Source of the DNA: an uncultured Candidatus Nitrosopumilus sp.
Lineage (GTDB): Archaea > Thermoproteota > Nitrososphaeria > Nitrososphaerales > Nitrosopumilaceae
NCBI GenBank assembly: GCA_951812655.1
Contig: OX638319.1
Coordinates: 1,527,620-1,591,619 of the forward strand
Length of the DNA: 64,000 bases
Direction: 5' to 3'
Shown here in pieces: positions 1 through 64,000 of this stretch. Under the pieces are notes generated by a model. It was not told the origin of the DNA. It saw only the letters and a list, made by a program, of their open reading frames with translations, and ran no database searches. The translations under genes and the position numbers were made by a program. Position 1 is the stretch's first letter. Each line of letters begins with the position of its first letter.

Positions 1-9
1 TATCACGTT

Positions 10-222
10 CTATTTGTTTAGTCTGTTTTTGTCCCTGCATACACCACAAAGATAATTTTTGAGAAATACCTCGACATCTTTTTTAAACTCGGGTGTTTGA
101 AAATATTTTGCCCCAGTTTTCATTCCCCCCGGAACTTGTTTGGCACAATTCGTGCAATGGATATCGAGATTAAACCTTACAGTTTCCTCATCTTTGAGAA
201 TTTTGCCTATTATCACGGCCAC
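10..222 (-). CDS. Small CxxC-CxxC protein, function unknown
   Basis: A 70-residue ORF with a GTG start. It has two CxxC pairs (C23/C26 and C59/C62), an arrangement usually associated with one structural zinc ion. No catalytic motif or membrane segment is visible. It is divergent from the UbiA gene that starts at 302, so the 80-bp gap must hold both promoters. I do not recognise a named family; a small zinc-ribbon protein is the most that can be said. Confidence 0.6.
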   Translation of the reverse strand: MAVIIGKILKDEETVRFNLDIHCTNCAKQVPGGMKTGAKYFQTPEFKKDVEVFLKNYLCGVCRDKNRLNK

Positions 223-301
223 ATTTCATTTGTTTTTGATATAAACGATGTCCCCAGTTCAAACTCATGAATATTATAATGAAAAAGGGAAATCATACTG
301 A

Positions 302-1192
302 ATGTTATCTGTATGGCTAAGAGTGATCAGGGTAAGATTTCTGCTTGCATCGGTAATTGCCGTCTCGGTTGCATTGGCACTAAACTGGTGGCAAAACTCA
401 TCGATTGATCCTTTTGATGCGGCATTGACATTTGCAGGCGTTATGGCGCTTCATGCAAGCGTAGACCTGTTAAACGATTTTTGGGATTTCAAAAGGGGAA
501 TAGACACCAAAACGACCAGAACCAAAATGAGTGGAGGCACAGGCGTACTGCCAGAAGGATTACTCAAACCATCCTCGGTATACAGAGCAGGAGTGGCGTT
601 TTTGATGATTGGCTCTTTGATAGGAGGATATTTTGTAATCACAGACGGCATAACAATAGCAGTAATCTTGGGATTTGCAATTTTATCAATTTACTTTTAC
701 TCAACGAAGATCGTGGATTCAGGATTAGGGGAATTTTTTGTAGCAGTCAAAGGTTGCATGATAGTAATTGGGACCTTCTTCATCCAAACAGGAGAAATTT
801 CAGCAGAGTCAATACTTGCAGGAATCATGGTGGGATCTCTGTCGTCGCTGGTATTATTTATCGCATCATTTCCCGACCATGATGCGGACAAATCCAAAGG
901 AAGAAAGACGCTCGTCATTGCAGTCGGAAAAGAGAGGGCTACAAAATTATTCTGGGTTTTCCCAATGATTGCCTATTCCGCAACAGTTGTCGGGGTGTCA
1001 ACAGGTCTGTTTCCGGCATTCTCATTGATTGTTTTTCTCAGCTTGCCATTGATGATAAAATCCGGAAGAGGACTGCACAAAAATTATGATTGTGTGAAGG
1101 ATCTCATCCCATACATGTCATCTACTTTGATGTTTGGCAGGTTGACCGGAGTCTTATTCATAGTAGGATTCTTGGCAGGACTGGATTTTTAG
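302..1192 (+). CDS. UbiA-family prenyltransferase (MenA-like)
   Basis: A 296-residue polytopic membrane protein. The first Asp-rich motif of the UbiA superfamily (NDxxDxxxxxD form) is at N58-D68, and the second is the DHDADKSKGRKTL stretch near residue 195. Family members transfer a polyprenyl or geranylgeranyl chain from a diphosphate to an aromatic or polar acceptor in the membrane. The sequence resembles the MenA/COG1575 branch, which would fit quinone synthesis, but archaeal UbiA paralogs also make lipids and heme, so the acceptor is not determined. The ATG start at 302 is the first in frame and the length is normal for the family. Confidence 0.85.
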   Translation: MLSVWLRVIRVRFLLASVIAVSVALALNWWQNSSIDPFDAALTFAGVMALHASVDLLNDFWDFKRGIDTKTTRTKMSGGTGVLPEGLLKPSSVYRAGVAFLMIGSLIGGYFVITDGITIAVILGFAILSIYFYSTKIVDSGLGEFFVAVKGCMIVIGTFFIQTGEISAESILAGIMVGSLSSLVLFIASFPDHDADKSKGRKTLVIAVGKERATKLFWVFPMIAYSATVVGVSTGLFPAFSLIVFLSLPLMIKSGRGLHKNYDCVKDLIPYMSSTLMFGRLTGVLFIVGFLAGLDF

Positions 1193-1266
1193 AAATTTGG
1201 ATAAAATGCAATGGTGCATAGAATGATTCCTATGGCAGGTTGACGCATTAGTTTTTCGGGTTCCAT
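1189..1266 (-). CDS. Candidate 25-residue membrane microprotein
   Basis: ATG start; the peptide begins MEPEKLMRQP and then has a short hydrophobic stretch (AIGIILCTIAFY), compatible with one TM segment. The stop overlaps the stop of the UbiA gene by 4 nt on the opposite strand. An AT-rich TATA-like box (1284-1293) lies about 20 nt before the start. No homology can be claimed; the shape resembles other one-TM peptides in this window. Confidence 0.33.
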   Translation of the reverse strand: MEPEKLMRQPAIGIILCTIAFYPNF

Positions 1267-1310
1267 GGCCTGGTAAACGATAAACAAATATTTTAGTCGC
1301 ACCATTGCAT
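1206..1310. repeat. 12-nt inverted repeat pair, arms 82 nt apart
   Basis: ATGCAATGGTGC at 1206-1217 is the exact reverse complement of 1299-1310. The left arm lies inside the candidate microprotein ORF 1189-1266 and the right arm lies upstream of it. It could pair in a transcript or be a two-site operator; chance is possible in a low-GC gap. Confidence 0.5.
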
Positions 1311-1572
1311 GACTACACTTCTTCATTTTTACATATAACCAGTACGAAGAATTTGTTCATGCGAATCATACGCTTTTGCTAAATATCGTTTTGTGCAATC
1401 TAAAGTGTATTAGAGCTGTCATCAAAAAACAAATCGTTTTTGATCTTAAGATCTAATACAATCACCTGAATCAATTAACCTGTGCATTTCATGATCATTT
1501 CAGGAAAATCATCTTTATTTCATCTCAGGCTAGTCAATTTCTTGTTGCTGCAAAATCACGTGGTTCTTTTTT

Positions 1573-1680
1573 TCAAAAATGCTTTTTCACATCATGCATC
1601 ACGTTCTCACCTGCGAGTGAAAATGCATAGCGTTCCAGTTTAGGTATGGAACAGATCGATGTCGTGTCATCATCACCCAC
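1573..1680 (-). CDS. Candidate 35-residue ORF or gene remnant
   Basis: GTG start; the product begins MGDDDTTSIC and ends with an amphipathic, protein-like stretch (LERYAFSLAGENVMHDVKKH). The composition looks like real coding sequence, but a stop codon lies a few codons upstream in the same frame and no ATG is present. It may be the surviving C-terminal end of a decayed gene or a short gene in its own right. Confidence 0.3.
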   Translation of the reverse strand: MGDDDTTSICSIPKLERYAFSLAGENVMHDVKKHF

Positions 1681-1880
1681 ATGTTTGGAAGTTGTACCAA
1701 ATTACATTATAACCTGAATCTCATAAGGTAAACGGTTGTTAAACCGTAAAGACCAACCTGACTGAATTCCAATAGGAAATCAAGTCATGATTGGTTGATT
1801 TTTCAGGTTACAACACATGCCAGTTTTTTATAAAATATTCACAATTGTAGACATAAATTTAGCAAGTTATTACGTTCTTC
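1681..1880. other. Leader region of the aldo/keto reductase gene
   Basis: Beyond the candidate ORF above, this gap contains a perfect 6-bp hairpin (ACGGTT/AACCGT, about 1731-1746), a 7-nt inverted pair AACCTGA/TCAGGTT (about 1757 and 1803), and an AT-rich TATA-like box near 1825-1835. The paired segments could fold in a leader RNA. Nothing coding is visible. Confidence 0.4.
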
Positions 1881-2981
1881 ATGGTTTCTGGATTCGCAAC
1901 ATCTGAAGGAACAAAAAAATTTGCCGATGAGTCAGGCGTAAATAAAGAAAACTTTACCGAATTTGAAAGTCTGCACTTGTCTAATGTAGGAATTGGAACT
2001 TATCTTGGGGAACCTGATGCGAGAACTGACGAACTGGTTTCCAATGCAGTAAAAAAATCAGTTCAGTCAGGCATCAACGTCATAGATACTGCCATAAACT
2101 ACAGGGCTCAAAAAGCAGAGAGAACTGTGGGCAAGGCGATTTCAGAGTTAGTTAAAGAGGGGAAAATCACACGGGACCAGTTGTTCGTCAGTTCTAAAAA
2201 TGGATATGTTACAAATGATGCTGATGTTGCGCTTGGTTTCTGGGAATACGTAAAGGAAGAATATTCGCAAAAAGGAGTCATTCAAGAGGGAGACGTCACA
2301 TCAGGTTACCACTGCATGACTACGGCATATTTGTCTGATCAGTTAGACCGCAGCTTGAAGAACTTGGGATTGGAGTGCATTGATTTGATGTACCTCCACA
2401 ACGGAATTGAAGGGCAAATCAAAGACGTGTCTAAAGAAAAATTCCTCGATAATTTGAAATTGGTTTTTGAGATGTACGAGCAAAAACGCAAAGAAGGAAA
2501 AATCAGATTTTACGGCATGGCCACTTGGGAATGTTTCAGAGTTGCAAGTGACAACCCACAGTATCTTTCGCTTGAAGACACTGTCAGCATGGCCAAAGAG
2601 ATAGGAGGAGAAAATCACGGGTTTAGGTTTATCCAGTTGCCTTACAACATGAGTTATGACCAGGCACTACTCACAAAGAATCAGAAACTTGGAAATGAAC
2701 AAGTATCCATTTTGGAAGCATCAGTCAGATTAGGAATAGGCGTCTTTACCAGCGTTCCGTTCATGCAAGGCAGACTACTAACTCCTGGCACCATGCCTGA
2801 ATTTGATGATTCTAAGCCATCTCAGCGAGCTTTGCAATTTATTCGCTCATCACCAGGTGTTTTGGCTCCACTCGTAGGACAGAAATCCGCTGAGCACATT
2901 TCAGAAAATATGGAAATAATGAAAGTGCCTCCCATGTCCGAGTCAGAATTTTTGGAATTGGTTAAAAAGCTCACATCATAG
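1881..2981 (+). CDS. Aldo/keto reductase
   Basis: A 366-residue cytoplasmic oxidoreductase of the NADPH-dependent aldo/keto reductase barrel fold. The catalytic tetrad is visible: Asp and Tyr in VIDTAINYRAQ, Lys in FVSSKNGYV and His in LMYLHNG. The C-terminal FIRSSPGVLAPLVGQKSAEH stretch matches the cofactor-phosphate-binding end of the family. It is longer than typical AKRs (about 300-330 aa), with extra sequence around residues 115-145. The substrate cannot be inferred. The ATG at 1881 is the first in-frame start. It is followed after 70 bp by the DUF6659-like gene. Confidence 0.88.
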   Translation: MVSGFATSEGTKKFADESGVNKENFTEFESLHLSNVGIGTYLGEPDARTDELVSNAVKKSVQSGINVIDTAINYRAQKAERTVGKAISELVKEGKITRDQLFVSSKNGYVTNDADVALGFWEYVKEEYSQKGVIQEGDVTSGYHCMTTAYLSDQLDRSLKNLGLECIDLMYLHNGIEGQIKDVSKEKFLDNLKLVFEMYEQKRKEGKIRFYGMATWECFRVASDNPQYLSLEDTVSMAKEIGGENHGFRFIQLPYNMSYDQALLTKNQKLGNEQVSILEASVRLGIGVFTSVPFMQGRLLTPGTMPEFDDSKPSQRALQFIRSSPGVLAPLVGQKSAEHISENMEIMKVPPMSESEFLELVKKLTS

Positions 2982-3051
2982 ACCGCTGATTTTTGGATTC
3001 TAAATCCATACAAAGACAATAAATGAGTGATTTTTATTTTGTCATAGTAAC

Positions 3052-3417
3052 TTGCCAGAGAAAACTTATGATTACAAGAAAATTTGCGATTCCATTTGTT
3101 CTCTGGACTCAAAAATAAGATTTGCAGGCATCATTAGCGAGCAAGGGCGTCTCGTGGCAGGAGGCATGAAAGAGAATGTCGAACCTCTGGAAAGTGAAAA
3201 GGACGACGAGATGATTTTCATGGAGCTCGCATTGAGAGTGAAAATGAGAAAGGAGTTCGATAAGCAGCTGGGACAGGTAAACTTCGCCATGGCTTCTCGT
3301 GAACGTGCACTTGCAATCAGCGTCCTAATCAACAGTGATATTTTGTATGTGGTATCTGAACCAGATACAGATTACGGGATCCTTCCAAAAAAAATTCTCG
3401 AGATAGTCCAATCCTGA
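3052..3417 (+). CDS. DUF6659-like (roadblock-type) protein
   Basis: A 121-residue protein starting at TTG; the only nearby ATG is out of frame. The features ICDSICSLDSKIRFAGII, then GRLVAGGM, and an ending ILYVVSEPD match, as I remember them, a family common in ammonia-oxidising archaea (DUF6659). Its alternating strand/helix pattern suggests a roadblock/profilin-like sensory fold. Role unknown; signalling is an inference. A second, divergent relative lies at 34199-34591. A T-rich TATA-like box at about 3031-3040 fits a leaderless TTG start. Confidence 0.75.
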   Translation: MPEKTYDYKKICDSICSLDSKIRFAGIISEQGRLVAGGMKENVEPLESEKDDEMIFMELALRVKMRKEFDKQLGQVNFAMASRERALAISVLINSDILYVVSEPDTDYGILPKKILEIVQS

Positions 3418-3491
3418 CCAAGTCTAAAATATGGACAAAAAGCGCCGTAAAAATATGAAAGCAATACATACATAATTTGATCAGTTTTAGT

Positions 3492-3523
3492 AAAAAAACA
3501 ATATTGTTTAAACATGTGAAAAA
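3492..3523. repeat. Intergenic AT-rich element, copy 1
   Basis: A 32-nt stretch (seven A, then CAATATT, and a central ACATGT) matches 20168-20199 at 29 of 32 positions on the same strand. Both copies are intergenic. It may be a shared regulatory element; low complexity is a caveat. Confidence 0.4.
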
Positions 3524-3663
3524 TTTATTTTAATTTCAGTAATGTAGTTGACAAATCAGATGCTAATTTCTTTAGAAACATCATCACAAAAAAATCATCC
3601 GAGCAGATCCACCAAAATTCCCATAGCTGAATGTATAAATAGAAAACACAAAGTGAAAAGATC

Positions 3664-3810
3664 ATGCCGGTGGATCCTGTTTGCGGAATTGAATTAGACG
3701 AAGAATTGGCACTGATTCATGATCATGACGGGAAAAAAATTCATTTTTGCTGTGATGGGTGCAGAAGGATCTTTCTCAAAAAGCCACGAAAATACAAGAA
3801 AAACATCTAG
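3664..3810 (+). CDS. YHS-domain microprotein
   Basis: A 48-residue ORF too short for standard gene calling. It consists almost wholly of a YHS domain: MPVDPVCGIELDEELA at the N-terminus and the FCCDGCRRIFLKKPRKY end with the C-x2-C pair. YHS domains occur alone and in copper-handling ATPases and are thought to bind metal; a copper or other metal role in this copper-rich lineage is an inference. The stop overlaps the 3' end of the convergent asparagine-synthetase-like gene by 4 bp. Confidence 0.85.
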   Translation: MPVDPVCGIELDEELALIHDHDGKKIHFCCDGCRRIFLKKPRKYKKNI

Positions 3811-4757
3811 ATCGGAAAAGCACCGCACATTCTGCAAAATCTGGAGGTTCCAACTTCGTGTTTGCAGTACGGACATGCTTGTTCAGCTTTAGCATCAACT
3901 GGAGAACCGAACAGTCTTTTGAAGATCTCATAATAATGCATGGATTCTCTACTCCTTATCACAACTCCGTCATCATCTTCAACTGTCAATTTTTTTTCAA
4001 CAAATCTTTCTTCGGGTATAATCAATTCAAACATTTCAGTTAGACCCGCAGTTCCAGATCCGTCTTGCATTGGAGATTTATCCCGCCATGCGATTTGACC
4101 AGGAATGTGTTTCTCAAAGGCCTTACGCAATATCCATTTTCCATGTCTTTTGCCATTTTCATCGGCAACTTTGAGATTTACAGGAACTTCATCAGCCAAT
4201 TTTATCATTTTTTCATCTAAAAATGGAGACACTATTTTCACCCCAAGGGCTTTTCCTATTTTCTGGGTGGGAAAATGCATGATCGAGCAAATTCTTTTTA
4301 GTTCTTTTTTCAACTCGTCCTCAGATTTGTTAACAAGAAAGCCATATCCTGCAAACAATTCATCCGCACCGTCGCCGGTAATGATGGATTTCTCATCGTT
4401 TTCTTTTGCCCATTTAATTGCCAAATACATTACGACGTTGTTACGGATTTCTATGTCATTGAAATTTTGCAAGATTGCAATTGTTTCCTCAACAGCTTCA
4501 AGAATCAAATCAGTTTTTGCGTTAAATATTGTCAGAGGCAGCCGCATTTCTTTGGAAATCATTTGACAGTACGTTAAATCTGTAGAAACAAAATCCTTTG
4601 CGATCACGGCTAATGCTTTTGGTCGCCTTTGTCGGAAGAAATGGGCAAGGATTGAACTGTCCAACCCTCCCGAAAGTGAAATCAGATTAGAATCTGACGA
4701 TTTGCAGGATTCTTCCAGAATTGCGTACAGATTTTTTGAAAATTCATCCAACACCAA
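3807..4757 (-). CDS. Asparagine-synthetase-like ATP pyrophosphatase without glutaminase domain
   Basis: A 316-residue protein with the PP-loop SGGLDSS at 29-35 and GDGADELFAGY at 128-138, both diagnostic of the AsnB C-terminal synthetase domain, which adenylates a carboxylate and amidates it. The N-terminal Ntn glutaminase domain of AsnB (initiator Cys) is absent, so it needs free ammonia, a partner amidotransferase or a carrier-bound amine. The C-terminus ends in a zinc ribbon (C295, C298, C308, C311), not usual for AsnB. In an ammonia oxidiser direct use of ammonia is plausible. Start is TTG at 4757 with a GTG one codon later. The substrate is not certain to be aspartate. Confidence 0.8.
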   Translation of the reverse strand: MVLDEFSKNLYAILEESCKSSDSNLISLSGGLDSSILAHFFRQRRPKALAVIAKDFVSTDLTYCQMISKEMRLPLTIFNAKTDLILEAVEETIAILQNFNDIEIRNNVVMYLAIKWAKENDEKSIITGDGADELFAGYGFLVNKSEDELKKELKRICSIMHFPTQKIGKALGVKIVSPFLDEKMIKLADEVPVNLKVADENGKRHGKWILRKAFEKHIPGQIAWRDKSPMQDGSGTAGLTEMFELIIPEERFVEKKLTVEDDDGVVIRSRESMHYYEIFKRLFGSPVDAKAEQACPYCKHEVGTSRFCRMCGAFPI

Positions 4758-4859
4758 TTGTCAGGTTTTGAAATTAAAATAGATATACCAATGAATGCAA
4801 AAAAATGATCCATTTCATCATTGCAAACTTTAAATTCATTATCTGTTGCTGGGGAATTA

Positions 4860-5276
4860 ATGCTACTTCCTGCAGAAATAGAATCAAAGACATTGATTCC
4901 TGCATTACGAGCCATTCTTGCCAAAAAGCTTGCCGAAGATCACGACATACGAGAGGACGAGATTTCCAAAATGCTAGGAGTGACGCAAGCGGCAATCAGC
5001 AATTACATTCGAGGCACAAGAGGAGATCCTTCCTTGATTGCCAAACTTTTGGCGGAAAAACAGGTTGCTACGATGATTGATGAGCTTAGCGAAGGCCTTT
5101 CTTCGGATAGGGCATATACGCCTTCAAGTCTTTCAAAATTCATCGGACTGTGCAACTATATCAAATCCAGTTTGTTGATTTGTGAAATACATCATAATTT
5201 GGAATCGGACATAGACGAACAAGTTTGTAAAGAATGTGAAAACATGCTTCTCAAGGGTCCCGGAAGCGTCTACTAA
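4860..5276 (+). CDS. HTH transcriptional regulator (Xre-like)
   Basis: 138 residues from the ATG at 4860; an upstream TTG at 4821 would add 13 residues but MLLPAEIESKTLIPALRAIL is the natural N-terminus. The helix-turn-helix DEISKMLGVTQAAISNYIRG is textbook. It resembles the COG2522 predicted regulators of archaea. The C-terminus has a C-x14-C-x2-C arrangement near residues 113-131 (ICEIHHN...VCKEC), suggesting metal or redox sensing. Target genes unknown. It overlaps the convergent Alba gene by 4 bp. Confidence 0.8.
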   Translation: MLLPAEIESKTLIPALRAILAKKLAEDHDIREDEISKMLGVTQAAISNYIRGTRGDPSLIAKLLAEKQVATMIDELSEGLSSDRAYTPSSLSKFIGLCNYIKSSLLICEIHHNLESDIDEQVCKECENMLLKGPGSVY

Positions 5277-5587
5277 ATTTTCAACAAGATAATTTCTATA
5301 GTAGAGGTCATATCTCCAATGCCCGCTGCAGCCACGGTATCAAGGATGATTTTTTCAACTTTTGAATTATCTTTCATCATTTTTTCGGTAATGATGTTGG
5401 CTACCGCAACTGCGTTTGGAATTGAATTTCCTCTAGAATGAAGAGACACTTTGCTGTGTTTACCCAAAACGGACATTACGTCCAGTGCTGATTGCATGAC
5501 TGGAAAATTTCCAATCTCCATCTTGGTTTCATCAGACTTGTTGGTCTGCTCTTGACCATCTCGTTGCGTAATCTCTTCCATGAGCAT
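5273..5587 (-). CDS. albA: Alba family DNA/RNA-binding protein
   Basis: A 104-residue chromatin protein. The Alba core is visible from about residue 28: VMQSALDVMSVLGKHSKVSL, then SRGNSIPNAVAVANII, and the final strand STIEIIL. Alba dimers coat DNA and structured RNA in archaea. The first 27 residues are a charged extension rich in E, Q, D and T. The lysine known for acetylation in Sulfolobus is not evident. Convergent with the HTH gene. Confidence 0.85.
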   Translation of the reverse strand: MLMEEITQRDGQEQTNKSDETKMEIGNFPVMQSALDVMSVLGKHSKVSLHSRGNSIPNAVAVANIITEKMMKDNSKVEKIILDTVAAAGIGDMTSTIEIILLKI

Positions 5588-5638
5588 TATTCAATAATTA
5601 GCAATTTTGTGTTCTTTTAAGTTTTATCGACCAAGGGT

Positions 5639-6172
5639 TTATTTTTCAAAATAGTCAATTGGTATGTTTTGATAGTCACCATTTGGAAGAACTCTTCTAA
5701 TCGTGATTGGAATTACTCTTTCATTGAGCTCTTCCATTGAAATATCCAAGGAAATTCTCGCCTTTTTTGGAATTGGGATGAAAGGAGGCGCCCCAAGGGA
5801 TAATTGCAATGCTCTGGCGCCCATTATTCTTGCTTGTTCAAATTTAGTCAATGTTGGAGGTCCAATCGTAATTTGATCCTGTTCGCATGGAATCTCCACA
5901 GCGTCGTGTTCTTCAATTTTCTCAATTACATCTCGTTCTTCAATTTCTTTGATTCGTTTTTCTAGATTGTCTTGTTCTTTTTCTGTGAGCGGTTCAACCA
6001 AATCTTTTCTGTCAATTAGCTTTCTATACGTCTCCAATGCCTTGTTCAATCCAGAATTTTCTTCAGGCTCAGAATCTAGAATTTCTTCAGTTTGCGCTGA
6101 CTCTAAAACTCCAGCTTCATTGACATCAGACAAGTAACCAAATTTTCTTAAAACGTTATATAATCTAATCAT
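5639..6172 (-). CDS. rpoK: RNA polymerase subunit K (Rpb6/omega homolog) with long N-terminal extension
   Basis: The C-terminal 70 residues are a clear Rpb6/RpoK domain (LTKFEQARIMGARALQLSLG and the RISLDISMEELNERVIPITI stretch). RpoK clamps the largest RNAP subunit and aids assembly. I place the start at ATG 6172 (MIRLYNVLRK), giving 177 residues; the longer frame to 6346 would run through the divergent cyclophilin-like gene. Typical archaeal RpoK is about 60-90 residues, so the roughly 100-residue acidic, Glu-rich N-terminal extension is unusual. The start codon is 13 nt from the divergent gene's start, so the promoters must overlap the partner coding regions. Confidence 0.88.
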   Translation of the reverse strand: MIRLYNVLRKFGYLSDVNEAGVLESAQTEEILDSEPEENSGLNKALETYRKLIDRKDLVEPLTEKEQDNLEKRIKEIEERDVIEKIEEHDAVEIPCEQDQITIGPPTLTKFEQARIMGARALQLSLGAPPFIPIPKKARISLDISMEELNERVIPITIRRVLPNGDYQNIPIDYFEK

Positions 6173-6185
6173 TTTAAAGTACGAA

Positions 6186-6572
6186 TTGAGTACACGATCA
6201 GTTTCTAGAAAACAACTGGTATTGGAAATCAGTGGCAAATCAAAAATCACATGTGATCTAAAGCGACATTTGTCACCAAGGACAGTAGGGACCATCATGA
6301 GGTCCTTGCCGTTGGAAGGACATGCACACAGATTGGGAAAGAGCATCGCGTATTTTGAAACTCACGTAGACGGAGGAATCGAAAGATCAAGATCTGAGTT
6401 CAAGAAAGGAGATGTTGCATTTTTGCCATCCACAGGAAGCATCTGCTTTTTCCTTAATGACGCAGTATTTACAAAGACCATGACTCCGATTGGAAGACTC
6501 GACGGAAACATTGATGCGTTAAAGGATGTGAAATCCGGAGATGTGTTTTGTATCTACGAGGAAACTACCTGA
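6186..6572 (+). CDS. Cyclophilin-like fold protein
   Basis: 128 residues from a TTG start. The pattern LEISGKSKITCDLKRHLSPRTVG, SLPLEGHAHRLGKSIAYFE and GDVAFLPSTGSICFFL matches the small cyclophilin-like family (TM1367/PF04126 type), not the peptidyl-prolyl isomerases. Biochemical role unknown. Divergent from rpoK and overlapping the 3' end of the S25e gene by 19 bp on the other strand, an unusually tight arrangement. Confidence 0.72.
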   Translation: MSTRSVSRKQLVLEISGKSKITCDLKRHLSPRTVGTIMRSLPLEGHAHRLGKSIAYFETHVDGGIERSRSEFKKGDVAFLPSTGSICFFLNDAVFTKTMTPIGRLDGNIDALKDVKSGDVFCIYEETT

Positions 6573-6862
6573 TACAGATGATGGCCAGAATATCCGCCAA
6601 CCTTCTTAACAATTCCCTTACTGGCAGATTCTTTTAAGAATGCATTAGCTGCAGAAATTTTCACTCCAGTTTGTCTTGCAAGATCTTGAACCGTGACAAC
6701 TTTAGAATTTTGTATTACCCTCATTGCCTGTTTTTCATTTAGAATAACTACGATCTCTGCTTTTTTTGGACCACTGTCACCTTTGTCTTTCTTCTTCTTG
6801 GTATCTTTAGCATCAGAAGACTTGCCTTTGTTTGCAGACGTAGGTTTTTTTGCTCCACCCAT
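6554..6862 (-). CDS. rps25e: 30S ribosomal protein S25e
   Basis: A 102-residue protein with a Lys-rich, disordered N-terminus (about residues 1-35) followed by the winged-helix S25e core: VVTVQDLARQTGVKISAANAF and KGIVKKVGGYSGHHLYQ. It sits on the small-subunit head near tRNA. Length and domain order are normal. The 3' end overlaps the cyclophilin-like gene antisense. Confidence 0.93.
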   Translation of the reverse strand: MGGAKKPTSANKGKSSDAKDTKKKKDKGDSGPKKAEIVVILNEKQAMRVIQNSKVVTVQDLARQTGVKISAANAFLKESASKGIVKKVGGYSGHHLYQVVSS

Positions 6863-6978
6863 GAATCTAGAAAAAAATATTCCTCTTATAAACGATGAAC
6901 AAATTTCTTAATCCATTTTTGGATAGCTAGCATCTATTTCGATTTCAAGTATAAATAACATCTTTGTGTCTGAACTGT

Positions 6979-7191
6979 ATGGGGATAGTTGCAAAAGGTG
7001 CAAAATGCAATGTTGAAGGATGCGAGCAAGACGGAGCACGCTCCATCAACACCAGCAAAGTTGAGAATGCGGGTTTGAGAGTAAACTCGTCAGGCAAAAA
7101 AACAGTCCTTTGCAAGGAGCACTATAAGGAATACAAGAAAGAGTCTAAAGACGATCGAGAGCTTGAACGGGCCAGATTTAACAAGTTTTAG
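6979..7191 (+). CDS. Small Cys/His protein, conserved-looking
   Basis: 70 residues from ATG 6979 (MGIVAKGAKCNVEGC); the alternative TTG at 6964 adds five residues. It has C10 and C15, then LCKEHYKEYKKE with Cys and His, followed by a charged helical tail. The C-x4-C and C-x2-H set suggests zinc binding. I recall similar proteins in Nitrosopumilus-type genomes but no function. Its stop overlaps the dys stop by 4 bp. Confidence 0.72.
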   Translation: MGIVAKGAKCNVEGCEQDGARSINTSKVENAGLRVNSSGKKTVLCKEHYKEYKKESKDDRELERARFNKF

Positions 7192-8282
7192 TCCTTCTTT
7201 TTTGCTTTGTCAATATCACTGTCAGGATTTTTAAAATAGTCATCGCTTAATTTGTCGTACAGTTTGTCCAACTTCTTGTATAGTCTTTTGGGCTCTCTCG
7301 TGGTTTGATTACTAAGAACGTATAACGCAAGAATTGGAAATGCGATGGTGGCATCAGCATAAACGGTCACCATTCCATCATGTGCATCTTGAACCTTTCC
7401 CCAGCTTTTTCCCTCTTGCAAAGTTGCTCCAGATAGTCCCCCAGTGTCAGGGCGGGCATCAGTGATCTGAATAATGTAATCCTGTCCCCCGTCATCTCTT
7501 CTCAGAATCTGATCAAGCAGTGGACCTGTTTGCTGAGCAGTGTTCTTTGGCACTCCCCCTCCAAGTTCCAATATTCCAGAAGTGGTAGAATCGTAAACTA
7601 TGGCAGCTTGCTCTATAATTTCACGAACAAAATCCAAGCTGTAAACCTTATTTTCTAATCGGTGAACTGCGAGATTCAATGCCAGTGATGAATCCTTAAT
7701 CGTGGAAATGTAGACTGGGACGTCATAGTCGTACGCAGATACTACAAAGCTTTTTTCCGGGTGTTTAGACTTCTCCCTGCTTATCTTGCCCATCACATTG
7801 CAAAATTCGGCAGTGGTGAATGGCTTGTCTGGAAAATCCATGCCAAACATTTTTTGAACTAAAATGTCCTGTTCTTCCAATGTCTCATTGAACTTGATGA
7901 AAACATCCCTTATTCGTACAATTTCGTTTTCGTATAATTTCATGTCGTCCACATCAAAGTGTCCTTGCTTAACTGGAAGTCCCCAGGCAAAATGATCCTC
8001 ATGGTACACATTGGCCCCCGTTGTCACAATCCAATCCACAAATCCCTTTTCAATGAGCGTCTTCACAATACCTCCAAATCCAACTGGCGTCATAGCACCA
8101 GAGATTGTCAGGCAGATTGTCGCACCATCTTGAATCATTTTGGCATATAGCTTTGCTGCATCGCCAAGCTGCCGGCCATTGTAGCCAGAGTTTGCAAACA
8201 CCTCAACTAGATCCTCAATGGTCATTTTTGGGTCTAACTTGATGTGAGGAATATCATTTCCATGAAATTTGTGATGATCCAT
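7188..8282 (-). CDS. dys: Deoxyhypusine synthase
   Basis: A 364-residue NAD-dependent enzyme that transfers the aminobutyl group of spermidine to a lysine of aIF5A. The active-site motif GKSWGKV places the catalytic lysine at K296; GGGVPKNTAQQ and the N-terminal TISGAMTPVGFGG and TGANVYHED segments match the family NAD-binding regions. A Lys/Asp-rich tail of about 35 residues follows the core. It implies spermidine-type polyamines, matching the agmatinase-family gene at 12977. Confidence 0.95.
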   Translation of the reverse strand: MDHHKFHGNDIPHIKLDPKMTIEDLVEVFANSGYNGRQLGDAAKLYAKMIQDGATICLTISGAMTPVGFGGIVKTLIEKGFVDWIVTTGANVYHEDHFAWGLPVKQGHFDVDDMKLYENEIVRIRDVFIKFNETLEEQDILVQKMFGMDFPDKPFTTAEFCNVMGKISREKSKHPEKSFVVSAYDYDVPVYISTIKDSSLALNLAVHRLENKVYSLDFVREIIEQAAIVYDSTTSGILELGGGVPKNTAQQTGPLLDQILRRDDGGQDYIIQITDARPDTGGLSGATLQEGKSWGKVQDAHDGMVTVYADATIAFPILALYVLSNQTTREPKRLYKKLDKLYDKLSDDYFKNPDSDIDKAKKKD

Positions 8283-8391
8283 GTCTGAAAAATCCGCTTT
8301 TCAGTAATTAATGCTATCGCAAAATTTCTTCAACATCGTCTCAGGATCATGCAAGTAATTGTTACTTATGTAGGAATAAAAAATAGCATAG

Positions 8392-8730
8392 ATGATGAAT
8401 GTGGTTGATTTGCATGATCCGCTCAGAGTAAACAAGAATCCGGACGAAGTGGAAATTTTACTTTCTTCCGGTAATTTCATACAGGATGAATTTATCATTT
8501 CAAAAATCGAGCTCAGATTATACATTGAGAAAACGCATGAAAAATTGGGAGAATACTCACTAATTACGTCGTTTGTGGAAACAGACAAGGGAACAGTTGA
8601 GATGATCTATGACGAAGGTTTTCGCGGAGACAAGCCACTGTCCAGAGCAGTGCAATTCCTCACTTCAAACCTCGGAATATCAGCTTTGGTTTTACGTTCA
8701 ACGATATCGCTACGTGAAAAGATCGGATAG
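8392..8730 (+). CDS. Conserved-looking hypothetical protein
   Basis: 112 residues; two adjacent ATGs (8392, 8395) can serve as start. The protein is a soluble alpha/beta type without Cys clusters, TM segments or known motifs; the C-terminal VQFLTSNLGISALVLRSTIS looks like a helix plus strand. Ends 2 bp before the convergent pentapeptide-repeat gene. Not recognised. Confidence 0.65.
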   Translation: MMNVVDLHDPLRVNKNPDEVEILLSSGNFIQDEFIISKIELRLYIEKTHEKLGEYSLITSFVETDKGTVEMIYDEGFRGDKPLSRAVQFLTSNLGISALVLRSTISLREKIG

Positions 8731-8732
8731 GC

Positions 8733-9230
8733 CTACCACGGCTTACCTTGTTTTTTTAATTGAATTTTTGCATAGTCTGAAACAGTATCCAAAGTATTGG
8801 AATCGTAATTTGCATCCGTAAAATTGGCCGACGTAAGAATTGCACCTTCGAAATTTGCATTTCTCATGTTCACACCCTCCAAGTTGGCTCCGCTCAGATC
8901 CGCATTTCTCAAGTCAGCATAAAACAAATCTGCACCGCGAATATCAGCGTCCTGCATGTTGGCACCGTACAATTCCGCATCCCATAATTTTGCATTTGAA
9001 ATATCGATTCTGCGCATGTCTGAGCCCCTTAGTTTGACATAGAACAAGATGGCCCCGCTTAGATCCGCTCCGCTTAGATCCGTGCAACTTAGATCCGCAT
9101 TGTGAATATCCCTATTCTTCAGAACCACCCCCTTCATGTTAGAATCGGACAAATCCCTACCTATCAAATCCTCATAATCAAAATTAACTTTTGAGAGATT
9201 ACGCTTTCTAAAAACATCTGATGGGTTCAT
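8733..9230 (-). CDS. Pentapeptide-repeat protein
   Basis: 165 residues, nearly all pentapeptide repeats of the A(D/N)Lxx type from about residue 28 to 145 (for example NADLSCTDLSGADLSGAILF). Such repeats build a right-handed square beta-helix. Some mimic DNA and protect gyrase, most have no known role. No signal peptide, so probably cytoplasmic. An N-terminal capping segment of about 27 residues and a short C-terminal tail ending KKQGKPW flank the helix. Confidence 0.88.
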   Translation of the reverse strand: MNPSDVFRKRNLSKVNFDYEDLIGRDLSDSNMKGVVLKNRDIHNADLSCTDLSGADLSGAILFYVKLRGSDMRRIDISNAKLWDAELYGANMQDADIRGADLFYADLRNADLSGANLEGVNMRNANFEGAILTSANFTDANYDSNTLDTVSDYAKIQLKKQGKPW

Positions 9231-9295
9231 TCTACAGTCCAGTCTGAAAAAGTATTACATTTGAATTTAGGGCCATATGAAAGAACAAACACGAC

Positions 9296-9448
9296 TTAAC
9301 GGTACAGCTCCAGCTCTTCAAGTATCTTCCCCATTGAATGCTTCCAACGTCTCATTCCATCAACGTCGTGAGGTCGGTTATCTTCCAGTTCTCTTTTTTC
9401 GTCGAGCAGTTTCTGATATCTGACAGGGTCAACTTTGTTGGCACGCAC
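9296..9448 (-). CDS. Candidate 50-residue charged microprotein
   Basis: GTG start at 9448 directly after an in-frame TGA. The peptide includes VDPVRYQKLLDEKRELE and ends WKHSMGKILEELELYR, a strongly helical, charged sequence with believable amino-acid usage. It occupies most of the 390-bp gap between the pentapeptide-repeat gene and thrS; the rest of the gap (9449-9618) shows only the AT-rich thrS promoter region. Confidence 0.5.
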   Translation of the reverse strand: MRANKVDPVRYQKLLDEKRELEDNRPHDVDGMRRWKHSMGKILEELELYR

Positions 9449-9618
9449 GTATCAAACTAACCAAATCAGAATAAATGTCTATTTCATGATTCGGTATTTC
9501 GTAACAGGTCAAGTGGAAATCCAAATAACACGACATATCAAATCTCAGAAAACATCGTTTATGTCCACAATGTGACATTTGAGAATCGTATATTTATGAC
9601 CGTTTCAGAAATCATATC

Positions 9619-11487
9619 ATGCGCATATTGCAGCTTCATTGTGATCACATAGAATTTACACCTACAAAAAAAGAGATAAAATCAGCTGAAGATATCGAGA
9701 ACCCCCAAACTCAAAGACTAGAAGAGCTAGTGGTGGCATTTGTAGCAATTGAAGACGGAGACGACGCATCGGTTGCCAAAAACGCAATCGGCCAGATCAA
9801 GGAATCCATGGGGAAAATAGGCTGCAAAAAATTATTGCTTTATCCTTATGCTCATCTAAGTTCCAACCTGGCAAAGCCATCTGTTGCGATGAGTTTACTC
9901 AAAGAGATGGAAAACGGCGCATCTGATCTGGATGTATCTCATTCGCCTTTTGGATGGACTAAATCGTATAAAATTCAAGTCAAGGGACACCCGCTAGCTG
10001 AAAGTTCAAAAGTGGTGACAAAGGATTCAGGCGTTCCCAAACCAGATGAGGAAATCACATCTGATGCGCTAAAGGGAGAATCAAAGATTAGATCGTATTG
10101 GAAGATACTATCGCCAGACGGAACCATGACCAACATAGGGGATTTTGATTTCTCTAAAAATAAAAAATTAGAAGTCCTAGCTAAATACGAATCGGCGAAG
10201 ATACGTAAGGTGGATCAGCCTCCACCCCACGTGGCATTGATGAAGAAAATGGGCATATCGGATTACGAGCCAGCGTCCGACTCGGGAAATATGAGATTCT
10301 ATCCAAACGGTCGTCTGATCAAATCTCTGATTGAACGGTATGTGACTGACAGAGTGAAGGAGTACGGAGGATACGAGGTTGAAACGCCAATCATGTATGA
10401 TTCTGAACATCCTAGCATGGTCAGCTACTTTAATCGATTTCCGGCCAGACAGTACAACATAGACTCGGAAGGGAAGAAACTCTTTTTGAGGTTTGCTGCG
10501 TGCTTTGGTCAATTCCTAATGGCCAATCAGTACCAACTGTCATACAAGAACTTACCATACAAGCTGTATGAGCTTACCAGGTACAGCTTTAGACGCGAGC
10601 AGTCAGGCGAACTGGTGGGATTGAGACGGCTCAGGGCTTTTACCATGCCAGACTGTCACGCGTTTTGCAAGGACCTTGAACAGGCTGTTGAAGAGATAAA
10701 GGTCAGGTTTGATCTATCTCAAAACGTCCTTCGAAATCTCGGAGTCAACGAGGACGATTACGAAATGGCAATCAGGTTCACGGAGGATTTTTACAATGAG
10801 AACAAATCCTCAATTGAGGAATTAGTCAAGAAGCACGGTAGGCCAGTGCTAGTCGAGATGTGGAAAGAGAAATTCTTTTACTTTGTTTTAAAGTGGGAGC
10901 TCAATTTCGTAGACAGCCTTGGAAAGGCATCGGCTTTATCCACAGATCAGATCGATGTTGAGAACGGTGGCAGGTACGGCATAGACTTTGTAGACGAAAA
11001 CAACAACAAACAGCATCCAATCATTTTACACAATTCTCCAAGCGGAGCAATAGAGAGAATCATTTACGTACTGCTTGAAAAAGCTGCAAGAGAATCATAC
11101 GAGGGCAGAAAGCCCCAATTTCCCTTATGGTTGGCACCAACTCAAGTACGGATCATTCCTCTCAAAGAGGAATTCAGAGAGTTTGCCGAGAAATTGAGCG
11201 ACAGTATTTCTGAGAAAGACATTCGAGTAGACGTTGATGACAGAAATGAGAGCATTGGAAAAAGAATACGCGAAGCAGAAAAAGAATGGATTAGGTATAT
11301 TTTGGTCATTGGCGAAAAGGAAGCAGGTTCTCAAAACCTCAGCATCAGAGACAGGCAGACAGGAACTGTGCGAGAATTGTCTTTTGAAGAGTTCATATCA
11401 GAAATTAAAGAACAGACAGAGGGCAAGCCAACAACAGGTTTGAATTTACCAAAACATCTCTCAAAGAGACCAAAATTAATGGTATAG
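9619..11487 (+). CDS. thrS: Threonyl-tRNA synthetase (archaeal type)
   Basis: A 622-residue class II synthetase. The N-terminal 140 residues (MRILQLHCDHIEFTP onward) are the archaeal editing domain related to D-aminoacyl-tRNA deacylase, which removes mischarged serine. The catalytic core follows, with the motif 2-type YELTRYSFRREQSGELVGL and the zinc-site-type CFGQFLM segment and DCHAFC; the C-terminal anticodon-binding domain begins near PLWLAPTQVRIIPL. Length and order are normal. The start ATG at 9619 is preceded by TATGAC-rich AT sequence. Confidence 0.96.
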   Translation: MRILQLHCDHIEFTPTKKEIKSAEDIENPQTQRLEELVVAFVAIEDGDDASVAKNAIGQIKESMGKIGCKKLLLYPYAHLSSNLAKPSVAMSLLKEMENGASDLDVSHSPFGWTKSYKIQVKGHPLAESSKVVTKDSGVPKPDEEITSDALKGESKIRSYWKILSPDGTMTNIGDFDFSKNKKLEVLAKYESAKIRKVDQPPPHVALMKKMGISDYEPASDSGNMRFYPNGRLIKSLIERYVTDRVKEYGGYEVETPIMYDSEHPSMVSYFNRFPARQYNIDSEGKKLFLRFAACFGQFLMANQYQLSYKNLPYKLYELTRYSFRREQSGELVGLRRLRAFTMPDCHAFCKDLEQAVEEIKVRFDLSQNVLRNLGVNEDDYEMAIRFTEDFYNENKSSIEELVKKHGRPVLVEMWKEKFFYFVLKWELNFVDSLGKASALSTDQIDVENGGRYGIDFVDENNNKQHPIILHNSPSGAIERIIYVLLEKAARESYEGRKPQFPLWLAPTQVRIIPLKEEFREFAEKLSDSISEKDIRVDVDDRNESIGKRIREAEKEWIRYILVIGEKEAGSQNLSIRDRQTGTVRELSFEEFISEIKEQTEGKPTTGLNLPKHLSKRPKLMV

Positions 11488-11607
11488 ATGCGATATTCAT
11501 AAACAAGTTTTATTTTTTCATTTACAACTTTCTGATACTTTCAATCAGATTGAAAACCATTTCATGGTAAATCATATTGCAAGCAATTCAGAAGTTCGAC
11601 GCAATCA

Positions 11608-12870
11608 TCATGTCCTCAACTTCCTTACAACTACAAATATCAATCCAAATGCGGCCAAAGTAAAACCGATGTAGGCATATACTTCATTTACAGAATCACC
11701 GTCGCTTTGACGGATGGTTTCAGGAGAGGATTCCGAGTAATGGATAGGAGGAACGGAATCGCCGATGGGGGAAATTCTGAGAATTTTATCGTCATTTATT
11801 TTTGGCATTCCTCGCCCATCCTGGTTACTGGTCAACACATACAAAAATCCATCAGGTCCAGTTTGCACATCCCTCATTCTACCAAATTCGTCCTGGAAAA
11901 GATTCTCATGAGATATTACGGAATTGGTTTCCAAGTCAAATTCGATCATATGCAAGTGGTTTCCACGCAGAGTCGCAACAAAATACTTTCCAGTCCATTG
12001 AGAAATTACATCTGAATCATAAAACTCGGAACCTGACGGAGCCCATGTATCATCACCAGTATGCAAAAGTGGAGACGTCATTCCAGGCATCTCTTCGTCC
12101 CCTATTATGTCAGGCCATCCATAATTGTGGCCTTTGACAATCAGGTTGATTTCGTCATTTCCTATTCCTCTCAAACCAGACGGTCCATGCTCGGTGGCAA
12201 CTAGGTTTCCTTCCCCGTCCCAATCGATTCCCTGAGGGTTTCTATGTCCCATCGAATAAACAGGCGAGGATTGCCAGGGATTGTCATCAGGTACGGTTCC
12301 ATCAGAATTAATTCTGAGGATCTTACCTCCCAGCGAACTTAGATCCTGCGATAGCGAAGGGTTGCCAGCTTCGCCAGTGGTTGCATACAATTTTCCGTCA
12401 GGACCAAATTGGATCCGTCCTCCGTCATGAAATGGACCAGCAGGTATTCCCTCGACCAGCACCTTGTCTTCAAGCAAGATCCCATCCGACAGATGGTATC
12501 TGACAATCTTGTTAGACGCAGATAAAAATTCGTTCTGTGTAAAATAGAGATATATGAAATGGTTTTCAGAATATTCAGGATCAACTGCGACACCCAGCAA
12601 TCCACCTTCAACGCCTCCGACTTCGAGGGATAGCAGAGGTTCATCTAGCAGATTGCCTTCTTGAATTACCCTCAGATTTCCATTTCGTTCTGTAAAGAGG
12701 ATGAGCCCGTCAGGAGTCCAATCCACACTCCAAGGAATTACGAGGTTCTCTGCAATTACGTCCACACGAACTCCGAGTTCAGGATATTCTTGTGCAAATG
12801 CAGCATTTGAAACTAAAACGGATGTTGCGAAAAACAACACGATGATGAACGTCTGTAATACAGTTTTCAT
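11608..12870 (-). CDS. PQQ-type glucose/sorbosone dehydrogenase, membrane-anchored
   Basis: A 420-residue exported protein. Residues 1-26 form a signal peptide; the six-bladed propeller follows with family motifs WSVDWTPDGLILFTER, HDGGRIQFGPDGKLYATTGE, GGKILRIN, MGHRNPQGIDW and ATEHGPSG; the last 25 residues contain a TM helix and a basic tail, so the enzyme faces outward tethered to the membrane. Family members oxidise aldoses with PQQ and Ca2+. Whether the host makes PQQ is not shown here, so the cofactor and substrate are inferences. Confidence 0.87.
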   Translation of the reverse strand: MKTVLQTFIIVLFFATSVLVSNAAFAQEYPELGVRVDVIAENLVIPWSVDWTPDGLILFTERNGNLRVIQEGNLLDEPLLSLEVGGVEGGLLGVAVDPEYSENHFIYLYFTQNEFLSASNKIVRYHLSDGILLEDKVLVEGIPAGPFHDGGRIQFGPDGKLYATTGEAGNPSLSQDLSSLGGKILRINSDGTVPDDNPWQSSPVYSMGHRNPQGIDWDGEGNLVATEHGPSGLRGIGNDEINLIVKGHNYGWPDIIGDEEMPGMTSPLLHTGDDTWAPSGSEFYDSDVISQWTGKYFVATLRGNHLHMIEFDLETNSVISHENLFQDEFGRMRDVQTGPDGFLYVLTSNQDGRGMPKINDDKILRISPIGDSVPPIHYSESSPETIRQSDGDSVNEVYAYIGFTLAAFGLIFVVVRKLRT

Positions 12871-12976
12871 GCTTTTTCATCGTTGAAACGTCCTGCATGA
12901 CAGATAATGGTTTGGATTTCAACTCAACGTCTAAAGACATAAGTTGATTAAAAAGGAGATTTGGATAGTCACGATC

Positions 12977-13855
12977 ATGAGCTTTCTGGATTTATACATG
13001 AACAGGAATCCCATGATTACCGCATCTGATGACGATGCAGAGCCAGTGGCCACGATTTTCGGGATTCCGTTTGATTCCACTCATTCCTACAAGCCAGGAT
13101 GCAGGTTTGGTCCAGACGCGATTCGCGATTCTTTTAACAATATCGAGATTTTTCATCCGGATTTAAAGATAGACTTAGAAAATGTAAACATCGAAGATCT
13201 GGGAAACACCAGACACACGGTAGTTGCCTCAGAGATGATCGACATGGTTAAGAAAGTCACCACAGAGCTTGTTTCAAAACAAACTCAGCTGTTCATTTTG
13301 GGCGGAGAGCATTCCATAACATATGGAACATACACAAGTTTTCCAGAAGATACAGGATACGTGGTGTTTGATGCACACTATGATTTACGAGACGAGTTTG
13401 CAGATATCAGACTGAGCCATGCATCGTATCTCAGAAGGATTGTTGAGGAAAGAGGATCTGAAAACATCCTGCATGTCGGAGCAAGGGCGTTTGTCAAGGA
13501 AGAGATGGAATTCCTTGCAGAAAACAACATCAAAACTATTTCAGACAGACAGATTAGAGACGGCAAGGGTCCAGAACTGCTCAAGGATTACGTATCTACT
13601 TTTGACAGCATATATTCCAGCTTTGATCTCGATGTACTGGATCCAGCATTTGCACCTGGCGTAGGAAATCCTGAAGCCGTGGGCATCGCATCAAGGGAGC
13701 TATTTGACATGATTCATTCTTTTGAAGAAACAAACGTTGTTGGCGTCGATATCGTAGAGCTTAATCCCTATCATGACAACGGCTCCACATCATCCCTTGC
13801 AGCAAAAATAATCTCCACTTTAATCGCAATTAACTTGAGTCAAAAAAGGAGATAG
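12977..13855 (+). CDS. speB: Agmatinase/arginase-family ureohydrolase
   Basis: 292 residues from ATG 12977 (MSFLDLYMNRNP); the TTG at 12944 would add 11 residues with no support. The metal ligands of the ureohydrolase fold are present: GGEHSIT, DAHYDLRD and SFDLDVLDP. The family hydrolyses agmatine, arginine or a related guanidine to release urea with two Mn ions. Agmatinase would feed putrescine to spermidine and so to deoxyhypusine synthase at 7188. The exact substrate cannot be fixed from sequence alone. Confidence 0.86.
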   Translation: MSFLDLYMNRNPMITASDDDAEPVATIFGIPFDSTHSYKPGCRFGPDAIRDSFNNIEIFHPDLKIDLENVNIEDLGNTRHTVVASEMIDMVKKVTTELVSKQTQLFILGGEHSITYGTYTSFPEDTGYVVFDAHYDLRDEFADIRLSHASYLRRIVEERGSENILHVGARAFVKEEMEFLAENNIKTISDRQIRDGKGPELLKDYVSTFDSIYSSFDLDVLDPAFAPGVGNPEAVGIASRELFDMIHSFEETNVVGVDIVELNPYHDNGSTSSLAAKIISTLIAINLSQKRR

Positions 13856-14033
13856 GCTCAAACTCATCTTAGTGCATGTCAGGCTAAACAGGATTCTTCG
13901 AAAATGATTTCACACCCGTGGAAATTCATGCGCAGAATTAATTTCTCACCACATATCATTTGAGTTCAAACAAAACGTGAATTGTGTCTTTTCTTACATT
14001 TTGGGTTTGTTTTGATTCTGTTCACTTTATTAG

Positions 14034-14627
14034 ATGGTGTTTCGAGTGTATCACGTGCTGAATAATCTTAGAGAATCACTACGTCCAGCCCTAGAGAAAA
14101 TGGGCAAAGGATTTGCGTCTACGGGATTGTCCCCAAATTTTTGGACATTCGTAGGACTAGGATTTGCGCTTGTTGCAGCAGTCATTTATGGAATGGGCAT
14201 GGAGTTCGGATTAGTCATAGGGGGATTACTGCTGCTTGTGTCAGGATTCTTCGACATGGTTGACGGTCAGGTAGCAAGAATCACTGGAAAGAGTTCAAAA
14301 AAAGGCGAATACCTTGATTCGATGTTCGATAAGATCTCAGAAGTTGCAATATTTTTGGGGATCCTGGTGGGAGGATATGCCGAACCGTATTTGGTATTGC
14401 TTGCGATAACATTATCGCTTCTCGTAAGTTATGCGAGAGCAAAATCAGATTTAATTAACATCAAACTCCAAGGAATTGGAATTGGCGAAAGGGCAGAAAG
14501 ACTACTGGTGATTGCAATAGTAGGAATCATAGGATTCATGGATTATGCCGTGCTAATCGTGGTAGTAATTGCAGGAATAACACTGGTTCAAAGAATGGTA
14601 TTCACTGTGAAAAATATTAAAGAATAA
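14034..14627 (+). CDS. CDP-alcohol phosphatidyltransferase (archaetidylinositol-phosphate synthase type)
   Basis: A 197-residue membrane enzyme with about six TM segments. The family signature DGxxARxxxxxxxxGxxxDxxxD is present in DMVDGQVARITGK and GEYLDSMFDKISE. Such enzymes replace CMP on a CDP-lipid with an alcohol; in archaea this class makes archaetidylinositol phosphate. The alcohol specificity is inferred. Ends 2 bp before the convergent S26e gene. Confidence 0.85.
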   Translation: MVFRVYHVLNNLRESLRPALEKMGKGFASTGLSPNFWTFVGLGFALVAAVIYGMGMEFGLVIGGLLLLVSGFFDMVDGQVARITGKSSKKGEYLDSMFDKISEVAIFLGILVGGYAEPYLVLLAITLSLLVSYARAKSDLINIKLQGIGIGERAERLLVIAIVGIIGFMDYAVLIVVVIAGITLVQRMVFTVKNIKE

Positions 14628-14629
14628 GA

Positions 14630-14917
14630 CTAACGAAGTTTTCCACGTTTTCTTCTGCTATCTTCAGATCTAATTTTGAGAATTTTGAAATGAATTGCAC
14701 ACGAAATGCAATAATGTTTCAGAACGGTCGGTGAAGCAATGTATGCTCCTTGTGCTCGCAATTCTTTTGCCAGAGTATGCTCAACCAGATTGAGTCTTGA
14801 CGTTACCTTCTTAGCCTTGTCTTTTGGGACAGTTTGCCCACAATTTGTACATTGTACTGTACCGGAGGAACCCTTTCCTCCCTTTGTACGACCTCTACTT
14901 GCACGCTTGAGTGGCAT
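14630..14917 (-). CDS. rps26e: 30S ribosomal protein S26e
   Basis: A 95-residue basic protein with a zinc ribbon: VQCTNCGQTVPKDKAKK and the downstream HYCISCAIH pair. S26e sits at the mRNA exit channel. Within archaea it is restricted to a few lineages including Nitrososphaerota, which supports the taxonomic call. Length normal, ATG start. Confidence 0.94.
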   Translation of the reverse strand: MPLKRASRGRTKGGKGSSGTVQCTNCGQTVPKDKAKKVTSRLNLVEHTLAKELRAQGAYIASPTVLKHYCISCAIHFKILKIRSEDSRRKRGKLR

Positions 14918-15041
14918 GAATTTGTGAAAATTCGCCTACTTATATTCTTGTAGAATTAGCAAAAAATGCATCAATATTGATTACGTGTGGAGATTATCCT
15001 CAACTTTTAATTCTAGATCGTCCTATTTTTAGTGATATCCA

Positions 15042-15149
15042 ATGCGTGGACTGTGCCATGGCTGTTTTTGTTCAGGAGTAGACCTGATTACAACTAAAGG
15101 AGAGATACTATGCCAAATTTGTGTCGATAAAAAAAATGCAAAAAACTAA
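15042..15149 (+). CDS. 35-residue zinc-ribbon microprotein
   Basis: ATG start; the peptide has CHGCFC near the N-terminus and CQIC near the C-terminus (C5, C8, C10 and C24, C27), enough ligands for a zinc ion. It is followed 26 nt later by the PfkB kinase gene on the same strand and may be co-transcribed. An AT-rich TATA-like stretch lies about 20 nt upstream. Confidence 0.6.
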   Translation: MRGLCHGCFCSGVDLITTKGEILCQICVDKKNAKN

Positions 15150-15175
15150 ATCAGTATAATTCTGAATTAATAGAA

Positions 15176-16045
15176 ATGAAATTGGCCGTTTTTTCCCACT
15201 GCGCAATTGACACCATTACGATTAACGATAAAAAATACGAACAGATTGGCGGGGCGGCATGCTATGGTGGAATTACTGCAAGACAATTCAAATTCGATGT
15301 AGATCTTTTTACCAAGTTTGGTCCAGATTTTCCCAAGCAATACCTAACAGAAAACAAAATCAACTTTAATAATTCTGAATCAGAAAACAAAACTACCAAA
15401 TTTGCTATTTCGATTACAGGCTCAGACAGAACCCTCAAGCTAGAAAACGAGTGCGAGCCAATAGATTATTTGAAAGCTGATGCTGACGGTCATGTGGTGA
15501 GTCCGATATACCACGAGATACATGACGACACATTTAAAAAAATCAAAAAGGATTCAAATTTTCTTTTTGTTGATCCTCAGGGGTTTCTGAGGAAAAAAGA
15601 TGCGGATAACAACATTGTTTTGAAGAAAGCAGATTTGGATCTTTCAGGAGTTAATGCAATTAAAGTAAATCCTGAGGAAGCGCAGCAAATTGTTGATGGC
15701 AGTCACGACGAAATGATGTTGGCGTTACAGAAAAAGGGTGTCGAGCACGTGCTGCTTACAAACAAAACAGATGTTTCCATGTTGGTTAAAAATAAGATTT
15801 ATTCCATTACACTTCCAAACACCAGAGTTCACGACACAACGGGGATAGGAGACATTTTCTGCACAACGTTTGCATGCACCATGCTCAAAGAAAAAGACTT
15901 CTTGTGGGCTCTTTGTTTTGCGGGCGGTGCTGCTCAGGCTGCACTCGAATCTAACAATGTAGGATTGCAAAAAATTCCAAAAAAAGGCACCATCCAGACC
16001 AACGCGTCATACTTCTACAACCTTGTAAAATTCAGAGACGTTTAG
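15176..16045 (+). CDS. PfkB-family carbohydrate/nucleoside kinase
   Basis: A 289-residue cytoplasmic kinase of the ribokinase fold. The N-terminal GGAACYGG and the C-terminal anion-hole motif DTTGIGDIFCTTFA (catalytic Asp in GxGD) are visible. The family phosphorylates sugars, nucleosides or cofactors; substrate cannot be predicted. It is short for the family and its N-terminus (MKLAVFSHCAIDTITIN) begins directly with the first strand. The ATG is 27 nt after the upstream microprotein stop. Confidence 0.85.
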   Translation: MKLAVFSHCAIDTITINDKKYEQIGGAACYGGITARQFKFDVDLFTKFGPDFPKQYLTENKINFNNSESENKTTKFAISITGSDRTLKLENECEPIDYLKADADGHVVSPIYHEIHDDTFKKIKKDSNFLFVDPQGFLRKKDADNNIVLKKADLDLSGVNAIKVNPEEAQQIVDGSHDEMMLALQKKGVEHVLLTNKTDVSMLVKNKIYSITLPNTRVHDTTGIGDIFCTTFACTMLKEKDFLWALCFAGGAAQAALESNNVGLQKIPKKGTIQTNASYFYNLVKFRDV

Positions 16046-16249
16046 CAGGTAATTTTTTGTAGCGTGTAATTTAGACAGTAATTTTGTGTCAGGATATCAT
16101 TATTTTGAATACCAGACAGTTTTCCAGATCATGTTCATGGTAAAAAGGCGATTTCAAAGGGAGGGATACAGTGTTTTTAAAGTAAGGGGATTTTTGTGCG
16201 TAAAATTACAAATATTCTTTTATTGCACTAAATTGACTGTTTTTTGAAT

Positions 16250-17248
16250 ATGCTAATTGGCATCTATGGTTCTGGTGCAACAGAATCATCTGCAAAGATC
16301 ATTAAAAAAATACTAGATGATGCCGAAATCAAATCATTTTCCATTACAAAATCTACAGGCAAGCAGGCAGATTGCATCATTGTGTTAGGCGGAGACAAAG
16401 GAGTAAGAAATTACTTTCACAAGACATTTGATTCCACCCTTCCTATTTTAGGCATAAGCGAAGGTGAGGCCAGCGGATTTTTAGCTCAGATTGATCTCAG
16501 AGAATTTGCGTCATACGTGGACATCTTAAAGAAGCAAAAATACTCAATTGAAGAAGTTCCCAGACTCGGAGTGAAAATTGATGGAAAAAACGTATACCCA
16601 GTGCTGAACGATGTTGCAGTATTTTCATCAAAGAGCGCAATGCTAATGGAGCATACTCTGAGAGTCAATGGCGAAGAAGTATGGCACGACAACAGTGACG
16701 GGATAATCGTATCCACGCCGATAGGATCATCTGCATATTCCATGTCCGCGGGAGGACCCGTGCTCTTTCAAGACGCCAAGGTTTTCGAAATACTTTCCGT
16801 GAATTCACTTGACGTTACAAGGAGGCCCATCATAGTTTCAAATTCCAGTTCCATAGATATCGATGACATTTCTGCAAGACTTCATTGTGAAGTTGTTTTA
16901 GATGGGCTTGACAGGTACAAAGTAAGCAACATTGTAGAATGTGCCCAGTTTTTTCCAGCTGCAAAAATTATCCGTCTTAAAAAAAATTCCACAGCCATTT
17001 CCGCACTTGCCAAAAAAGTTCACCTTGCCGAAGAATTACTCAGCATGTCTCCAAGTTCAAAGCTTCTGTTGAAAACGTTGGAATACGAAGGTGCGCTGAC
17101 TCAAAAAGATCTAGCAAACAAGACGTTGCTTCCTTCTCGTACTGTCAGACTGGCATTGAGTCATCTGCTGAAGAGAGGATATATCAAAAAGAAAATTTCC
17201 ATCAGAGACGCAAGACAGAAAATCTACGAAATATCGAAGATCGAATAG
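16250..17248 (+). CDS. NAD kinase fused to a C-terminal winged helix
   Basis: 332 residues from ATG 16250. The NAD/polyphosphate kinase motifs are all visible: IIVLGGDKG (46-51), GISEGEASGFLAQI in place of the usual GxNxGxxGFL, LNDVAVF, and DGIIVSTPIGSSAYSMSAGG (150-169). Residues 265-330 are an added winged-helix domain (LLKTLEYEGALTQKDLAN and SRTVRLALSHLLKRGYIKKK). NAD kinase makes NADP from ATP and NAD. The DNA-binding-type tail suggests it may also bind DNA or sense a ligand; that is inference. Confidence 0.85.
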   Translation: MLIGIYGSGATESSAKIIKKILDDAEIKSFSITKSTGKQADCIIVLGGDKGVRNYFHKTFDSTLPILGISEGEASGFLAQIDLREFASYVDILKKQKYSIEEVPRLGVKIDGKNVYPVLNDVAVFSSKSAMLMEHTLRVNGEEVWHDNSDGIIVSTPIGSSAYSMSAGGPVLFQDAKVFEILSVNSLDVTRRPIIVSNSSSIDIDDISARLHCEVVLDGLDRYKVSNIVECAQFFPAAKIIRLKKNSTAISALAKKVHLAEELLSMSPSSKLLLKTLEYEGALTQKDLANKTLLPSRTVRLALSHLLKRGYIKKKISIRDARQKIYEISKIE

Positions 17249-17268
17249 AAATGACGTAATCGAATTGT

Positions 17269-18870
17269 CTATTTTTCAGATGCTGCTTTGATGAACGAAG
17301 TGAAGGCTTCCTCAGGGAATCCTGGTCTGCTATTAAACTCAGGATGAAACTGGACTCCCAGGTAGAACTTATGACTAGGGATTTCAAGAATCTCCATTCG
17401 TTTGCCATCATCACTATCAGCAGAAAATATCAACCCATTTTTTTCAAATTGAGGAATGTATTCTTTGTTTATCTCATATCTATGTCGGTGACGTTTACTG
17501 ATGATTTCTTCACGGTAAATTTGCTGTGCGTGCGTATTCTCTTTGATCTTCACACTATTTGCACCCAATCTCAAAGAACCGCCCATGTCTAGAACTTGTT
17601 TTTGTTCAGGCAGTAGATCTACAATAGGGTTTTTTGCATTAGGTTTTATTTCAGTGGAATTGCCATCCTCAAGATTCAAAACACTTCTACCAAATGCAAT
17701 TGCTGCAAGTTGAAAACCAAAACAAATTCCCAAGTAAGGAATATTTTTTTCTCTAGCAAAATTTGCTGTTTGTATAATTCCTTCAGAACCTCTAATTCCA
17801 AATCCTCCTGGAACTAGAATTCCATCATAGTTTGAAAAAGTTTCATAGTTATCTATAGATTCAGAATCTATCCAGTGTATGTCGACAGATTTTCCCAATT
17901 GTGCTCCCGCATGTTTTAACGCATGATTGACGCTGACATAGCTGTCTGCAAGTGTGACATATTTTCCAACCATCGCAATCTTTACTTTTTGATCCTCATG
18001 ATTTATCATGTTTTGAGAAATTTTATTCCAAGCATCCCAATTAGCAGACGTGTTAACCATACCAACTTTTCCAAACTTTGTAAATATTGAATCCATGATT
18101 CCCTGATCATAAAGCATCTGAGGAATCTCAAAAATAGATTTAGCGTCATGGCAAGATAAAACATCCCTCGGAGTCACATTTGTAAACATGGCAATTTTCT
18201 TCTTTGTTTTATCCTCTAAAGGCAGGGTACACCTGACCGCCAAAAAATCGGGCTGAATTCCGATTCTCCTCAATTCCTGAACACTATGCTGGGTAGGCTT
18301 TGTCTTCTGCTCCCCTACGACATCCAGTGATGGAGCCAAAGTCACATGGACAAAAATTACACCTTGTGGACCTTCTTCCACTCTCATCTGTCTTAATGCC
18401 TCTAGAAATGGTAGTGATTCTATGTCGCCCACCGTTCCACCACATTCTACAATCAAAAAATCCAAATTTTCATTTTTTGCAATGTTCCTAATGCGGTTTT
18501 TAATCTCATCAGTAACATGTGGGATTATCTGAACGCATGCCCCCAAATACTCACCTTTCCTTTCAGCCTCAATTACAGAGGAATATACCTGAGCAGTGGT
18601 AATGTTATGGCTCTTTGGAATGTCTTGGTTTAGAAATCTCTCATAATTCCCAATATCCATATCACATTCACCCCCATCATCAGTGACAAAGACTTCACCG
18701 TGAGCTACAGGATTCATTGTTCCTGCATCATAGTTTAGATATGGATCAATTTTGATACACGAAACCCTTTGGTCAGACAATTGCAATAGTTTTGCTATAG
18801 AGGAACTTGTTACGCCTTTACCTAGACCAGACATCACACCTCCTGTGACAAAAATATACTTCGTCTGCAC
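17269..18870 (-). CDS. pyrG: CTP synthase
   Basis: A 533-residue enzyme that aminates UTP to CTP. The N-terminal synthetase domain shows [16 protein letters not shown] and the Mg/UTP region; the glutaminase domain shows [11 protein letters not shown], with the nucleophile Cys, and the QFHPEF His/Glu pair near the C-terminus. The nucleophile elbow is GICFGFQ where many have GICLGMQ. GTG start at 18870. Convergent with the NAD kinase gene, 20 bp apart. Confidence 0.97.
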
Positions 18871-19089
18871 ATTAATAAAATGAGCATCTAGTTTTTGTAT
18901 GTTTTGACGATCAAAATGAAAGGGATGAAAACAATTTACGCTTCAAAACAAAGTATTTGATACATTTTATACAAAATTCAGTTCCAGTAAAGAATTGAAT
19001 TTTTCAGTACAACTAACCATATGAAGGGATTTGTAGAGATACAGAATTCAAAATATTAAAAACATCATAATAAAACAGATTACCAAATA

Positions 19090-19290
19090 TCAGGATATCT
19101 CAAGGGCATCCAGATGGATATAAAATAATTTTTCATATGCTTTTACTCTTTGTGAAAGTCTAGCTTCTTTATTGATAGGATTACAATTAATGCATAAATT
19201 AGCATCACCAGATTCAATTTCGTCAATAAACTCAAAGAACGAGGTACAGTCTATTTTAGATTTTACGTCTACAACATTGTTAGATGCCAA
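19090..19290 (-). CDS. Small acidic Cys protein or gene remnant
   Basis: 66 residues from a TTG start. The frame stays open 9 codons further upstream to a TAG, adding a CPC motif, but no ATG exists. The C-terminal half has LCINCNP and a helical tail. The absence of a good start and the short length leave open a decayed gene. No family recognised. Confidence 0.38.
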   Translation of the reverse strand: MASNNVVDVKSKIDCTSFFEFIDEIESGDANLCINCNPINKEARLSQRVKAYEKLFYIHLDALEIS

Positions 19291-19506
19291 TATACATGGG
19301 CATAATTCAGCAGTCTAGATAAAGGCAATTAAAATCACAGATATTATGAAAAGAATTCAATATGAATTTAAAATCCGACAGAGCATACTTGCAAAGTTTT
19401 GAAAACACTTACTAGAATTACTGCAGATCTTCAGGCTGCAATCTTAATCATTATTTGTTATGCGAAATGCAGTGTTTTTTATACAAATATCACGTTGGGG
19501 GACCAC

Positions 19507-19547
19507 AGAATTTACACATTGTAGAATTTACACATTGTAGAATTTAC
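19507..19547. repeat. Direct repeat, 16-nt unit, 2.5 copies
   Basis: AGAATTTACACATTGT occurs twice head to tail (19507-19522, 19523-19538) followed by a partial third copy (AGAATTTAC, to 19547). It follows a TATA-like TTTTTATAC box at about 19474-19482, so it may be in a short transcript. Tandem duplication by slippage is the simplest origin. Confidence 0.75.
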
Positions 19548-19579
19548 GGCTATTCGATGTGGACAGTTCAATTCTGACG

Positions 19580-19786
19580 TCATTCCATCTCAACTTCCAT
19601 TACAGTCTGATTGTAGTAGTCAGAAAATTGTTCACCGGGTCTCTTACCTTTTTTCATTTCACTTTGGAGATTTTTGATAAAGCCCTCTGCTTTTTGTCGG
19701 GTTAAGAATATCCGAATTGTCCCATCTATGTAGCCATCATTTCCAAGGTATCCATCCACAACAACATAACAGACGTTTTTAGACAT
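19580..19786 (-). CDS. Hypothetical protein, coupled to a zinc-ribbon microprotein
   Basis: 68 residues from ATG 19786 (MSKNVCYVVVDGYLG). It reads as a small alpha/beta domain with a DGYxGNDGYIDGT turn and a helical RQKAEGFIKNLQSEMKKG stretch. The start codon overlaps the TAA of the upstream microprotein in a TAATG arrangement, a strong sign of translational coupling. Function unknown. Confidence 0.68.
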   Translation of the reverse strand: MSKNVCYVVVDGYLGNDGYIDGTIRIFLTRQKAEGFIKNLQSEMKKGKRPGEQFSDYYNQTVMEVEME

Positions 19787-19875
19787 TATTTCAAAGGATT
19801 TCCACACTTTCTACATTGCGGGGCATGATCACTGTTCTCACCATGACAGACAGGACATTCTTTGCCATTATTCAT
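19786..19875 (-). CDS. 29-residue zinc-ribbon microprotein
   Basis: ATG at 19875. The peptide is essentially a double-CxxC ribbon: ECPVCHGENSDHAPQCRKCG. Its TAA shares one base with the ATG of the next gene (TAATG), supporting expression as a coupled pair. Likely one zinc ion; partner binding to the downstream product is an inference. Confidence 0.7.
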   Translation of the reverse strand: MNNGKECPVCHGENSDHAPQCRKCGNPLK

Positions 19876-20368
19876 TTTAAACTACACAGAGTATTCAACT
19901 AGACGTATTTTACCATTGTTAGATAATGTTTTTAGATTTTTTCACATCTAAAAAATGAATAGATTTTCTACGGTATTTTAGTTATAATTTTTCACGCTTC
20001 GATGATGTTTTTTATTTTGAAACAACACATTGTTCAATACTTATTTTCATCGATTGTGAAAATTGTTTGTTGTAGATAACCATTAGTTTTTTTCAAACTG
20101 ATAAAGATACTTTAAATCTAATAATTGTAAGATGGAAATTTAGATGAATGTCTGTTTTTGATTTATCAAAAAAACAATATTCTTTACACATGTAAAAAAA
20201 ATATAAATTTTTCAAATAAATATTTGATTTGTCTTCAATCTATTTTTTATTCCACATTGCCTAAAATGGTATGAGAACATCTAGTTTGGCGGCCGTGTTT
20301 GAAATAAAATGTTCACAAAGGAAGAAATAAACACCTGACCGCCTTACTAAGACGCTTTCGGGGATCGA
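19876..20368. other. AT-rich gap with conserved 32-nt element
   Basis: A 490-bp gap on the 3' side of trpA. It contains copy 2 of the AT-rich intergenic element (20168-20199, see 3492-3523) and an imperfect GGCGG/CCGCC inverted pair near 20288 and 20338. I see no credible ORF and no RNA gene signature. Confidence 0.5.
20168..20199. repeat. Intergenic AT-rich element, copy 2
   Basis: Matches 3492-3523 at 29 of 32 positions in the same orientation; its core TTTACACATGTAAA is nearly palindromic, like the TTACACGTGTAA palindrome at 42246-42257. Confidence 0.4.
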
Positions 20369-21169
20369 CTAAAGCCTTGTCGGTTTTTTGAGACGTTTTG
20401 TAAAGGATGTAATTTTTCGTTCTATCTGATCATAGGATGTTTTTTCAATCAATTTCAAATATGCACTTCCCACTATTACTGAATCTGCACCAGCCTTGAC
20501 ATATTTTTTAACGTCATCGGGAGTAGAGACGCCAAATCCAACCCCCACAGGAATTTTTCCTCCTGTTTGCCCTTTAACTTCCTTGATTGCTTTTAGCGTG
20601 TAATTTTTGATTTCGGTTTTGACCCCAGTCGTTCCAAAGACCGCTACGAGATACAGGAAACCAGATGAAACTTTTGCAATTTTCCTAATCCTAGTTTTGG
20701 TAGTGTTTGGAGAAATCAGGAAAACAGTATCGGTCTTGTCTTTAGATGCCTCAACGTATTCTTTAGATTCTTCTATAGACATGTCAGGCAGAATAAACCC
20801 GTCTATCCCAACTTTTTTGGCATCAGAAATGAATTTATCGTATCCCCTACCATACAAAATATTGGTATAAGTCATCAGAATTATCGGGATACTGGTTTCT
20901 TTTCTGATTTTTTCAACAAGATTAAAAAAACTGTCAATTTTGGTTCCTTTCTCAAGTGAAACGGTACTCGCATTTTGGATCACAGGACCGTCAGCCAATG
21001 GATCTGAAAATGGAAATCCTAATTCGATAATATCAACGCCCCCTTTAATCAACCCCCTAACAGCTGCCAAAGTTGATTTGTCATTTGGAAATCCTGCCAT
21101 GATATACGCAATCAGTGCTTTTTCATTTTTTGCTTCTAATTCTGCAAATTTTTCCTTTATTCTCGACAT
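20369..21169 (-). CDS. trpA: Tryptophan synthase alpha subunit
   Basis: A 266-residue TIM barrel that cleaves indole-3-glycerol phosphate to indole. The ELGFPFSDPLADGPVIQ segment carries both catalytic acids, and the phosphate loop PVGVGFGVSTPDDV is present. It is separated from trpB by the oppositely oriented cupredoxin gene, so it must have its own promoter. ATG start; length normal. Confidence 0.96.
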   Translation of the reverse strand: MSRIKEKFAELEAKNEKALIAYIMAGFPNDKSTLAAVRGLIKGGVDIIELGFPFSDPLADGPVIQNASTVSLEKGTKIDSFFNLVEKIRKETSIPIILMTYTNILYGRGYDKFISDAKKVGIDGFILPDMSIEESKEYVEASKDKTDTVFLISPNTTKTRIRKIAKVSSGFLYLVAVFGTTGVKTEIKNYTLKAIKEVKGQTGGKIPVGVGFGVSTPDDVKKYVKAGADSVIVGSAYLKLIEKTSYDQIERKITSFTKRLKKPTRL

Positions 21170-21296
21170 TTGCTAACTATGTGACGATGCATTGCCTATT
21201 CAATAAAAACTGTCTTAGATTGGACATATTCAAAGAAAAATTATTTTCAGAATTAGTGAACTTAAATATTTTTGAAATTTACAAGAGTGATAAGTC

Positions 21297-21347
21297 ACAT
21301 TGTACATGTGAGAGCAAATTTGAAAATAGGAGTCACTCCACATGCTC
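21297..21347. promoter_or_regulatory. Palindromic region upstream of the cupredoxin gene
   Basis: TCACATTGTACATGTGA (21297-21313) has matching 5-nt ends (TCACA/TGTGA), and GAGAGCA/TGCTCTC forms a second 7-nt inverted pair ending about 21347. Both lie between divergent trpA and the cupredoxin TATA-like box (TTTTTTATAA, about 21356-21365), where an operator would be expected. Confidence 0.45.
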
Positions 21348-21387
21348 TCAAAAAGTTTTTTATAATTACCCAAGATACATGATTTTA

Positions 21388-22302
21388 ATGAAAATAACGA
21401 CACATATGATGACGTTATCTATTCTTTCAGTAGCTGTAATTGGTCTAATGACCATGACACCAGCTGCTTTTGCAGATCATTCAGAAGTCACAATCGATGC
21501 GGCAGCAGGTTCTGGTGCCCCAGGTTGTGAGGAGACAGCAGACGGATGCTACATTCCAAGCACCGCCACGGTGGACGTGGGCGGAGTCGTGATAATGACA
21601 AACACGGACAGCGCGGCCCACACGTACACATCCGGAACGCCTGAAGGCGGGCCAGACGGCGTGTTTGACACGAGCCTCTTGATGGTCAACAATTCCTTTG
21701 AGTGGAATCCGACGACCGTAGGCGAGTATCCGTATTTCTGCATGGTTCATCCTTGGATGCAGGGAGTGATCATAGTACAGGAAGTAGGAGCTGAAGAGGC
21801 AAAAACAGACATGCACGATGATGACGACATGCATTCAGATGACGACGATGCCATGATGCATTCAGACGACGACGATGCAAAAATGGATGTTCATGAAGAA
21901 GAAATCTACGTTACACTCGACCATGACATTTCGGGCGGAACTGTAACAGAAATGGAAATCGACATGGATTCCACATCCTTGATTGTTAAAATCGACTCTG
22001 ATGATGCAGGTTCAATTACAATCACACTTCCAAGAGATGTAATTGATGCAACAATTAACAACGAAGATGATGACTTGTTTGTTATTGTTGACGGTGAGGA
22101 GGTAGACTTTGATGAAACAACAACATCAACGGATAGAACCTTGACCATTGCATTTCCAGCAGGAACTGAAGAAATAGAGATAATTGGTACATTTGTAGTT
22201 CCAGAATTTGGTACAATAGCTGTAATGATATTGGCAGTTGCAATAATTTCAATAGTTGCAATCTCTGCAAAATCAAGACTCAGCATCATGCCAAGACTGT
22301 AA
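21388..22302 (+). CDS. Membrane-anchored cupredoxin (plastocyanin-like) with PEFG-type C-terminus
   Basis: 304 residues from ATG 21388 (an ATG at 21379 is also possible; the long upstream frame is noncoding). Signal peptide 1-29. The type 1 copper site is visible: H78 and C118-x2-H121-x2-M124 (FCMVHPWM). C47 and C54 may form a disulfide. A very acidic linker with repeated HSDDDDA blocks (about 140-170) joins a beta domain to a C-terminal VPEFG motif, TM helix and basic tail, the archaeal PEFG-type sorting signal. Likely an outward-facing electron carrier. It lies between trpA and trpB on the opposite strand. Confidence 0.92.
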   Translation: MKITTHMMTLSILSVAVIGLMTMTPAAFADHSEVTIDAAAGSGAPGCEETADGCYIPSTATVDVGGVVIMTNTDSAAHTYTSGTPEGGPDGVFDTSLLMVNNSFEWNPTTVGEYPYFCMVHPWMQGVIIVQEVGAEEAKTDMHDDDDMHSDDDDAMMHSDDDDAKMDVHEEEIYVTLDHDISGGTVTEMEIDMDSTSLIVKIDSDDAGSITITLPRDVIDATINNEDDDLFVIVDGEEVDFDETTTSTDRTLTIAFPAGTEEIEIIGTFVVPEFGTIAVMILAVAIISIVAISAKSRLSIMPRL

Positions 22303-22477
22303 CACAAACACTTTTTTTATTTTATCAGTATACAAATAACGAATAATGTTGCAACATTTTAAAAATGATTATTAATTAAAAAATATCAAATCAAACAATA
22401 CACGTTTAGATTAAGAATTATTTTCTACATCTCACCCACGCCACAGATGAAGTTCGATGTCAAACAAAAAACAGTCT

Positions 22478-23665
22478 TTACTGAGTATTTTTGCTCAAGT
22501 AATTTTGAACCTCTTCAACATCCTTATCCCCTCTGCCAGACAGTGTAACCACTATTGATTCAGATGGTTTTGATTTTTTTGCTACTTTAATTGCCTCAGC
22601 AATTGCATGTGCAGATTCTAATGCGGGAATTATTCCCTCAGTTCGTGTAAGCATCAAAAATGCATCGATGACTTCAACGTCAGTAGCTGAATGGTATTTA
22701 ACACGTTTTGTGTCCTTGTAATACGAATGCTCAGGACCAACTCCAGGATAATCCAAACCTGCAGAGATACTGTGCGTTTCAGTTACCTGTCCCTCTTTGT
22801 CTTGAAGTAGATACGTCATCATTCCATGCAGCACGCCTTTACTTCCAGCCGACAATGTAGCAGAATGGTATTTCGATTTTAGTCCTTGACCTGCAGCTTC
22901 AACTCCGATGATTTCAGCACTAGTGTCAACAAGAGGATAAAAAGTGCCGATTGCATTCGAACCTCCCCCCACACAGGCAATGACGCTGTCAGGAGATTTG
23001 TTGTTAATTTTTTTCATCTGAGATTTGATCTCTTTGCCAATCACACTTTGAAAATCCCTTACCATTACAGGATATGGATGAGGACCGACAGCTGAGCCCA
23101 GAAGATAGTAAGTAGACTCTACGTTTGTAATCCAATCACGAATTGCATCATTAATCGCATCCTTCAGGGTCTTTGATCCAGATTTAACTGGATGGACTTT
23201 GCATCCCAGCATGTTCATCCTAAATACATTTAGCTTTTGACGAATTGTATCCTTGTATCCCATGTACACTTCGGCTTTCATTCCCAATGCTGCACAGGCC
23301 ATGGCAGTTGCAACCCCATGCTGTCCTGCACCAGTCTCAGCAATGATTCTTTTTTTATTCATTCTTTTTGCAAGAATTGCCTGACCCAGAGTATTGTTAA
23401 TTTTATGAGCTCCGCCATGTAACAAATCTTCTCGTTTAAGATAGATTTTTCCACATCCTATTTTGTCAGAGAGATTCTTTGCATAGTATAACGGAGTAGG
23501 CCTGCCAGCATACACCTTGAGATAATAGTCTAATTCCGTTTTGAATTTTCTGTCATTTTTAAATTTAAGATAGTTCTCCTCGAGTTCCTCAATTGCAGGA
23601 ACAAGCGTTTCTGGAATATACTTTCCACCAAATTCTCCAAATCGTCCATCTTTAGGATATTTCAA
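22478..23665 (-). CDS. trpB: Tryptophan synthase beta subunit
   Basis: A 395-residue PLP enzyme that joins indole and serine. The PLP lysine is in [12 protein letters not shown], and the phosphate-binding loop VGGGSNAIG and the AETGAGQHG segment are present. It is the TrpB1 type that works with TrpA. Its start overlaps the trpC stop by 4 nt. It is the last gene of the trpEGDCB run; a 175-bp gap then separates it from the convergent cupredoxin gene. Confidence 0.97.
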
Positions 23666-24438
23666 TATGCATTCACCAACTTTTTTACTTGTTCTTCAAT
23701 GTTGTCACTTTTCATGATACTTGAACCTATTAGAAATGCATCAGCGCCGCACTTTTTTAAATATTGAATGTCTTCGGATGTATTGATTCCGCTTTCAGAC
23801 AGGATGATCCTTGACTTTTCATATCCATCTAGAACCAATTCAGTAGTCTTAAGATCAATTTCCAACGTGTCAAGGTTTCTGTTGTTGATTCCTATGATGT
23901 CAGCTTCGGTTTTTAATGCATTTTGAAATTCCGCCCTTGTATGCACTTCCAATAAAACATCCAAACCCTGCCTGTGTCCATAGTCGATAAATTCATCAAT
24001 TTCTTTGAGATATTTTTGATCAAAAAGAGACTGAATCACCAGCATGTAATCTGCCCCAATTTTTTTTGCAGCATCAATCTGGACTTTGTCAATCATGATA
24101 TCTTTCATCAACAATGGCACGTCCACTGCCTGCCTGACTTTCATGAAATACTCTGGTGAGCCATGAAACAAGTGTGGCTGTGTCAGTACTGAAAGTGCCC
24201 TAGAGCCCCCAGCAATCATCTGTTTAGCAATGCTTGCAGGATCAGTCAGAGTCCGGATTTTTCCCAATGACGGCGATGCAAACTTTACTTCTGTTAGAAG
24301 GGTCGCATGTTTGTTGATCTTGATGATTTCTACAAAATCCTCATTAGACTTTTGTAGATCAACATCTACCTCATACACGCCATCATCAATTGCCATTTGG
24401 GAGTTGTTTACCAGTTTTCTTAAAATGTTTTCAGCCAT
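23662..24438 (-). CDS. trpC: Indole-3-glycerol-phosphate synthase
   Basis: A 258-residue monofunctional TIM barrel closing the indole ring. [13 protein letters not shown] carries the catalytic Lys near the first strand, and [15 protein letters not shown] and [13 protein letters not shown] are standard. There is no fused phosphoribosylanthranilate isomerase (TrpF). Overlaps trpD by 8 nt and trpB by 4 nt. Confidence 0.95.
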
Positions 24439-25477
24439 CAGTTATTTTCCTCAGCTTTGAAATATCTCCAGTATGATTGACAAATTTCTCCAACAACTTC
24501 ATTGCCTTGCCATCTTTAATTGTATTTAGTGCAATCTCCACGCCTTCTTCAAAATTATCTACAATATTTGCTACAATGAGCCCTCCAGCTGCATTTAATG
24601 CAGCGGTTTCAATCATTGCCTGATTTGCAGTATTGTTCAGCACTCCTACAAATGATCGGATTGCTTCTTCTTTTGATTCAATTTGTATATCCGCAAGTTT
24701 TGATTTGTGCAATCCTACAACTTCAGGATCTATTGTATTCCTTAGCAGGGCATCTTTTCTTAAAATACAAACCCTATTGGCTGCGCTAGTGGAAAACTCA
24801 TCCATTCCATCATCAGAACGAACGGTCATGACATTTTCAGATCCTTTTCTTTTTAGAATTTCAGGCAGCCTATCAAGATATTCTGCAGAGAATACTCCCA
24901 CCAGCTGATTTTTTACTCCAGCTGGATTTGACAGCGGGCCTAGCAGATTAAATGCAGTCCTTTTACCCAACTGTTTTCTTGCAGGTGAGACATGCTTCAT
25001 AGCAGGATGAAATTTTTGTGCAAACATGAAGCAAATGTTATTTTTTTCTAAAATATCAGCAATTTGTGCTGGTTCTTTGTTCAAATCATAGCCAAAATAT
25101 TCAAAAATATCTGCACTTCCAGAGATTCCAGAACTTGAACGATTTCCGTGCTTTGCAACGATTCCACCAGCTGCTGCCACAACAAATGATGCAGTGGTAG
25201 ACACGTTGAAAGTCTGAAGTTTATCCCCACCCGTACCGCACATATCAATTACTGTTCCTCGAATTCTAGGCTCAACTTTAACGGCAAATTCCTGCATTTT
25301 GTCAAGCATTCCAAGTAATTCATCATCGGTTTCACCCTTTTGCGCAAGAAATGACAAAAAATTAGCGATTTGTGTATTTTCAGTTTTTCCAGACAATACA
25401 TCGGTCATAATCGAGTTCATTTCTTCATAAGTAAGATCTGTCTTTTCTTGTAGTTTGAGAATAAAATCGGCAATCAT
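24431..25477 (-). CDS. trpD: Anthranilate phosphoribosyltransferase
   Basis: A 348-residue enzyme moving phosphoribose from PRPP to anthranilate. The PRPP site CGTGGDKLQTFNVST and the KHGNRSSSG and RKQLGKRTAFNLLGPLSNP segments are family hallmarks. Overlaps trpG by 4 nt, indicating translational coupling. Confidence 0.96.
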   Translation of the reverse strand: MIADFILKLQEKTDLTYEEMNSIMTDVLSGKTENTQIANFLSFLAQKGETDDELLGMLDKMQEFAVKVEPRIRGTVIDMCGTGGDKLQTFNVSTTASFVVAAAGGIVAKHGNRSSSGISGSADIFEYFGYDLNKEPAQIADILEKNNICFMFAQKFHPAMKHVSPARKQLGKRTAFNLLGPLSNPAGVKNQLVGVFSAEYLDRLPEILKRKGSENVMTVRSDDGMDEFSTSAANRVCILRKDALLRNTIDPEVVGLHKSKLADIQIESKEEAIRSFVGVLNNTANQAMIETAALNAAGGLIVANIVDNFEEGVEIALNTIKDGKAMKLLEKFVNHTGDISKLRKITDG

Positions 25478-26064
25478 TTTTCTTTAACCTGTCTTATGAA
25501 GTTTGCAAGAATTTTTTTTCCATCCTCTGTCATGATTGATTCAGGATGAAACTGTACACCTTCAATTAGATACTCTTTATGCTTTATTGCCATAATCTCA
25601 CCATCATCTGCTGCGGTTGCGAGAACTTGTAACACGTCTGGAATCACTGTTTTGTCTCCAACTAAACTATGATACCTTGTTGCCCTAAACGGATTTTTGA
25701 CATCTTTGAACAATGCTGAACTGGAATGATCTACAGGGCTTGTCTTGCCATGTCTTACACATCCGGCATTTGTGACCTTGCCACCAAATGCGTGAATGAT
25801 TCCCTGATGTCCCAAGCAGACCCCCAAAATAGGAGTGCTTCTACCCATATCTTTGATTACGTTGCTGCATACTCCAAAATATTTTTCTTCTTCTGGGGTT
25901 CCAGGACCAGGTGAGATTATTATTGCATCATAATTGTTTTTCTTAATTTCATCCATCGTGATCTTGTCGTTTCTAATTACATCGCAGTCGACTCCAAGTT
26001 CTCCGAGATACTGTGCAATGTTATACACAAATGAATCGTAATTGTCAATGATTAAAAATTTCAT
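25474..26064 (-). CDS. trpG: Anthranilate synthase glutaminase subunit
   Basis: A 196-residue class I amidotransferase. The nucleophile elbow GVCLGHQG and the QFHPES His/Glu pair are present, and IDNYDSFVYNIAQ is the typical N-terminus. It delivers ammonia to TrpE. Overlaps trpE by 4 nt. A para-aminobenzoate role (PabA) is possible in principle but the operon argues for tryptophan. Confidence 0.95.
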   Translation of the reverse strand: MKFLIIDNYDSFVYNIAQYLGELGVDCDVIRNDKITMDEIKKNNYDAIIISPGPGTPEEEKYFGVCSNVIKDMGRSTPILGVCLGHQGIIHAFGGKVTNAGCVRHGKTSPVDHSSSALFKDVKNPFRATRYHSLVGDKTVIPDVLQVLATAADDGEIMAIKHKEYLIEGVQFHPESIMTEDGKKILANFIRQVKEK

Positions 26065-27410
26065 TTAGAAGCCTCTTTCAATGCCTGAAGCATTGCCCCT
26101 GCCTTATGCTCCGTCTCTTTAAACTCATTTTCTGCGACAGAGTCAGATACTATTCCCGCACCAGATTGTACAAACCCCGTATCACCATCTATGAAAATAC
26201 TTCTGATTGCAATTGCAAAGTCACAACATCCATTATATGAAAAGTAGCCCACTGCACCAGCATATGGACCACGGGCTTCAGTCTCCAATTCATCGATTAT
26301 TTCCATAGATCTAACCTTTGGAGCCCCAGATACTGTTCCCGCAGGAAATACAGCCTGAAATGCATCAAACATGTCATTTTCAGGCGCCAGATTTCCAACC
26401 ACGTGACTGACTATATGTTGGACGTGACTGAATCGTTTAATCTGCATCAGAGATTCAGGATGCACTGTACCATACTTGCAAACTCTTCCAATATCATTTC
26501 TACCCAAATCTACCAGCATTGTATGTTCTGCCAATTCTTTTTCGTCATGAATAAGTTCTTCAGACAACTGCTTGTTTTTTGCTTCATCGGCAGTGATCTT
26601 TCTAGTCCCAGCTATTGGAAAAGTTTCTACCTTGTCCCCGGTAATCCTAACCAACATTTCGGGTGACGCTCCAATGATTATTTTTTTATCTTGTTTGAGA
26701 TGATACATGTATGGCGACGGATTCAATTCACGCAGAGTCTTGTACAACGTCAAATTATCCCCACTCACATCAAATGCAAACTTTCTAGACAGTACGGATT
26801 GAAATATATCCCCGTCATGAATGTATTCTTTAGCATTGTTTACAATCTCTGAGAATTCTTCTTTATTCATATTAGGTGTCACTTCACTTGAGTGAAAATC
26901 TTCAAAGGCATCCTCGGTGATTTTTAATTCTTCAAATCTATTCTCATCATGATAGAAATAAAACAATTTCTTGTGTATGTTGTCATACAATATTCCATCA
27001 TCATAGATTCCAAACTCCATCAGAGGCTGTGGCGAATTATGTGAATCCTTAATGTTCTCAATCAATCGGATCGCATCATAATTTACCACTCCCACCGCAC
27101 CTCCCAAGTACCGATATCTTTGATCATTTGATGTTCCCAATAGTTTTTTTAATTCTGAAAAGGGATCTGCAGTTCGTATGACTTTCGTCTTTTCATTTTC
27201 AGTTACTTCCACCTTATCAGAATATCCTTTGAGAATTATTTTTGGATCGAATCCCATCACAGATGTTTCAGCTAGAACCTCTGGACCAGTCAAAGATTCA
27301 AACAGAAATGAGTGAGAGTAGTTTCTTGAAATTTTATTATATATTTGAAATTGATTTTCGGATAAGTCTAATTGTATGACCTTTGCCTGAGAGTTTCCAA
27401 AGACGTCCAC
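26061..27410 (-). CDS. trpE: Anthranilate synthase component I
   Basis: A 449-residue chorismate-using enzyme, first gene of trpEGDCB. The C-terminal catalytic part shows PFPIAGTRK-type FPIAGTRKITADE, LVDLGRNDIGRV, and FPAGTVSGAPKVRSMEII. The start is GTG at 27410; the ATG 4 nt upstream is out of frame. A TATA-like TTTAAATAA on the minus strand about 27 nt before the start fits leaderless transcription. No leader peptide or attenuator is visible. Confidence 0.95.
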   Translation of the reverse strand: MDVFGNSQAKVIQLDLSENQFQIYNKISRNYSHSFLFESLTGPEVLAETSVMGFDPKIILKGYSDKVEVTENEKTKVIRTADPFSELKKLLGTSNDQRYRYLGGAVGVVNYDAIRLIENIKDSHNSPQPLMEFGIYDDGILYDNIHKKLFYFYHDENRFEELKITEDAFEDFHSSEVTPNMNKEEFSEIVNNAKEYIHDGDIFQSVLSRKFAFDVSGDNLTLYKTLRELNPSPYMYHLKQDKKIIIGASPEMLVRITGDKVETFPIAGTRKITADEAKNKQLSEELIHDEKELAEHTMLVDLGRNDIGRVCKYGTVHPESLMQIKRFSHVQHIVSHVVGNLAPENDMFDAFQAVFPAGTVSGAPKVRSMEIIDELETEARGPYAGAVGYFSYNGCCDFAIAIRSIFIDGDTGFVQSGAGIVSDSVAENEFKETEHKAGAMLQALKEASK

Positions 27411-27436
27411 CCATAAACAAACTTCAACCCGTTTAT

Positions 27437-27445
27437 TATTTAAAT
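27437..27445 (-). promoter_or_regulatory. TATA-like box of the trpEGDCB operon
   Basis: TTTAAATAA read on the minus strand, about 27 nt ahead of the trpE GTG. This is the distance expected for archaeal TBP/TFB promoters with leaderless mRNA. Confidence 0.55.
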
Positions 27446-27506
27446 TGATAAGAACATTCTGGAATCATCCATGTTCCTAAACAAGTGATAAACAGGTATA
27501 ATAAAT

Positions 27507-27523
27507 TACCGTATAGTACGGTA
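27507..27523. promoter_or_regulatory. Palindrome TACCGT-n5-ACGGTA, possible operator
   Basis: A perfect 6-bp inverted repeat with a 5-nt spacer lies between divergent trpE and the small gene at 27558. It abuts a TATA-like CTTTATAT box (27524-27531) for the + strand gene and could block TFB/TBP binding if occupied. Which gene it controls is unknown. Confidence 0.5.
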
Positions 27524-27557
27524 CCTTTATATGATAACCTTGTATTAACAAGATACC

Positions 27558-27749
27558 ATGCAGGGGGTAAAGCAAGAGATCATCCAAAATATGCAGATTC
27601 TTAAAAAAACACAGAATATTCAAACTTCTGTTTCAAGAGTTGAATGCTATGTTTGTGGAAAAGGATTGGAAGATGGTCACTCCATATCTGCCAAAACGCT
27701 GGCAAACGGAATAGTTCTATTTTGTGACGTCCATTATTCATTACAATGA
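27558..27749 (+). CDS. Small Cys/His protein
   Basis: 63 residues from ATG 27558 (a later ATG at 27591 is possible). The C-terminal half has CYVCGKG and, after 20-odd residues, LFCDVHY, a C-x2-C plus C-x2-H set fit for zinc. The N-terminal half is a polar helix. Divergent from trpE; followed after 46 bp by the helicase gene. Not recognised. Confidence 0.68.
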   Translation: MQGVKQEIIQNMQILKKTQNIQTSVSRVECYVCGKGLEDGHSISAKTLANGIVLFCDVHYSLQ

Positions 27750-27795
27750 AATTCCAACACAAATTATATGCTGAGTATGAAAGCAATTCAATGCC

Positions 27796-30474
27796 ATGAA
27801 GTTTTGTCCAGATTGCGATTCTAAGCTTTCACAGAATTTTGCAGATGTTGCAAGTCCAGGAATTTGTCCAAGATGCAATCCCGAACTGATTACTAAAAAA
27901 AAGACATTCTACGGAGTAAATCATTCGGGAAGAACAAAACGATGCTCCAAAGGGTGTGGTGCAGACATCTATTGGGATGAGCTATTCAAATCGGATAGCG
28001 GAAAATTCATTCCGATGGACGCACTTACAGATGAACCCCATAACTGTAACACACACATTGAAGAATCAGATACCAATCAAGAATTATTTTCTTCAGAAAC
28101 ATATCACGTTTCAAAACCATCCAAAAAAATAGAGTCTGAATCAGTCATTCCGTTTGCAGAAAATTTGTCATTTGACATCAATAAAATAAATCAATTTGAA
28201 GTCAATGCAAATGGCATAATTCATGAAATTGTCCAAGGACACAAAGACCAATCATTTACAATCATTCATTATGAGAACATGGTTTCATCCGAACCTGAGA
28301 AAATCCCACTAGATCAATTATCAGACATTTTATCAGAAAATATTTTGACAGGATTGAAAGAGTACGGCTTCAAAGGATTTTTGCCGTTTCAAGAAGAATC
28401 AATTCGTTCAATTCTAAAAGGCGACAATTCTATCATTTCCGCACCCACAGGATCTGGTAAAACAGAGGCATTCGCCATACCCTTGCTGCAAAAAATCTCA
28501 GAGAATCCAGTTCCAGGAGTGGCCGTATTGCTAGTGTATCCATTAAACGCGTTAATTGACGACCAGGTTTCCAAGATTTCCGAATTGATTGAGAAGTGTA
28601 ACTTGAGTGAAAGAATTGCAGTCCATTCCATTCACGGAGGTCAAAGTGTTACATACAAGGATAAAATCATGCGGGAATCAAATTCCAAAGCAATCATTCT
28701 TGCGACAAACTTTGACTTCGTTAATTACCACCTCATCTTACAAGACAAAAAATGGAATCAATTGTTCAAGAATGCAAGAGTATTGGTAATGGACGAATCT
28801 CACTCATATACCAGCTTCCACGGTTCCAACGTGTATCACGTTCTGAAAAGAATGAAAAAATACATGGGAAAAATTCAGATGGTCGGATCCTCTGCAACTC
28901 TAGACAATCCAAAAGAATTCTTTTCAAACATGTTTGATTTGCCAAGAAATTCATTTTCGTACATTAAGAGTGAATTCAGGCGAAAACAAAACATGCATTT
29001 GTTTTTCATAATGCCTAGAAAATTCGGACAGCGGACTACCATGGAGATGCTTTCTTCACTTTGTTTCAAAAATAATACAAAACAGTTGGTTTTTAGCAAT
29101 ACACACAATGATGCAGAGTTTTTGGCGCAAAATGTGGAAGATGCAAACAGAGGAATTCAAATTCAGATACATCGCGGGGGCCTGGAACAATCAGATAGAA
29201 AAACGTACGAGGCTCAGATGAAGATCGGAGAATTAGACGCCCTGTCATGTACCCCTACCTTAGAATTGGGAATAGACATAGGACATGTGGATGCGGTGAT
29301 TTCAGCGTTTAAAAATGAGTATGATTCGTTTGTTCAAAGAATAGGTAGAGCGGGAAGAAAGGGGCAAAAATCTTATGCAATATGCGTATTTGATCCTGAA
29401 GATGCAACATGCCATTATTTTGCAAGACACATTTCAGAATATCTCAGTCAGAAACATGTCGTACAGATTAACAAAGAAAACCCCATAATTGCAGGCAAAC
29501 ACATAGCCTCAGTGGGCATAGAGCAGCATGCTGCAATGGAGCCTGACAAATCACAGTTTTTTGATTTTGCAAACAGCGTAAATTTGAGAGGGACCTCAGG
29601 CGAAATTACGATTTATCATGACTCTAAAAAGATAGGTACCAGAGACATTCCTGCAGGATATTACCAACTGCATCAAAAGGCAATATACCATTTTAACAAA
29701 GTGAATTACGAGGTAAGCAAAATCACAAAAACTCACAACGGTGCCAATGCGTATTTGATAAAATCTGACAAAAGTCAGAAAAGGACGATTCCCATCGTAA
29801 AGACTTCAATTATGAAAAAATCTGAAAAAAACGCAATCAGCAGAGAGATCATTCAAATTAAACAACCCAATCAAAAATTATCTTTGAGATTTGGCCTGAT
29901 CGAGTTGGACAGGACAATCACAGGATATCTAAAGGGGAACTACAATGATCCCACAGAAAAGTTTGAAACTTTTGATGGGAAGTCAAGTACGTCATGGAAA
30001 AACTTCAACTGGAAGTCAAAACATTCCGCCGTAAGTCTGGCGTTGCCCTTTAACATAGTTGGAAAAAAACCCAGTTTGGATGGAAAGAGCCCCATCACTT
30101 TGGATTCCAGAATCCACACCGTTACTCACGTACTTGTAAATGCATGTAAAATCATTACAAAGTCAGAGTCAAGCGATATAGATTCGTATTACGAAGAAGG
30201 CATTATTTACATTTATGACAATACCTCAGACGGTTACAATGGATGCAGCAAAATGATTTTTGAGAATTTTGAAGAGATCCTACATACATCGTTTACTTTG
30301 CTAGACGATTGTGATTGTCACATGAGTAAAAATCAAAAAAACATGACAGAGTCAGACAAAGAGTGGGGAGGATGCCCAAAATGCACATTCACCACAAATT
30401 ATTGTCAAACAAAAAACAAAGATCTTTCAAAATCAGATGCAAAAGAATTCTTCAAAAAATTCAAACATACTTAA
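27796..30474 (+). CDS. DEAD/DEAH helicase, Hrq1-like, with DUF1998-type C-terminal Cys cluster
   Basis: An 892-residue SF2 helicase. Domain order: an N-terminal zinc ribbon (C4, C7 ... C24, C27) and a second Cys cluster (C50, C54), then the RecA-like core with Walker A APTGSGKT at 216-223, DESH box at 333-336, GSSATL, and motif VI QRIGRAGRKGQ near 515. The C-terminus has four spaced Cys (CDC near 840, then CPKC, TNYC), typical of DUF1998. Hrq1/MrfA-type helicases act in DNA crosslink and damage repair; defence helicases also use DUF1998. The MGME1-like nuclease downstream may be a partner. Confidence 0.83.
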   Translation: MKFCPDCDSKLSQNFADVASPGICPRCNPELITKKKTFYGVNHSGRTKRCSKGCGADIYWDELFKSDSGKFIPMDALTDEPHNCNTHIEESDTNQELFSSETYHVSKPSKKIESESVIPFAENLSFDINKINQFEVNANGIIHEIVQGHKDQSFTIIHYENMVSSEPEKIPLDQLSDILSENILTGLKEYGFKGFLPFQEESIRSILKGDNSIISAPTGSGKTEAFAIPLLQKISENPVPGVAVLLVYPLNALIDDQVSKISELIEKCNLSERIAVHSIHGGQSVTYKDKIMRESNSKAIILATNFDFVNYHLILQDKKWNQLFKNARVLVMDESHSYTSFHGSNVYHVLKRMKKYMGKIQMVGSSATLDNPKEFFSNMFDLPRNSFSYIKSEFRRKQNMHLFFIMPRKFGQRTTMEMLSSLCFKNNTKQLVFSNTHNDAEFLAQNVEDANRGIQIQIHRGGLEQSDRKTYEAQMKIGELDALSCTPTLELGIDIGHVDAVISAFKNEYDSFVQRIGRAGRKGQKSYAICVFDPEDATCHYFARHISEYLSQKHVVQINKENPIIAGKHIASVGIEQHAAMEPDKSQFFDFANSVNLRGTSGEITIYHDSKKIGTRDIPAGYYQLHQKAIYHFNKVNYEVSKITKTHNGANAYLIKSDKSQKRTIPIVKTSIMKKSEKNAISREIIQIKQPNQKLSLRFGLIELDRTITGYLKGNYNDPTEKFETFDGKSSTSWKNFNWKSKHSAVSLALPFNIVGKKPSLDGKSPITLDSRIHTVTHVLVNACKIITKSESSDIDSYYEEGIIYIYDNTSDGYNGCSKMIFENFEEILHTSFTLLDDCDCHMSKNQKNMTESDKEWGGCPKCTFTTNYCQTKNKDLSKSDAKEFFKKFKHT

Positions 30475-30498
30475 TATGCAGTATTACACATACTGAGT

Positions 30499-30579
30499 AT
30501 GGGATTACTTGAGACCTTGTCAAAATTTTGCATCATGAAAAAAGTGAGGGAAAAGGCAAAAGAACCTAAAGAAAAATAG
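30499..30579 (+). CDS. Candidate 26-residue basic microprotein
   Basis: ATG start 25 nt after the helicase stop; peptide begins MGLLETLSKFC and ends in a Lys/Glu-rich tail. Weak evidence: only position and plausible composition. Confidence 0.28.
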   Translation: MGLLETLSKFCIMKKVREKAKEPKEK

Positions 30580-30631
30580 ATCCGAACATAAATCAAAATA
30601 TTATTAATTAAACTACCCATCACTCAAGAAC

Positions 30632-31036
30632 ATGCCATTGGACAAAATGTCAGATCCAGAGGATTTTGTAATAACTCATGACTCTGTCACGTTACACATA
30701 GATGGCAATCCTGCGGCATGCATAATTGACAGAAATCAAGAAGATTCTAAGTACGCATCACTTCCAAATGATCCAACTCTCAAAGCCAGCTTGACAGGGT
30801 TTTTGAACAAACACGAGGATCTAGGATTACTGATGGGGTTTAAGTTAAAAATCCAAACAGATTCCAGATTCTTTGAATTCACATCTTATCCAGATGAAGA
30901 ATTCATCGATTCGGTCATTTTTAACGAGACTATTTTCATAATTAATGACAAGATTGAAAATGTCTTCACGCTAAGAAAGATTGTAACAGATCAGTTTGTA
31001 AAGACCAGATCAGAGTTTGAAAAATTCAAAAAATAA
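30632..31036 (+). CDS. Hypothetical protein
   Basis: 134 residues, soluble, acidic, no Cys cluster. Begins MPLDKMSDPEDFVITHD and has an alternating strand/helix pattern, ending in a helix KTRSEFEKFKK. It lies between the helicase and the nuclease on the same strand, so a shared role is possible. An AT-rich box (AAATATTATTAATTAAA) sits about 20-30 nt ahead of the ATG. Not recognised. Confidence 0.65.
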   Translation: MPLDKMSDPEDFVITHDSVTLHIDGNPAACIIDRNQEDSKYASLPNDPTLKASLTGFLNKHEDLGLLMGFKLKIQTDSRFFEFTSYPDEEFIDSVIFNETIFIINDKIENVFTLRKIVTDQFVKTRSEFEKFKK

Positions 31037-31101
31037 TGTCCTAATTCAATGTTCTTTTTGTGTGCCAATCATTCAATAACTCCAGGATCTCAAAATTTTC
31101 A

Positions 31102-31767
31102 ATGACAAACTTTAATTCAATGCTTCAGGCTAGAGAGCCAACACTACTAGATCGAGAGGACGGGCATTGGTATAAAACAAAATTTGACAAGGTATATCCC
31201 TCAATCAGTACGATTCTCTCAGACACATCCCCTGAACATAAAAAAAACGGATTAAAAAGTTGGAAGGCCAGTGAACCGGCTCACGAATACATCACAAAAC
31301 AAGCTCAGGACATAGGAACACAGTCACACAAGATCATCGAAGACTATCTGAGTAACAATTTAAGTTTGGAAGAGTTTGACTTACTCCCAATAGCACATTT
31401 TCATAATCTTAAACCATTTCTAGAAAACATTTCTAATGTGACATCAATAGAACAAAGAATGTATTCAGACCAAATGAAAGTTGCAGGGACCAGTGATCTA
31501 ATTGCTGAATACAACGGAGAACTGTCAATCATTGACTACAAAACAAAACGAAAGCCCCAGATAGATGATTACATGCATGAGTATTATCTGCAAACTACCT
31601 GCTACGCCCAGATGTTCGAAGAGACTACAGGCAAAAAAATCAGCCAGGTGGTAATACTAGTCAGCAGTGAAAAAAATACCAGACAAGAATTTATTAAAAC
31701 ATGTGATGAATACATCTCCCCCATGAATGAGCGTATAGAAAAATACTATTTGAAAAACATGCTGTAA
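31102..31767 (+). CDS. PD-(D/E)XK nuclease, MGME1/RecB-like
   Basis: 221 residues from ATG 31102 (the upstream TTG adds 14). The nuclease core is visible: GTQSHKIIEDYL (motif I Glu/His), VAGTSDLIAEYNG (Asp), LSIIDYKTKRKP (the D/E-x-K strand) and LQTTCYAQMFE (Gln motif). The order resembles mitochondrial MGME1 and Cas4/RecB exonucleases acting on single-stranded DNA ends. No Fe-S Cys cluster, unlike Cas4. Position 0.6 kb after the Hrq1-like helicase suggests a repair or end-processing pair. Confidence 0.8.
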   Translation: MTNFNSMLQAREPTLLDREDGHWYKTKFDKVYPSISTILSDTSPEHKKNGLKSWKASEPAHEYITKQAQDIGTQSHKIIEDYLSNNLSLEEFDLLPIAHFHNLKPFLENISNVTSIEQRMYSDQMKVAGTSDLIAEYNGELSIIDYKTKRKPQIDDYMHEYYLQTTCYAQMFEETTGKKISQVVILVSSEKNTRQEFIKTCDEYISPMNERIEKYYLKNML

Positions 31768-31907
31768 ATCCTACCAAAACAGCCTACATGGCTTACAATA
31801 TAATTTCCAACAAAATATGGTTTAAAGATTGAAAAGAACAGAAACTAGCTAATACTTTGCACAAATTGAAAAGAGAAGCCTAACTAAATCTAAATTCTGT
31901 AGATAAC

Positions 31908-32021
31908 ATGAAAACGAAGAAACAGATAATGGCGTTGAAGATGAACTTGAGTGCCAAGATAAACTCACCAAATGAGGATTATTTCGGCCTGTCTTTAGAG
32001 AATTTTATCGCCAATGATTGA
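31908..32021 (+). CDS. Candidate 37-residue ORF
   Basis: ATG start, basic N-terminal half (MKTKKQIMALKMNL) and polar end (SLENFIAND). The 3' end overlaps the convergent DUF1059-like gene by 27 bp. Evidence is weak. Confidence 0.22.
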   Translation: MKTKKQIMALKMNLSAKINSPNEDYFGLSLENFIAND

Positions 32022-32201
32022 TTGATTCGGACTTGTTTTTCGAATTTTTTTTGTAACGAATTTTCCAATAGTCCCCATAGGATAATCAATTCCATGGGAA
32101 TCATTCATGTGCTTCCAGTAATCAAAGATCACCCCCTCCATCTCACCTAAGATCACATAGTTGCAATCGAATCCATATTCTTCACATCTTATACTTGCCA
32201 T
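31995..32201 (-). CDS. DUF1059-like small protein
   Basis: 68 residues from ATG 32201 (MASIRCEEYGFDCNYVILG). The pattern C-x5-GFDC, then GE, then an H-x4-HG pair (KHMNDSHGID) matches the DUF1059 family of small metal-binding-type proteins that are common in archaea. The C-terminal 20 residues are a basic tail outside the usual domain. Function unknown. Confidence 0.72.
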   Translation of the reverse strand: MASIRCEEYGFDCNYVILGEMEGVIFDYWKHMNDSHGIDYPMGTIGKFVTKKIRKTSPNQSIIGDKIL

Positions 32202-32330
32202 ATCAAATATCACGCCTAGAACAATAAAAAGAACATTGCAAGAAAAATGTACATTTGTTTAATTAATTAAAAATGATCGAACAAAAATTACATCAAACTG
32301 AACATACAGACAGATCTTCAAAAAAAATTG

Positions 32331-32417
32331 TCAGATGGTGATAAACACGATGACAAATGCAGTTATGACGAGTCCCATAGACACTTTCATAAACCCAGAC
32401 ATGCATTCCATATTCAT
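32331..32417 (-). CDS. 28-residue single-TM microprotein
   Basis: ATG at 32417; the peptide has a Met-rich N-terminus (MNMECMSGFMKVSM) and then one hydrophobic helix (GLVITAFVIVFITI). It starts 26 nt after the stop of the zinc-ribbon microprotein 32444-32569 on the same strand, so the two may be one transcript. Similar in shape to 42729-42806. Confidence 0.45.
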   Translation of the reverse strand: MNMECMSGFMKVSMGLVITAFVIVFITI

Positions 32418-32443
32418 TCTAGGATTATATTCGTTATACAGCA

Positions 32444-32569
32444 CTAAAGTTTAGGAAGATTTCCCGAACTATCAAGATTGGATTTACAGACTTTGCAATA
32501 CAGCCTAACCTCTGAGGATGGAAACTCATTTCCACAGTTTTTACAGATATACAGATTTTTTTTATCCAT
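32444..32569 (-). CDS. 41-residue zinc-ribbon microprotein
   Basis: ATG at 32569. Begins MDKKNLYICKNCGNEF and has YCKVCK after a short loop: two CxxC knuckles typical of a zinc ribbon. The short polar tail ends NLPKL. Likely co-transcribed with the single-TM microprotein downstream. Confidence 0.68.
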   Translation of the reverse strand: MDKKNLYICKNCGNEFPSSEVRLYCKVCKSNLDSSGNLPKL

Positions 32570-32818
32570 AATTCCATTATACGAATTATGAACTTAAGCA
32601 TGTTGTTGTAAAAGAAATCTATTCACAGACATGTTGCTCACAAAAACATGTGAAGGATTTTTCATCAAATCAAAAAATATAATGAATGTAAATTTGTTAA
32701 ACTCTGCATACAAGCAGATTCATCACCATCAACATCAGTACAAATTCCAATTAGATGTAGCTAATTAGGTAGATCTAATTTTCACATACTTTAAATCAAA
32801 TTCAGCATAGGACAATAC

Positions 32819-32992
32819 ATGAAGGACGAATCGTGTAGAAAGTGCGGGAATGGATTGAAGGTTGGAAAAAAATGTGATGTTTGCCACATTCCAAATCAGA
32901 TGTACTGTCATGATTGTGGTTATGTTTCTGATGTGCAAATCCATTTTGAATGCATGATGACTAGAAAATCCAGGACAACGATAACAAATTAG
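32819..32992 (+). CDS. 57-residue multi-knuckle zinc protein
   Basis: ATG at 32819. Cys/His positions include C6/C9, C19/C22/H23, C30/H31/C33 and H41/C44, enough for two zinc sites with a treble-clef or RING-like alternation. It lies just upstream of the rhodanese gene on the same strand, 49 nt apart. Function unknown; protein or nucleic-acid binding is inferred. Confidence 0.7.
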   Translation: MKDESCRKCGNGLKVGKKCDVCHIPNQMYCHDCGYVSDVQIHFECMMTRKSRTTITN

Positions 32993-33041
32993 TCAGACAC
33001 GACACATACAGAAATAAATTATAGTTTTGCATCTATTAGAC

Positions 33042-33338
33042 ATGGCTGATAAGATAAAATCCGAAGTCCTCAAATTACAAGAAAATGATTTTGTGATTAT
33101 CGATGTGCGCGAATCCGATGAGCTAAATAGCGGAAAAATAGAAGACTCAATACACATGCCATTGGGACTGGCCATCAGAAATGCAAAGAAAAAACAAATC
33201 GAAGAGCTCAAAAATAAGAAAATTTGCACTTATTGCGGAACAGGATACAGAGGAAACATTGCAGCAGACGAACTAGTCAAGGAAGGATTTGACGCAATAA
33301 CACTTGAAGGCGGTTATTCGTCTTGGAATCATTCATAA
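33042..33338 (+). CDS. Single-domain rhodanese
   Basis: 98 residues from ATG 33042; the upstream TTG at 33027 lies too close to the AAATAAATTATA box (33012-33023). Domain hallmarks are FVIIDVRESDEL at the N-terminus and the active-site loop C65-GTGYR, followed by GFDAITLEGGYSSW. Single-domain rhodaneses carry persulfide sulfur for transfer or detoxification. C62 lies three residues before the nucleophile. Converges on the next gene 5 bp away. Confidence 0.9.
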   Translation: MADKIKSEVLKLQENDFVIIDVRESDELNSGKIEDSIHMPLGLAIRNAKKKQIEELKNKKICTYCGTGYRGNIAADELVKEGFDAITLEGGYSSWNHS

Positions 33339-33342
33339 GTTT

Positions 33343-33693
33343 TTATTCACTCCAAATAGATTGGGTTTTCAGCCATCTGATAAGATCTCGATACAAACTA
33401 CTTTTACTCATGTTTAGAACCCCTATTTCCAGATTGGTAGACGACTTCACAGTTTTCCTATAGTCGTCATACACTGCAAAAATTATTTTGTCAAGAAACA
33501 TTTCATTTTGCATTTCCTTTTTTGCCAGTTCCTCAGATTCTGTCATGGCAAAACTTGCAAACAATACGCCGTCAACCCAATAAGCATTAGCAGATTCTAA
33601 TGAGGACATCATGCCGATTAGATCATCAAGGCTCAACTTTATCATGTCACGCACATAGATCTTGTCATAGGGTTTGTGAGTAAATTCGGTCAT
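33343..33693 (-). CDS. Hypothetical protein
   Basis: 116 residues, soluble. Begins MTEFTHKPYDKIYVRDMIKL; shows a helix-strand-strand pattern (ANAYWVDGVLFASFAM) and ends RWLKTQSIWSE. No metal motif. ATG start. It is divergent from the 33763 gene across a 70-bp gap. Not recognised. Confidence 0.65.
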   Translation of the reverse strand: MTEFTHKPYDKIYVRDMIKLSLDDLIGMMSSLESANAYWVDGVLFASFAMTESEELAKKEMQNEMFLDKIIFAVYDDYRKTVKSSTNLEIGVLNMSKSSLYRDLIRWLKTQSIWSE

Positions 33694-33762
33694 AATGAAT
33701 AGTCACTTTCTATACTAATGAACATTTGGAAATTTTATAACTAGTTTTTTTATCCAGGATTC

Positions 33763-33999
33763 ATGGTAGAAAAAACTGACGATTCATTAGCATTTGAAAT
33801 GTTCGTAACTGAATTTCCAAAGCAAGGGTTTGGAATAGTGGATTATCTACAAGGACGAGTCCACTTTGCCATACTTGATCAAATGAAGCTCATGAGTAAA
33901 TCAGGAATGAGTCAGACGCAAATCAAAGAGAACATGACTAAAACAATTACCGAAATAATAGATAGTTTTGAACCGGAAAAGGAATCAGAAAATTCTTGA
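33763..33999 (+). CDS. Small hypothetical protein
   Basis: 78 residues, acidic, with a central helical part (ILDQMKLMSKSGMSQTQIKE) that could be a simple helical bundle. ATG start; a TTTTATAAC TATA-like box lies about 22 nt upstream. The 3' end overlaps the candidate antisense ORF 33985-34113 by 15 bp. Not recognised. Confidence 0.62.
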   Translation: MVEKTDDSLAFEMFVTEFPKQGFGIVDYLQGRVHFAILDQMKLMSKSGMSQTQIKENMTKTITEIIDSFEPEKESENS

Positions 34000-34113
34000 A
34001 TCCATTTTTTCAGATTCTGCTATGATTATTTTGTGACACTTGCAATAACAGTTTGCATGGGGCAAGTCATTGTTCTTTCGATATGTACATTCTTTTGTAT
34101 GCTCAACCATCAT
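33985..34113 (-). CDS. Candidate 42-residue Cys/His microprotein
   Basis: Two adjacent ATGs (34113, 34110). The peptide has VEHTKECTYRKN and then NCYCKCHK, giving four Cys and several His, fit for zinc. The C-terminal stretch overlaps the end of the 33763 gene. Confidence 0.4.
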   Translation of the reverse strand: MMVEHTKECTYRKNNDLPHANCYCKCHKIIIAESEKMDSRIF

Positions 34114-34198
34114 TTTTTATGATCACTTTTTGACATATTGCAAATCTTGCTTTGCACTACAAAAAAGTTATTGAAAAAAATGAGGAACGTGTTTTCCC

Positions 34199-34591
34199 TC
34201 ATTGTTTGGTGGGATCTTTACTCAGTATGTTTAGCACATGCTCGATGATCTGTTTTTGGCCTCCTTCATGCATGTTTTCTCTAACCGAATCAGACCCCAT
34301 ACTGACAAAAATCAAGTGATCATTGCCCAATGGAAAAGTTATCCGGGTGATTTTTTCAAATGCTGCAACAGCGTACATGCCATGGCCAATTTTAGGAATT
34401 AGCTCTTTCCTTCCCTTCCATGCAGCAGAAGCTCTTTTGAGAGATGAAGCAGTCTCATCTTGGGACAGATAATTGGTGATTCCTTCACGATGATTTGTGG
34501 CAAGGATGTTCCCTTCACTGTCGGTGACTAAACTATGTCGGATGTTGACATCAGAATCCATTATTCTTTTTAAAAGATTGACAAAATCCAT
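34199..34591 (-). CDS. Roadblock/DUF6659-related sensory protein
   Basis: 130 residues with RHSLVTDSEGNILATNHREG, a central helix with RASAAWKGRKELIP, and the strand pair FEKITRITFPLGNDHLIFVSMG. The strand-helix-strand arrangement and GNILA turn match the roadblock/DUF6659-like fold seen at 3052-3417. These domains often report on small GTPases or two-component input. Role here unknown. ATG start. Confidence 0.65.
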   Translation of the reverse strand: MDFVNLLKRIMDSDVNIRHSLVTDSEGNILATNHREGITNYLSQDETASSLKRASAAWKGRKELIPKIGHGMYAVAAFEKITRITFPLGNDHLIFVSMGSDSVRENMHEGGQKQIIEHVLNILSKDPTKQ

Positions 34592-34650
34592 TTCCTTGCT
34601 TAGGTCAAAATAATACTTAAGATTTTAGCAATATGAGTTTGAATTGCATA

Positions 34651-34806
34651 TCAGCACGAGGATTTGCATTCATAGTATTCCACTACGGCATCATTGAAAT
34701 TTTTCAGTAATAATTTGTCAGAATAGTCAGAACTTTGAAGCATCTTTAGAGTTTTTTCAACTTCTTCTCTTAGCACATACAGAGTTCTTTTGTCATCGCA
34801 ATGCAT
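34651..34806 (-). CDS. 51-residue helical microprotein
   Basis: ATG at 34806 inside a palindromic ATGCAT. The peptide begins MHCDDKRTLYVLREEVEK and ends EYYECKSSC; the body is one long amphipathic helix with Cys at both ends. Follows the polytopic membrane gene 34848-35894 by 41 nt on the same strand and may share its transcript. Confidence 0.5.
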   Translation of the reverse strand: MHCDDKRTLYVLREEVEKTLKMLQSSDYSDKLLLKNFNDAVVEYYECKSSC

Positions 34807-34847
34807 GATGAAACGAACCAAAAATTGAATTTATCTTTATCGTCACT

Positions 34848-35894
34848 CTACACAGTAGACTCGATGCGGATAGGAATTTTCTTTTGTGCCATCCACACGG
34901 CACACATTCCCACAATTGCGCCAGGAATCAGCATGAATGCCAAAACAATTATCAAAGTTTCAGAAAATTCTGGCAATAGTTCATAGCCTGAAACACCACT
35001 GAACACGTAGAATTGTATGTATGCCATTCCGACTAACGGCATACTATATATCAAAAAAACAGAGCCGATCAGCCCTCCTGCAACATATTCGCTAAATTTA
35101 CCCATTTTGATTTTATTGTTCATCAAGTAATCAGAAAATATTGCAATGGCCATTGGCAACGCATACCAGGGCAAATATCCCCATAATGCTTCAGACGGAA
35201 ATATGTTTGCGGTGATGTTGAACATGATCATTGATGCAGCCACTGCACTTCCCCAACCAAATTTTTTCATAGATTTTACAGAACACCAGAAAACCAACAC
35301 GCTGAAAAAGGGCATCGTAAATGCAAGAATCACTCCTGCCACGTATGGATCAGGGTTAAAATTCATTGTCTCACCGTTGGAAATAGGCAGAGTGAATTGG
35401 AAAATGAATGCGATTATGAGAATCCACAACGACGAGAACGACACAACCAGTGCAGGCTTGACAATTTTTAAATCAAAACGAACCAGTCTTGTCAGTCCAA
35501 TTACAATTCCAACGGATTGAATCAGGATTCCCGTAATGAGAGTTAAATGAGTTGGACTAAGCAAGCCATCTACTCCAAACAACTCATGCCACGCATAGTC
35601 ACTGGGCCCGGCAACAATTTGGATTAGACTGCCAACAATCATCAATTTTAAACCCAGGGAAAAAGATGCCTCACGAACTTCTTTGTTCTTAATCAAAATG
35701 ACAGATGCCATTACTCCGGCCACAACTCCAATTCCAACACCAGAATACAAAATAGCATGCGGAGGAGTGAAAAAGGATTCAGGTGCACCCAGTAAATGGC
35801 TTGTGATGTCCCAGCTACCGCCCCAAATTTGTAAAACACTGCCCAACAATGATACGGTCAAAATAACTAGAACCAATCTAGGAGGTAATCTCAT
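34848..35894 (-). CDS. Polytopic membrane protein with two AmoC CuC-like D-x3-H-x12-H motifs
   Basis: 348 residues with about nine predicted TM segments. Two metal-site-like motifs repeat 70 residues apart: D29-x3-H33-x12-H46 (FFTPPH) and D99-x3-H103-x12-H116 (LLSPTH). Both have the spacing of the CuC ligands of PmoC/AmoC (D-x3-H-x12-H with TPxH), as does AmoC in this window (D41, H45, H58). Outside the motifs I see no obvious AmoC similarity, and the protein is nearly twice as long. A membrane Cu or Zn site is likely; enzymatic role is unknown. ATG at 35894 with an AT-rich promoter upstream. Confidence 0.75.
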   Translation of the reverse strand: MRLPPRLVLVILTVSLLGSVLQIWGGSWDITSHLLGAPESFFTPPHAILYSGVGIGVVAGVMASVILIKNKEVREASFSLGLKLMIVGSLIQIVAGPSDYAWHELFGVDGLLSPTHLTLITGILIQSVGIVIGLTRLVRFDLKIVKPALVVSFSSLWILIIAFIFQFTLPISNGETMNFNPDPYVAGVILAFTMPFFSVLVFWCSVKSMKKFGWGSAVAASMIMFNITANIFPSEALWGYLPWYALPMAIAIFSDYLMNNKIKMGKFSEYVAGGLIGSVFLIYSMPLVGMAYIQFYVFSGVSGYELLPEFSETLIIVLAFMLIPGAIVGMCAVWMAQKKIPIRIESTV

Positions 35895-36248
35895 ACAAAT
35901 TCCTCAAAATATTTCTTTATCAACATTGTTAATTGAGAAAATAGAAATATTCAGCAGACCAAATCTGTCAAAATTATTCTATTTCTTCTCAACAGTCAAT
36001 CCAGATTAAAGTAAAAATCTACAGTTTATTCATCAGAAATTAGCCAGGATGCCCCTATTGCATCTTCCCAAACCATTTCATTATTGTTATCTTTCATGTT
36101 TCATTTCAAACATTTTGGTATATAACAAACATGAACGATTTGTCTGTATCAGTGAAAGTTCTCTCATTAATTTAACAGGATTCAATTGGCGCATATCGCA
36201 TGGTTAAACTCAACATTATTCAACTCAAAATATCATCAAAAATAGTCT
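35895..36248. other. Gap with promoter and one tiny candidate ORF
   Basis: Holds the promoter of the polytopic membrane gene and the 23-codon candidate at 36026-36097. I see no other coding signal or RNA structure. Confidence 0.5.
36026..36097 (-). CDS. Candidate 23-residue microprotein
   Basis: ATG at 36097; peptide MKDNNNEMVWEDAIGASWL then a short acidic end. A TTATATA box on the minus strand (about 36118-36124) is about 22 nt upstream, the right distance for a leaderless start, which is the main support. Confidence 0.3.
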   Translation of the reverse strand: MKDNNNEMVWEDAIGASWLISDE

Positions 36249-36716
36249 TTATTTTTGAGAATTTGCATTTTTTTCATAGTAGTATTCCTGTCTTTTCAGA
36301 TCCCTTTCAGAGATTATCCTGCATTTTCTTATCGGCACTAGCCTAGATATTTGCTCATAGGTATTCATATCTCGCACATCAGCAGCATATGCTATTTGTA
36401 ACAAAGGGGATTTCTCCAAAATCATAGGTTTTGCTTGCTCATAGCCTCCACTCTGCCTCATTCCAGTCCTAAACAAACCCAGATGAGTGCCGGTTTTGGA
36501 CATCTGAGGATCTTGATAACAACAAATCGCATATTCTCCATTATCCTTTTCGATAATTGTCAGTCGAGTAAATTTATCACTCCAGTCCTCTGCTTCTTGA
36601 GCAATTAGCATTGCCTCTTTTTTATCTTCAAATACAGTAGATACCACTAGTCTGTCCTTTTCATACGCCCAAGAAATGCCATAAAAGTTATTGTGCCAAT
36701 CAATTTCAAATGACAT
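36249..36716 (-). CDS. Hypothetical protein
   Basis: 155 residues, soluble, Trp- and Tyr-containing, beginning MSFEIDWHNNFYGISWAYEK. Mid region LLQIAYAADVRDMNTYEQIS and a basic C-terminal helix ending YYYEKNANSQK. No known motif. ATG start. Confidence 0.65.
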   Translation of the reverse strand: MSFEIDWHNNFYGISWAYEKDRLVVSTVFEDKKEAMLIAQEAEDWSDKFTRLTIIEKDNGEYAICCYQDPQMSKTGTHLGLFRTGMRQSGGYEQAKPMILEKSPLLQIAYAADVRDMNTYEQISRLVPIRKCRIISERDLKRQEYYYEKNANSQK

Positions 36717-36791
36717 GATTGTACTTCATAATAAGACAAATTAATGCTTTCTAAATATTTCCAGATTCTTATTTTTTGCAAGAGTGCAGTC

Positions 36792-36911
36792 ATGGTCCGT
36801 GTAACCAACATCCAGCGTAATCCAACTACAAAGGATGAATCAATTTACAAAAACATTAAAAATATTCGGTCATCAATTACTTTTAATTTAGACCATTTAT
36901 TTCAAGCATAG
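36792..36911 (+). CDS. Weak candidate 39-residue ORF
   Basis: ATG start, peptide begins MVRVTNIQRNPTTKDES. It overlaps the antisense candidate 36883-36963. Either may be spurious; kept only because the amino-acid usage is plausible. Confidence 0.18.
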   Translation: MVRVTNIQRNPTTKDESIYKNIKNIRSSITFNLDHLFQA

Positions 36912-36963
36912 GGAGTTTAGATCCAGTAGTTCCAAACACATAATTTTTCCAGCCTCTAGACAT
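36883..36963 (-). CDS. Candidate 26-residue microprotein coupled to the zinc-finger gene
   Basis: ATG at 36963 overlaps the last codons and stop of the zinc-finger gene 36956-37159 by 8 nt. Peptide MSRGWKNYVFGTTGSKLPML then a short end. The overlap suggests translational coupling. Confidence 0.33.
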   Translation of the reverse strand: MSRGWKNYVFGTTGSKLPMLEINGLN

Positions 36964-37159
36964 TTCGTTTCTTCAATATTGCATCCTCAGGAGTCTTGTC
37001 TTTGTTTGATTCCCAATGCCAGCTGTGTTGTGTTTTCCAGTGGGATTCCAATTGGATAGTGGTGGGCTCTTTCCCAAGAGGGGTTCCACAGATTTTACAC
37101 TGGATCATTTTTTTAGTTCCACATGTTTTTTCTTTTTTTCTTTTACAATCGGATGGCAT
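36956..37159 (-). CDS. C2H2-type zinc-finger protein
   Basis: 67 residues as drawn; an internal ATG at 37108 would give 50 residues starting MIQCKICGTPLG. The finger is C-x2-C-x12-H-x5-H (CKICG ... LESHWKTQH), followed by a Trp-containing charged tail. Single C2H2 fingers in archaea bind DNA, RNA or protein; target unknown. Confidence 0.75.
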   Translation of the reverse strand: MPSDCKRKKEKTCGTKKMIQCKICGTPLGKEPTTIQLESHWKTQHSWHWESNKDKTPEDAILKKRNV

Positions 37160-37239
37160 TGTGCAGGAAGGTTTTCTTCGTTATCCATGATAAAATTGAA
37201 ACACATGCAAAATTAAGAGTTTTCCATGTTTAACCATAG

Positions 37240-37563
37240 TTACTTGGATTTTTTCTTTGTTCTATATCTTTCACGTTTTCGTTTTTGTTCCATATCCATT
37301 ATCTGATATGTTTTTCCAACAGCGCAAAGCTTCATTTCTCCAGAAAATTCGTCATGGATTGATTCACAAGATCCATTTGAAAGTAATTCCCCCACAATTG
37401 TCCATGCCATGTCTTCAGAAACATCAAATTTGTAGGGAATAGTTGAGACTTTTGTGAAATATCCATTATTGGAATTTCTCAAAACAAATTGCTCAATTTT
37501 TTCTTCAGTAGTCAAAGAGGATTCTTTCTTTTTAAAATTTCCATATGGTTTTCTTTCAGACAT
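37240..37563 (-). CDS. Hypothetical protein, winged-helix-like
   Basis: 107 residues from ATG 37563 (MSERKPYGNFKKK). The middle (TEEKIEQFVLRNS, YFTKVSTIPYKFDVSEDMAW, IVGELLSNGSCESI) reads like a winged helix; the C-terminus is a very basic tail (EQKRKRERYRTKKKSK), consistent with nucleic-acid binding. Not recognised as a named family. Confidence 0.6.
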   Translation of the reverse strand: MSERKPYGNFKKKESSLTTEEKIEQFVLRNSNNGYFTKVSTIPYKFDVSEDMAWTIVGELLSNGSCESIHDEFSGEMKLCAVGKTYQIMDMEQKRKRERYRTKKKSK

Positions 37564-37597
37564 TCTTAGATTACACATACCTCATATTTTATTTAAT

Positions 37598-38197
37598 TTA
37601 TTTAGAATTAAGGGTGTCAGGATCATTATTTCCAGGCAGATATTTATCATCTAATTTATTTTTCATTCGATCATCAAAGTCCTCTTGTAATCGGGTCAGA
37701 TAAATTTCAGCTTCTGTTTCATCCTCAGGAATTCCGGTGTCAGTCGTAAAGTTAAAACCCGTAGCCAAATGATAAAATTCTTCAAAAAATTCTTTGCAGT
37801 CAATTACATCAACATCGTCATCTATTGAAACCGACAGACATTCATTTTCAAATCTAAAATTCAGACAAATTTCTTCCTCAATCATTATGTCAACCAATAC
37901 AGCCATCAAATATGGAACATATTTTTCTTCCAGATTTCCTTGATCTTTGTTTGCAATACACATCACATGACCATCCAACAAATGATCAAATGTTTTTACA
38001 GAGACGTCACGGACATCAGAATCAGGATATCCAAGTTTTGAGGTCCAGGAGTCCACAACGGAACCGGATTCGACATATGCCATATCAAATTTTAAATTTT
38101 CATGAGTTTGTTCATATTCCCAAACCTGCTTATTTGTCCACATTGGAGAGAATTTTAAAATCATTTTTTTTGTTTTAGAGTCCAACAAGGATTGCAA
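37598..38197 (-). CDS. Acidic hypothetical protein
   Basis: 199 residues from TTG 38197; the first ATG is at 38164 and would remove 11 residues. Soluble, acidic, with a VSIDDDVDVIDCKEFFEEFY stretch and a helical acidic C-terminus. No catalytic motif recognised. It lies just upstream of the 37563 gene on the same strand, 34 nt apart, so the two may be an operon. Confidence 0.65.
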   Translation of the reverse strand: MQSLLDSKTKKMILKFSPMWTNKQVWEYEQTHENLKFDMAYVESGSVVDSWTSKLGYPDSDVRDVSVKTFDHLLDGHVMCIANKDQGNLEEKYVPYLMAVLVDIMIEEEICLNFRFENECLSVSIDDDVDVIDCKEFFEEFYHLATGFNFTTDTGIPEDETEAEIYLTRLQEDFDDRMKNKLDDKYLPGNNDPDTLNSK

Positions 38198-38503
38198 TGT
38201 CTACCAATGTTTAATCTTATCTTACAAAGATCATGAAAAATGTATTTTGTATTTTGGAGAATTAACCTCTCAGTTTTTTAAAAAACTCTTTCACAGCATT
38301 TTAAAAATGGTCCGTAAAAGTATAGGCGTTCTCAACATCATGTAGCAAATATTCTTTGTTTCAGAATCTTCGGGCATTACATAAATGGAATTTGCCATGG
38401 ATGTTACTGAATCACATCAAGTTATGTATTGGGGGAACTTGAGCAGTTGTGTTTGTCTGATTTCTCGTCACATATTTTCTTTGGCGAGTTCTATTGACAC
38501 AAA
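38198..38503. other. Gap, no firm gene
   Basis: 306 bp. A 28-codon minus-strand frame (38291-38377, MPEDSETKNIC...) and a GTTTTTTAAAAAAC palindrome (about 38273-38286) are the only features. A longer + strand frame starting at 38385 runs antisense into the response-regulator gene and looks spurious. Confidence 0.4.
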
Positions 38504-38872
38504 TCAAGAATTCATGGTTACTTCACTGATTGTTTCAAACAACATCCCCGGATCAAAGGGCTTTCTCAAGCATGATTTTACACCCATGGCCACCCAATCT
38601 TGAATGTCTTTATCAGAAATTGATGCGGCGGTAAATAGAATTACTTTATTTTTTTCCATATCTCCAGAATTTTTCATGCTTTGAACCACATCCAGTCCGC
38701 TAAACTCAGGCATGGTGACATCAAGTAAAATCAAGTCAAATCCATCATTCACGATCAAATTCAAGGCATCTTTTCCGTTGTTTACAGTAGTCACACCATA
38801 TCCACCAGATTGCAACAGATCTTTTAGCAGTCCCGTAATGTCATCATTATCGTCAACTACTAGAATCTTCAT
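38504..38872 (-). CDS. CheY-like response regulator
   Basis: A 122-residue receiver domain alone, no output domain. Acidic pocket D8/D9, phosphoacceptor D51 (LILLDVTMP), T81 and K104 (LRKPF) are all present. Overlaps the 3' end of the histidine kinase by 20 bp, so the two form a two-gene signalling unit. With no DNA-binding domain it must act through protein contacts. Confidence 0.93.
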   Translation of the reverse strand: MKILVVDDNDDITGLLKDLLQSGGYGVTTVNNGKDALNLIVNDGFDLILLDVTMPEFSGLDVVQSMKNSGDMEKNKVILFTAASISDKDIQDWVAMGVKSCLRKPFDPGMLFETISEVTMNS

Positions 38873-40400
38873 GAATTTCTAATGGAATACTGAAATAAAA
38901 GATACACCCATCTCCTTTCTGACTGCTTAGCCATATCTTTCCTCCCAAACCTTCAACAATACCCTTGCAAATTGTCAGGCCCAATCCAGAGCCCCCATGC
39001 TCACGTGTTATGGACGTATCAACCTGATAGAATTTTCTGAAGAGTTTTGACTGATGTTCATAAGAAATTCCAATACCGTTGTCTTCAACAGAAAAAATGA
39101 CATAGTTGTCAACATCTTGTTTTGCATTCACAGAGATCTTTCCAGTATCTTTTGGCACAAAGTCCAATGAATTTCGAATCAGGTTTGAGAGTACCTGAAC
39201 AACCCGATTTTCATCAGTGACCACTGAGACATTTGCATACTCGTACTCAAGTTTGATGTTTCGGGTTTGGGCCTCCATCTGAAAATCATTACTCACTTTT
39301 TCCAAAATGTGTTTTGTGTCGGTTTTTTTGAGATTATACTTGATCTCATTTAATTCCAATTTTTGTACATCTAACAGGTTGCTGATTATACTGTTCAGAA
39401 TGTTAGCATTTTTATCAATCACCTTCACCGCATTTTTTTGTTTTTCAGTTAGACTGCCGAGAATTTTTGGTTGGACCAATGCATAGCACCAACCCTTTAT
39501 CGGAGTCAAAGGCGTTCTAAGCTCGTGAGTGATCATTACTGAAAATTCATTTTTTTCTTTATCTATTTTTTTTAACTCGGTGACCAATTCAGATTTATTT
39601 TTGTAATGCTGAACTATGGATGATGCCAAAGAAAGCACTATGACCAGCATACTCACTATTTTTAGAATGTGTGCCAGGTTGAATACAATGTCAAAGTCTT
39701 GCGACGAGAAAAAAAACAAGAAATTTCCAAAAATATCTATGATTAACGCAATCAGAATGCCCTTGTAGAAATTGTCATCAATCGTGTAAAGTTTTTTCTT
39801 GTAGTAATACAACAAGCCCAATCCGAAGATTATCGCAGCTGGGAATTCATAGGGCCTATTTGGTTCCAAATCTGAATTTAAAAGGGGAAATGTGACAGAA
39901 AGTGAAATTACTGCCACTGCAATCGCAAAAATAGATAGAGATGCGACGTAAAAAAAGACAGATTTTCTAGTTATCACATCTTCTTTTCCCTCCATCTTCC
40001 TAGTTCCAAATTTCAAGATGGCAATCAAAATCACGACCCCCATGACCATCCTTCCAGCTACCCATGTCTGTGCCATGAAATCAGTTGTTGCAACATGCTC
40101 TATGCTAAGAATTGAGATAATCGCGTGAAGAACGTCGATGAATCCAGCAGCATGAAAACCCAGCCCTATAAACAAGGTAAATTTGTCGTTGAACGCATAG
40201 CCCCTAAGTATGGCATAAGATGCGATGATAAAAGACGTAATGACAGAAATTATCTCAAGATAAAAGTGATCAGTTGGAGTGGACACATAGTCCCCATATG
40301 AAATTACGATAAACGCAATAACCGATAAAGGGATTATTGGGATTAACGTGTATTTTAGAAGTTGTGGGCGGATACTGGATTTTGGAGATTTATCTAGCAT
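38853..40400 (-). CDS. Membrane sensor histidine kinase, MASE3-like
   Basis: 515 residues. About eight TM segments fill residues 18-262, with a GFHAAGFIDVLHAI stretch resembling the MASE3 sensor. A coiled linker leads to the HisKA domain with phospho-His H292 (MITHELRTPLTPIKG), then N box (VLSNLIRNSLDF), G1 (VEDNGIGIS) and G2 (GGSGLGLTICKG). It should phosphorylate the overlapping response regulator. The signal is unknown; MASE3-type sensors are membrane-embedded. Confidence 0.92.
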   Translation of the reverse strand: MLDKSPKSSIRPQLLKYTLIPIIPLSVIAFIVISYGDYVSTPTDHFYLEIISVITSFIIASYAILRGYAFNDKFTLFIGLGFHAAGFIDVLHAIISILSIEHVATTDFMAQTWVAGRMVMGVVILIAILKFGTRKMEGKEDVITRKSVFFYVASLSIFAIAVAVISLSVTFPLLNSDLEPNRPYEFPAAIIFGLGLLYYYKKKLYTIDDNFYKGILIALIIDIFGNFLFFFSSQDFDIVFNLAHILKIVSMLVIVLSLASSIVQHYKNKSELVTELKKIDKEKNEFSVMITHELRTPLTPIKGWCYALVQPKILGSLTEKQKNAVKVIDKNANILNSIISNLLDVQKLELNEIKYNLKKTDTKHILEKVSNDFQMEAQTRNIKLEYEYANVSVVTDENRVVQVLSNLIRNSLDFVPKDTGKISVNAKQDVDNYVIFSVEDNGIGISYEHQSKLFRKFYQVDTSITREHGGSGLGLTICKGIVEGLGGKIWLSSQKGDGCIFYFSIPLEIHEDSSS

Positions 40401-40679
40401 TCAGTTCATCACATCCAAATTAACAATCACTACAAAAACAGGAATGATAAATTTCAAGTATCAGTAAGAATTTTGTCAGAAACACGGATTGTAAAAAAAC
40501 CGCCGAGCGTACTGCATGATGATTATATGTGATTGTGCATGTCAAATATTTACAAAGTTCCATATGATCTCATTTGTTTTATAATTATGGGCACAGATTA
40601 CCCATCAATCCAGATTACTAAACCGCGAAAACATGTTAGAGGAAATTCAGAAAATCAAACATTCCAGCGCCATAATTTT
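40401..40679. other. Gap upstream of the histidine kinase
   Basis: Contains the minus-strand kinase promoter area. A + strand frame (40533-40754) overlaps the next gene antisense and has no supporting composition. Nothing else seen. Confidence 0.4.
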
Positions 40680-41855
40680 CTAAGATTCCAAACCGTATGT
40701 GTTCATGTAAAAATGGTATATTATCCCAGCAGGACTGTTTCTTTTGGATTTTAATGCCGAAAGTAGTACTTTTGTGGTGGACTCCAGCCTTGTCATTCCA
40801 TCATCTTTGAACGTTTGGTTTGCAGGGGCCTGATCAGAGGTCTCAATCGTTATCCAGGCAGGCTTGTTTATTTCTCGAGCATACTTGATTATCGGAGATA
40901 CCCTGAACAGAATCGCATCAACAGCGTTTGCTCCACCCCACGCTGTCTGAATATCCACCCCATCCACAATATCCAAAATATGCTGATATGCAAATTTCTG
41001 TTTGTCAGCATATTCAATTGGAGGATCAGGATCTTCTACATCCACCCGCCCCCAATGCCAAGATATACTGGCATACAATGGCAACGAGGATGTAACACTA
41101 GTGGCAGGTACGCTGATTATGCCCTCTTTAATCAAAAACTGAATTCCGTCAAGAAAAGATCCGTCATCTATTTTACCATCTGCCCACCATCCGGCATTGT
41201 TTTTGATCCATTTTGGGATTGAGGAAGATTCAGAGTGTTTATTGCCCGTTGATTCCACATGTATCACTTTTTCACGAATCAGATATTGGATTGTATTGAC
41301 AAATTCGTCATCCCCAGTATTTCCCTGTGACCACCATTTTGCTATGTTCTTTACCCAAATCGGAATCAAGGAAGGAATAGAGTTACTGGCAAGGCTTTTC
41401 GAAGTTGCAAAATATCTGATATCGTCAGGTGTGACGGGTTCATGAAAAGATCCAAACGAATGAGTTGCAGGCCCCAAATTCCAGGGACCCTCATAGTTCA
41501 TTCTTATGCCATCAAACTTACTTTTGTTATTCATGTTATGTTTGACTACATCGGAAAAATGATGATTGTCGGTATACAATGCCTCAATCAATATATTTTC
41601 ATCATGGGCGCTAGAAATTAGACGTTCAAGAAAAACATCAGATTGCCTGCCTGAACCAGCAGCGGAATTAGAATTTTGCTTCTTTCCGGTTCCCCAGTTA
41701 TCATAAAGAATTCTCTTTATCCCTTTGCTTTTTGCAAAAGAGATCAACGGATCAATGTTGGATTCTGAAATCGGGTAGCCTTTTCTTCGCGAATCTCTCC
41801 ACAAGTAAATGCCATGATCATCTCCAAAATTCACAGGATTTGACATACCAGGCAT
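40680..41855 (-). CDS. Barrel-like (glycoside-hydrolase-type) protein with two inserted WW-rich repeats
   Basis: 391 residues. Residues 15-155 and 258-391 read as parts of one alpha/beta barrel (SKGIKRILYDNWG, DGIRMNYEGPW, YASISWHWG, PAWITIETSDQ). Between them lie two repeats of about 36 residues: IPIWVKNIAKWWSQG (165-200) and IPKWIKNNAGWWADG (214-249), each ending FxxxIQxLIxxxxI. This repeat is frequent in secreted proteins of this phylum. No signal peptide is visible; the frame is open 19 codons further upstream without ATG, so the N-terminus may be incomplete. A hydrolase role is inference. Confidence 0.65.
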   Translation of the reverse strand: MPGMSNPVNFGDDHGIYLWRDSRRKGYPISESNIDPLISFAKSKGIKRILYDNWGTGKKQNSNSAAGSGRQSDVFLERLISSAHDENILIEALYTDNHHFSDVVKHNMNNKSKFDGIRMNYEGPWNLGPATHSFGSFHEPVTPDDIRYFATSKSLASNSIPSLIPIWVKNIAKWWSQGNTGDDEFVNTIQYLIREKVIHVESTGNKHSESSSIPKWIKNNAGWWADGKIDDGSFLDGIQFLIKEGIISVPATSVTSSLPLYASISWHWGRVDVEDPDPPIEYADKQKFAYQHILDIVDGVDIQTAWGGANAVDAILFRVSPIIKYAREINKPAWITIETSDQAPANQTFKDDGMTRLESTTKVLLSALKSKRNSPAGIIYHFYMNTYGLES

Positions 41856-42001
41856 CCATCCGAATAACTGATTATTTATCTTTATGATTGCAGATAACTG
41901 ATTTCATCTGCGATAATCTAAATCATGCATAAAGGATGAGAAAATTCCAAGATAAAGACAGTCCAAGTCAAAACTTTACATCACAGATACAAATCACAAA
42001 T

Positions 42002-42196
42002 TCATGATTTTAAGAACTCGATTGTACATTCAGCCAATTCTTTGCGCGAGTGTTTTTCAACATCATGTTTGCAATTTGGGCAAATCCCCACATCTTCATC
42101 AGAAAAATCATCACTAACCTGTTTCATGCAACATTCCATCAGTTCTCTAGTAGAATGGGATTCCATCGAAAGTTTGCAAGTAGGACACTCAGTCAA
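42002..42196 (-). CDS. Small zinc protein with internal duplication
   Basis: 64 residues from a TTG start. Two copies of CPxC-x6-HSxxEL-x-EC (CPTCKLSMESHSTRELMEC and CPNCKHDVEKHSRKELAEC) lie about 35 residues apart, each with C-x2-C, His and a later Cys, so two zinc sites are likely. Divergent from the 42260 gene, 63 bp away. Confidence 0.7.
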   Translation of the reverse strand: MTECPTCKLSMESHSTRELMECCMKQVSDDFSDEDVGICPNCKHDVEKHSRKELAECTIEFLKS

Positions 42197-42245
42197 ATTA
42201 ACAAATATCCAAGGATGTCACCAGTAATAAATTATATTTACTTTT

Positions 42246-42257
42246 TTACACGTGTAA
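42246..42257. promoter_or_regulatory. Perfect 12-nt palindrome TTACACGTGTAA before a start codon
   Basis: Fully palindromic, ends 2 nt before the ATG at 42260, and lies between two divergent zinc-protein genes. A repressor bound here would block the leaderless start of the + strand gene. Confidence 0.55.
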
Positions 42258-42259
42258 GC

Positions 42260-42511
42260 ATGAATTTATTTGAAAAATTTCAGAAGGAGTTGAGTTGTAT
42301 TTGTAATCAAAGGGTGCTTTTTCAAATTATTGAAGATGTAGAATGCGACTGGGGCATGCATGTTTTGATACAGTGTCCAAAATGCGAAGAACTGTTTTCC
42401 ATAGATAAAAAATGTCCCGCATTTCAAAATATTTCTAAGCTGTTTCTCAACAACCCTTCATTATATTCCAAAGAAGAGGAATCAGAATATCTGAAGGATT
42501 CACATATGTGA
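42260..42511 (+). CDS. Small Cys-rich protein
   Basis: 83 residues from ATG 42260; the longer frame from 42050 is antisense to the divergent gene and is rejected. Contains CICNQ, a CPKCEELF knuckle and a further Cys (KKCPAF), compatible with one zinc ion, then a charged helical tail. Not recognised. Confidence 0.68.
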   Translation: MNLFEKFQKELSCICNQRVLFQIIEDVECDWGMHVLIQCPKCEELFSIDKKCPAFQNISKLFLNNPSLYSKEEESEYLKDSHM

Positions 42512-43224
42512 TTAAAATAGCAATACCAAAAAATGTCCAATCATTAAACACTAACACATTAATTTGTAAATAATGATGAATTGTTTTTATAAAGATTCAT
42601 TTGCAAACAGGTTTTCAATATATGGCATGGCCGAATCAGAGACTGCAAATCTTGTATAATTATAAATGAAACAAAACAGTTAACGCAACAATCGAATCGT
42701 TTCACAACATTCCAAGATAGATTCTGAGTCATCCCAATAATAAAATGAATCCAACTGCCAATGCCGCAACTGAGATTCCCATTGATACATAAAATCTCTT
42801 TATCATCAGATTTTTGTTTAATGAACTGAGATTAATAGTTTAGACTTGGAAAAGCAAGTAAATTTGATATCCTTTGTCATCGATCCTTTGGGGATTACAT
42901 TTCAGATATCAAATCCACAATCATCTTGCCCGATTATTATATCACTTGGTATTTTTAAAAATTTTTAAAATAAAATACGTCTTGAAAGTTTATCAAAAAG
43001 GGTAGAAAAAACAACCTCTTTCAATTTTTTAAAATTTGAGCCTGAGAATACGTATTTTCAAAGAATTGTAACGCTCAGTCAGCCATATTTGAAACCTTTC
43101 ACCACACTCTTTTCAGACGTAAATCATCAGGAATAAAATGAGACAAATTTCAAAAACTTTAGACAAGACTCAATTAATAAATCATAAAAGAATGGTTTAT
43201 TCCCTTTGATAATTAATCTGCATC
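42512..43224. other. 713-bp AT-rich gap
   Basis: Apart from the 25-codon TM ORF at 42729-42806, I see no gene. Sequence is very AT-rich with short poly-T runs near 42955-43030; no tRNA, CRISPR or IS signature. The promoter of the 43225 gene is at its right end. Confidence 0.5.
42729..42806 (-). CDS. 25-residue single-TM microprotein
   Basis: ATG at 42806; MIKRFYVSMGISVAALAVGF then a hydrophobic end: a basic N-terminus followed by one TM helix. The FMKVSMG/FYVSMG resemblance to the peptide at 32331-32417 suggests a family of tiny membrane peptides. Confidence 0.42.
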   Translation of the reverse strand: MIKRFYVSMGISVAALAVGFILLLG

Positions 43225-43758
43225 ATGGGCGACAGTGTAGCAATTGAATGGAATCCCAATTACAACATATCATGGTTAGATTTTGAAGCAGAATCAAATC
43301 CTGCAGTGTTTGAGGATTCACTCAGCGTAATAAAATACAGGTTTGCATGGACAATAAATTCTGAAATTGTTGATGAAAAAATTGTTTTTTTCATCGAAGA
43401 CATCAATCTATTTACGGAATTTCATCCCCGTTTGTCATGGGTCAGACATTCAGAATCAAATGACAAATTGCTTAAACACGAGCAAGGCAATTTTGATCTT
43501 GCAGAATTAGTTAGGCGTGAAAATGTGAAAGAGTTGCAAGACATGTTTTACTCCAAACATTTTCCCACAAGAGGGCAAAATGTGGAACAACGAAAACAGT
43601 TTGCAAAAGAAGACTCTGGAAAGATGATAGCTGAGAAAGTGGAAGAGTTACAGTTAGTGTATGCAGAAAGGCGTAAGAAGTATCAAACTGAAACCAAATT
43701 CGGGGAAAATGAACAAATTCAATCAGATTACAACATGATTTTTTGGCGTCTCAGATAA
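43225..43758 (+). CDS. Hypothetical protein
   Basis: 177 residues, soluble. Begins MGDSVAIEWNPNYNISWLDF; two-layer beta-like N-terminal part (KYRFAWTINSEIVDEKIVFF) and a helical charged C-terminal half. No motif recognised. ATG start. Confidence 0.65.
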   Translation: MGDSVAIEWNPNYNISWLDFEAESNPAVFEDSLSVIKYRFAWTINSEIVDEKIVFFIEDINLFTEFHPRLSWVRHSESNDKLLKHEQGNFDLAELVRRENVKELQDMFYSKHFPTRGQNVEQRKQFAKEDSGKMIAEKVEELQLVYAERRKKYQTETKFGENEQIQSDYNMIFWRLR

Positions 43759-43923
43759 CACCGTATTGATCATACAAAGCGTCAAATTGAGTTTTCTTTG
43801 TCAATAGAAAATAACATTATTAGCAGTACATCATTGATCATGCATCATGTATTTTGAACATACAAGAAAAATTTTCAAACATCGGTAAAATAATAATTCA
43901 AGATGAGATATTAAATATCTAAA

Positions 43924-44196
43924 TCAAGAACGAGAGCTATTTTCAATCAGCCTATTTTCAGAGATGGAATTAAGGTAATTTACCAAGCTGCGATAGTATT
44001 TTAAATGAAAATTTAGATCTTGCATCTCAGTCTGTCTGAGTTCTTCTAACTCAGGACCAAAATCGTGTTTGTTCGATCTTATGTTATTCAGGGTATCGTC
44101 ATTAACTTCAATCATGTGAAAAAGACTTTGTAGTACTTCTCCCTTTGTAAGAGTTCTATCACAGGATTTTTTTAACAACGTGTCTACCCAATCCAT
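43924..44196 (-). CDS. Small helical hypothetical protein
   Basis: 90 residues from ATG 44196 (TTG 44202 is two codons earlier). All-helical pattern: MDWVDTLLKKSCD, GEVLQSLFHMIEV, LNFHLKYYRSLVNYLNSI. Fit for a coiled or four-helix domain. Not recognised. Confidence 0.6.
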   Translation of the reverse strand: MDWVDTLLKKSCDRTLTKGEVLQSLFHMIEVNDDTLNNIRSNKHDFGPELEELRQTEMQDLNFHLKYYRSLVNYLNSISENRLIENSSRS

Positions 44197-44282
44197 GAAC
44201 AATCTTTACGAAATTGTTATATCCGTTTCAGAATTTGGAATTTTTGACTTTTACACAATTTTTATTTATCCAGACCGTGGGA

Positions 44283-44414
44283 CTATTTTTTCTTTAACTG
44301 TTTTTTTCTAGTCATTATTTCCTTATTTCGGTCAATATCAGAATGCACCTCCACATGCTGATACAAATCCTCTTTTGAATCAAATATTTGCTCACAATAA
44401 TAACACTGATGCAT
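44283..44414 (-). CDS. 43-residue single C2H2 zinc-finger microprotein
   Basis: ATG at 44414 (an in-frame GTG at 44429 is possible). The finger CYYCEQIFDSKEDLYQHVEVH follows C-x2-C-x12-H-x4-H with the conserved Phe and Leu, and is followed by a basic KKQLKKK tail. This is a classical C2H2 finger and likely binds nucleic acid. Confidence 0.72.
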   Translation of the reverse strand: MHQCYYCEQIFDSKEDLYQHVEVHSDIDRNKEIMTRKKQLKKK

Positions 44415-44590
44415 GTCTAAGTAATGCACTTCTATGTTAAATCGTTTTTGTGAATTTTGCAGAATTTGTTCTTAAGTATTTAGATCCCTTGTCATGTGAA
44501 TTTTCAAGCATCACAAAAACTTTCAAATGATTCAACAAATCATCCTGAATTAGTAAATGATAATAAAATTATATGAAATGATCTAAAAAA

Positions 44591-44839
44591 TTATTGACCA
44601 CTTTCATACTTTTCACGAATCTTTGAGGCCATTTCTGCATAAGGATCTTCATGCCACTGCTCCTTATTCAAATCAGCACCAAGACCACCAGTTTTTGGTA
44701 AAAGCCCTTGTTCTGCAGCCTGCGATAGAACTGCATCCTCAGGGAGATAGTTTTTCTGGTTTTCTGTACCATATGCAATTGCTCCAGCCATGGCGATTAT
44801 ACCTACAGCTATTCCAGCAATAATCATTGTATTTGACAT
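44591..44839 (-). CDS. Small membrane protein
   Basis: 82 residues. One N-terminal TM helix (MIIAGIAVGIIAMAGAIAYG, residues 5-24), then a polar domain ending in a helix (EMASKIREKYESGQ). No Cys. Could be an anchored accessory subunit; not recognised. Confidence 0.68.
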   Translation of the reverse strand: MSNTMIIAGIAVGIIAMAGAIAYGTENQKNYLPEDAVLSQAAEQGLLPKTGGLGADLNKEQWHEDPYAEMASKIREKYESGQ

Positions 44840-44912
44840 GAATATACTTGAATTTTTTAATATTAATCACGTGAGTTTTCAATGCAATGCATTGCAATAA
44901 TTATCAGATTTC

Positions 44913-45218
44913 CTATTCATCCTTTGAATTACATGTAGGAATACTACCAGTCTCATTTTTGTAATCTTCAATCAATTTTGACTGCATCTCAAGGGGATTT
45001 TCAACGAAAATTCTTTGATAAAATGAAGTTTTTTGTTTGCATTCATCTCCTTCAAATTCGGTATCGACATAAGTCTCGAATGTTTTTTCAAGACTGTCTG
45101 TTTCGCCAACATAGATGGGGTCTCTGTTTCTATTATAGAGTACAAAAACGCCAGGGGCGGATTTTACAAATTTTGCGCTTTCAACCCAAACCCGCATCTT
45201 GTCATCCAGTAATTCCAT
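44913..45218 (-). CDS. GIY-YIG-like protein
   Basis: 101 residues from ATG 45218 (MELLDDKMRVWVES). The fold signature is PGVFVLYNRNRDPIYVGET, GIY-YIG in the variant form GVF-IYVG. The catalytic Arg/Glu of active nucleases is not obvious: a Tyr/Glu-rich region follows, so it may be a degenerate or specialised member. DNA binding or nicking is possible, not proven. Confidence 0.7.
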   Translation of the reverse strand: MELLDDKMRVWVESAKFVKSAPGVFVLYNRNRDPIYVGETDSLEKTFETYVDTEFEGDECKQKTSFYQRIFVENPLEMQSKLIEDYKNETGSIPTCNSKDE

Positions 45219-45455
45219 GATATTTCCTAATTTCACTAGATATTAAACGTGAAGATATAATTGTAATTTTCACATAACCGTCGGCAACCAAGTGTGCCTG
45301 AATCATAATTTAGAGACATGCAGATTTATCACAAATACAAGACAAACAACATGTTATTTTTTGAGAGGGATGTCATCATTTTTGAGTAGGATTGTCATTG
45401 TTTTTAACCATATTCAAAGAAATTATTTTATCACCGTTATTCTACTAAAGTCAGC

Positions 45456-45692
45456 ATGGATTTTTTCAAAAAGAAAGTGAGAGGGTTTCAAGAAAAAAAA
45501 CTAAATGAGATTTGTGAAAAAATCAAATTTCACGAACACGTTAAGAGTCAGTTAGAAAAAAGAATCATCGGAACGGAGGATTCAGACACATCTAAGATCA
45601 TTGAAGAGATAGCATTTAACAAAAAAATGATCGAGATATGGCAAAAAAATGAAAACAAGCTTAGAAAACAGATGAGAGAGATGGAAGAATAG
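45456..45692 (+). CDS. Small coiled-coil protein
   Basis: 78 residues, MDFFKKKVRGFQEKKLNEIC and then two long charged helices (KFHEHVKSQLEKRII, MIEIWQKNENKLRKQMREME). Likely a dimerising coiled coil. ATG start. Lies 140 bp upstream of the broken helicase gene on the same strand. Confidence 0.6.
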   Translation: MDFFKKKVRGFQEKKLNEICEKIKFHEHVKSQLEKRIIGTEDSDTSKIIEEIAFNKKMIEIWQKNENKLRKQMREMEE

Positions 45693-45830
45693 ATTTCAAC
45701 ATATGCATGTTACACAATATAGACACCAATAACAATAATATTTTAAGAGATTCCCTGCAAGGTATACGACACGTTAAAAAACGAATTCAAAAAACATCCA
45801 TACTTTTAATATTGAAAGCACATAGGTGTA

Positions 45831-47513
45831 ATTCTGTCTCTTTTAGAAAACTTTCCTGATCAATTTACACCAAGAGAGATTCAAACAGAGATCATCTCAG
45901 AAATAGAGGACAGCCTGAAGTCAGGATATAAAAAAATTATTCTATGTGCTCCGACAGGGGTAGGGAAATCATTGGTGGGTGCAACTGTTTCTAATTATTT
46001 TGACAGTTCTTTTACAGTTACTGCATCAAAACACTTACAGGATCAGTACATCAAAGACATTCCTTTTTTGAAGCCAGTAAAGGGAAAACAAAATTTTCCG
46101 TGTCTCAAGCTAATGTCTGCTGAAAAGGTAGACAATGCAAGAAGAGCAATGAGATGGGGCCTATCGTGCGACAAAGGGCAATGTCAAGAGAGAATATCTA
46201 AAAACGGGAAAGAGGTAATCGAAATTTGTAAATTCAAACCCACAATTAAACAAGTTGAAGAAAATATCGCAGATTCAAACTCTTGCCACCACTACATGCA
46301 AAAATACGAGGCTCTTGTTTCAAAACATTCACTGTGGAACTATCACGCATTCTTTACAATAATGAAGTTCAACAAAAAGCTCTTCGAGGAATACCTAGAC
46401 AGAAAAGTCACAGTGTTTGATGAAGCTCATAAAATAGAGGATCAGATAATTCAGTTCGTAGGATTTGACATATTCAGCGGACAAGTTGACGAATGCAATC
46501 TTAATTCAGAAAAATATAATTTCAGTGATCTTGACTCAATGATTCAGCTAACTGACGACATGGCTTACTCATATGCAAAAAAAATCAAAGACATCAAAGA
46601 GAGAGCAGCGTTTCAAAACAATCCAGATTATGAACTGATTACAGGGCTAGAGAGGCGTCACGATAGATCTGCACAAGCAAAAATAGACATCATGTCTGAC
46701 AAGGATAACTTTGTAGTGAATGATCCGGTGAAGGATTTGAACGGAAATTTTAGAACCATCTCAGTCAAACCCATAGATGTTTCAAAGTTTGCAAACTCGT
46801 TTTTTGAAACAGAATACCAAATTTTCATGTCTGCCACAATTGACAAATCGAGCTTTTGCGAAAACATGGGATTGGAAAAGGATGATGTTGCTTTTGTGGA
46901 CACGATGAAATCGCCATTCCCCATCTAGAACAGAACCATTGATCTTCTCAACATCAGGAGACTCAGCTATGGTTCCACAGAAGAAGACGAGCTTAAAGTC
47001 ATCAAGGCCATAGACAGGATTATGGACGAACATTCAGATGAACGAGGGTTGATTTTGACATCATCAATCCCAAGATGTCGAAAAATTATGCAATCCCTGT
47101 CTCAAAAAAATTCCCAAAGAATCAGACTCTGTCACAGTAAAAACGAGGATGGAAAAAGCCAGGATGATGTAATTTCTGAGCATGCATCTGATCCAACAGG
47201 AGTTCTTCTATCTTCGTCCCTATGGGAAGGCGTGGATTTGAAGGATGACTTGTCCAGATTTCAGATTATTGCAAAGGTACCATACCCAAACTATACAGAA
47301 AAAAGAACAAAGGCAAAGATGAGCAAATTCCCCACTTGGTACACTTCGCAAACACTGACCAAACTCCTACAAGGATTTGGACGATCCATCCGAAGCGATG
47401 AGGATTGGGCAAAAACATACGTTCTGGATACGGCAGCAAACAACGTATTTTTCAAGGCGCAACAGATGATTCCAAAGGCATACTATGATGTTTTAGGAAT
47501 GGAAGACCAGTAA
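45831..47513 (+). pseudogene. Rad3/XPD/DinG-like Fe-S helicase, in-frame TAG and no normal start
   Basis: One continuous frame from 45831 to 47513 reads as a full helicase except for a TAG at 46926-46928. Visible motifs: Walker A (CAPTGVGKSL), an Fe-S type four-Cys set (CDKGQC ... EICKF ... SCHHY), DEAH (VFDEAHKIED), MSATI, and motif VI (LLQGFGRSIRSDED). The frame begins ATT/CTG at 45831-45836, right where a leaderless ATG would be, 20-25 nt after a TTTAATAT box. The first GTG/TTG inside frame is 45972, past Walker A. Loss of start plus a nonsense codon suggests a young pseudogene; readthrough or sequencing error is possible. Confidence 0.8.
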
Positions 47514-47524
47514 ATTTTGAATGA

Positions 47525-47719
47525 CTATCTTCTCGAACAGCCGCACTTCACATAAACCATCTTGAACTCGCCACCCGTCTTAATGTTGTGAGACATGGGT
47601 CTCCTACATTGCTGGCATTCACTGAATCCGAAATACTCTTCCACAGATACAATACGGTATTCCCAAGATTTTTTCTCCTCATTCCAAGATACGGAATTGA
47701 TTTCACTCGGAGTATCCAT
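47525..47719 (-). CDS. Small Cys protein
   Basis: 64 residues, ATG start. Has SECQQCRRPMSH and a C-terminal KCGC pair, so a four-Cys zinc ribbon (C35, C38, C60, C62) is likely. The N-terminal part has SVSWNEEKKSWEYRIV. Not recognised. Convergent with the helicase. Confidence 0.68.
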   Translation of the reverse strand: MDTPSEINSVSWNEEKKSWEYRIVSVEEYFGFSECQQCRRPMSHNIKTGGEFKMVYVKCGCSRR

Positions 47720-47761
47720 AATCTCATATTGAAATCAATTTCATTAATTAATTTTTAATTT

Positions 47762-47983
47762 TCATGTATTCAGGTTTTTGAAGTCTAGACATTTTTCATC
47801 AAATTCATCCAGATACTGCTTTGCGTTTATTTGAGAATCCATGACGTATAATTCGCATGTTTCAGAATCAATTAACGTATTCGTATTATCATTAGTCATT
47901 ATTTGCAATATCAGAATTGCCAAGAGCACCATAATCACGATTACTGCAAACTTGCCAGAATAGATATCCACGGATTTTCTCAA
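47762..47983 (-). CDS. Small single-TM protein
   Basis: 73 residues from TTG 47983. Basic N-terminus, one TM helix (KFAVIVIMVLLAILILQI), then a short polar outside domain with two Cys (SETCELYV, EKCLDF), possibly disulfide-linked. Not recognised. Confidence 0.6.
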   Translation of the reverse strand: MRKSVDIYSGKFAVIVIMVLLAILILQIMTNDNTNTLIDSETCELYVMDSQINAKQYLDEFDEKCLDFKNLNT

Positions 47984-48124
47984 CAGGTTTCAAACTTAAA
48001 TCTAATCACGCAAAATAATTACAAAAATTAAACGTAAAAATTTGAGGCCTAAAGAGTTCGTACAAACTTTCGTTTTGCCACATATACACAGTTAACCAAA
48101 ACTCATTATACGTATGATAAGTTA

Positions 48125-49798
48125 CTACGGATTTGCATTTGTGATTGCACCCTGTGCTGCAGAACCCACAAGCGTGGCAAATTTTGCCAATGCCCCGTTT
48201 ACATAATTTGGCTCAGGCCTATTCCATTGTTTTCGTCTATTTTCCAATTCATCTTCAGATACATGCAAGTCAATCAAGTTGGTTTCTGTATCAATTGTGA
48301 TTTTATCGCCATTTCTTACCAGGGCGATCGGTCCTCCCACATACGCCTCAGGGGCGACATGTCCGACCATAAATCCGCGTGTACCACCAGAGAATCGTCC
48401 ATCTGTAACCATTGCAACCTTCTTGCCCAATCCCTGACCAACAAGTGCGGCGGTAGTGGCCAACATTTCTCTCATTCCAGGCCCACCCTTAGGACCCTCA
48501 TAACGAATCACCACGACATCTCCTTCATCAACATCGCCTTTAGATACAGCATCAAACGCATATTCTTCTCGATCATATACCTTAGCACTTCCAGTAAATT
48601 TTGTCATTTCCACACCAGCAGTTTTGATCACCGCTCCTTCAGGCGCCAATGTTCCTTTTAGTATCACAGCAGTGCCAACAGAATGTATTGGATCATCTGT
48701 AGAACGTACAATGTGCTGTTCTGCTATAGGTAACTTGAAAGAGTCAAGATTTTCCTTGAGTGTTTTGCCCGTTACTGTGATACAATTTTCATTTAACAGT
48801 CCTTTGTCTAGCAGTTTCTTTAGCACGAATGGGATTCCACCTATTTTATCTAGAGAGTTCATGACGTAGTTTCCACCGGGCTTCATGTCAGCCAAATGGG
48901 GAGTCTTCTTTCTTATTCTTTCAAAATCATCATAGGTTAATTTTATGTTCACCTCGTTTGCCATTGCAAGCAAGTGCAAGATCCCGTTGGTTGATCCTCC
49001 CACTGAGTTTAACATCATTATGGCATTCTCGAAAGCCTCAAAAGTCATTATTTCCTTAGGTCGTATATTCATCTCCAACAATTTGGCACATGCAACTCCC
49101 GAATCATATACCATTTTCTCTCGTCGTTCATCCTCTGCAGGAGGACTTGCACTTCCAGGCAACGCAAGACCTATAGCTTCAGATATGGATGCCATCGTGT
49201 TTGCAGTGAACATCCCTCCGCATGAACCAGCATTTGGACATGCAGTATTTTCGATGTTCTTTAATGCCTCAAGGGAAATCTGTCCAGCATCATATGATCC
49301 TACTGCCTCATAGACATCGACCACTGTCAATTCCTGACCATCTAGCATTCCAGGCATAATAGTTCCCCCGTAAACAAATACCGAAGGAATGTTTAATCTA
49401 GCCATAGCCATCATAGTTCCAGGCAGACTTTTGTCACATCCTGCTATTCCCACAAGCGCATCATATTGATGTGCACGTACCATCAACTCAATAGAATCTG
49501 CTATTACTTCCCTAGAAACCAATGAGGACTTCATCCCTTCATGGCCCATCGCAATTCCATCACTTACGGCAATTGTCGAGAATTCTCTAGGAGTTGCCCC
49601 TGTATCGGATACGCCAGCCTTGGCTTTCAACGCAAGTGTTGGAAGATGTATGTTGCACGGGGTGGCTTCGTTTCCCGTATGGCAAACGCCAATAAACTGT
49701 TTAGATAAATCATCATCGTTCAGTCCCATCGCTTTGTACATTGCTCGATGCGGAGATCTCGCCGTCCCTTCTACCACGTTTCTACTAGAAATTTCCAT
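48125..49798 (-). CDS. ilvD: Dihydroxy-acid dehydratase
   Basis: A 557-residue Fe-S enzyme of valine, isoleucine and CoA precursor synthesis. The cluster Cys motifs are [12 protein letters not shown] and [15 protein letters not shown], with a further Cys in [12 protein letters not shown]-terminal [19 protein letters not shown] is standard. Length normal, ATG start. No other ilv or leu genes are adjacent. Confidence 0.97.
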
Positions 49799-50105
49799 GA
49801 CATGTCGTTTTCAAATTGCTATAATTTAGACTTTATTCACATTCTCGGAACACAGATCAGAGTAACAGGTTCAAAAAATTAGCAAAATTACAATTACATT
49901 TAGACACAAAGGAAATCTAAAACACAGTAGGTTGCAGGTCTAAAAATTAAGAATTGTGGGATTTCTTGCTTTAAAAATTTTCATTGCAAATTGAAGTTTT
50001 TGAATCAAGAAACAGCAGTAAGCAAGGAATCTAAAATAAAAATCACAGACATAAAAAAATGAAACTGAAAATAAATTCAAAGGGGACGTCAAGATGCATA
50101 TTTTT
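49799..50105. other. Gap upstream of ilvD
   Basis: About 300 bp of AT-rich sequence with the ilvD promoter area. A 63-codon minus frame (49940-50131) overlaps the YwbE-like gene's 3' end and is Phe/Cys-rich noise. Nothing else found. Confidence 0.4.
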
Positions 50106-50300
50106 CTAAAGTATATTCTGCACCCTGCCAATCTTTCCAGAATCTAATTCCACTTTAATTCCATAAGGGTGTGAATTGCTAGAAGTAAGAATTCGTCTAA
50201 CTTTACCATTTGTCAGGTTACCTGTTTGTTGATCTTGTTTTTGTATTATCTGAACCTGAACACCTATCTTTAATTTATTTCGGAACGGAACATCATTCAT
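50106..50300 (-). CDS. YwbE-family protein
   Basis: 64 residues from ATG 50300 (a TTG two codons upstream is possible). It matches the small YwbE/DUF2196 family: LKIGVQVQIIQKQDQQTGNL, GKVRRILTSSNSHPYGIKV and GKIGRVQNIL. The fold is a small beta barrel, likely RNA or protein binding; function unknown. The start overlaps the upstream gene by 8 nt, so the two are probably co-translated. Confidence 0.82.
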   Translation of the reverse strand: MNDVPFRNKLKIGVQVQIIQKQDQQTGNLTNGKVRRILTSSNSHPYGIKVELDSGKIGRVQNIL

Positions 50301-50478
50301 AGCCAACAGTCCTCATACCCACACAAGGCTTGTTTCCCTTACTCCAGCATTTACAAGAACATGATACAGCTTTTCCACTTTCCACGTCTTTGATGACTTT
50401 ATGAAAAGTACCTTCTCTGACTTTTGACTCAATCATTATTGTTTCATATACACCATGTTTTTGATCAGACTCAACCAA
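50293..50478 (-). CDS. Small Cys-cluster protein (SWIM-like)
   Basis: 61 residues with CSCKCWSKGNKPC near the C-terminus, reminiscent of SWIM-type or Cys-rich knuckle motifs, and an N-terminal strand region. TTG/GTG-type start; overlaps YwbE by 8 nt. Likely a metal-binding adaptor; not recognised. Confidence 0.68.
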   Translation of the reverse strand: MVESDQKHGVYETIMIESKVREGTFHKVIKDVESGKAVSCSCKCWSKGNKPCVGMRTVGYE

Positions 50479-50842
50479 CGTAATTCAATAACTTTTCAAT
50501 CAAATCGATGTTATTAAGATTAAAAAATGATTGCAGCACCAGATACGTGTATAAAACTGGACGAAATGGCGATGAAAACAATTTAAAAATAATAATAAAT
50601 TTCATCGCCCTCTTTATCCCATTACGAACTAGTTTTTCTAAAGTTGGATACAAATGATTTTTGAATTTTTCAAATCATCACCCTGTTCATTGAAATATAC
50701 ACATTCAACATGATTGGGATTTTGTCACGTATTCAACAAATGCATGTAAAAGAGAAGGAATCAAAAACAGAAAAAACATCACATTCTAAATGTATGACAA
50801 ATCTTATTCTAAACTTAAATAACAAAATCAAAAAGTCAACTC
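50479..50842. other. Gap, no firm gene
   Basis: 364 bp AT-rich. A 60-codon minus frame (50471-50653) is hydrophobic but without a sensible start and overlaps the next gene; rejected. The promoter of the 50843 gene lies at the right end. Confidence 0.4.
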
Positions 50843-50992
50843 ATGGAAGATAAGACATGTGTTTGTGGACACAAGGAATCCACTCACGTTATTGGTAGAA
50901 AAGACGGCGTAAGTGCATGCATGGATTGTATAGAGGAAAGCGCATCCAACGAAGGACTACAGGAATGCGAAGGTTTTACAGAAATTTCATAA
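50843..50992 (+). CDS. 49-residue zinc microprotein
   Basis: ATG start. MEDKTCVCGHKESTHVIGRK then ACMDCIEES and a final ECEGF: C6, C8, H10, H15, C26, C29. The CxCGHxxxxH opening and later CxxC resemble the zinc proteins at 58228-58452 and 58532-58804, suggesting a shared family in this lineage. Confidence 0.75.
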   Translation: MEDKTCVCGHKESTHVIGRKDGVSACMDCIEESASNEGLQECEGFTEIS

Positions 50993-51073
50993 TTAAAACA
51001 TTTAGAAAATAAATTAATCAAGGAGTGACAGTGACAGTTATCTCAACATACCCCCTCCCCCTCTTGGACGAAA

Positions 51074-51633
51074 TTGAATTACCTAGAACAGCAACCATTA
51101 GCATCGGAGTACGAACTGATCAAGAAACACCTCATGGTCGGATAGAGAATCCACGATAAGATGTACGGAAATGCCGTCAAGCATCGATATGTCTAGATAC
51201 GCAGAATATTTTTCGGTGGATTAAACAATAACCAGCAATTTTAGACTCTAATATGCATAGAATGTGTTCTCAGGATTTGTTGCATAATGGGTCGCGATAC
51301 CGAGACACTTACACAAGTTAGGCCATATCACTCTGAGGATGGGGAGTCCTCCAAACCATATTGTAGACAGATCATGAGATTATGTTTCAATTATGCCAAA
51401 CAAGTCTTAGAAGACAACAGCGTTATCAGGGTACAAGGTCCATGTTGAGAAAAATCAGCGTCGACATAAACGACAAGGATTACATTGATTTTCTATTGGT
51501 ATACATGCAGGATCATGCATCAACCAAAGAAAAGAGGAGAAACATAATCAAATGTCACGTCATATCATATCGTATAGTATCGTATCAGATACAAGTCGAG
51601 AAATCAAAAACTAATGTGAAAAAAGATTTTTGA
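51074..51633 (+). pseudogene. Possible decayed coding region
   Basis: Several short stretches look coding but are split by stops and frame changes: LEQQPLASEYELIKKHLMVG from 51074 (TAG at 51143-51145), then RIHDKMYGNAVKHRYV in the same frame; an ATG frame 51287-51448 (MGRDTETLTQVRPYHSEDGE, 53 residues); and, in another frame just after, KISVDINDKDYIDFLLVYMQ (51448-51530). They could be remnants of one or two genes. The end holds a low-complexity ATATCGTAT run. No family recognised. Confidence 0.35.
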
Positions 51634-51702
51634 ATCACAATGTAACTGAAGCAAGTTACATAAAATCGACAAAATAATAAAAAATGTTAAAAAATATTAC
51701 AT

Positions 51703-51867
51703 CTAGAATTCGATAATTGCCCCCTTTGTTAAAGAATATTCCTGTGTTTGATTCTCACCGTAGACGTCAAACCAACTAATTTTCAATCCAAGTTCCTCTT
51801 GAGTGGCACTCTCAACTTCAATCGTATGCGCCATTTGTATTCTATCACTTAATTGTATTTTCTTCAT
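51703..51867 (-). CDS. 54-residue hypothetical microprotein
   Basis: ATG at 51867. Sequence MKKIQLSDRIQMAHTIEVES then LGLKISWFDVYGENQTQEYS and LTKGAIIEF reads as a small beta-rich domain with good composition. No Cys. Not recognised. Confidence 0.62.
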   Translation of the reverse strand: MKKIQLSDRIQMAHTIEVESATQEELGLKISWFDVYGENQTQEYSLTKGAIIEF

Positions 51868-52398
51868 GAGACAGACTTCTGAATTTATGCTTTATTTACA
51901 AGAGTGAAAAATAATTTTTGATCGATTGAACCATTTTGACAGTTAATACACGATAGGTCCAAAACGAGTGTAATTTTGTAAAGCTTTTGAGAAACAATCG
52001 TTCGTCTATTTAAAATACTAGATCGCCGTATGTAAATTGCGTGTTTTCGGTAACGCCAGGACTAATCTAGATAGGTCCTAAGAACAAACCGACATTTTTG
52101 AATTAGCATGAATCAATAAAAACAGGACAGTAAAAACCGAAAAGTTGTGTAAAAAGGTTAAACAGAACACAGTCCATGCAAAATCCCGGTTGGTTTCCTT
52201 TAGAGTACTTCGAACTCAGGGGGTAGAGGTGAACTTTGCTCTAACTTAATTTGCAAACAATTAGACTTAAGCATGTCTATTGATTAATCATGTAAAAACC
52301 AAAAATCATTTACAATGTAGCCAAAATATTGAAAATATTTCAATTTCAATTGAATATCTCACATACAGGTTCATAAAGTCAATTTTTTTATTGAAAAC
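51868..52398. other. 530-bp gap
   Basis: No ORF of note. It contains a small inverted pair AGGAC/GTCCT (about 52062-52083) and a GC-richer patch near 52180-52235 with short self-complementary segments (GAGT/ACTC, AGAG/CTCT) that could be part of an unannotated RNA. No tRNA or C/D box pattern is convincing. Confidence 0.35.
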
Positions 52399-52557
52399 GT
52401 GTCAAAGTATAGACTTACGTGCAAGAATTGCAACCTGGATCACATACATGAAACAGATTCCATAGATACGGTGTCCGACTTTTGGAAGAATTGGAACAGC
52501 TCACATAGCAAAGAAATGAAATGCGTTCACGATTATTTGATCAAGGTACTAGACTGA
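52399..52557 (+). CDS. 52-residue Cys/His microprotein
   Basis: GTG at 52399, with an AT-rich TTTTTTTATTG box just upstream. MSKYRLTCKNCNLDHIHETD has C8/C11 and H15/H17; then VSDFWKNWNSSHSKEMKC and a final helix. The frame has consistent coding-like usage. A zinc ribbon at the N-terminus is likely. Confidence 0.58.
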   Translation: MSKYRLTCKNCNLDHIHETDSIDTVSDFWKNWNSSHSKEMKCVHDYLIKVLD

Positions 52558-52682
52558 AATCATTTGAGACATACGTTCCAAGAGAAATTATTCTAACAAG
52601 AATTAAAGTTTCACATATTCAAAAATATTTCACGTACTGAGAATATAGTCAATCTAAGATCATCTAATTTTTGAAAAGTAAA

Positions 52683-52705
52683 ACCCCAATCTAAAAGATT
52701 GGGGT
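52683..52705. promoter_or_regulatory. Perfect 10-bp hairpin upstream of the DM13 gene
   Basis: ACCCCAATCT / AGATTGGGGT with a 3-nt loop. It sits about 15 nt before the CTTTATATT TATA-like box (52721-52729) of the 52751 gene, where an operator would sit. It has no T-run on the + strand, so it is unlikely to be a terminator for that strand. Confidence 0.6.
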
Positions 52706-52750
52706 GAAAAGTGGACAATCTGCTTTATATTGAAAACCAACTGTATTCGT

Positions 52751-53479
52751 ATGAACAAATCTTTGTTGTCCATTATTGTAGTAGCAATAGTTGGGATAGG
52801 AGGTATGCTTGTAATTTCGCCATATTTTACAGAATCATCTGTAGATGAGGCATTACCGACAGGCGCAATTATCTCATCAGGAATAGAAGATAAAGAAATG
52901 ATGGAGGAGAAATCCATGATGGAGGAGAAATCCATGATGGAGGAGAAATCCATGATGGAGGAGAAATCCATGATGGAGGAGAAATCCATGATGGAGGAGA
53001 AATCCATGATGGAGGAGAAATCCATGATGGAGGAGAAATCCATGATGGAGGAGAAATCCATGATGGAGGAGAAATCCATGATGGAGGAGAAATCCATGAT
53101 GGAGGAGAAATCCATGATGGAGGAGAAATCCATGATGGAGGAGAAAATTTCCACAGAATCACATTCAGGAACATTCATCGGTGTAGGGGATGGAATACAT
53201 GATGCTCAAGGAGACGCATACACGATTCCATTAGAAAATGGAGAGAGCGTGTTACGACTGGAGAATTTCAAATCCACCAACGGACCAGATTTGTATGTCT
53301 ACTTGGCCACAGATGACAATGCATCAGATTTTGTCAGTCTGGGAATGCTAAAGGCAAGCAATGGGAACCAAAACTACGAGATTCCTCCTGGTACTGACCT
53401 CGCTACACATAACAACGTGCTGATATGGTGTAAAGCATTCGGAGTTTTATTTGGAAGTGCAGAATTATCTTCCTCCTAA
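52751..53479 (+). CDS. Membrane-anchored DM13-domain protein with 14x MMEEKS repeat
   Basis: 242 residues from ATG 52751 (the TTG at 52730 is inside the TATA spacing). Residues 5-24 are a TM or signal anchor. Residues 50-133 are 14 units of the hexapeptide MMEEKS (the last ends I). The rest is a DM13 domain: GTFIGVGDGIHDAQGDAYTI, NGPDLYVYLATD and NNVLIWCKAFGVLFGSAEL. DM13 domains are linked to redox or electron-transfer roles, with one conserved Cys (here in IWCKAF). The Met/Glu-rich repeat could bind copper or serve as a spacer; inference. Confidence 0.85.
   Translation: MNKSLLSIIVVAIVGIGGMLVISPYFTESSVDEALPTGAIISSGIEDKEMMEEKSMMEEKSMMEEKSMMEEKSMMEEKSMMEEKSMMEEKSMMEEKSMMEEKSMMEEKSMMEEKSMMEEKSMMEEKSMMEEKISTESHSGTFIGVGDGIHDAQGDAYTIPLENGESVLRLENFKSTNGPDLYVYLATDDNASDFVSLGMLKASNGNQNYEIPPGTDLATHNNVLIWCKAFGVLFGSAELSSS
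52898..53149. repeat. Tandem 18-bp repeat, 14 copies (coding)
   Basis: ATGATGGAGGAGAAATCC repeated head to tail; copies 1-13 appear identical and the last differs at its 3' end. In frame, encoding MMEEKS. Such perfect arrays change length by slippage or recombination without breaking the frame. Confidence 0.97.
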
Positions 53480-53562
53480 TTTTTTTATTTTATTTTAAAG
53501 ACATCATAGATGCCTATTATCCGTGATTTTTATACGGGAAATTGATTCTTTTGAGAATAATA

Positions 53563-53955
53563 ATGATAATTTTTAGTTTTCCGACATTTTCGATTGACAG
53601 CATGATGCCAAAAAATTTGTTTTGCTTTACAGGAAGATCATCAGTAGAAAATAATTCAAATCATGATCCAAAATTCAAAATGATACTGTGGTCGATCGTT
53701 GCAGGTACTAGAGGAGGGGCAAACAGAGCAAAGATACTCAATCTGATCAAAGACACGCCCATGAACGCAAACAAGATTGCAACGGTGTTGGATCTAGATC
53801 ATAAGACAGTTGTTCATCACGTAAAGATTCTTGCAAAGAACAACCTAGTGGTTAAAGATGAAAAGGAATATGCGGCAGAATACAAGCTAACACAGATTAC
53901 GAAAGAACATCAAAGTGCACTAAAGGACATAATGGAAAAAATTGGAACAAGGTAA
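53563..53955 (+). CDS. Winged-helix transcriptional regulator
   Basis: 130 residues from ATG 53563, about 29 nt after a TTTTTATAC box; alternative ATGs at 53602/53605. The core is KMILWSIVAGTRGGANRAKI, NANKIATVLDLDHKTVVHHV and NNLVVKDEKEYAAEYKLT. This AGTRGGxxRAxI type is common in haloarchaea and this phylum, usually paired with a small four-TM protein, as here. The partner follows after 27 bp. Confidence 0.83.
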   Translation: MIIFSFPTFSIDSMMPKNLFCFTGRSSVENNSNHDPKFKMILWSIVAGTRGGANRAKILNLIKDTPMNANKIATVLDLDHKTVVHHVKILAKNNLVVKDEKEYAAEYKLTQITKEHQSALKDIMEKIGTR

Positions 53956-53982
53956 ATTAGCAACGGTTTGGAATTGGAGTCT

Positions 53983-54288
53983 ATGATGATCGACTTCATG
54001 CTAGCAGCAGTCATATTCGCATTTGTCAACATAGGGTTATTGTTAGTGGTGGTTGGGACCTATATTCAAAATATGATGGTGATTCGTTCATACTATACTT
54101 CGGGGCTGGTACTCGTAGCATCTCTGCTTATGCTTCAAAATATCGTAATCGTACTGTTCTGGTCCACACTGTACATGGACGACAAGGCCCTGATGATGTC
54201 AGCTGACATGGTATCACATTACCTGTTTGCAATCAACATCATTCAAACAATAGGACTGATCATAATGGTGTGGATTACCAGAAGATAG
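53983..54288 (+). CDS. Four-TM membrane protein (DUF7521-like), regulator partner
   Basis: 101 residues from ATG 53983 (TTG 53968 five codons earlier). Three to four TM helices (AAVIFAFVNIGLLLVVVGTY, GLVLVASLLMLQNIVIVLFW, LFAINIIQTIGLIIMVWI). It follows the winged-helix gene closely; this pairing is recurrent and suggests a membrane signal input to the regulator. Signal unknown. Confidence 0.72.
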   Translation: MMIDFMLAAVIFAFVNIGLLLVVVGTYIQNMMVIRSYYTSGLVLVASLLMLQNIVIVLFWSTLYMDDKALMMSADMVSHYLFAINIIQTIGLIIMVWITRR

Positions 54289-54375
54289 ACTCAAAAAAAT
54301 CAAAGTAAAGAAATGAAAAATGAGTCAAACGAATGAAAGAAAGGTCATTTGAAAACAAACATCAGGAGTTCAATT

Positions 54376-55131
54376 TCATTTAGCAGCAATAGTTGTTTTT
54401 GATTTATTTGAGGGTATTGCCCTGTACAGAAATACAAAAGACGCAGTTGCGGCAATTCCTGCAAGTGTTGCCATAGTGATGATAAAATCAGTACCTGTAT
54501 AGCTCAAAATTCCAGTATATGGATCAACATAAGGGGTTCCCGAACCAGATCCAGGATTTGCGACCACGGACTCAACCCGAGATTTTGCAAGATGCAACGA
54601 CTCATCAATTGAGTTTGAGATGCCGGTACCAGAGATTTCAATAGGAAGCCTAAATTCAGAATACCAGCTTTGGATTGGACTAAGCAAGGTACTGTCAGCC
54701 GACAGCATCATCAAGGACATCATACCCATGACAGAAGTTGTCACAATTCCAAAAAATCTGGAAATAGAACGAAATGAGCGTATTAGTAATTTACTTTTCC
54801 TTGTTTTTTCAGTAATCTTAGAAGGTGTGATAATTATTGCAAGCTTCGACGTTTTGTAATAGTTCATGTCTCTTGCCTTTGAGTTTTTTTCAGTTTTTGA
54901 AACATGTACAAGTTCAAGCTGCTGCATTTTATCCAGATAGTGCTTTACAAGCTGCAAAGACATGTTAGTTTTACGTGAAATATCATTTGCGGTAAGCTCA
55001 TCATGAAACAACAGATTCAAAATGGCGACACCTGACTTGTTAGAAATCACTTTTGCCAGAATTTTCATCTTTTCATCATCAATGGAAAAAACGTTGAGAT
55101 GATCATCAACGTCAGAATTGTTATCAAACAT
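54376..55131 (-). CDS. Membrane-tethered winged-helix regulator with NPxxGSGTP module
   Basis: 251 residues from ATG 55131, chosen because a TATA-like box lies about 25-30 nt upstream; the frame to 55203 is noncoding. N-terminal ArsR-like winged helix (ILAKVISNKSGVAILNLLFH, TANDISRKTNMSLQLVKHYL), then a TM helix (MGMMSLMMLSA), an outside segment with IDESLHLAKSRVESVVANPG followed by SGSGTPYVDPYTG, and a second TM helix. The outside segment matches the divergently encoded small protein 55223-55537. Signal-driven tethering is inferred. Confidence 0.8.
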   Translation of the reverse strand: MFDNNSDVDDHLNVFSIDDEKMKILAKVISNKSGVAILNLLFHDELTANDISRKTNMSLQLVKHYLDKMQQLELVHVSKTEKNSKARDMNYYKTSKLAIIITPSKITEKTRKSKLLIRSFRSISRFFGIVTTSVMGMMSLMMLSADSTLLSPIQSWYSEFRLPIEISGTGISNSIDESLHLAKSRVESVVANPGSGSGTPYVDPYTGILSYTGTDFIITMATLAGIAATASFVFLYRAIPSNKSKTTIAAK

Positions 55132-55222
55132 AGATACCATCAATATTACAATATAGTATGTAAGGATTAGTGAAACAAAAATTTCATCAAACGCTTTATG
55201 CAAAATTTACGTAATTTATTCA

Positions 55223-55537
55223 ATGAGTGGGAAAAGAATAATCATGTCGGCAGGAGTAATGTTAAGTATTTTGATATTACCTTCTGTCAGCAATCTTGCA
55301 TACGCACAGTATATTCCATCTTCAGGACACACAGGTCTTGACGACTACCTTGAACTCTCAAAAGAGAGAGTCATAGTGGCTACAGATAACCCACATACGG
55401 GATCTGGAACCCCAATGTTTGCACTGGACGGAGTGATAGGTGCGCTTGTGTTATCCACAGGGGTGTTTGGGGGAATAGCTGCCTCGTTTTTTGTAAGAGG
55501 ACGCAAGGGAAAGTATGCAGCAATGGGAAGAGGATAG
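55223..55537 (+). CDS. Small secreted/membrane protein with NPxxGSGTP module
   Basis: 104 residues: signal peptide 1-28 (ending AYA), a short outside segment (LDDYLELSKERVIVATDNPH then TGSGTPM), and a C-terminal TM helix with a basic tail (RGRKGKYAAMGRG). The segment and TM align with the outside segment of the divergent regulator 54376-55131 (D-L-K-R-V-NP-GSGTP-G-GIAA). The two genes are 91 bp apart and probably share control. Function unknown. Confidence 0.75.
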   Translation: MSGKRIIMSAGVMLSILILPSVSNLAYAQYIPSSGHTGLDDYLELSKERVIVATDNPHTGSGTPMFALDGVIGALVLSTGVFGGIAASFFVRGRKGKYAAMGRG

Positions 55538-55576
55538 CCACCTCTTTTTCATTTTTTAGTATTTTACACAATCGAA

Positions 55577-55741
55577 CTAGCGATTCAACATTAGTCGATT
55601 TCCACAAATTGGGCAGAAATTGAATTGCTCTTCGCAACGTATTACGCCGTTGGTTTTCTTACATGTGAAAGTAGTACGTCCGGAGCCATTGGAATTTAGA
55701 ATTAGGAAATGAAATTCATCAAGGTTGTGAAGCTCATTCAT
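55577..55741 (-). CDS. 54-residue zinc-ribbon microprotein
   Basis: ATG at 55741. Ends with FTCKKTNGVIRCEEQFNFCPICG: C-x9-C-x6-C-x2-C. The same arrangement, with matching FTC, F-FCP and CG, occurs in 58780-58929, so the two are paralogs. Zinc binding is very likely; function unknown. Confidence 0.75.
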   Translation of the reverse strand: MNELHNLDEFHFLILNSNGSGRTTFTCKKTNGVIRCEEQFNFCPICGNRLMLNR

Positions 55742-55906
55742 GATATAAGAAAAATTATCGATGTTGCTTTATAATTTTTTTATCATAAATCATTACTTTT
55801 CATCTTTGTTTGAGAAATCATGAATAAGAATTTGTCCACGTGCACCACTTTTTACGTGGAAATTCTACATTGAGTCAGCATGACGAAAATAAATAAAAAC
55901 AATCTC

Positions 55907-56239
55907 CTAGTAAGATGCAGGCGTAGCCTTGCCCGAGATGTGCTCAATGTCAGGATCTTTAGAGATTTCCTCAATGAGACCCACATTCATCTGCCCTACA
56001 GCAGTCAACCCATGAGTGCTTAACTGAGTAGGAAATCCATACTTTGCTCGAATCATATCTTGTTTTCTTGATGGATCTATTTCCAAACCATATTCCAAGT
56101 GTAATTCAACCTTTGGAGGAACGTCAGTGAGTTTTCGTTCCAAGTACATGATCTTTATCAATAAATCGACATCGGTGTTTGATATTGATTGTTTGATTTT
56201 TGACAGGAACTCGTCATATTGTGTTTCTACGAGAGACAT
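55907..56239 (-). CDS. Hypothetical protein
   Basis: 110 residues. Two helices (YDEFLSKIKQSISNTDVDLL, LIKIMYLERKLTD) then a strand-rich part with PPKVELHLEYGLEIDPSRK and a C-terminal helix. Looks like a small alpha/beta domain, ATG start, no metal ligands. Not recognised. Confidence 0.63.
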   Translation of the reverse strand: MSLVETQYDEFLSKIKQSISNTDVDLLIKIMYLERKLTDVPPKVELHLEYGLEIDPSRKQDMIRAKYGFPTQLSTHGLTAVGQMNVGLIEEISKDPDIEHISGKATPASY

Positions 56240-56516
56240 ATCATGCTTGATTTCAAAAATTACTTAAACATCAGGTTTGCAATGCACTAAAAATATCAGA
56301 GTTTAATTTGCAACAAGATTCTCATGAAAATTGAACAAATGCATTATCAAATGAAACGTAAAAAGGTCATAGGAATGCCCAGTGTTTCAGCATAAATAAT
56401 TTCATTTTTTGCAAAACGTGTATTCATTTAATTAAATTTTCAGCATAGTGATTTTACAAGTATGTTGATGATTTTGGAAATCTGTGCCATTCATCAATAT
56501 CCTTGTTTTAATTATA

Positions 56517-56828
56517 CTAGCAAAAATCCAAATCAATATCGAATTTGCCATGATTGTAATTTACCATGATTGATTTTATCTTACTTTCATAATAGATTGA
56601 TTTTTTTCCAGCAGGCGTAATACGAAAACTGGTTTTCAACAGACCGTAATTTTGAAATTTATGCAGTCTCCTATAGATTGAGCAAAGATCAATACCCAGA
56701 TCATGACTAATCTGTATGGCTGATTTTGGTTCCTCTTGAATCGAATCGATTATTTTTCTTGCTAGAGGTTCAGTAATCAGACGAAGTATATTTTCTCGTT
56801 TGTTTAATTGCAGATGAGTCTGTGACAA
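56517..56828 (-). CDS. ArsR-like winged-helix regulator
   Basis: 103 residues from TTG 56828. Winged helix: RENILRLITEPLARKIIDSI, SAIQISHDLGIDLCSIYRRL, QNYGLLKTSFRITPAGKKSI. No sensor domain. Regulates an unknown target; it is the nearest regulator on the left of amoC, 260 bp away and divergent from it. Confidence 0.75.
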   Translation of the reverse strand: MSQTHLQLNKRENILRLITEPLARKIIDSIQEEPKSAIQISHDLGIDLCSIYRRLHKFQNYGLLKTSFRITPAGKKSIYYESKIKSIMVNYNHGKFDIDLDFC

Positions 56829-57060
56829 TCATGAAAAATATTTTTCTTGGAATTAAAACTTCATGACCGCACTGAATTGCAATGCACCATCAAAAATTTC
56901 AGCGATATACATTGACGATAAACGTTAGATTTTAGAACATTTTAAAAAAATAGTTCTACAGTTTTTTCAAATAAAACACATCATAATTTGAATTCGCATC
57001 ATTTTTTCTTTTGAATTGCGTTAAAAATTTTGATTTGCACTTTTCGAAAACGTCTCCGGA

Positions 57061-57068
57061 TTTAAACT
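57061..57068 (+). promoter_or_regulatory. TATA-like box of amoC
   Basis: TTTAAACT preceded by GC-richer CGTCTCCGGA (possible BRE), 22 nt ahead of the amoC ATG. Spacing fits a leaderless or very short leader mRNA. Confidence 0.55.
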
Positions 57069-57089
57069 TGTAATTTGACAATAAACATC

Positions 57090-57653
57090 ATGGCTCAGAT
57101 GCCCGCATTAATCCCAAAAGAAGTCGAGATCCAGAGACTAAAGAAAATCTGGCTTATCGTCATCGCAATGGGTTCAGTTGCTGCATCAGTCGAAGTGGAT
57201 AACTTCGTTGATGGATCTTTGCATCAGACCTCTATCAGAGACAGTGCATTCACACCAGCTCACTGGTGGCTATACTCACACTTCATCACATTACCGATTG
57301 GATGGGGTATGGCAGCAGTCTATGATAGAAAAGTACCAATTCTCAGAGGCCCAAACAACTCGATGAACACAGGATTGAAGATGACCATCATAGGCTATCT
57401 TGCAACCATGTTCACGATCGGAGTCAACGAGATGTGGCACTTCTGGTTCGTAGAGGAGATCTTCGCAGTACCAAACCACTGGATGTTTAACATGGGAGTC
57501 GTAGTGGCTTTCATGGGCGCATTGGCATACGTGGTCAGAGTATACGCTCGACTCGTAGAACTAGGCGCAGAGACCCCTGGTGAGAACCCATACGTTGCAG
57601 AGATGTACAAGATGGCCCTTGAAGGCAAATTGTACAGCAGAGCAATCCCTTAG
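57090..57653 (+). CDS. amoC: Ammonia monooxygenase subunit C
   Basis: 187 residues from ATG 57090 (the TTG-like start 15 nt earlier adds five residues). Polytopic membrane subunit of the copper monooxygenase that oxidises ammonia to hydroxylamine. CuC ligands are visible as D41, H45 and H58 (VDGSLHQTSIRDSAFTPAHW) and the CuD set as N113, H117 and H130 (NEMWHFWF ... PNH). Length is standard for archaeal AmoC. Codon choice is more C-rich than in neighbours, as expected for a highly expressed gene. amoA, amoB and amoX are not in this window, so this is a stand-alone copy. Confidence 0.97.
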   Translation: MAQMPALIPKEVEIQRLKKIWLIVIAMGSVAASVEVDNFVDGSLHQTSIRDSAFTPAHWWLYSHFITLPIGWGMAAVYDRKVPILRGPNNSMNTGLKMTIIGYLATMFTIGVNEMWHFWFVEEIFAVPNHWMFNMGVVVAFMGALAYVVRVYARLVELGAETPGENPYVAEMYKMALEGKLYSRAIP

Positions 57654-57658
57654 AAAAA

Positions 57659-57680
57659 GTGCATCAGCACATTTTTTTTA
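57659..57680 (+). terminator. Terminator of amoC
   Basis: Hairpin GTGC-ATCA-GCAC flanked by AAAAA and followed by an eight-T run, starting 5 nt after the amoC stop. Clear transcription end signal for a monocistronic amoC. Confidence 0.75.
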
Positions 57681-58114
57681 TTTATCTTGAAGGTTTTATC
57701 CAAATTACGGATATACTCTCGAATTAGGATTCAGCATAGAACGTGTTCACGTCATGGATATTCGCAATTGGACATCGCAGGCATGATGCTTATTTTTTTA
57801 TTCAACGTCCACTGTCAACGGTCATGAGATTTTTGTAACTCTTGAACTTTTTCATGATTGATGTGTTCCAGTACAGAGTTTAGAAATTCACGAAATTGAA
57901 TCAAGTCCATTCTTTTTTTTACGTGGAATTATGCAGCAAATCCAATGTTGCCAACCAGTCAATTTGGTTTAGAGTGTCAAGTGACTATTATGTATGCTTC
58001 ATGTCATCAACAATGTTTTTAATTTTTTTACCAAAATCATCATCAGAATATGTCTTCACATTTTATCAAGTAACTTCATGTTTTTGAACAGGGCCAATAA
58101 CGGAATATGCGGAA
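57681..58114. other. Gap with two weak micro-ORFs
   Basis: A minus-strand 31-codon frame at 57815-57910 (MDLIQFREFLNSVLEHINHE then a short tail) and a 23-codon GTG frame at 57988-58059 (MKTYSDDDFGKKIKNIVDDM plus three residues) have coding-like composition. A + strand frame over them (57896-58087) is Phe/Ser/Cys-rich and looks spurious. No RNA gene seen. Confidence 0.3.
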
Positions 58115-58231
58115 TCAGATATCGTAAAAAGACACAGCCAGAAACGAGATCAATACCAGAAATATAGACAGGGGTACACGCAATATTTTAAAAGTATGCT
58201 TCAGAGTCTCAATTCGAAACGAAGTCATCAT
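58115..58231 (-). CDS. 38-residue single-TM microprotein
   Basis: Start at ATG 58231 or 58228. Basic amphipathic N-terminus (MMTSFRIETLKHTFKILR) then one TM helix (VPLSIFLVLISFLAVSF). Its ATG overlaps the TGA of the zinc-protein gene upstream by 4 nt (ATGA), strong evidence for translational coupling and for the ORF being real. Confidence 0.62.
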   Translation of the reverse strand: MMTSFRIETLKHTFKILRVPLSIFLVLISFLAVSFYDI

Positions 58232-58452
58232 TCTGAAGAATTTTCGACGGGGGCATAGTCATCACATACACATTTAGTGCAAGAAATGCTCGATTGCAGT
58301 TTTCCACTGGGCATAGAGGTACCAGCAAGAAAATCCCCCCCTCCAGAACGACCAAGCACTAGATGATGAACATCTTTTGGATGCATACAGTTTACACAGT
58401 CAGTAGCGTTTGTCACAAGAAATCTTCCATGACCGGTCTCATAAATGTACAA
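58228..58452 (-). CDS. Small zinc protein, CxxC/CxxCxC type
   Basis: 74 residues. CVNCMHPKDVHHLVLG and later ISCTKCVCDDY: C19, C22, His pair, then C-x2-C-x-C. The same order (CxNCxHPxxxxH ... C-x2-C-x-C) is found in 58532-58804. Likely one or two zinc ions. Part of a chain of seven small minus-strand genes from 59448 to 58115. Confidence 0.75.
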   Translation of the reverse strand: MYIYETGHGRFLVTNATDCVNCMHPKDVHHLVLGRSGGGDFLAGTSMPSGKLQSSISCTKCVCDDYAPVENSSE

Positions 58453-58531
58453 ATTAATTGATCAATCAAGGATTGTTTCTTTCTAAAAAACTAGTCATGA
58501 AATAAAAATAACCGTCCAGAATCTAGAAAAA

Positions 58532-58804
58532 TCATTTAAACTCCACACAGCTACATTCTCTGCAGCCCAACCTCTTTATTTTAAATGAAAATTTTTCCAT
58601 GCCATTGCCAGGATTCATTTTCAGGTAATGGCATACAGCAGGATGACTGCAATTCGTGCATGATATTTCATCAGGGCTTATTTTTAATGCTTTTTTCACA
58701 GAACCCCACACATGATTTAACCCATATTGATTGTAAATGTGCTTTATGACGACCTCATCATAACAGAGGGTAAGGCAATCTAACTTGTCAAAGAGTCGCC
58801 ACAC
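58532..58804 (-). CDS. Small zinc protein, CxxC/CxxCxC type
   Basis: 90 residues from GTG 58804; a later in-frame GTG would give a shorter form. Key segment SCTNCSHPAVCHYLKMNPGN and terminal LGCRECSCVEF match 58228-58452. The N-terminal 45 residues are a separate helical stretch. The start overlaps the upstream microprotein by 25 bp in another frame, so the true start is uncertain. Confidence 0.68.
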   Translation of the reverse strand: MWRLFDKLDCLTLCYDEVVIKHIYNQYGLNHVWGSVKKALKISPDEISCTNCSHPAVCHYLKMNPGNGMEKFSFKIKRLGCRECSCVEFK

Positions 58805-58929
58805 AGCGGACAGAAATCAAAATGTTGCTTGCAATTTACAAATGACCTAGATTTGTTACAAGTAAACACGGTACCAGTTATGCCAGTGGTGACAAAATGA
58901 AACATATCTATGACAATCTTCTTGCCCAT
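58780..58929 (-). CDS. 49-residue zinc-ribbon microprotein
   Basis: ATG at 58929. MGKKIVIDMFHFVTTGITGT then FTCNKSRSFVNCKQHFDFCP and LCG: C-x8-C-x6-C-x2-C. Paralog of 55577-55741. Probably a zinc ribbon; function unknown. Confidence 0.66.
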   Translation of the reverse strand: MGKKIVIDMFHFVTTGITGTVFTCNKSRSFVNCKQHFDFCPLCGDSLTS

Positions 58930-58993
58930 GACTCATACCTCCAAGAAATACATCATTTTAAAATCATTCATGCCACATATGTAAAAATTAATC

Positions 58994-59128
58994 TCATACA
59001 AAAGTCAGATTCCATAAAATAACTCCAACTACGGGAACGACGATGGTGGCGACAGAGACAACAATCATCCATTTCTTTCTCACGTATCCACGTTCATCCA
59101 AGAACATGACTTGTTCTCCAGCAGGCAA
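58994..59128 (-). CDS. 44-residue single-TM microprotein
   Basis: TTG at 59128 gives MPAGEQVMFLDERGYVRKKW then a TM helix (MIVVSVATIVVPVVGVILW); the first ATG (59107) gives 37 residues. Starts 27 nt after the zinc microprotein upstream. The charged juxtamembrane part suggests a membrane-surface role. Confidence 0.55.
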   Translation of the reverse strand: MPAGEQVMFLDERGYVRKKWMIVVSVATIVVPVVGVILWNLTFV

Positions 59129-59155
59129 ATTCTTTCATAAAAGACATCGTTATCA

Positions 59156-59329
59156 TCAAGATTCCCTCCAATTGGCATTACAGCTAGTGCATTTTCCAAT
59201 ATAACCATCATATTTTTTACAAAATTTGATGATAGTTCCATATCCACAATTTTCACAAGGCCCCAAAGATTCCTCGGGAATCAGCATAAATCCTTTTTTG
59301 TATTCCGTGCGGTCATTGTCATCAGTCAA
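59156..59329 (-). CDS. 57-residue zinc-ribbon microprotein
   Basis: TTG at 59329 (MTDDNDRTEYKKGFMLIPEE) or ATG at 59287. The ribbon is GPCENCGYGT then KCTSCNANW, two CxxC knuckles. Its TTG overlaps the stop of the upstream ORF by 4 nt (TTGA). Likely zinc-binding. Confidence 0.64.
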   Translation of the reverse strand: MTDDNDRTEYKKGFMLIPEESLGPCENCGYGTIIKFCKKYDGYIGKCTSCNANWRES

Positions 59330-59448
59330 AACACATCAGATCCTGATAACATGCAATCATCACAAACTATTTTCGATTTATGAAGAGCTGTAATCAATGA
59401 CCAATAAACTTCAAAATGATAGTTTGCGCACATGTTGTTTTTTAACAT
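59326..59448 (-). CDS. 40-residue Cys/His microprotein
   Basis: ATG at 59448. MLKNNMCANYHFEVYWSLIT then a helix and IVCDDCMLSG: C7, H11, C29, C32, fit for one zinc. Stop overlaps the start of the next ORF (TTGA). First member of the microprotein chain. Confidence 0.55.
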   Translation of the reverse strand: MLKNNMCANYHFEVYWSLITALHKSKIVCDDCMLSGSDVF

Positions 59449-59485
59449 CAATTTTGTACCTTCATTTTTTCCTTTTTTCTATAAC

Positions 59486-59923
59486 TCATTTCACATTAAC
59501 TAATAATTTTGATTTAATTTCGTCATGATCATAGCAAGTCAGCTCAAGCTTATTGCCATCGGGATCATCAAAATAAATTGAAAAAGAGATGTCGTGATCC
59601 ACCACGTCATCCTTGGAGACTGGAACATCAATTAGAAGTAATTTTAGATCATCAATATGAGTCAAAAAATCGACAAACATTTTTCCCGAAGTTCTAAAAG
59701 CCATGCGGTTTATGGAACCGTCATTTTCCTTTATCCCGTTAATCAAAGCAATTTTCACAGTTCGTTCGTCATTTCCAATAAATAACGGACCGTTCTCAGA
59801 CCACACGTCAAGTTCTGCAAGAGGATGCAATCCAAAGACATCCCCATACCATTTTGCAGCATTCATCCTATCAGATACGAATATCTCAATGTGATCAATA
59901 TCGTCAACTATAAGTTCATTCAT
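59486..59923 (-). CDS. VOC/glyoxalase-superfamily protein
   Basis: 145 residues from ATG 59923; the frame to 60109 adds low-complexity sequence and is rejected. Single VOC domain: IDHIEIFVSDRMNAAKWYGD, FGLHPLAELDVWSENGPLFI and YFDDPDGNKLELTCYD with the metal-ligand-type His and Glu positions. Superfamily enzymes include glyoxalases, dioxygenases and fosfomycin resistance proteins; substrate unknown. Confidence 0.85.
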   Translation of the reverse strand: MNELIVDDIDHIEIFVSDRMNAAKWYGDVFGLHPLAELDVWSENGPLFIGNDERTVKIALINGIKENDGSINRMAFRTSGKMFVDFLTHIDDLKLLLIDVPVSKDDVVDHDISFSIYFDDPDGNKLELTCYDHDEIKSKLLVNVK

Positions 59924-60210
59924 CATTATTAATTTAAGATAATTCATTATTAATTTTTCAAATAGGTCAATCTCACTTTTAAAAATTGTCAAATGGATTT
60001 TTAAATTAGCCACATTGCATAGAGAGCCAATTTTAAATTCTAAAATTTTACGGAAAGTTATGTTCAAGAAGAAATTTTCAAATTCCATATTTTTTTGTAT
60101 TAAATTCAAGAGGAGCTAAAGATTCCAAATAACTTTCAGCATAGAAAATTTCCAAGACACACGCTACAATACAGATAAAATTTTTAGAAATCCCAGATAA
60201 GGAAATAAAA
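59924..60210. other. AT-rich gap
   Basis: 287 bp; contains the upstream region of the VOC gene and the 3' end region of the large repeat protein. No gene seen. Confidence 0.4.
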
Positions 60211-62310
60211 CTATTGCTTTGCTGAAGCTGTAGCTTTTGGAGGAGAGTTTACAGGATCAACGGTTATAGTTACAATGTCATTACTTTCACGTCCATTATC
60301 ATCAAATACCTTGAAATCAAATGTCAAAATCTTGATTTCATCATTGTTCACGGTAGGACTGGTGAATGATGGGGCCATGCTAGAATCGGAAGACAGTGTC
60401 ACAGACTCTCCAGATAGTTGTGTCCACATGTATGACAGTGGCTGGTTTTCTGGATCATAGCTGGTGGTTCCATCCAAATAGACTCTTACATTTTCATTTA
60501 CAATTTGATCAATGCCTGCATTAGAAATGATGTCAAGGCTTAACGTGTTTTTAACCAGAACATCCACACTGTCTGAAGCAGAATAAGTTCCGTCAAACAC
60601 AGTGCAAGTAAATGTCATAACAGAATCGTTCACAACACTTGATACATGAACCATTGTCACGGAGCTAGTAGACTGCTCGATTACAGCTGAAGACGGCGTA
60701 CTCCACATGAAACTGAGTCGATCACCATCAGGATCCGTTCCAGAGCAAGACAAGTTAGTGGCAGTGTTCTCATCTGCTTCCAGATCGGCGCCAGCATTAG
60801 CAGTAGGAGCAGTGTTTTCAGGAGAAACGAAAATTACCATCTGATCATGACTAGTCAAACCGTATGGATCAGTTGCAGTTAGTTCAAAAGCCAGTCGTTT
60901 AGAATCAGTAGGACCAACTTCAGGAGCAGTAAAGGAAAACTCTAGACCAGAACCGTCAAAAGATACCGAATCTCCAGCGATCTGTGTCCATTTTGTCTTT
61001 AACAAATCACCATTGAAGTCAAATGCAGTACCGATAACGGAGACATTATCTCCACCATGCACTCGTTTATCAGGACCTGCATACGCCCTTGGAGGACTGT
61101 TTTCGGCACTCACAACAATAGACACGTCATCAGTGTCAAAATTTCCTTTTGTATCGGTTACTTTAAGCTCAAATTTCAAGGGTTCTGACAAAGATTGGAT
61201 TGTAGGTGAAATGAAATATGCTAGCGGTTGTGTGCTTTCGTAGATTTTAGTTGGAATCCCGGATGTTTGAGTCCACAGGAATCTTATGTTATCACCATCG
61301 GCATCAGTTCCAAATCCATCCAAGTTTACAAATGTTCTTTGAGAAACGCTTTGATCCATTCCAGCATCAGCTATCGGGGCATGGTTTGAAGGAACCACCC
61401 TTACCAATGCCAGATCATTTGCATATCCGTTTCCTTGTGAATATCCCGTGACGTGAAACGACAGTAGTTGTTCAAAGTCTCCCACATCTGGGGCTGTAAA
61501 CGTTACACGGTCCCCGTTAAAAGAACTAAGTGCTACGGGGGCTCCAATAAACTGAATCCATGTATAGCTGATGGGTTTTCCATCCAGAGTGTTTCCAGTA
61601 ACGTCAAGAACCACGGTATCGCCAACAGATACAGTTTGTGCAGGTCCCGCATCTACGGAAATTGATCTATTCCCATGAATACTTGTAAACAGGATTACAT
61701 TTACAGTGTCACTAGCAACTCCTCCAAACCCATCAGCAATGGTGATCTTAAACGTCAAGGGTTCTGTCTGTGAAAAATCAAAGTCAATGGGTTGAAGAGA
61801 GAGATGCTTGTTAGTAGTAGACGACATGAAAACATCCTGTCCAGACACCTGCTCCCATTTGTAAGTAAGAGCATCGCCGTCTTCATCGATAGTCTGAGGA
61901 ATAATACTAATCACGTTAATTGATTTTGCCGCAAGAATGTCCTTTCCAGCATCAACGACAGGGGGATTGTTAACAGAATTTACAATTATTTCTACCATAT
62001 CGGAACTACTTTCACCTTGAGGATCAGTGACCACCAACTCAAAGGTAAGAACCTTGATTTCGCCGTTTAAGACGTCAGGAGCCATGAACGAAGGTTCAGG
62101 AACAGTATTTGACGACAACATCACTGATTCGCCATAGATTTGAGTCCATTGGAATGATAGATTTGAAGTATCAGAATCAGAACCCTCTCCAATTAAGGTC
62201 ACCATTTTATTTTCAATTACATCTACAGATTCAGTTTCAGCAAAAGATGCAGAGACATTACCAACTAACAAAACAGCAAAGATGAAAGGCAATAAAAGAT
62301 AAAAGTTCAC
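60211..62310 (-). CDS. Secreted multi-domain Ig/PKD-like repeat protein
   Basis: 699 residues from GTG 62310. Signal peptide 1-24 (ending SFA). About seven tandem domains of 85-100 residues, each with NxPPxxxAGxD at the start, DxDGDxLxYxWxQxSG in the middle and LxFxxxVxDxxG near the end, typical of PKD/cadherin-like surface domains. The sequence ends VDPVNSPPKATASAKQ, the opening of another domain, with no TM or sorting signal, so the C-terminus may be truncated or the protein released. Likely cell-surface adhesion. Confidence 0.88.
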   Translation of the reverse strand: MNFYLLLPFIFAVLLVGNVSASFAETESVDVIENKMVTLIGEGSDSDTSNLSFQWTQIYGESVMLSSNTVPEPSFMAPDVLNGEIKVLTFELVVTDPQGESSSDMVEIIVNSVNNPPVVDAGKDILAAKSINVISIIPQTIDEDGDALTYKWEQVSGQDVFMSSTTNKHLSLQPIDFDFSQTEPLTFKITIADGFGGVASDTVNVILFTSIHGNRSISVDAGPAQTVSVGDTVVLDVTGNTLDGKPISYTWIQFIGAPVALSSFNGDRVTFTAPDVGDFEQLLSFHVTGYSQGNGYANDLALVRVVPSNHAPIADAGMDQSVSQRTFVNLDGFGTDADGDNIRFLWTQTSGIPTKIYESTQPLAYFISPTIQSLSEPLKFELKVTDTKGNFDTDDVSIVVSAENSPPRAYAGPDKRVHGGDNVSVIGTAFDFNGDLLKTKWTQIAGDSVSFDGSGLEFSFTAPEVGPTDSKRLAFELTATDPYGLTSHDQMVIFVSPENTAPTANAGADLEADENTATNLSCSGTDPDGDRLSFMWSTPSSAVIEQSTSSVTMVHVSSVVNDSVMTFTCTVFDGTYSASDSVDVLVKNTLSLDIISNAGIDQIVNENVRVYLDGTTSYDPENQPLSYMWTQLSGESVTLSSDSSMAPSFTSPTVNNDEIKILTFDFKVFDDNGRESNDIVTITVDPVNSPPKATASAKQ

Positions 62311-62734
62311 GGATTTGGTCTCGCGTTATAGGTTATTAATTATTCGCATCAATGTATTACGATCTATAGCAAAATAACAAGGCCGAACTTATTCATCAAG
62401 ACAATTTTAGATTTTATGTATAAAGTAGGAATACAGCAAAGAAATTCTTGCAACATAAGAATTCAAAAACAATTCAAATACAAAATTGATGATAATCAAT
62501 CCCATGAATAAAACAGACAAACAAGGGATCAAAAAAGAAGAAAGCAAACAACATGATTTAAGATTCAGTCAAAATTAGATAACATGATTTTGAGAATCAA
62601 GATTTTTGAACACATTCATTGTTAGTATTTCAAGTTATTTGTTTTTAATATGTGGTAGAAGTTTCAGCTATAGTAACAAGTCAAATAAACTGTAAAACGC
62701 CTAACCTTAAATTTACTAAATTTTTGCCCAGAAC
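62311..62734. other. Gap upstream of the methyltransferase
   Basis: 424 bp AT-rich, containing the promoter regions of both flanking genes. A hydrophilic 24-codon + strand frame (62504-62578, MNKTDKQGIKKEE...) is weak. Nothing else found. Confidence 0.4.
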
Positions 62735-63340
62735 ATGGACTCAACAAAAGACTTGCACGATTGGAACACATTTTACAAGGAAACTAACGTGGAAGAAATG
62801 CCATGGTATGAAAAAGACCTTGATCCTGATATGAGTGAGCAGATAAAGTCCAAAAAAATGAAGAAAGGAAAATTTCTAGACATAGGTACGGGGCCCGGAA
62901 CGCAGGCCATAGAGTTGAGCAAAATGGGATTTGAATGTACAGGTGCAGACATTGCAAAACACGCTATCGACAAAGCCAGTCAGATTTCAGACGCAGTTGA
63001 TTTCGTGGTGGATGACATTCTGAATTCGTCACTTTCAGATAATTCGTTTGACTATATTCTGGACAGAGGGTGTTTTCACATATTTGAGTCAAAGTCACAT
63101 AAAGTGTATCTTCAGCAGGTTAAACGCATTTTGAAACAAGATGGGACACTGTTTCTAAAGACAATGAGTGTTGAAGAGACGCGTTTTCCTGAAAGCGGTG
63201 CGCCATACAAATTCTCAAAGGAGGAAATTACAAGCATTTTCGGGAAATTTTTCAACGTATCAGAAATCAGATCAACAGTTTATCATGGAAGGATCAGACC
63301 CAGACCCAAAGCACTGTTTGCAGTGATTTTAAACAAGTGA
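62735..63340 (+). CDS. SAM-dependent methyltransferase
   Basis: A 201-residue class I Rossmann methyltransferase. Motif I FLDIGTGPGTQAIEL (47-61), the acidic ADIAKHAIDKA, FVVDDIL and FDYILDRGCFHIF are visible. The N-terminal DLHDWNTFYKETNVEEMPWY resembles thiopurine/thiol methyltransferase-type proteins. Substrate unknown. ATG start. Confidence 0.87.
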   Translation: MDSTKDLHDWNTFYKETNVEEMPWYEKDLDPDMSEQIKSKKMKKGKFLDIGTGPGTQAIELSKMGFECTGADIAKHAIDKASQISDAVDFVVDDILNSSLSDNSFDYILDRGCFHIFESKSHKVYLQQVKRILKQDGTLFLKTMSVEETRFPESGAPYKFSKEEITSIFGKFFNVSEIRSTVYHGRIRPRPKALFAVILNK

Positions 63341-63357
63341 TTTTGGTTTTGAATACG

Positions 63358-63927
63358 TCATGGAACTATTACAAAATCAAATTCAGAATATACAATACCA
63401 TCGGATTCAGATGTTTCCAATATTAACGAGGACTTGGTGAGCCAGTCATGGTGCTCGTCACCTTCAAAATAAAGTTGTGTCGTGAGTGCAGGTCCTTCAA
63501 GTGATGAAACCTTCAAGTGTATATGTGCAGGTCTGAATTGACCACCCTCTGAATACTTTCCAGGAAATATGGTATCAATCACATACTTTCCATTGTCATC
63601 TGCGTGAACTTTGCCCCGCAAGACAAAGTCTTCAAAATGATATTTGCCCACAGAATCAGTTTGCCATACATCAATGATTGCACCAGGGATAGGATTGCAA
63701 TCAACGTCCAAGATATTTCCTGAAACAACTAGTCTTTGTCCTTCCAAAAATTCACCGATTTTTTCCTTTAGGGGGGAACCTTCAAGATAGTACGGCCCTT
63801 CAGCATTATTTTCAGTTAAAGTGCACGGGTTGTCAGAATCGGGCATTCCATCATATTGCCAAAGCACACTTCCCAAAACCAACACCACAGCTATCGGCAC
63901 TGCAGAAACAACAACTCTATTGAACAC
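63358..63927 (-). CDS. Intradiol ring-cleavage dioxygenase-like protein, membrane-anchored
   Basis: 189 residues from GTG 63927. N-terminal TM or signal anchor (residues 5-24). The Fe(III) ligand set of protocatechuate/catechol dioxygenases is present: Y96, Y125, H135 and H137 (FRPAHIHLKV), with R132. CTLTENNAEGPYYLEG is the family N-terminal motif. Substrate is unknown; an exported dioxygenase in an ammonia oxidiser is unexpected, and it may act on extracellular aromatics. Confidence 0.85.
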   Translation of the reverse strand: MFNRVVVSAVPIAVVLVLGSVLWQYDGMPDSDNPCTLTENNAEGPYYLEGSPLKEKIGEFLEGQRLVVSGNILDVDCNPIPGAIIDVWQTDSVGKYHFEDFVLRGKVHADDNGKYVIDTIFPGKYSEGGQFRPAHIHLKVSSLEGPALTTQLYFEGDEHHDWLTKSSLILETSESDGIVYSEFDFVIVP

Positions 63928-64000
63928 GACAACAAGAAAAAAAATTTATCAAATTATAAGCTTCTGAAACAAGAGAACGCACACTCCAATGGAAACAGGT

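Follow-up and report, generated by a model that had tools for sequence, protein, structure and literature searches.

A stand-alone archaeal membrane protein with counterparts of both the CuC and CuD sites appears to be a distant relative of AmoC/PmoC

Nitrification and aerobic methane oxidation begin with enzymes whose active site recent work has placed, amid debate, in subunit C (PMC12576850), for which no wider family is described in the literature searched. Published structures define two sites in this subunit, CuC (Asp156/His160/His173) and CuD (Asn227/His231/His245) (PMC12576850). One study describes both as conserved among the AmoC/PmoC of archaea and bacteria (PMC10030591), and another (PMC9038741) differs with regard to the D site in Thermoplasmata sequences. 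We analyzed a 64,000-nucleotide stretch of DNA from an uncultured Candidatus Nitrosopumilus sp. (contig OX638319.1; hereafter the window) in which a stand-alone gene, P0002 (34848..35894, minus strand), carries two motifs of this kind with neither amoA nor amoB beside it. The open reading frame starts with ATG and has 348 codons, encoding a polytopic membrane protein with ten predicted helices. Does the resemblance of its motifs to the sites of subunit C reflect chance, convergence, or descent, and what might such a protein do on its own?

We found both motifs exactly as the initial annotation, made from the sequence alone, had stated: D29-x3-H33-x12-H46 (motif 1, 35757..35810, minus strand) and D99-x3-H103-x12-H116 (motif 2, 35547..35600, minus strand), with TPPH and SPTH as their [S/T]-P-x-H endings. 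The true AmoC of the window (57090-57653) likewise carries the CuC ligands noted earlier, D41/H45/H58 (57210..57263, plus strand), together with CuD-site ligands N113/H117/H130 (57426..57479, plus strand) that share the x3/x12 spacing of motif 2. One D-x3-H-x12-H motif arose in 0.06% of 200,000 shuffles of P0002 and two in none, and among 1,456 unrelated ORFs from the fetched loci, eight had one motif, none had two, and none had the strict [ST]-P-x-H form. The dual motif of P0002 is not a product of chance.

The initial annotation could put no family name to the protein, and our single-sequence search likewise placed P0002 in no family of Pfam, NCBIfam, or the PDB. These databases and the literature searched hold no description of its family, and the literature searched offered nothing relevant on AmoC-like stand-alone proteins. 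Profile searches pointed to subunit C. A profile of 37 family members from which AmoC was left out (A1) matched five of 177,635 PDB sequences, all of them AmoC/PmoC chains (best E=1.2e-5), and in the alignment motif 1 coincides with the residues of CuC and motif 2 with those of CuD. The core profile A3 (57 members) returned 14 PDB sequences, all subunit C (best 1.5e-6), and the core profile with bacterial members added returned the identical 14 CuMMO subunits C from the whole PDB (E 6e-7 to 9e-4) and nothing outside subunit C at E<=10. Profile A5, built from the five N-type sequences with Asn at the second site, did not reach CuMMOs in the PDB by itself. Within the source genome, A1 matched AmoC at E=1.9e-10, and P0002 as a single sequence found both AmoC copies (E=6.6e-4 and 1.2e-3), with AmoC-like places in many relatives matched at similar E-values. 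Reciprocal single-sequence searches between P0002 and AmoC gave about 1e-3 to 1e-5, and an AmoC query returned true AmoC and its fragments first, with family members directly behind them. In hhalign comparisons, the family matched AmoC at 95% (score 52.7), compared with 24.7 for the best of 41 polytopic membrane decoys (at most 9%) and near 0% for AmoA and AmoX.

The relation is distant. PF04896, the AmoC/PmoC family, did not match P0002 at E<=10, its search of the source genome did not reach family members, and at E<0.1 it matched eight of the 57 core members, the best of them at 5.9e-4, all short of the curated score. We conclude that the P0002 family and AmoC/PmoC are, to judge by their sequences, distant homologs, with the conserved signal around the metal sites. 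The family is a distant sister family within the same superfamily, and we file it outside AmoC/PmoC because it misses the PF04896 cut-off, has no A or B genes alongside, and mostly replaces the CuD Asn. The suggestion that P0002 may be an ancient relative of AmoC is thus upheld by the PDB profile search and the reciprocal matches, and by the ligand conservation, half-versus-half comparison, and ligand placement at helix ends described below.

Masking 15 motif-region columns abolished the AmoC signal, which shows that the similarity resides mainly near the metal sites. This loss is what would be expected if the AmoC likeness were convergent and the triads bound zinc (or iron) in a membrane hydrolase. 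Asp/His triads are typical zinc ligands. A Foldseek search with the core model, in which AmoC 9pxf_G came third among generic helical bundles at only E=0.34 and TM 0.45, would also be in keeping with convergence. We nevertheless regard a hydrolase as improbable: with the six ligand columns alone masked, AmoC stayed the top match (20.6 bits); the PDB search returned CuMMO subunits C alone; and the order, spacing, and helix placement of the ligands, as well as a CuD-type Asn in five members, agree with AmoC. In addition, Pfam scans of P0002 and the archaeal cores gave no hydrolase match, and the profile for intramembrane zinc hydrolases of the ceramidase/CREST type found nothing among these or the 30 mixed cores.

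The initial annotation had read the two motifs as two copies of the CuC site. Motif 1 does fall on CuC; motif 2 does not, and the published CuC and CuD residues together with its alignment on CuD make it the CuD counterpart. Both His residues of the CuD triad are present; the Asn is found in five archaeal members, whereas P0002 and nearly all others have Asp. The internal duplication proposed from the spacing of the motifs was borne out when profiles of the two halves of the core were compared with each other (68 columns, 98%, E=1.7e-13). Such an alignment suggests that a single internal duplication gave rise to CuC and CuD.

Conservation of the six Asp and His residues across homologs held in the 37-member alignment, in 143 archaeal sequences, and in the bacterial relatives. 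The only invariant columns of the 37-member alignment were D29, H33, H46, Y50, H103, and H116, and D99 was kept in at least 90% of its members. Both motifs were present in all 143 archaeal sequences checked, with Asp/Asp in 138 and Asp/Asn in five (L043 and L160-L163, which have N-E-x-x-H, as in AmoC and PmoC). All bacterial relatives read as protein kept the dual motif; as an example, DESWHTDIGRDSFWTPAH of the Mycolicibacterium member can be set against DASWHQVIIRDTSFTPSH of a bacterial AmoC. Across archaea, bacteria, and AmoC (alignment A6), the ligands are invariant save for the Asp/Asn exchange at the second site. Family members sort into three groups, A (P0002 type), B (about 360 aa), and C (about 200 aa), and there are divergent ones besides. 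The source genome itself has two P0002 paralogs, a full-length one (33%) and a shorter one (~200 aa) limited to the first part. In two relatives, the P0002 ortholog is split over frames or truncated (G009:C1:261991-263026 and G010:C70:2209-2571); some species may therefore be able to do without group A.

AlphaFold models of the full-length protein (pLDDT 88.4, pTM 0.90) and of the core (93.8, 0.88) place all six ligands at the ends of transmembrane helices, starts included. D29/H33 lie near the end of helix 5-34 and D99/H103 near the end of helix 79-106, while H46 lies at the start of helix 44-69 and H116 at that of helix 114-140. The core domain, residues 5-143 (35466..35882, minus strand), comprises four helices and is the part homologous to CuMMO subunit C. 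Positive charge alternates between the loops of P0002, and by the positive-inside rule both motif loops, and with them the metal sites, would face outward. The C-terminal half (34851..35462, minus strand; about six helices) showed no detectable relation to AmoA, AmoC, AmoX, or the N-terminal half of the protein, and is missing from the short ~200-aa paralog group. Foldseek matched the whole of P0002 to generic helical proteins only in the PDB, and the core model had no significant match in the PDB or BFVD. The BFVD search with the core model (ma77fb1e75b2f) listed proteins of Acidianus bottle-shaped virus (A0A0N9NXX0 and A4ZUD7) that superpose on its four helices at TM about 0.7, with non-significant E-values.

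A profile search of genome contigs (A2) found 108 relatives, and the best 80 of these carry thaumarchaeal names, save one labeled only "archaeon"; the A2 scan therefore did not pick up the bacterial members that plasmids later revealed. These came from tblastn of plasmid records and belong to Arthrobacter, Rhodococcus, Streptomyces, Mycolicibacterium, Leifsonia, Rubrobacter, Nonomuraea, Deinococcus, and Paenibacillus; where annotated, they are "hypothetical proteins," and on the actinobacterial and deinococcal plasmids their genes often lie within copper-resistance islands. The N-type member L160 had no match among plasmids, and neither IMG/VR scans nor phage tblastn returned relatives. In the family tree, a single AmoC serves as outgroup, on a very long branch.

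Among the archaea, the family is common in f1, the family to which the source organism belongs, and in f8, both of which bear AMO. This spread in AMO-bearing families, together with the relation to an AMO subunit, is what one would expect if the protein assembled AMO or loaded it with copper in ammonia oxidizers. We doubt this reading: the f2 genomes sampled yielded no member, although the one tested among them has AMO; members occur in seven archaeal genomes without an AmoA match and also in bacteria, Deinococcus and Streptomyces among them; and the genes are unlinked to amo genes.

These seven genomes all encode COX1 and are in that sense aerobic, compared with 5 of 14 family-negative genomes (P=0.007, without phylogenetic correction). 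Such an association would fit a stand-alone CuC/CuD copper oxygenase or oxidase that turns over a small outer substrate with O2, a minimal relative in CuMMO chemistry. Both candidate active-site triads are conserved, as this reading would have it, and CuD has been argued to be the active site of pMMO (PMC12576850). The A and B partners are, however, absent nearby, no electron-donor or substrate pathway gene is recurrently linked, the CuD Asn has become Asp in most members, and the copper-resistance neighbors of the bacterial genes suggest homeostasis instead. We therefore consider an oxygenase unlikely; in falling order of likelihood, the rival explanations are the stand-alone oxygenase, the zinc hydrolase, and the AMO assembly factor.

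The bacterial neighborhoods consist in part of genes for multicopper oxidases, heavy-metal P-type ATPases, and CsoR-type regulators, along with HMA, YHS, four-helix copper-binding, and cupredoxin proteins. Copper-type labels applied to 18 of 139 neighbors, compared with 8 of 236 genes in six control stretches taken from six of these plasmids (Fisher P=6e-4), and 7 of 11 loci held at least one such label, compared with one of the six control stretches. These are hand counts with labels chosen post hoc after seeing the loci, on PLSDB plasmids that are rich in metal-resistance islands; one control stretch is itself a copper island. Three bacterial loci hold a cysteine synthase-MFS pair resembling cysK2-Rv0849, genes of the copper-responsive RicR regulon (PMC10470581). 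In the recurrent neighbor clusters of the archaeal members that we read, we recognized no copper genes. Most group B archaeal loci have, directly upstream, a gene whose product is Ig-like, secreted, and anchored and bears the conserved signature PH-x5-H...D-x-Q-x-E (alignment A4); this protein is a candidate metal-binding partner. It occurs across Nitrosopumilus, Nitrosotalea, and Nitrososphaera (e.g., L002:2585-3163, minus strand) and has only a weak BatD/DUF11 match in Pfam. In Nitrososphaeraceae-type loci (L080-L082, L085, L098, L106, L110, L115, L120, and L122), the next gene after the group A homolog, on the same strand, encodes a TetR-type regulator. Five actinobacterial members (L196, L197, and L201-L203) have a C-terminal beta domain, which starts with AHDPGQG after a hydrophobic stretch and is followed by a last hydrophobic helix; only that of the Streptomyces member was matched in Pfam, weakly, to FixH/YtkA. 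Comparison with AmoB revealed no detectable relation for the A4 partner, and the bacterial beta domain was rejected as a relative of either AmoB or A4.

The conserved triads, their outward placement, the copper-gene neighbors, and the Ig-like partner or fused domain together favor, with a probability of roughly 55%, a role for P0002 as an outward-facing polytopic copper-binding protein that handles copper, works like CopD/YcnJ, and shares ancestry with subunit C. The first four helices form a duplicated helix-loop-helix unit, each copy bearing on its predicted outward side a D(N)/H/H triad that is homologous to the CuC or the CuD site. Copper would most likely be bound at both triads, on the outward face of the membrane, and might be acquired there, buffered in its oxidation state, or handed over to other cuproproteins; P0002 itself would not be an ammonia monooxygenase subunit. 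From the suggestion of a new membrane copper or zinc protein, a distant AmoC relative with conserved ligands has emerged, and we infer copper as the metal, the occupancy of the sites, the direction of transfer, and the function.

CopC/CopD and YcnJ exemplify an outward polytopic copper protein that is often paired with an Ig-like copper-binding domain. By analogy, the P0002 family would share with them a polytopic membrane part, outward ligands, a paired or fused Ig-like extracytoplasmic domain, and linkage to copper genes. Membership in CopD itself was rejected, as PF05425 matched none of P0002, 57 archaeal cores, six bacterial full proteins, and 30 mixed cores. With AmoC/PmoC, the family has in common the core of four helices with both triads in order, about 70 residues apart, at helix ends, and with the window AmoC also the conserved Tyr after the third ligand. 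Unlike AmoC/PmoC, its members score below the PF04896 cut-off, stand without A and B, occur where AmoA was not found, mostly have Asp for the CuD Asn, and carry extra C-terminal helices or a beta domain. Ammonia oxidizers can also have extra amoC copies, and like these the P0002 family genes lie away from other amo genes. N. viennensis, for example, has six AmoC, and such extra copies are genus-level duplicates of true amoC (PMC10030591), whereas the core of P0002 shares only 26% identity with AmoC.

Such a relative, standing alone and with both triads conserved, would offer a simpler system for CuC/CuD chemistry, an outgroup for rooting the CuMMO tree, and an origin of the two copper sites that is open to testing. 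The family may show where the copper-binding core of the ammonia and methane oxidation enzymes came from. We tentatively propose, at clearly less than even odds, that subunit C descends from, or shares its origin with, this widespread stand-alone family of membrane proteins with duplicated copper sites used for copper handling; a single D-x3-H-x12-H unit would then have been duplicated internally to give CuC and CuD before there was a monooxygenase complex. Genetically tractable laboratory strains allow the bacterial members from copper islands to be tested. As to the true amo genes of the source genome, its two AmoC copies (window 57090-57653 and G000:C1:259130-259690) are 99% identical, and the window copy has no full amoA nearby, amoA lying at C1:257920-258468. 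A possible amoA fragment is found at G000:C1:1306903-1306989, where 29 residues match positions 139-167 of Archaeal_AmoA (E=2.5e-7, above the cut-off).
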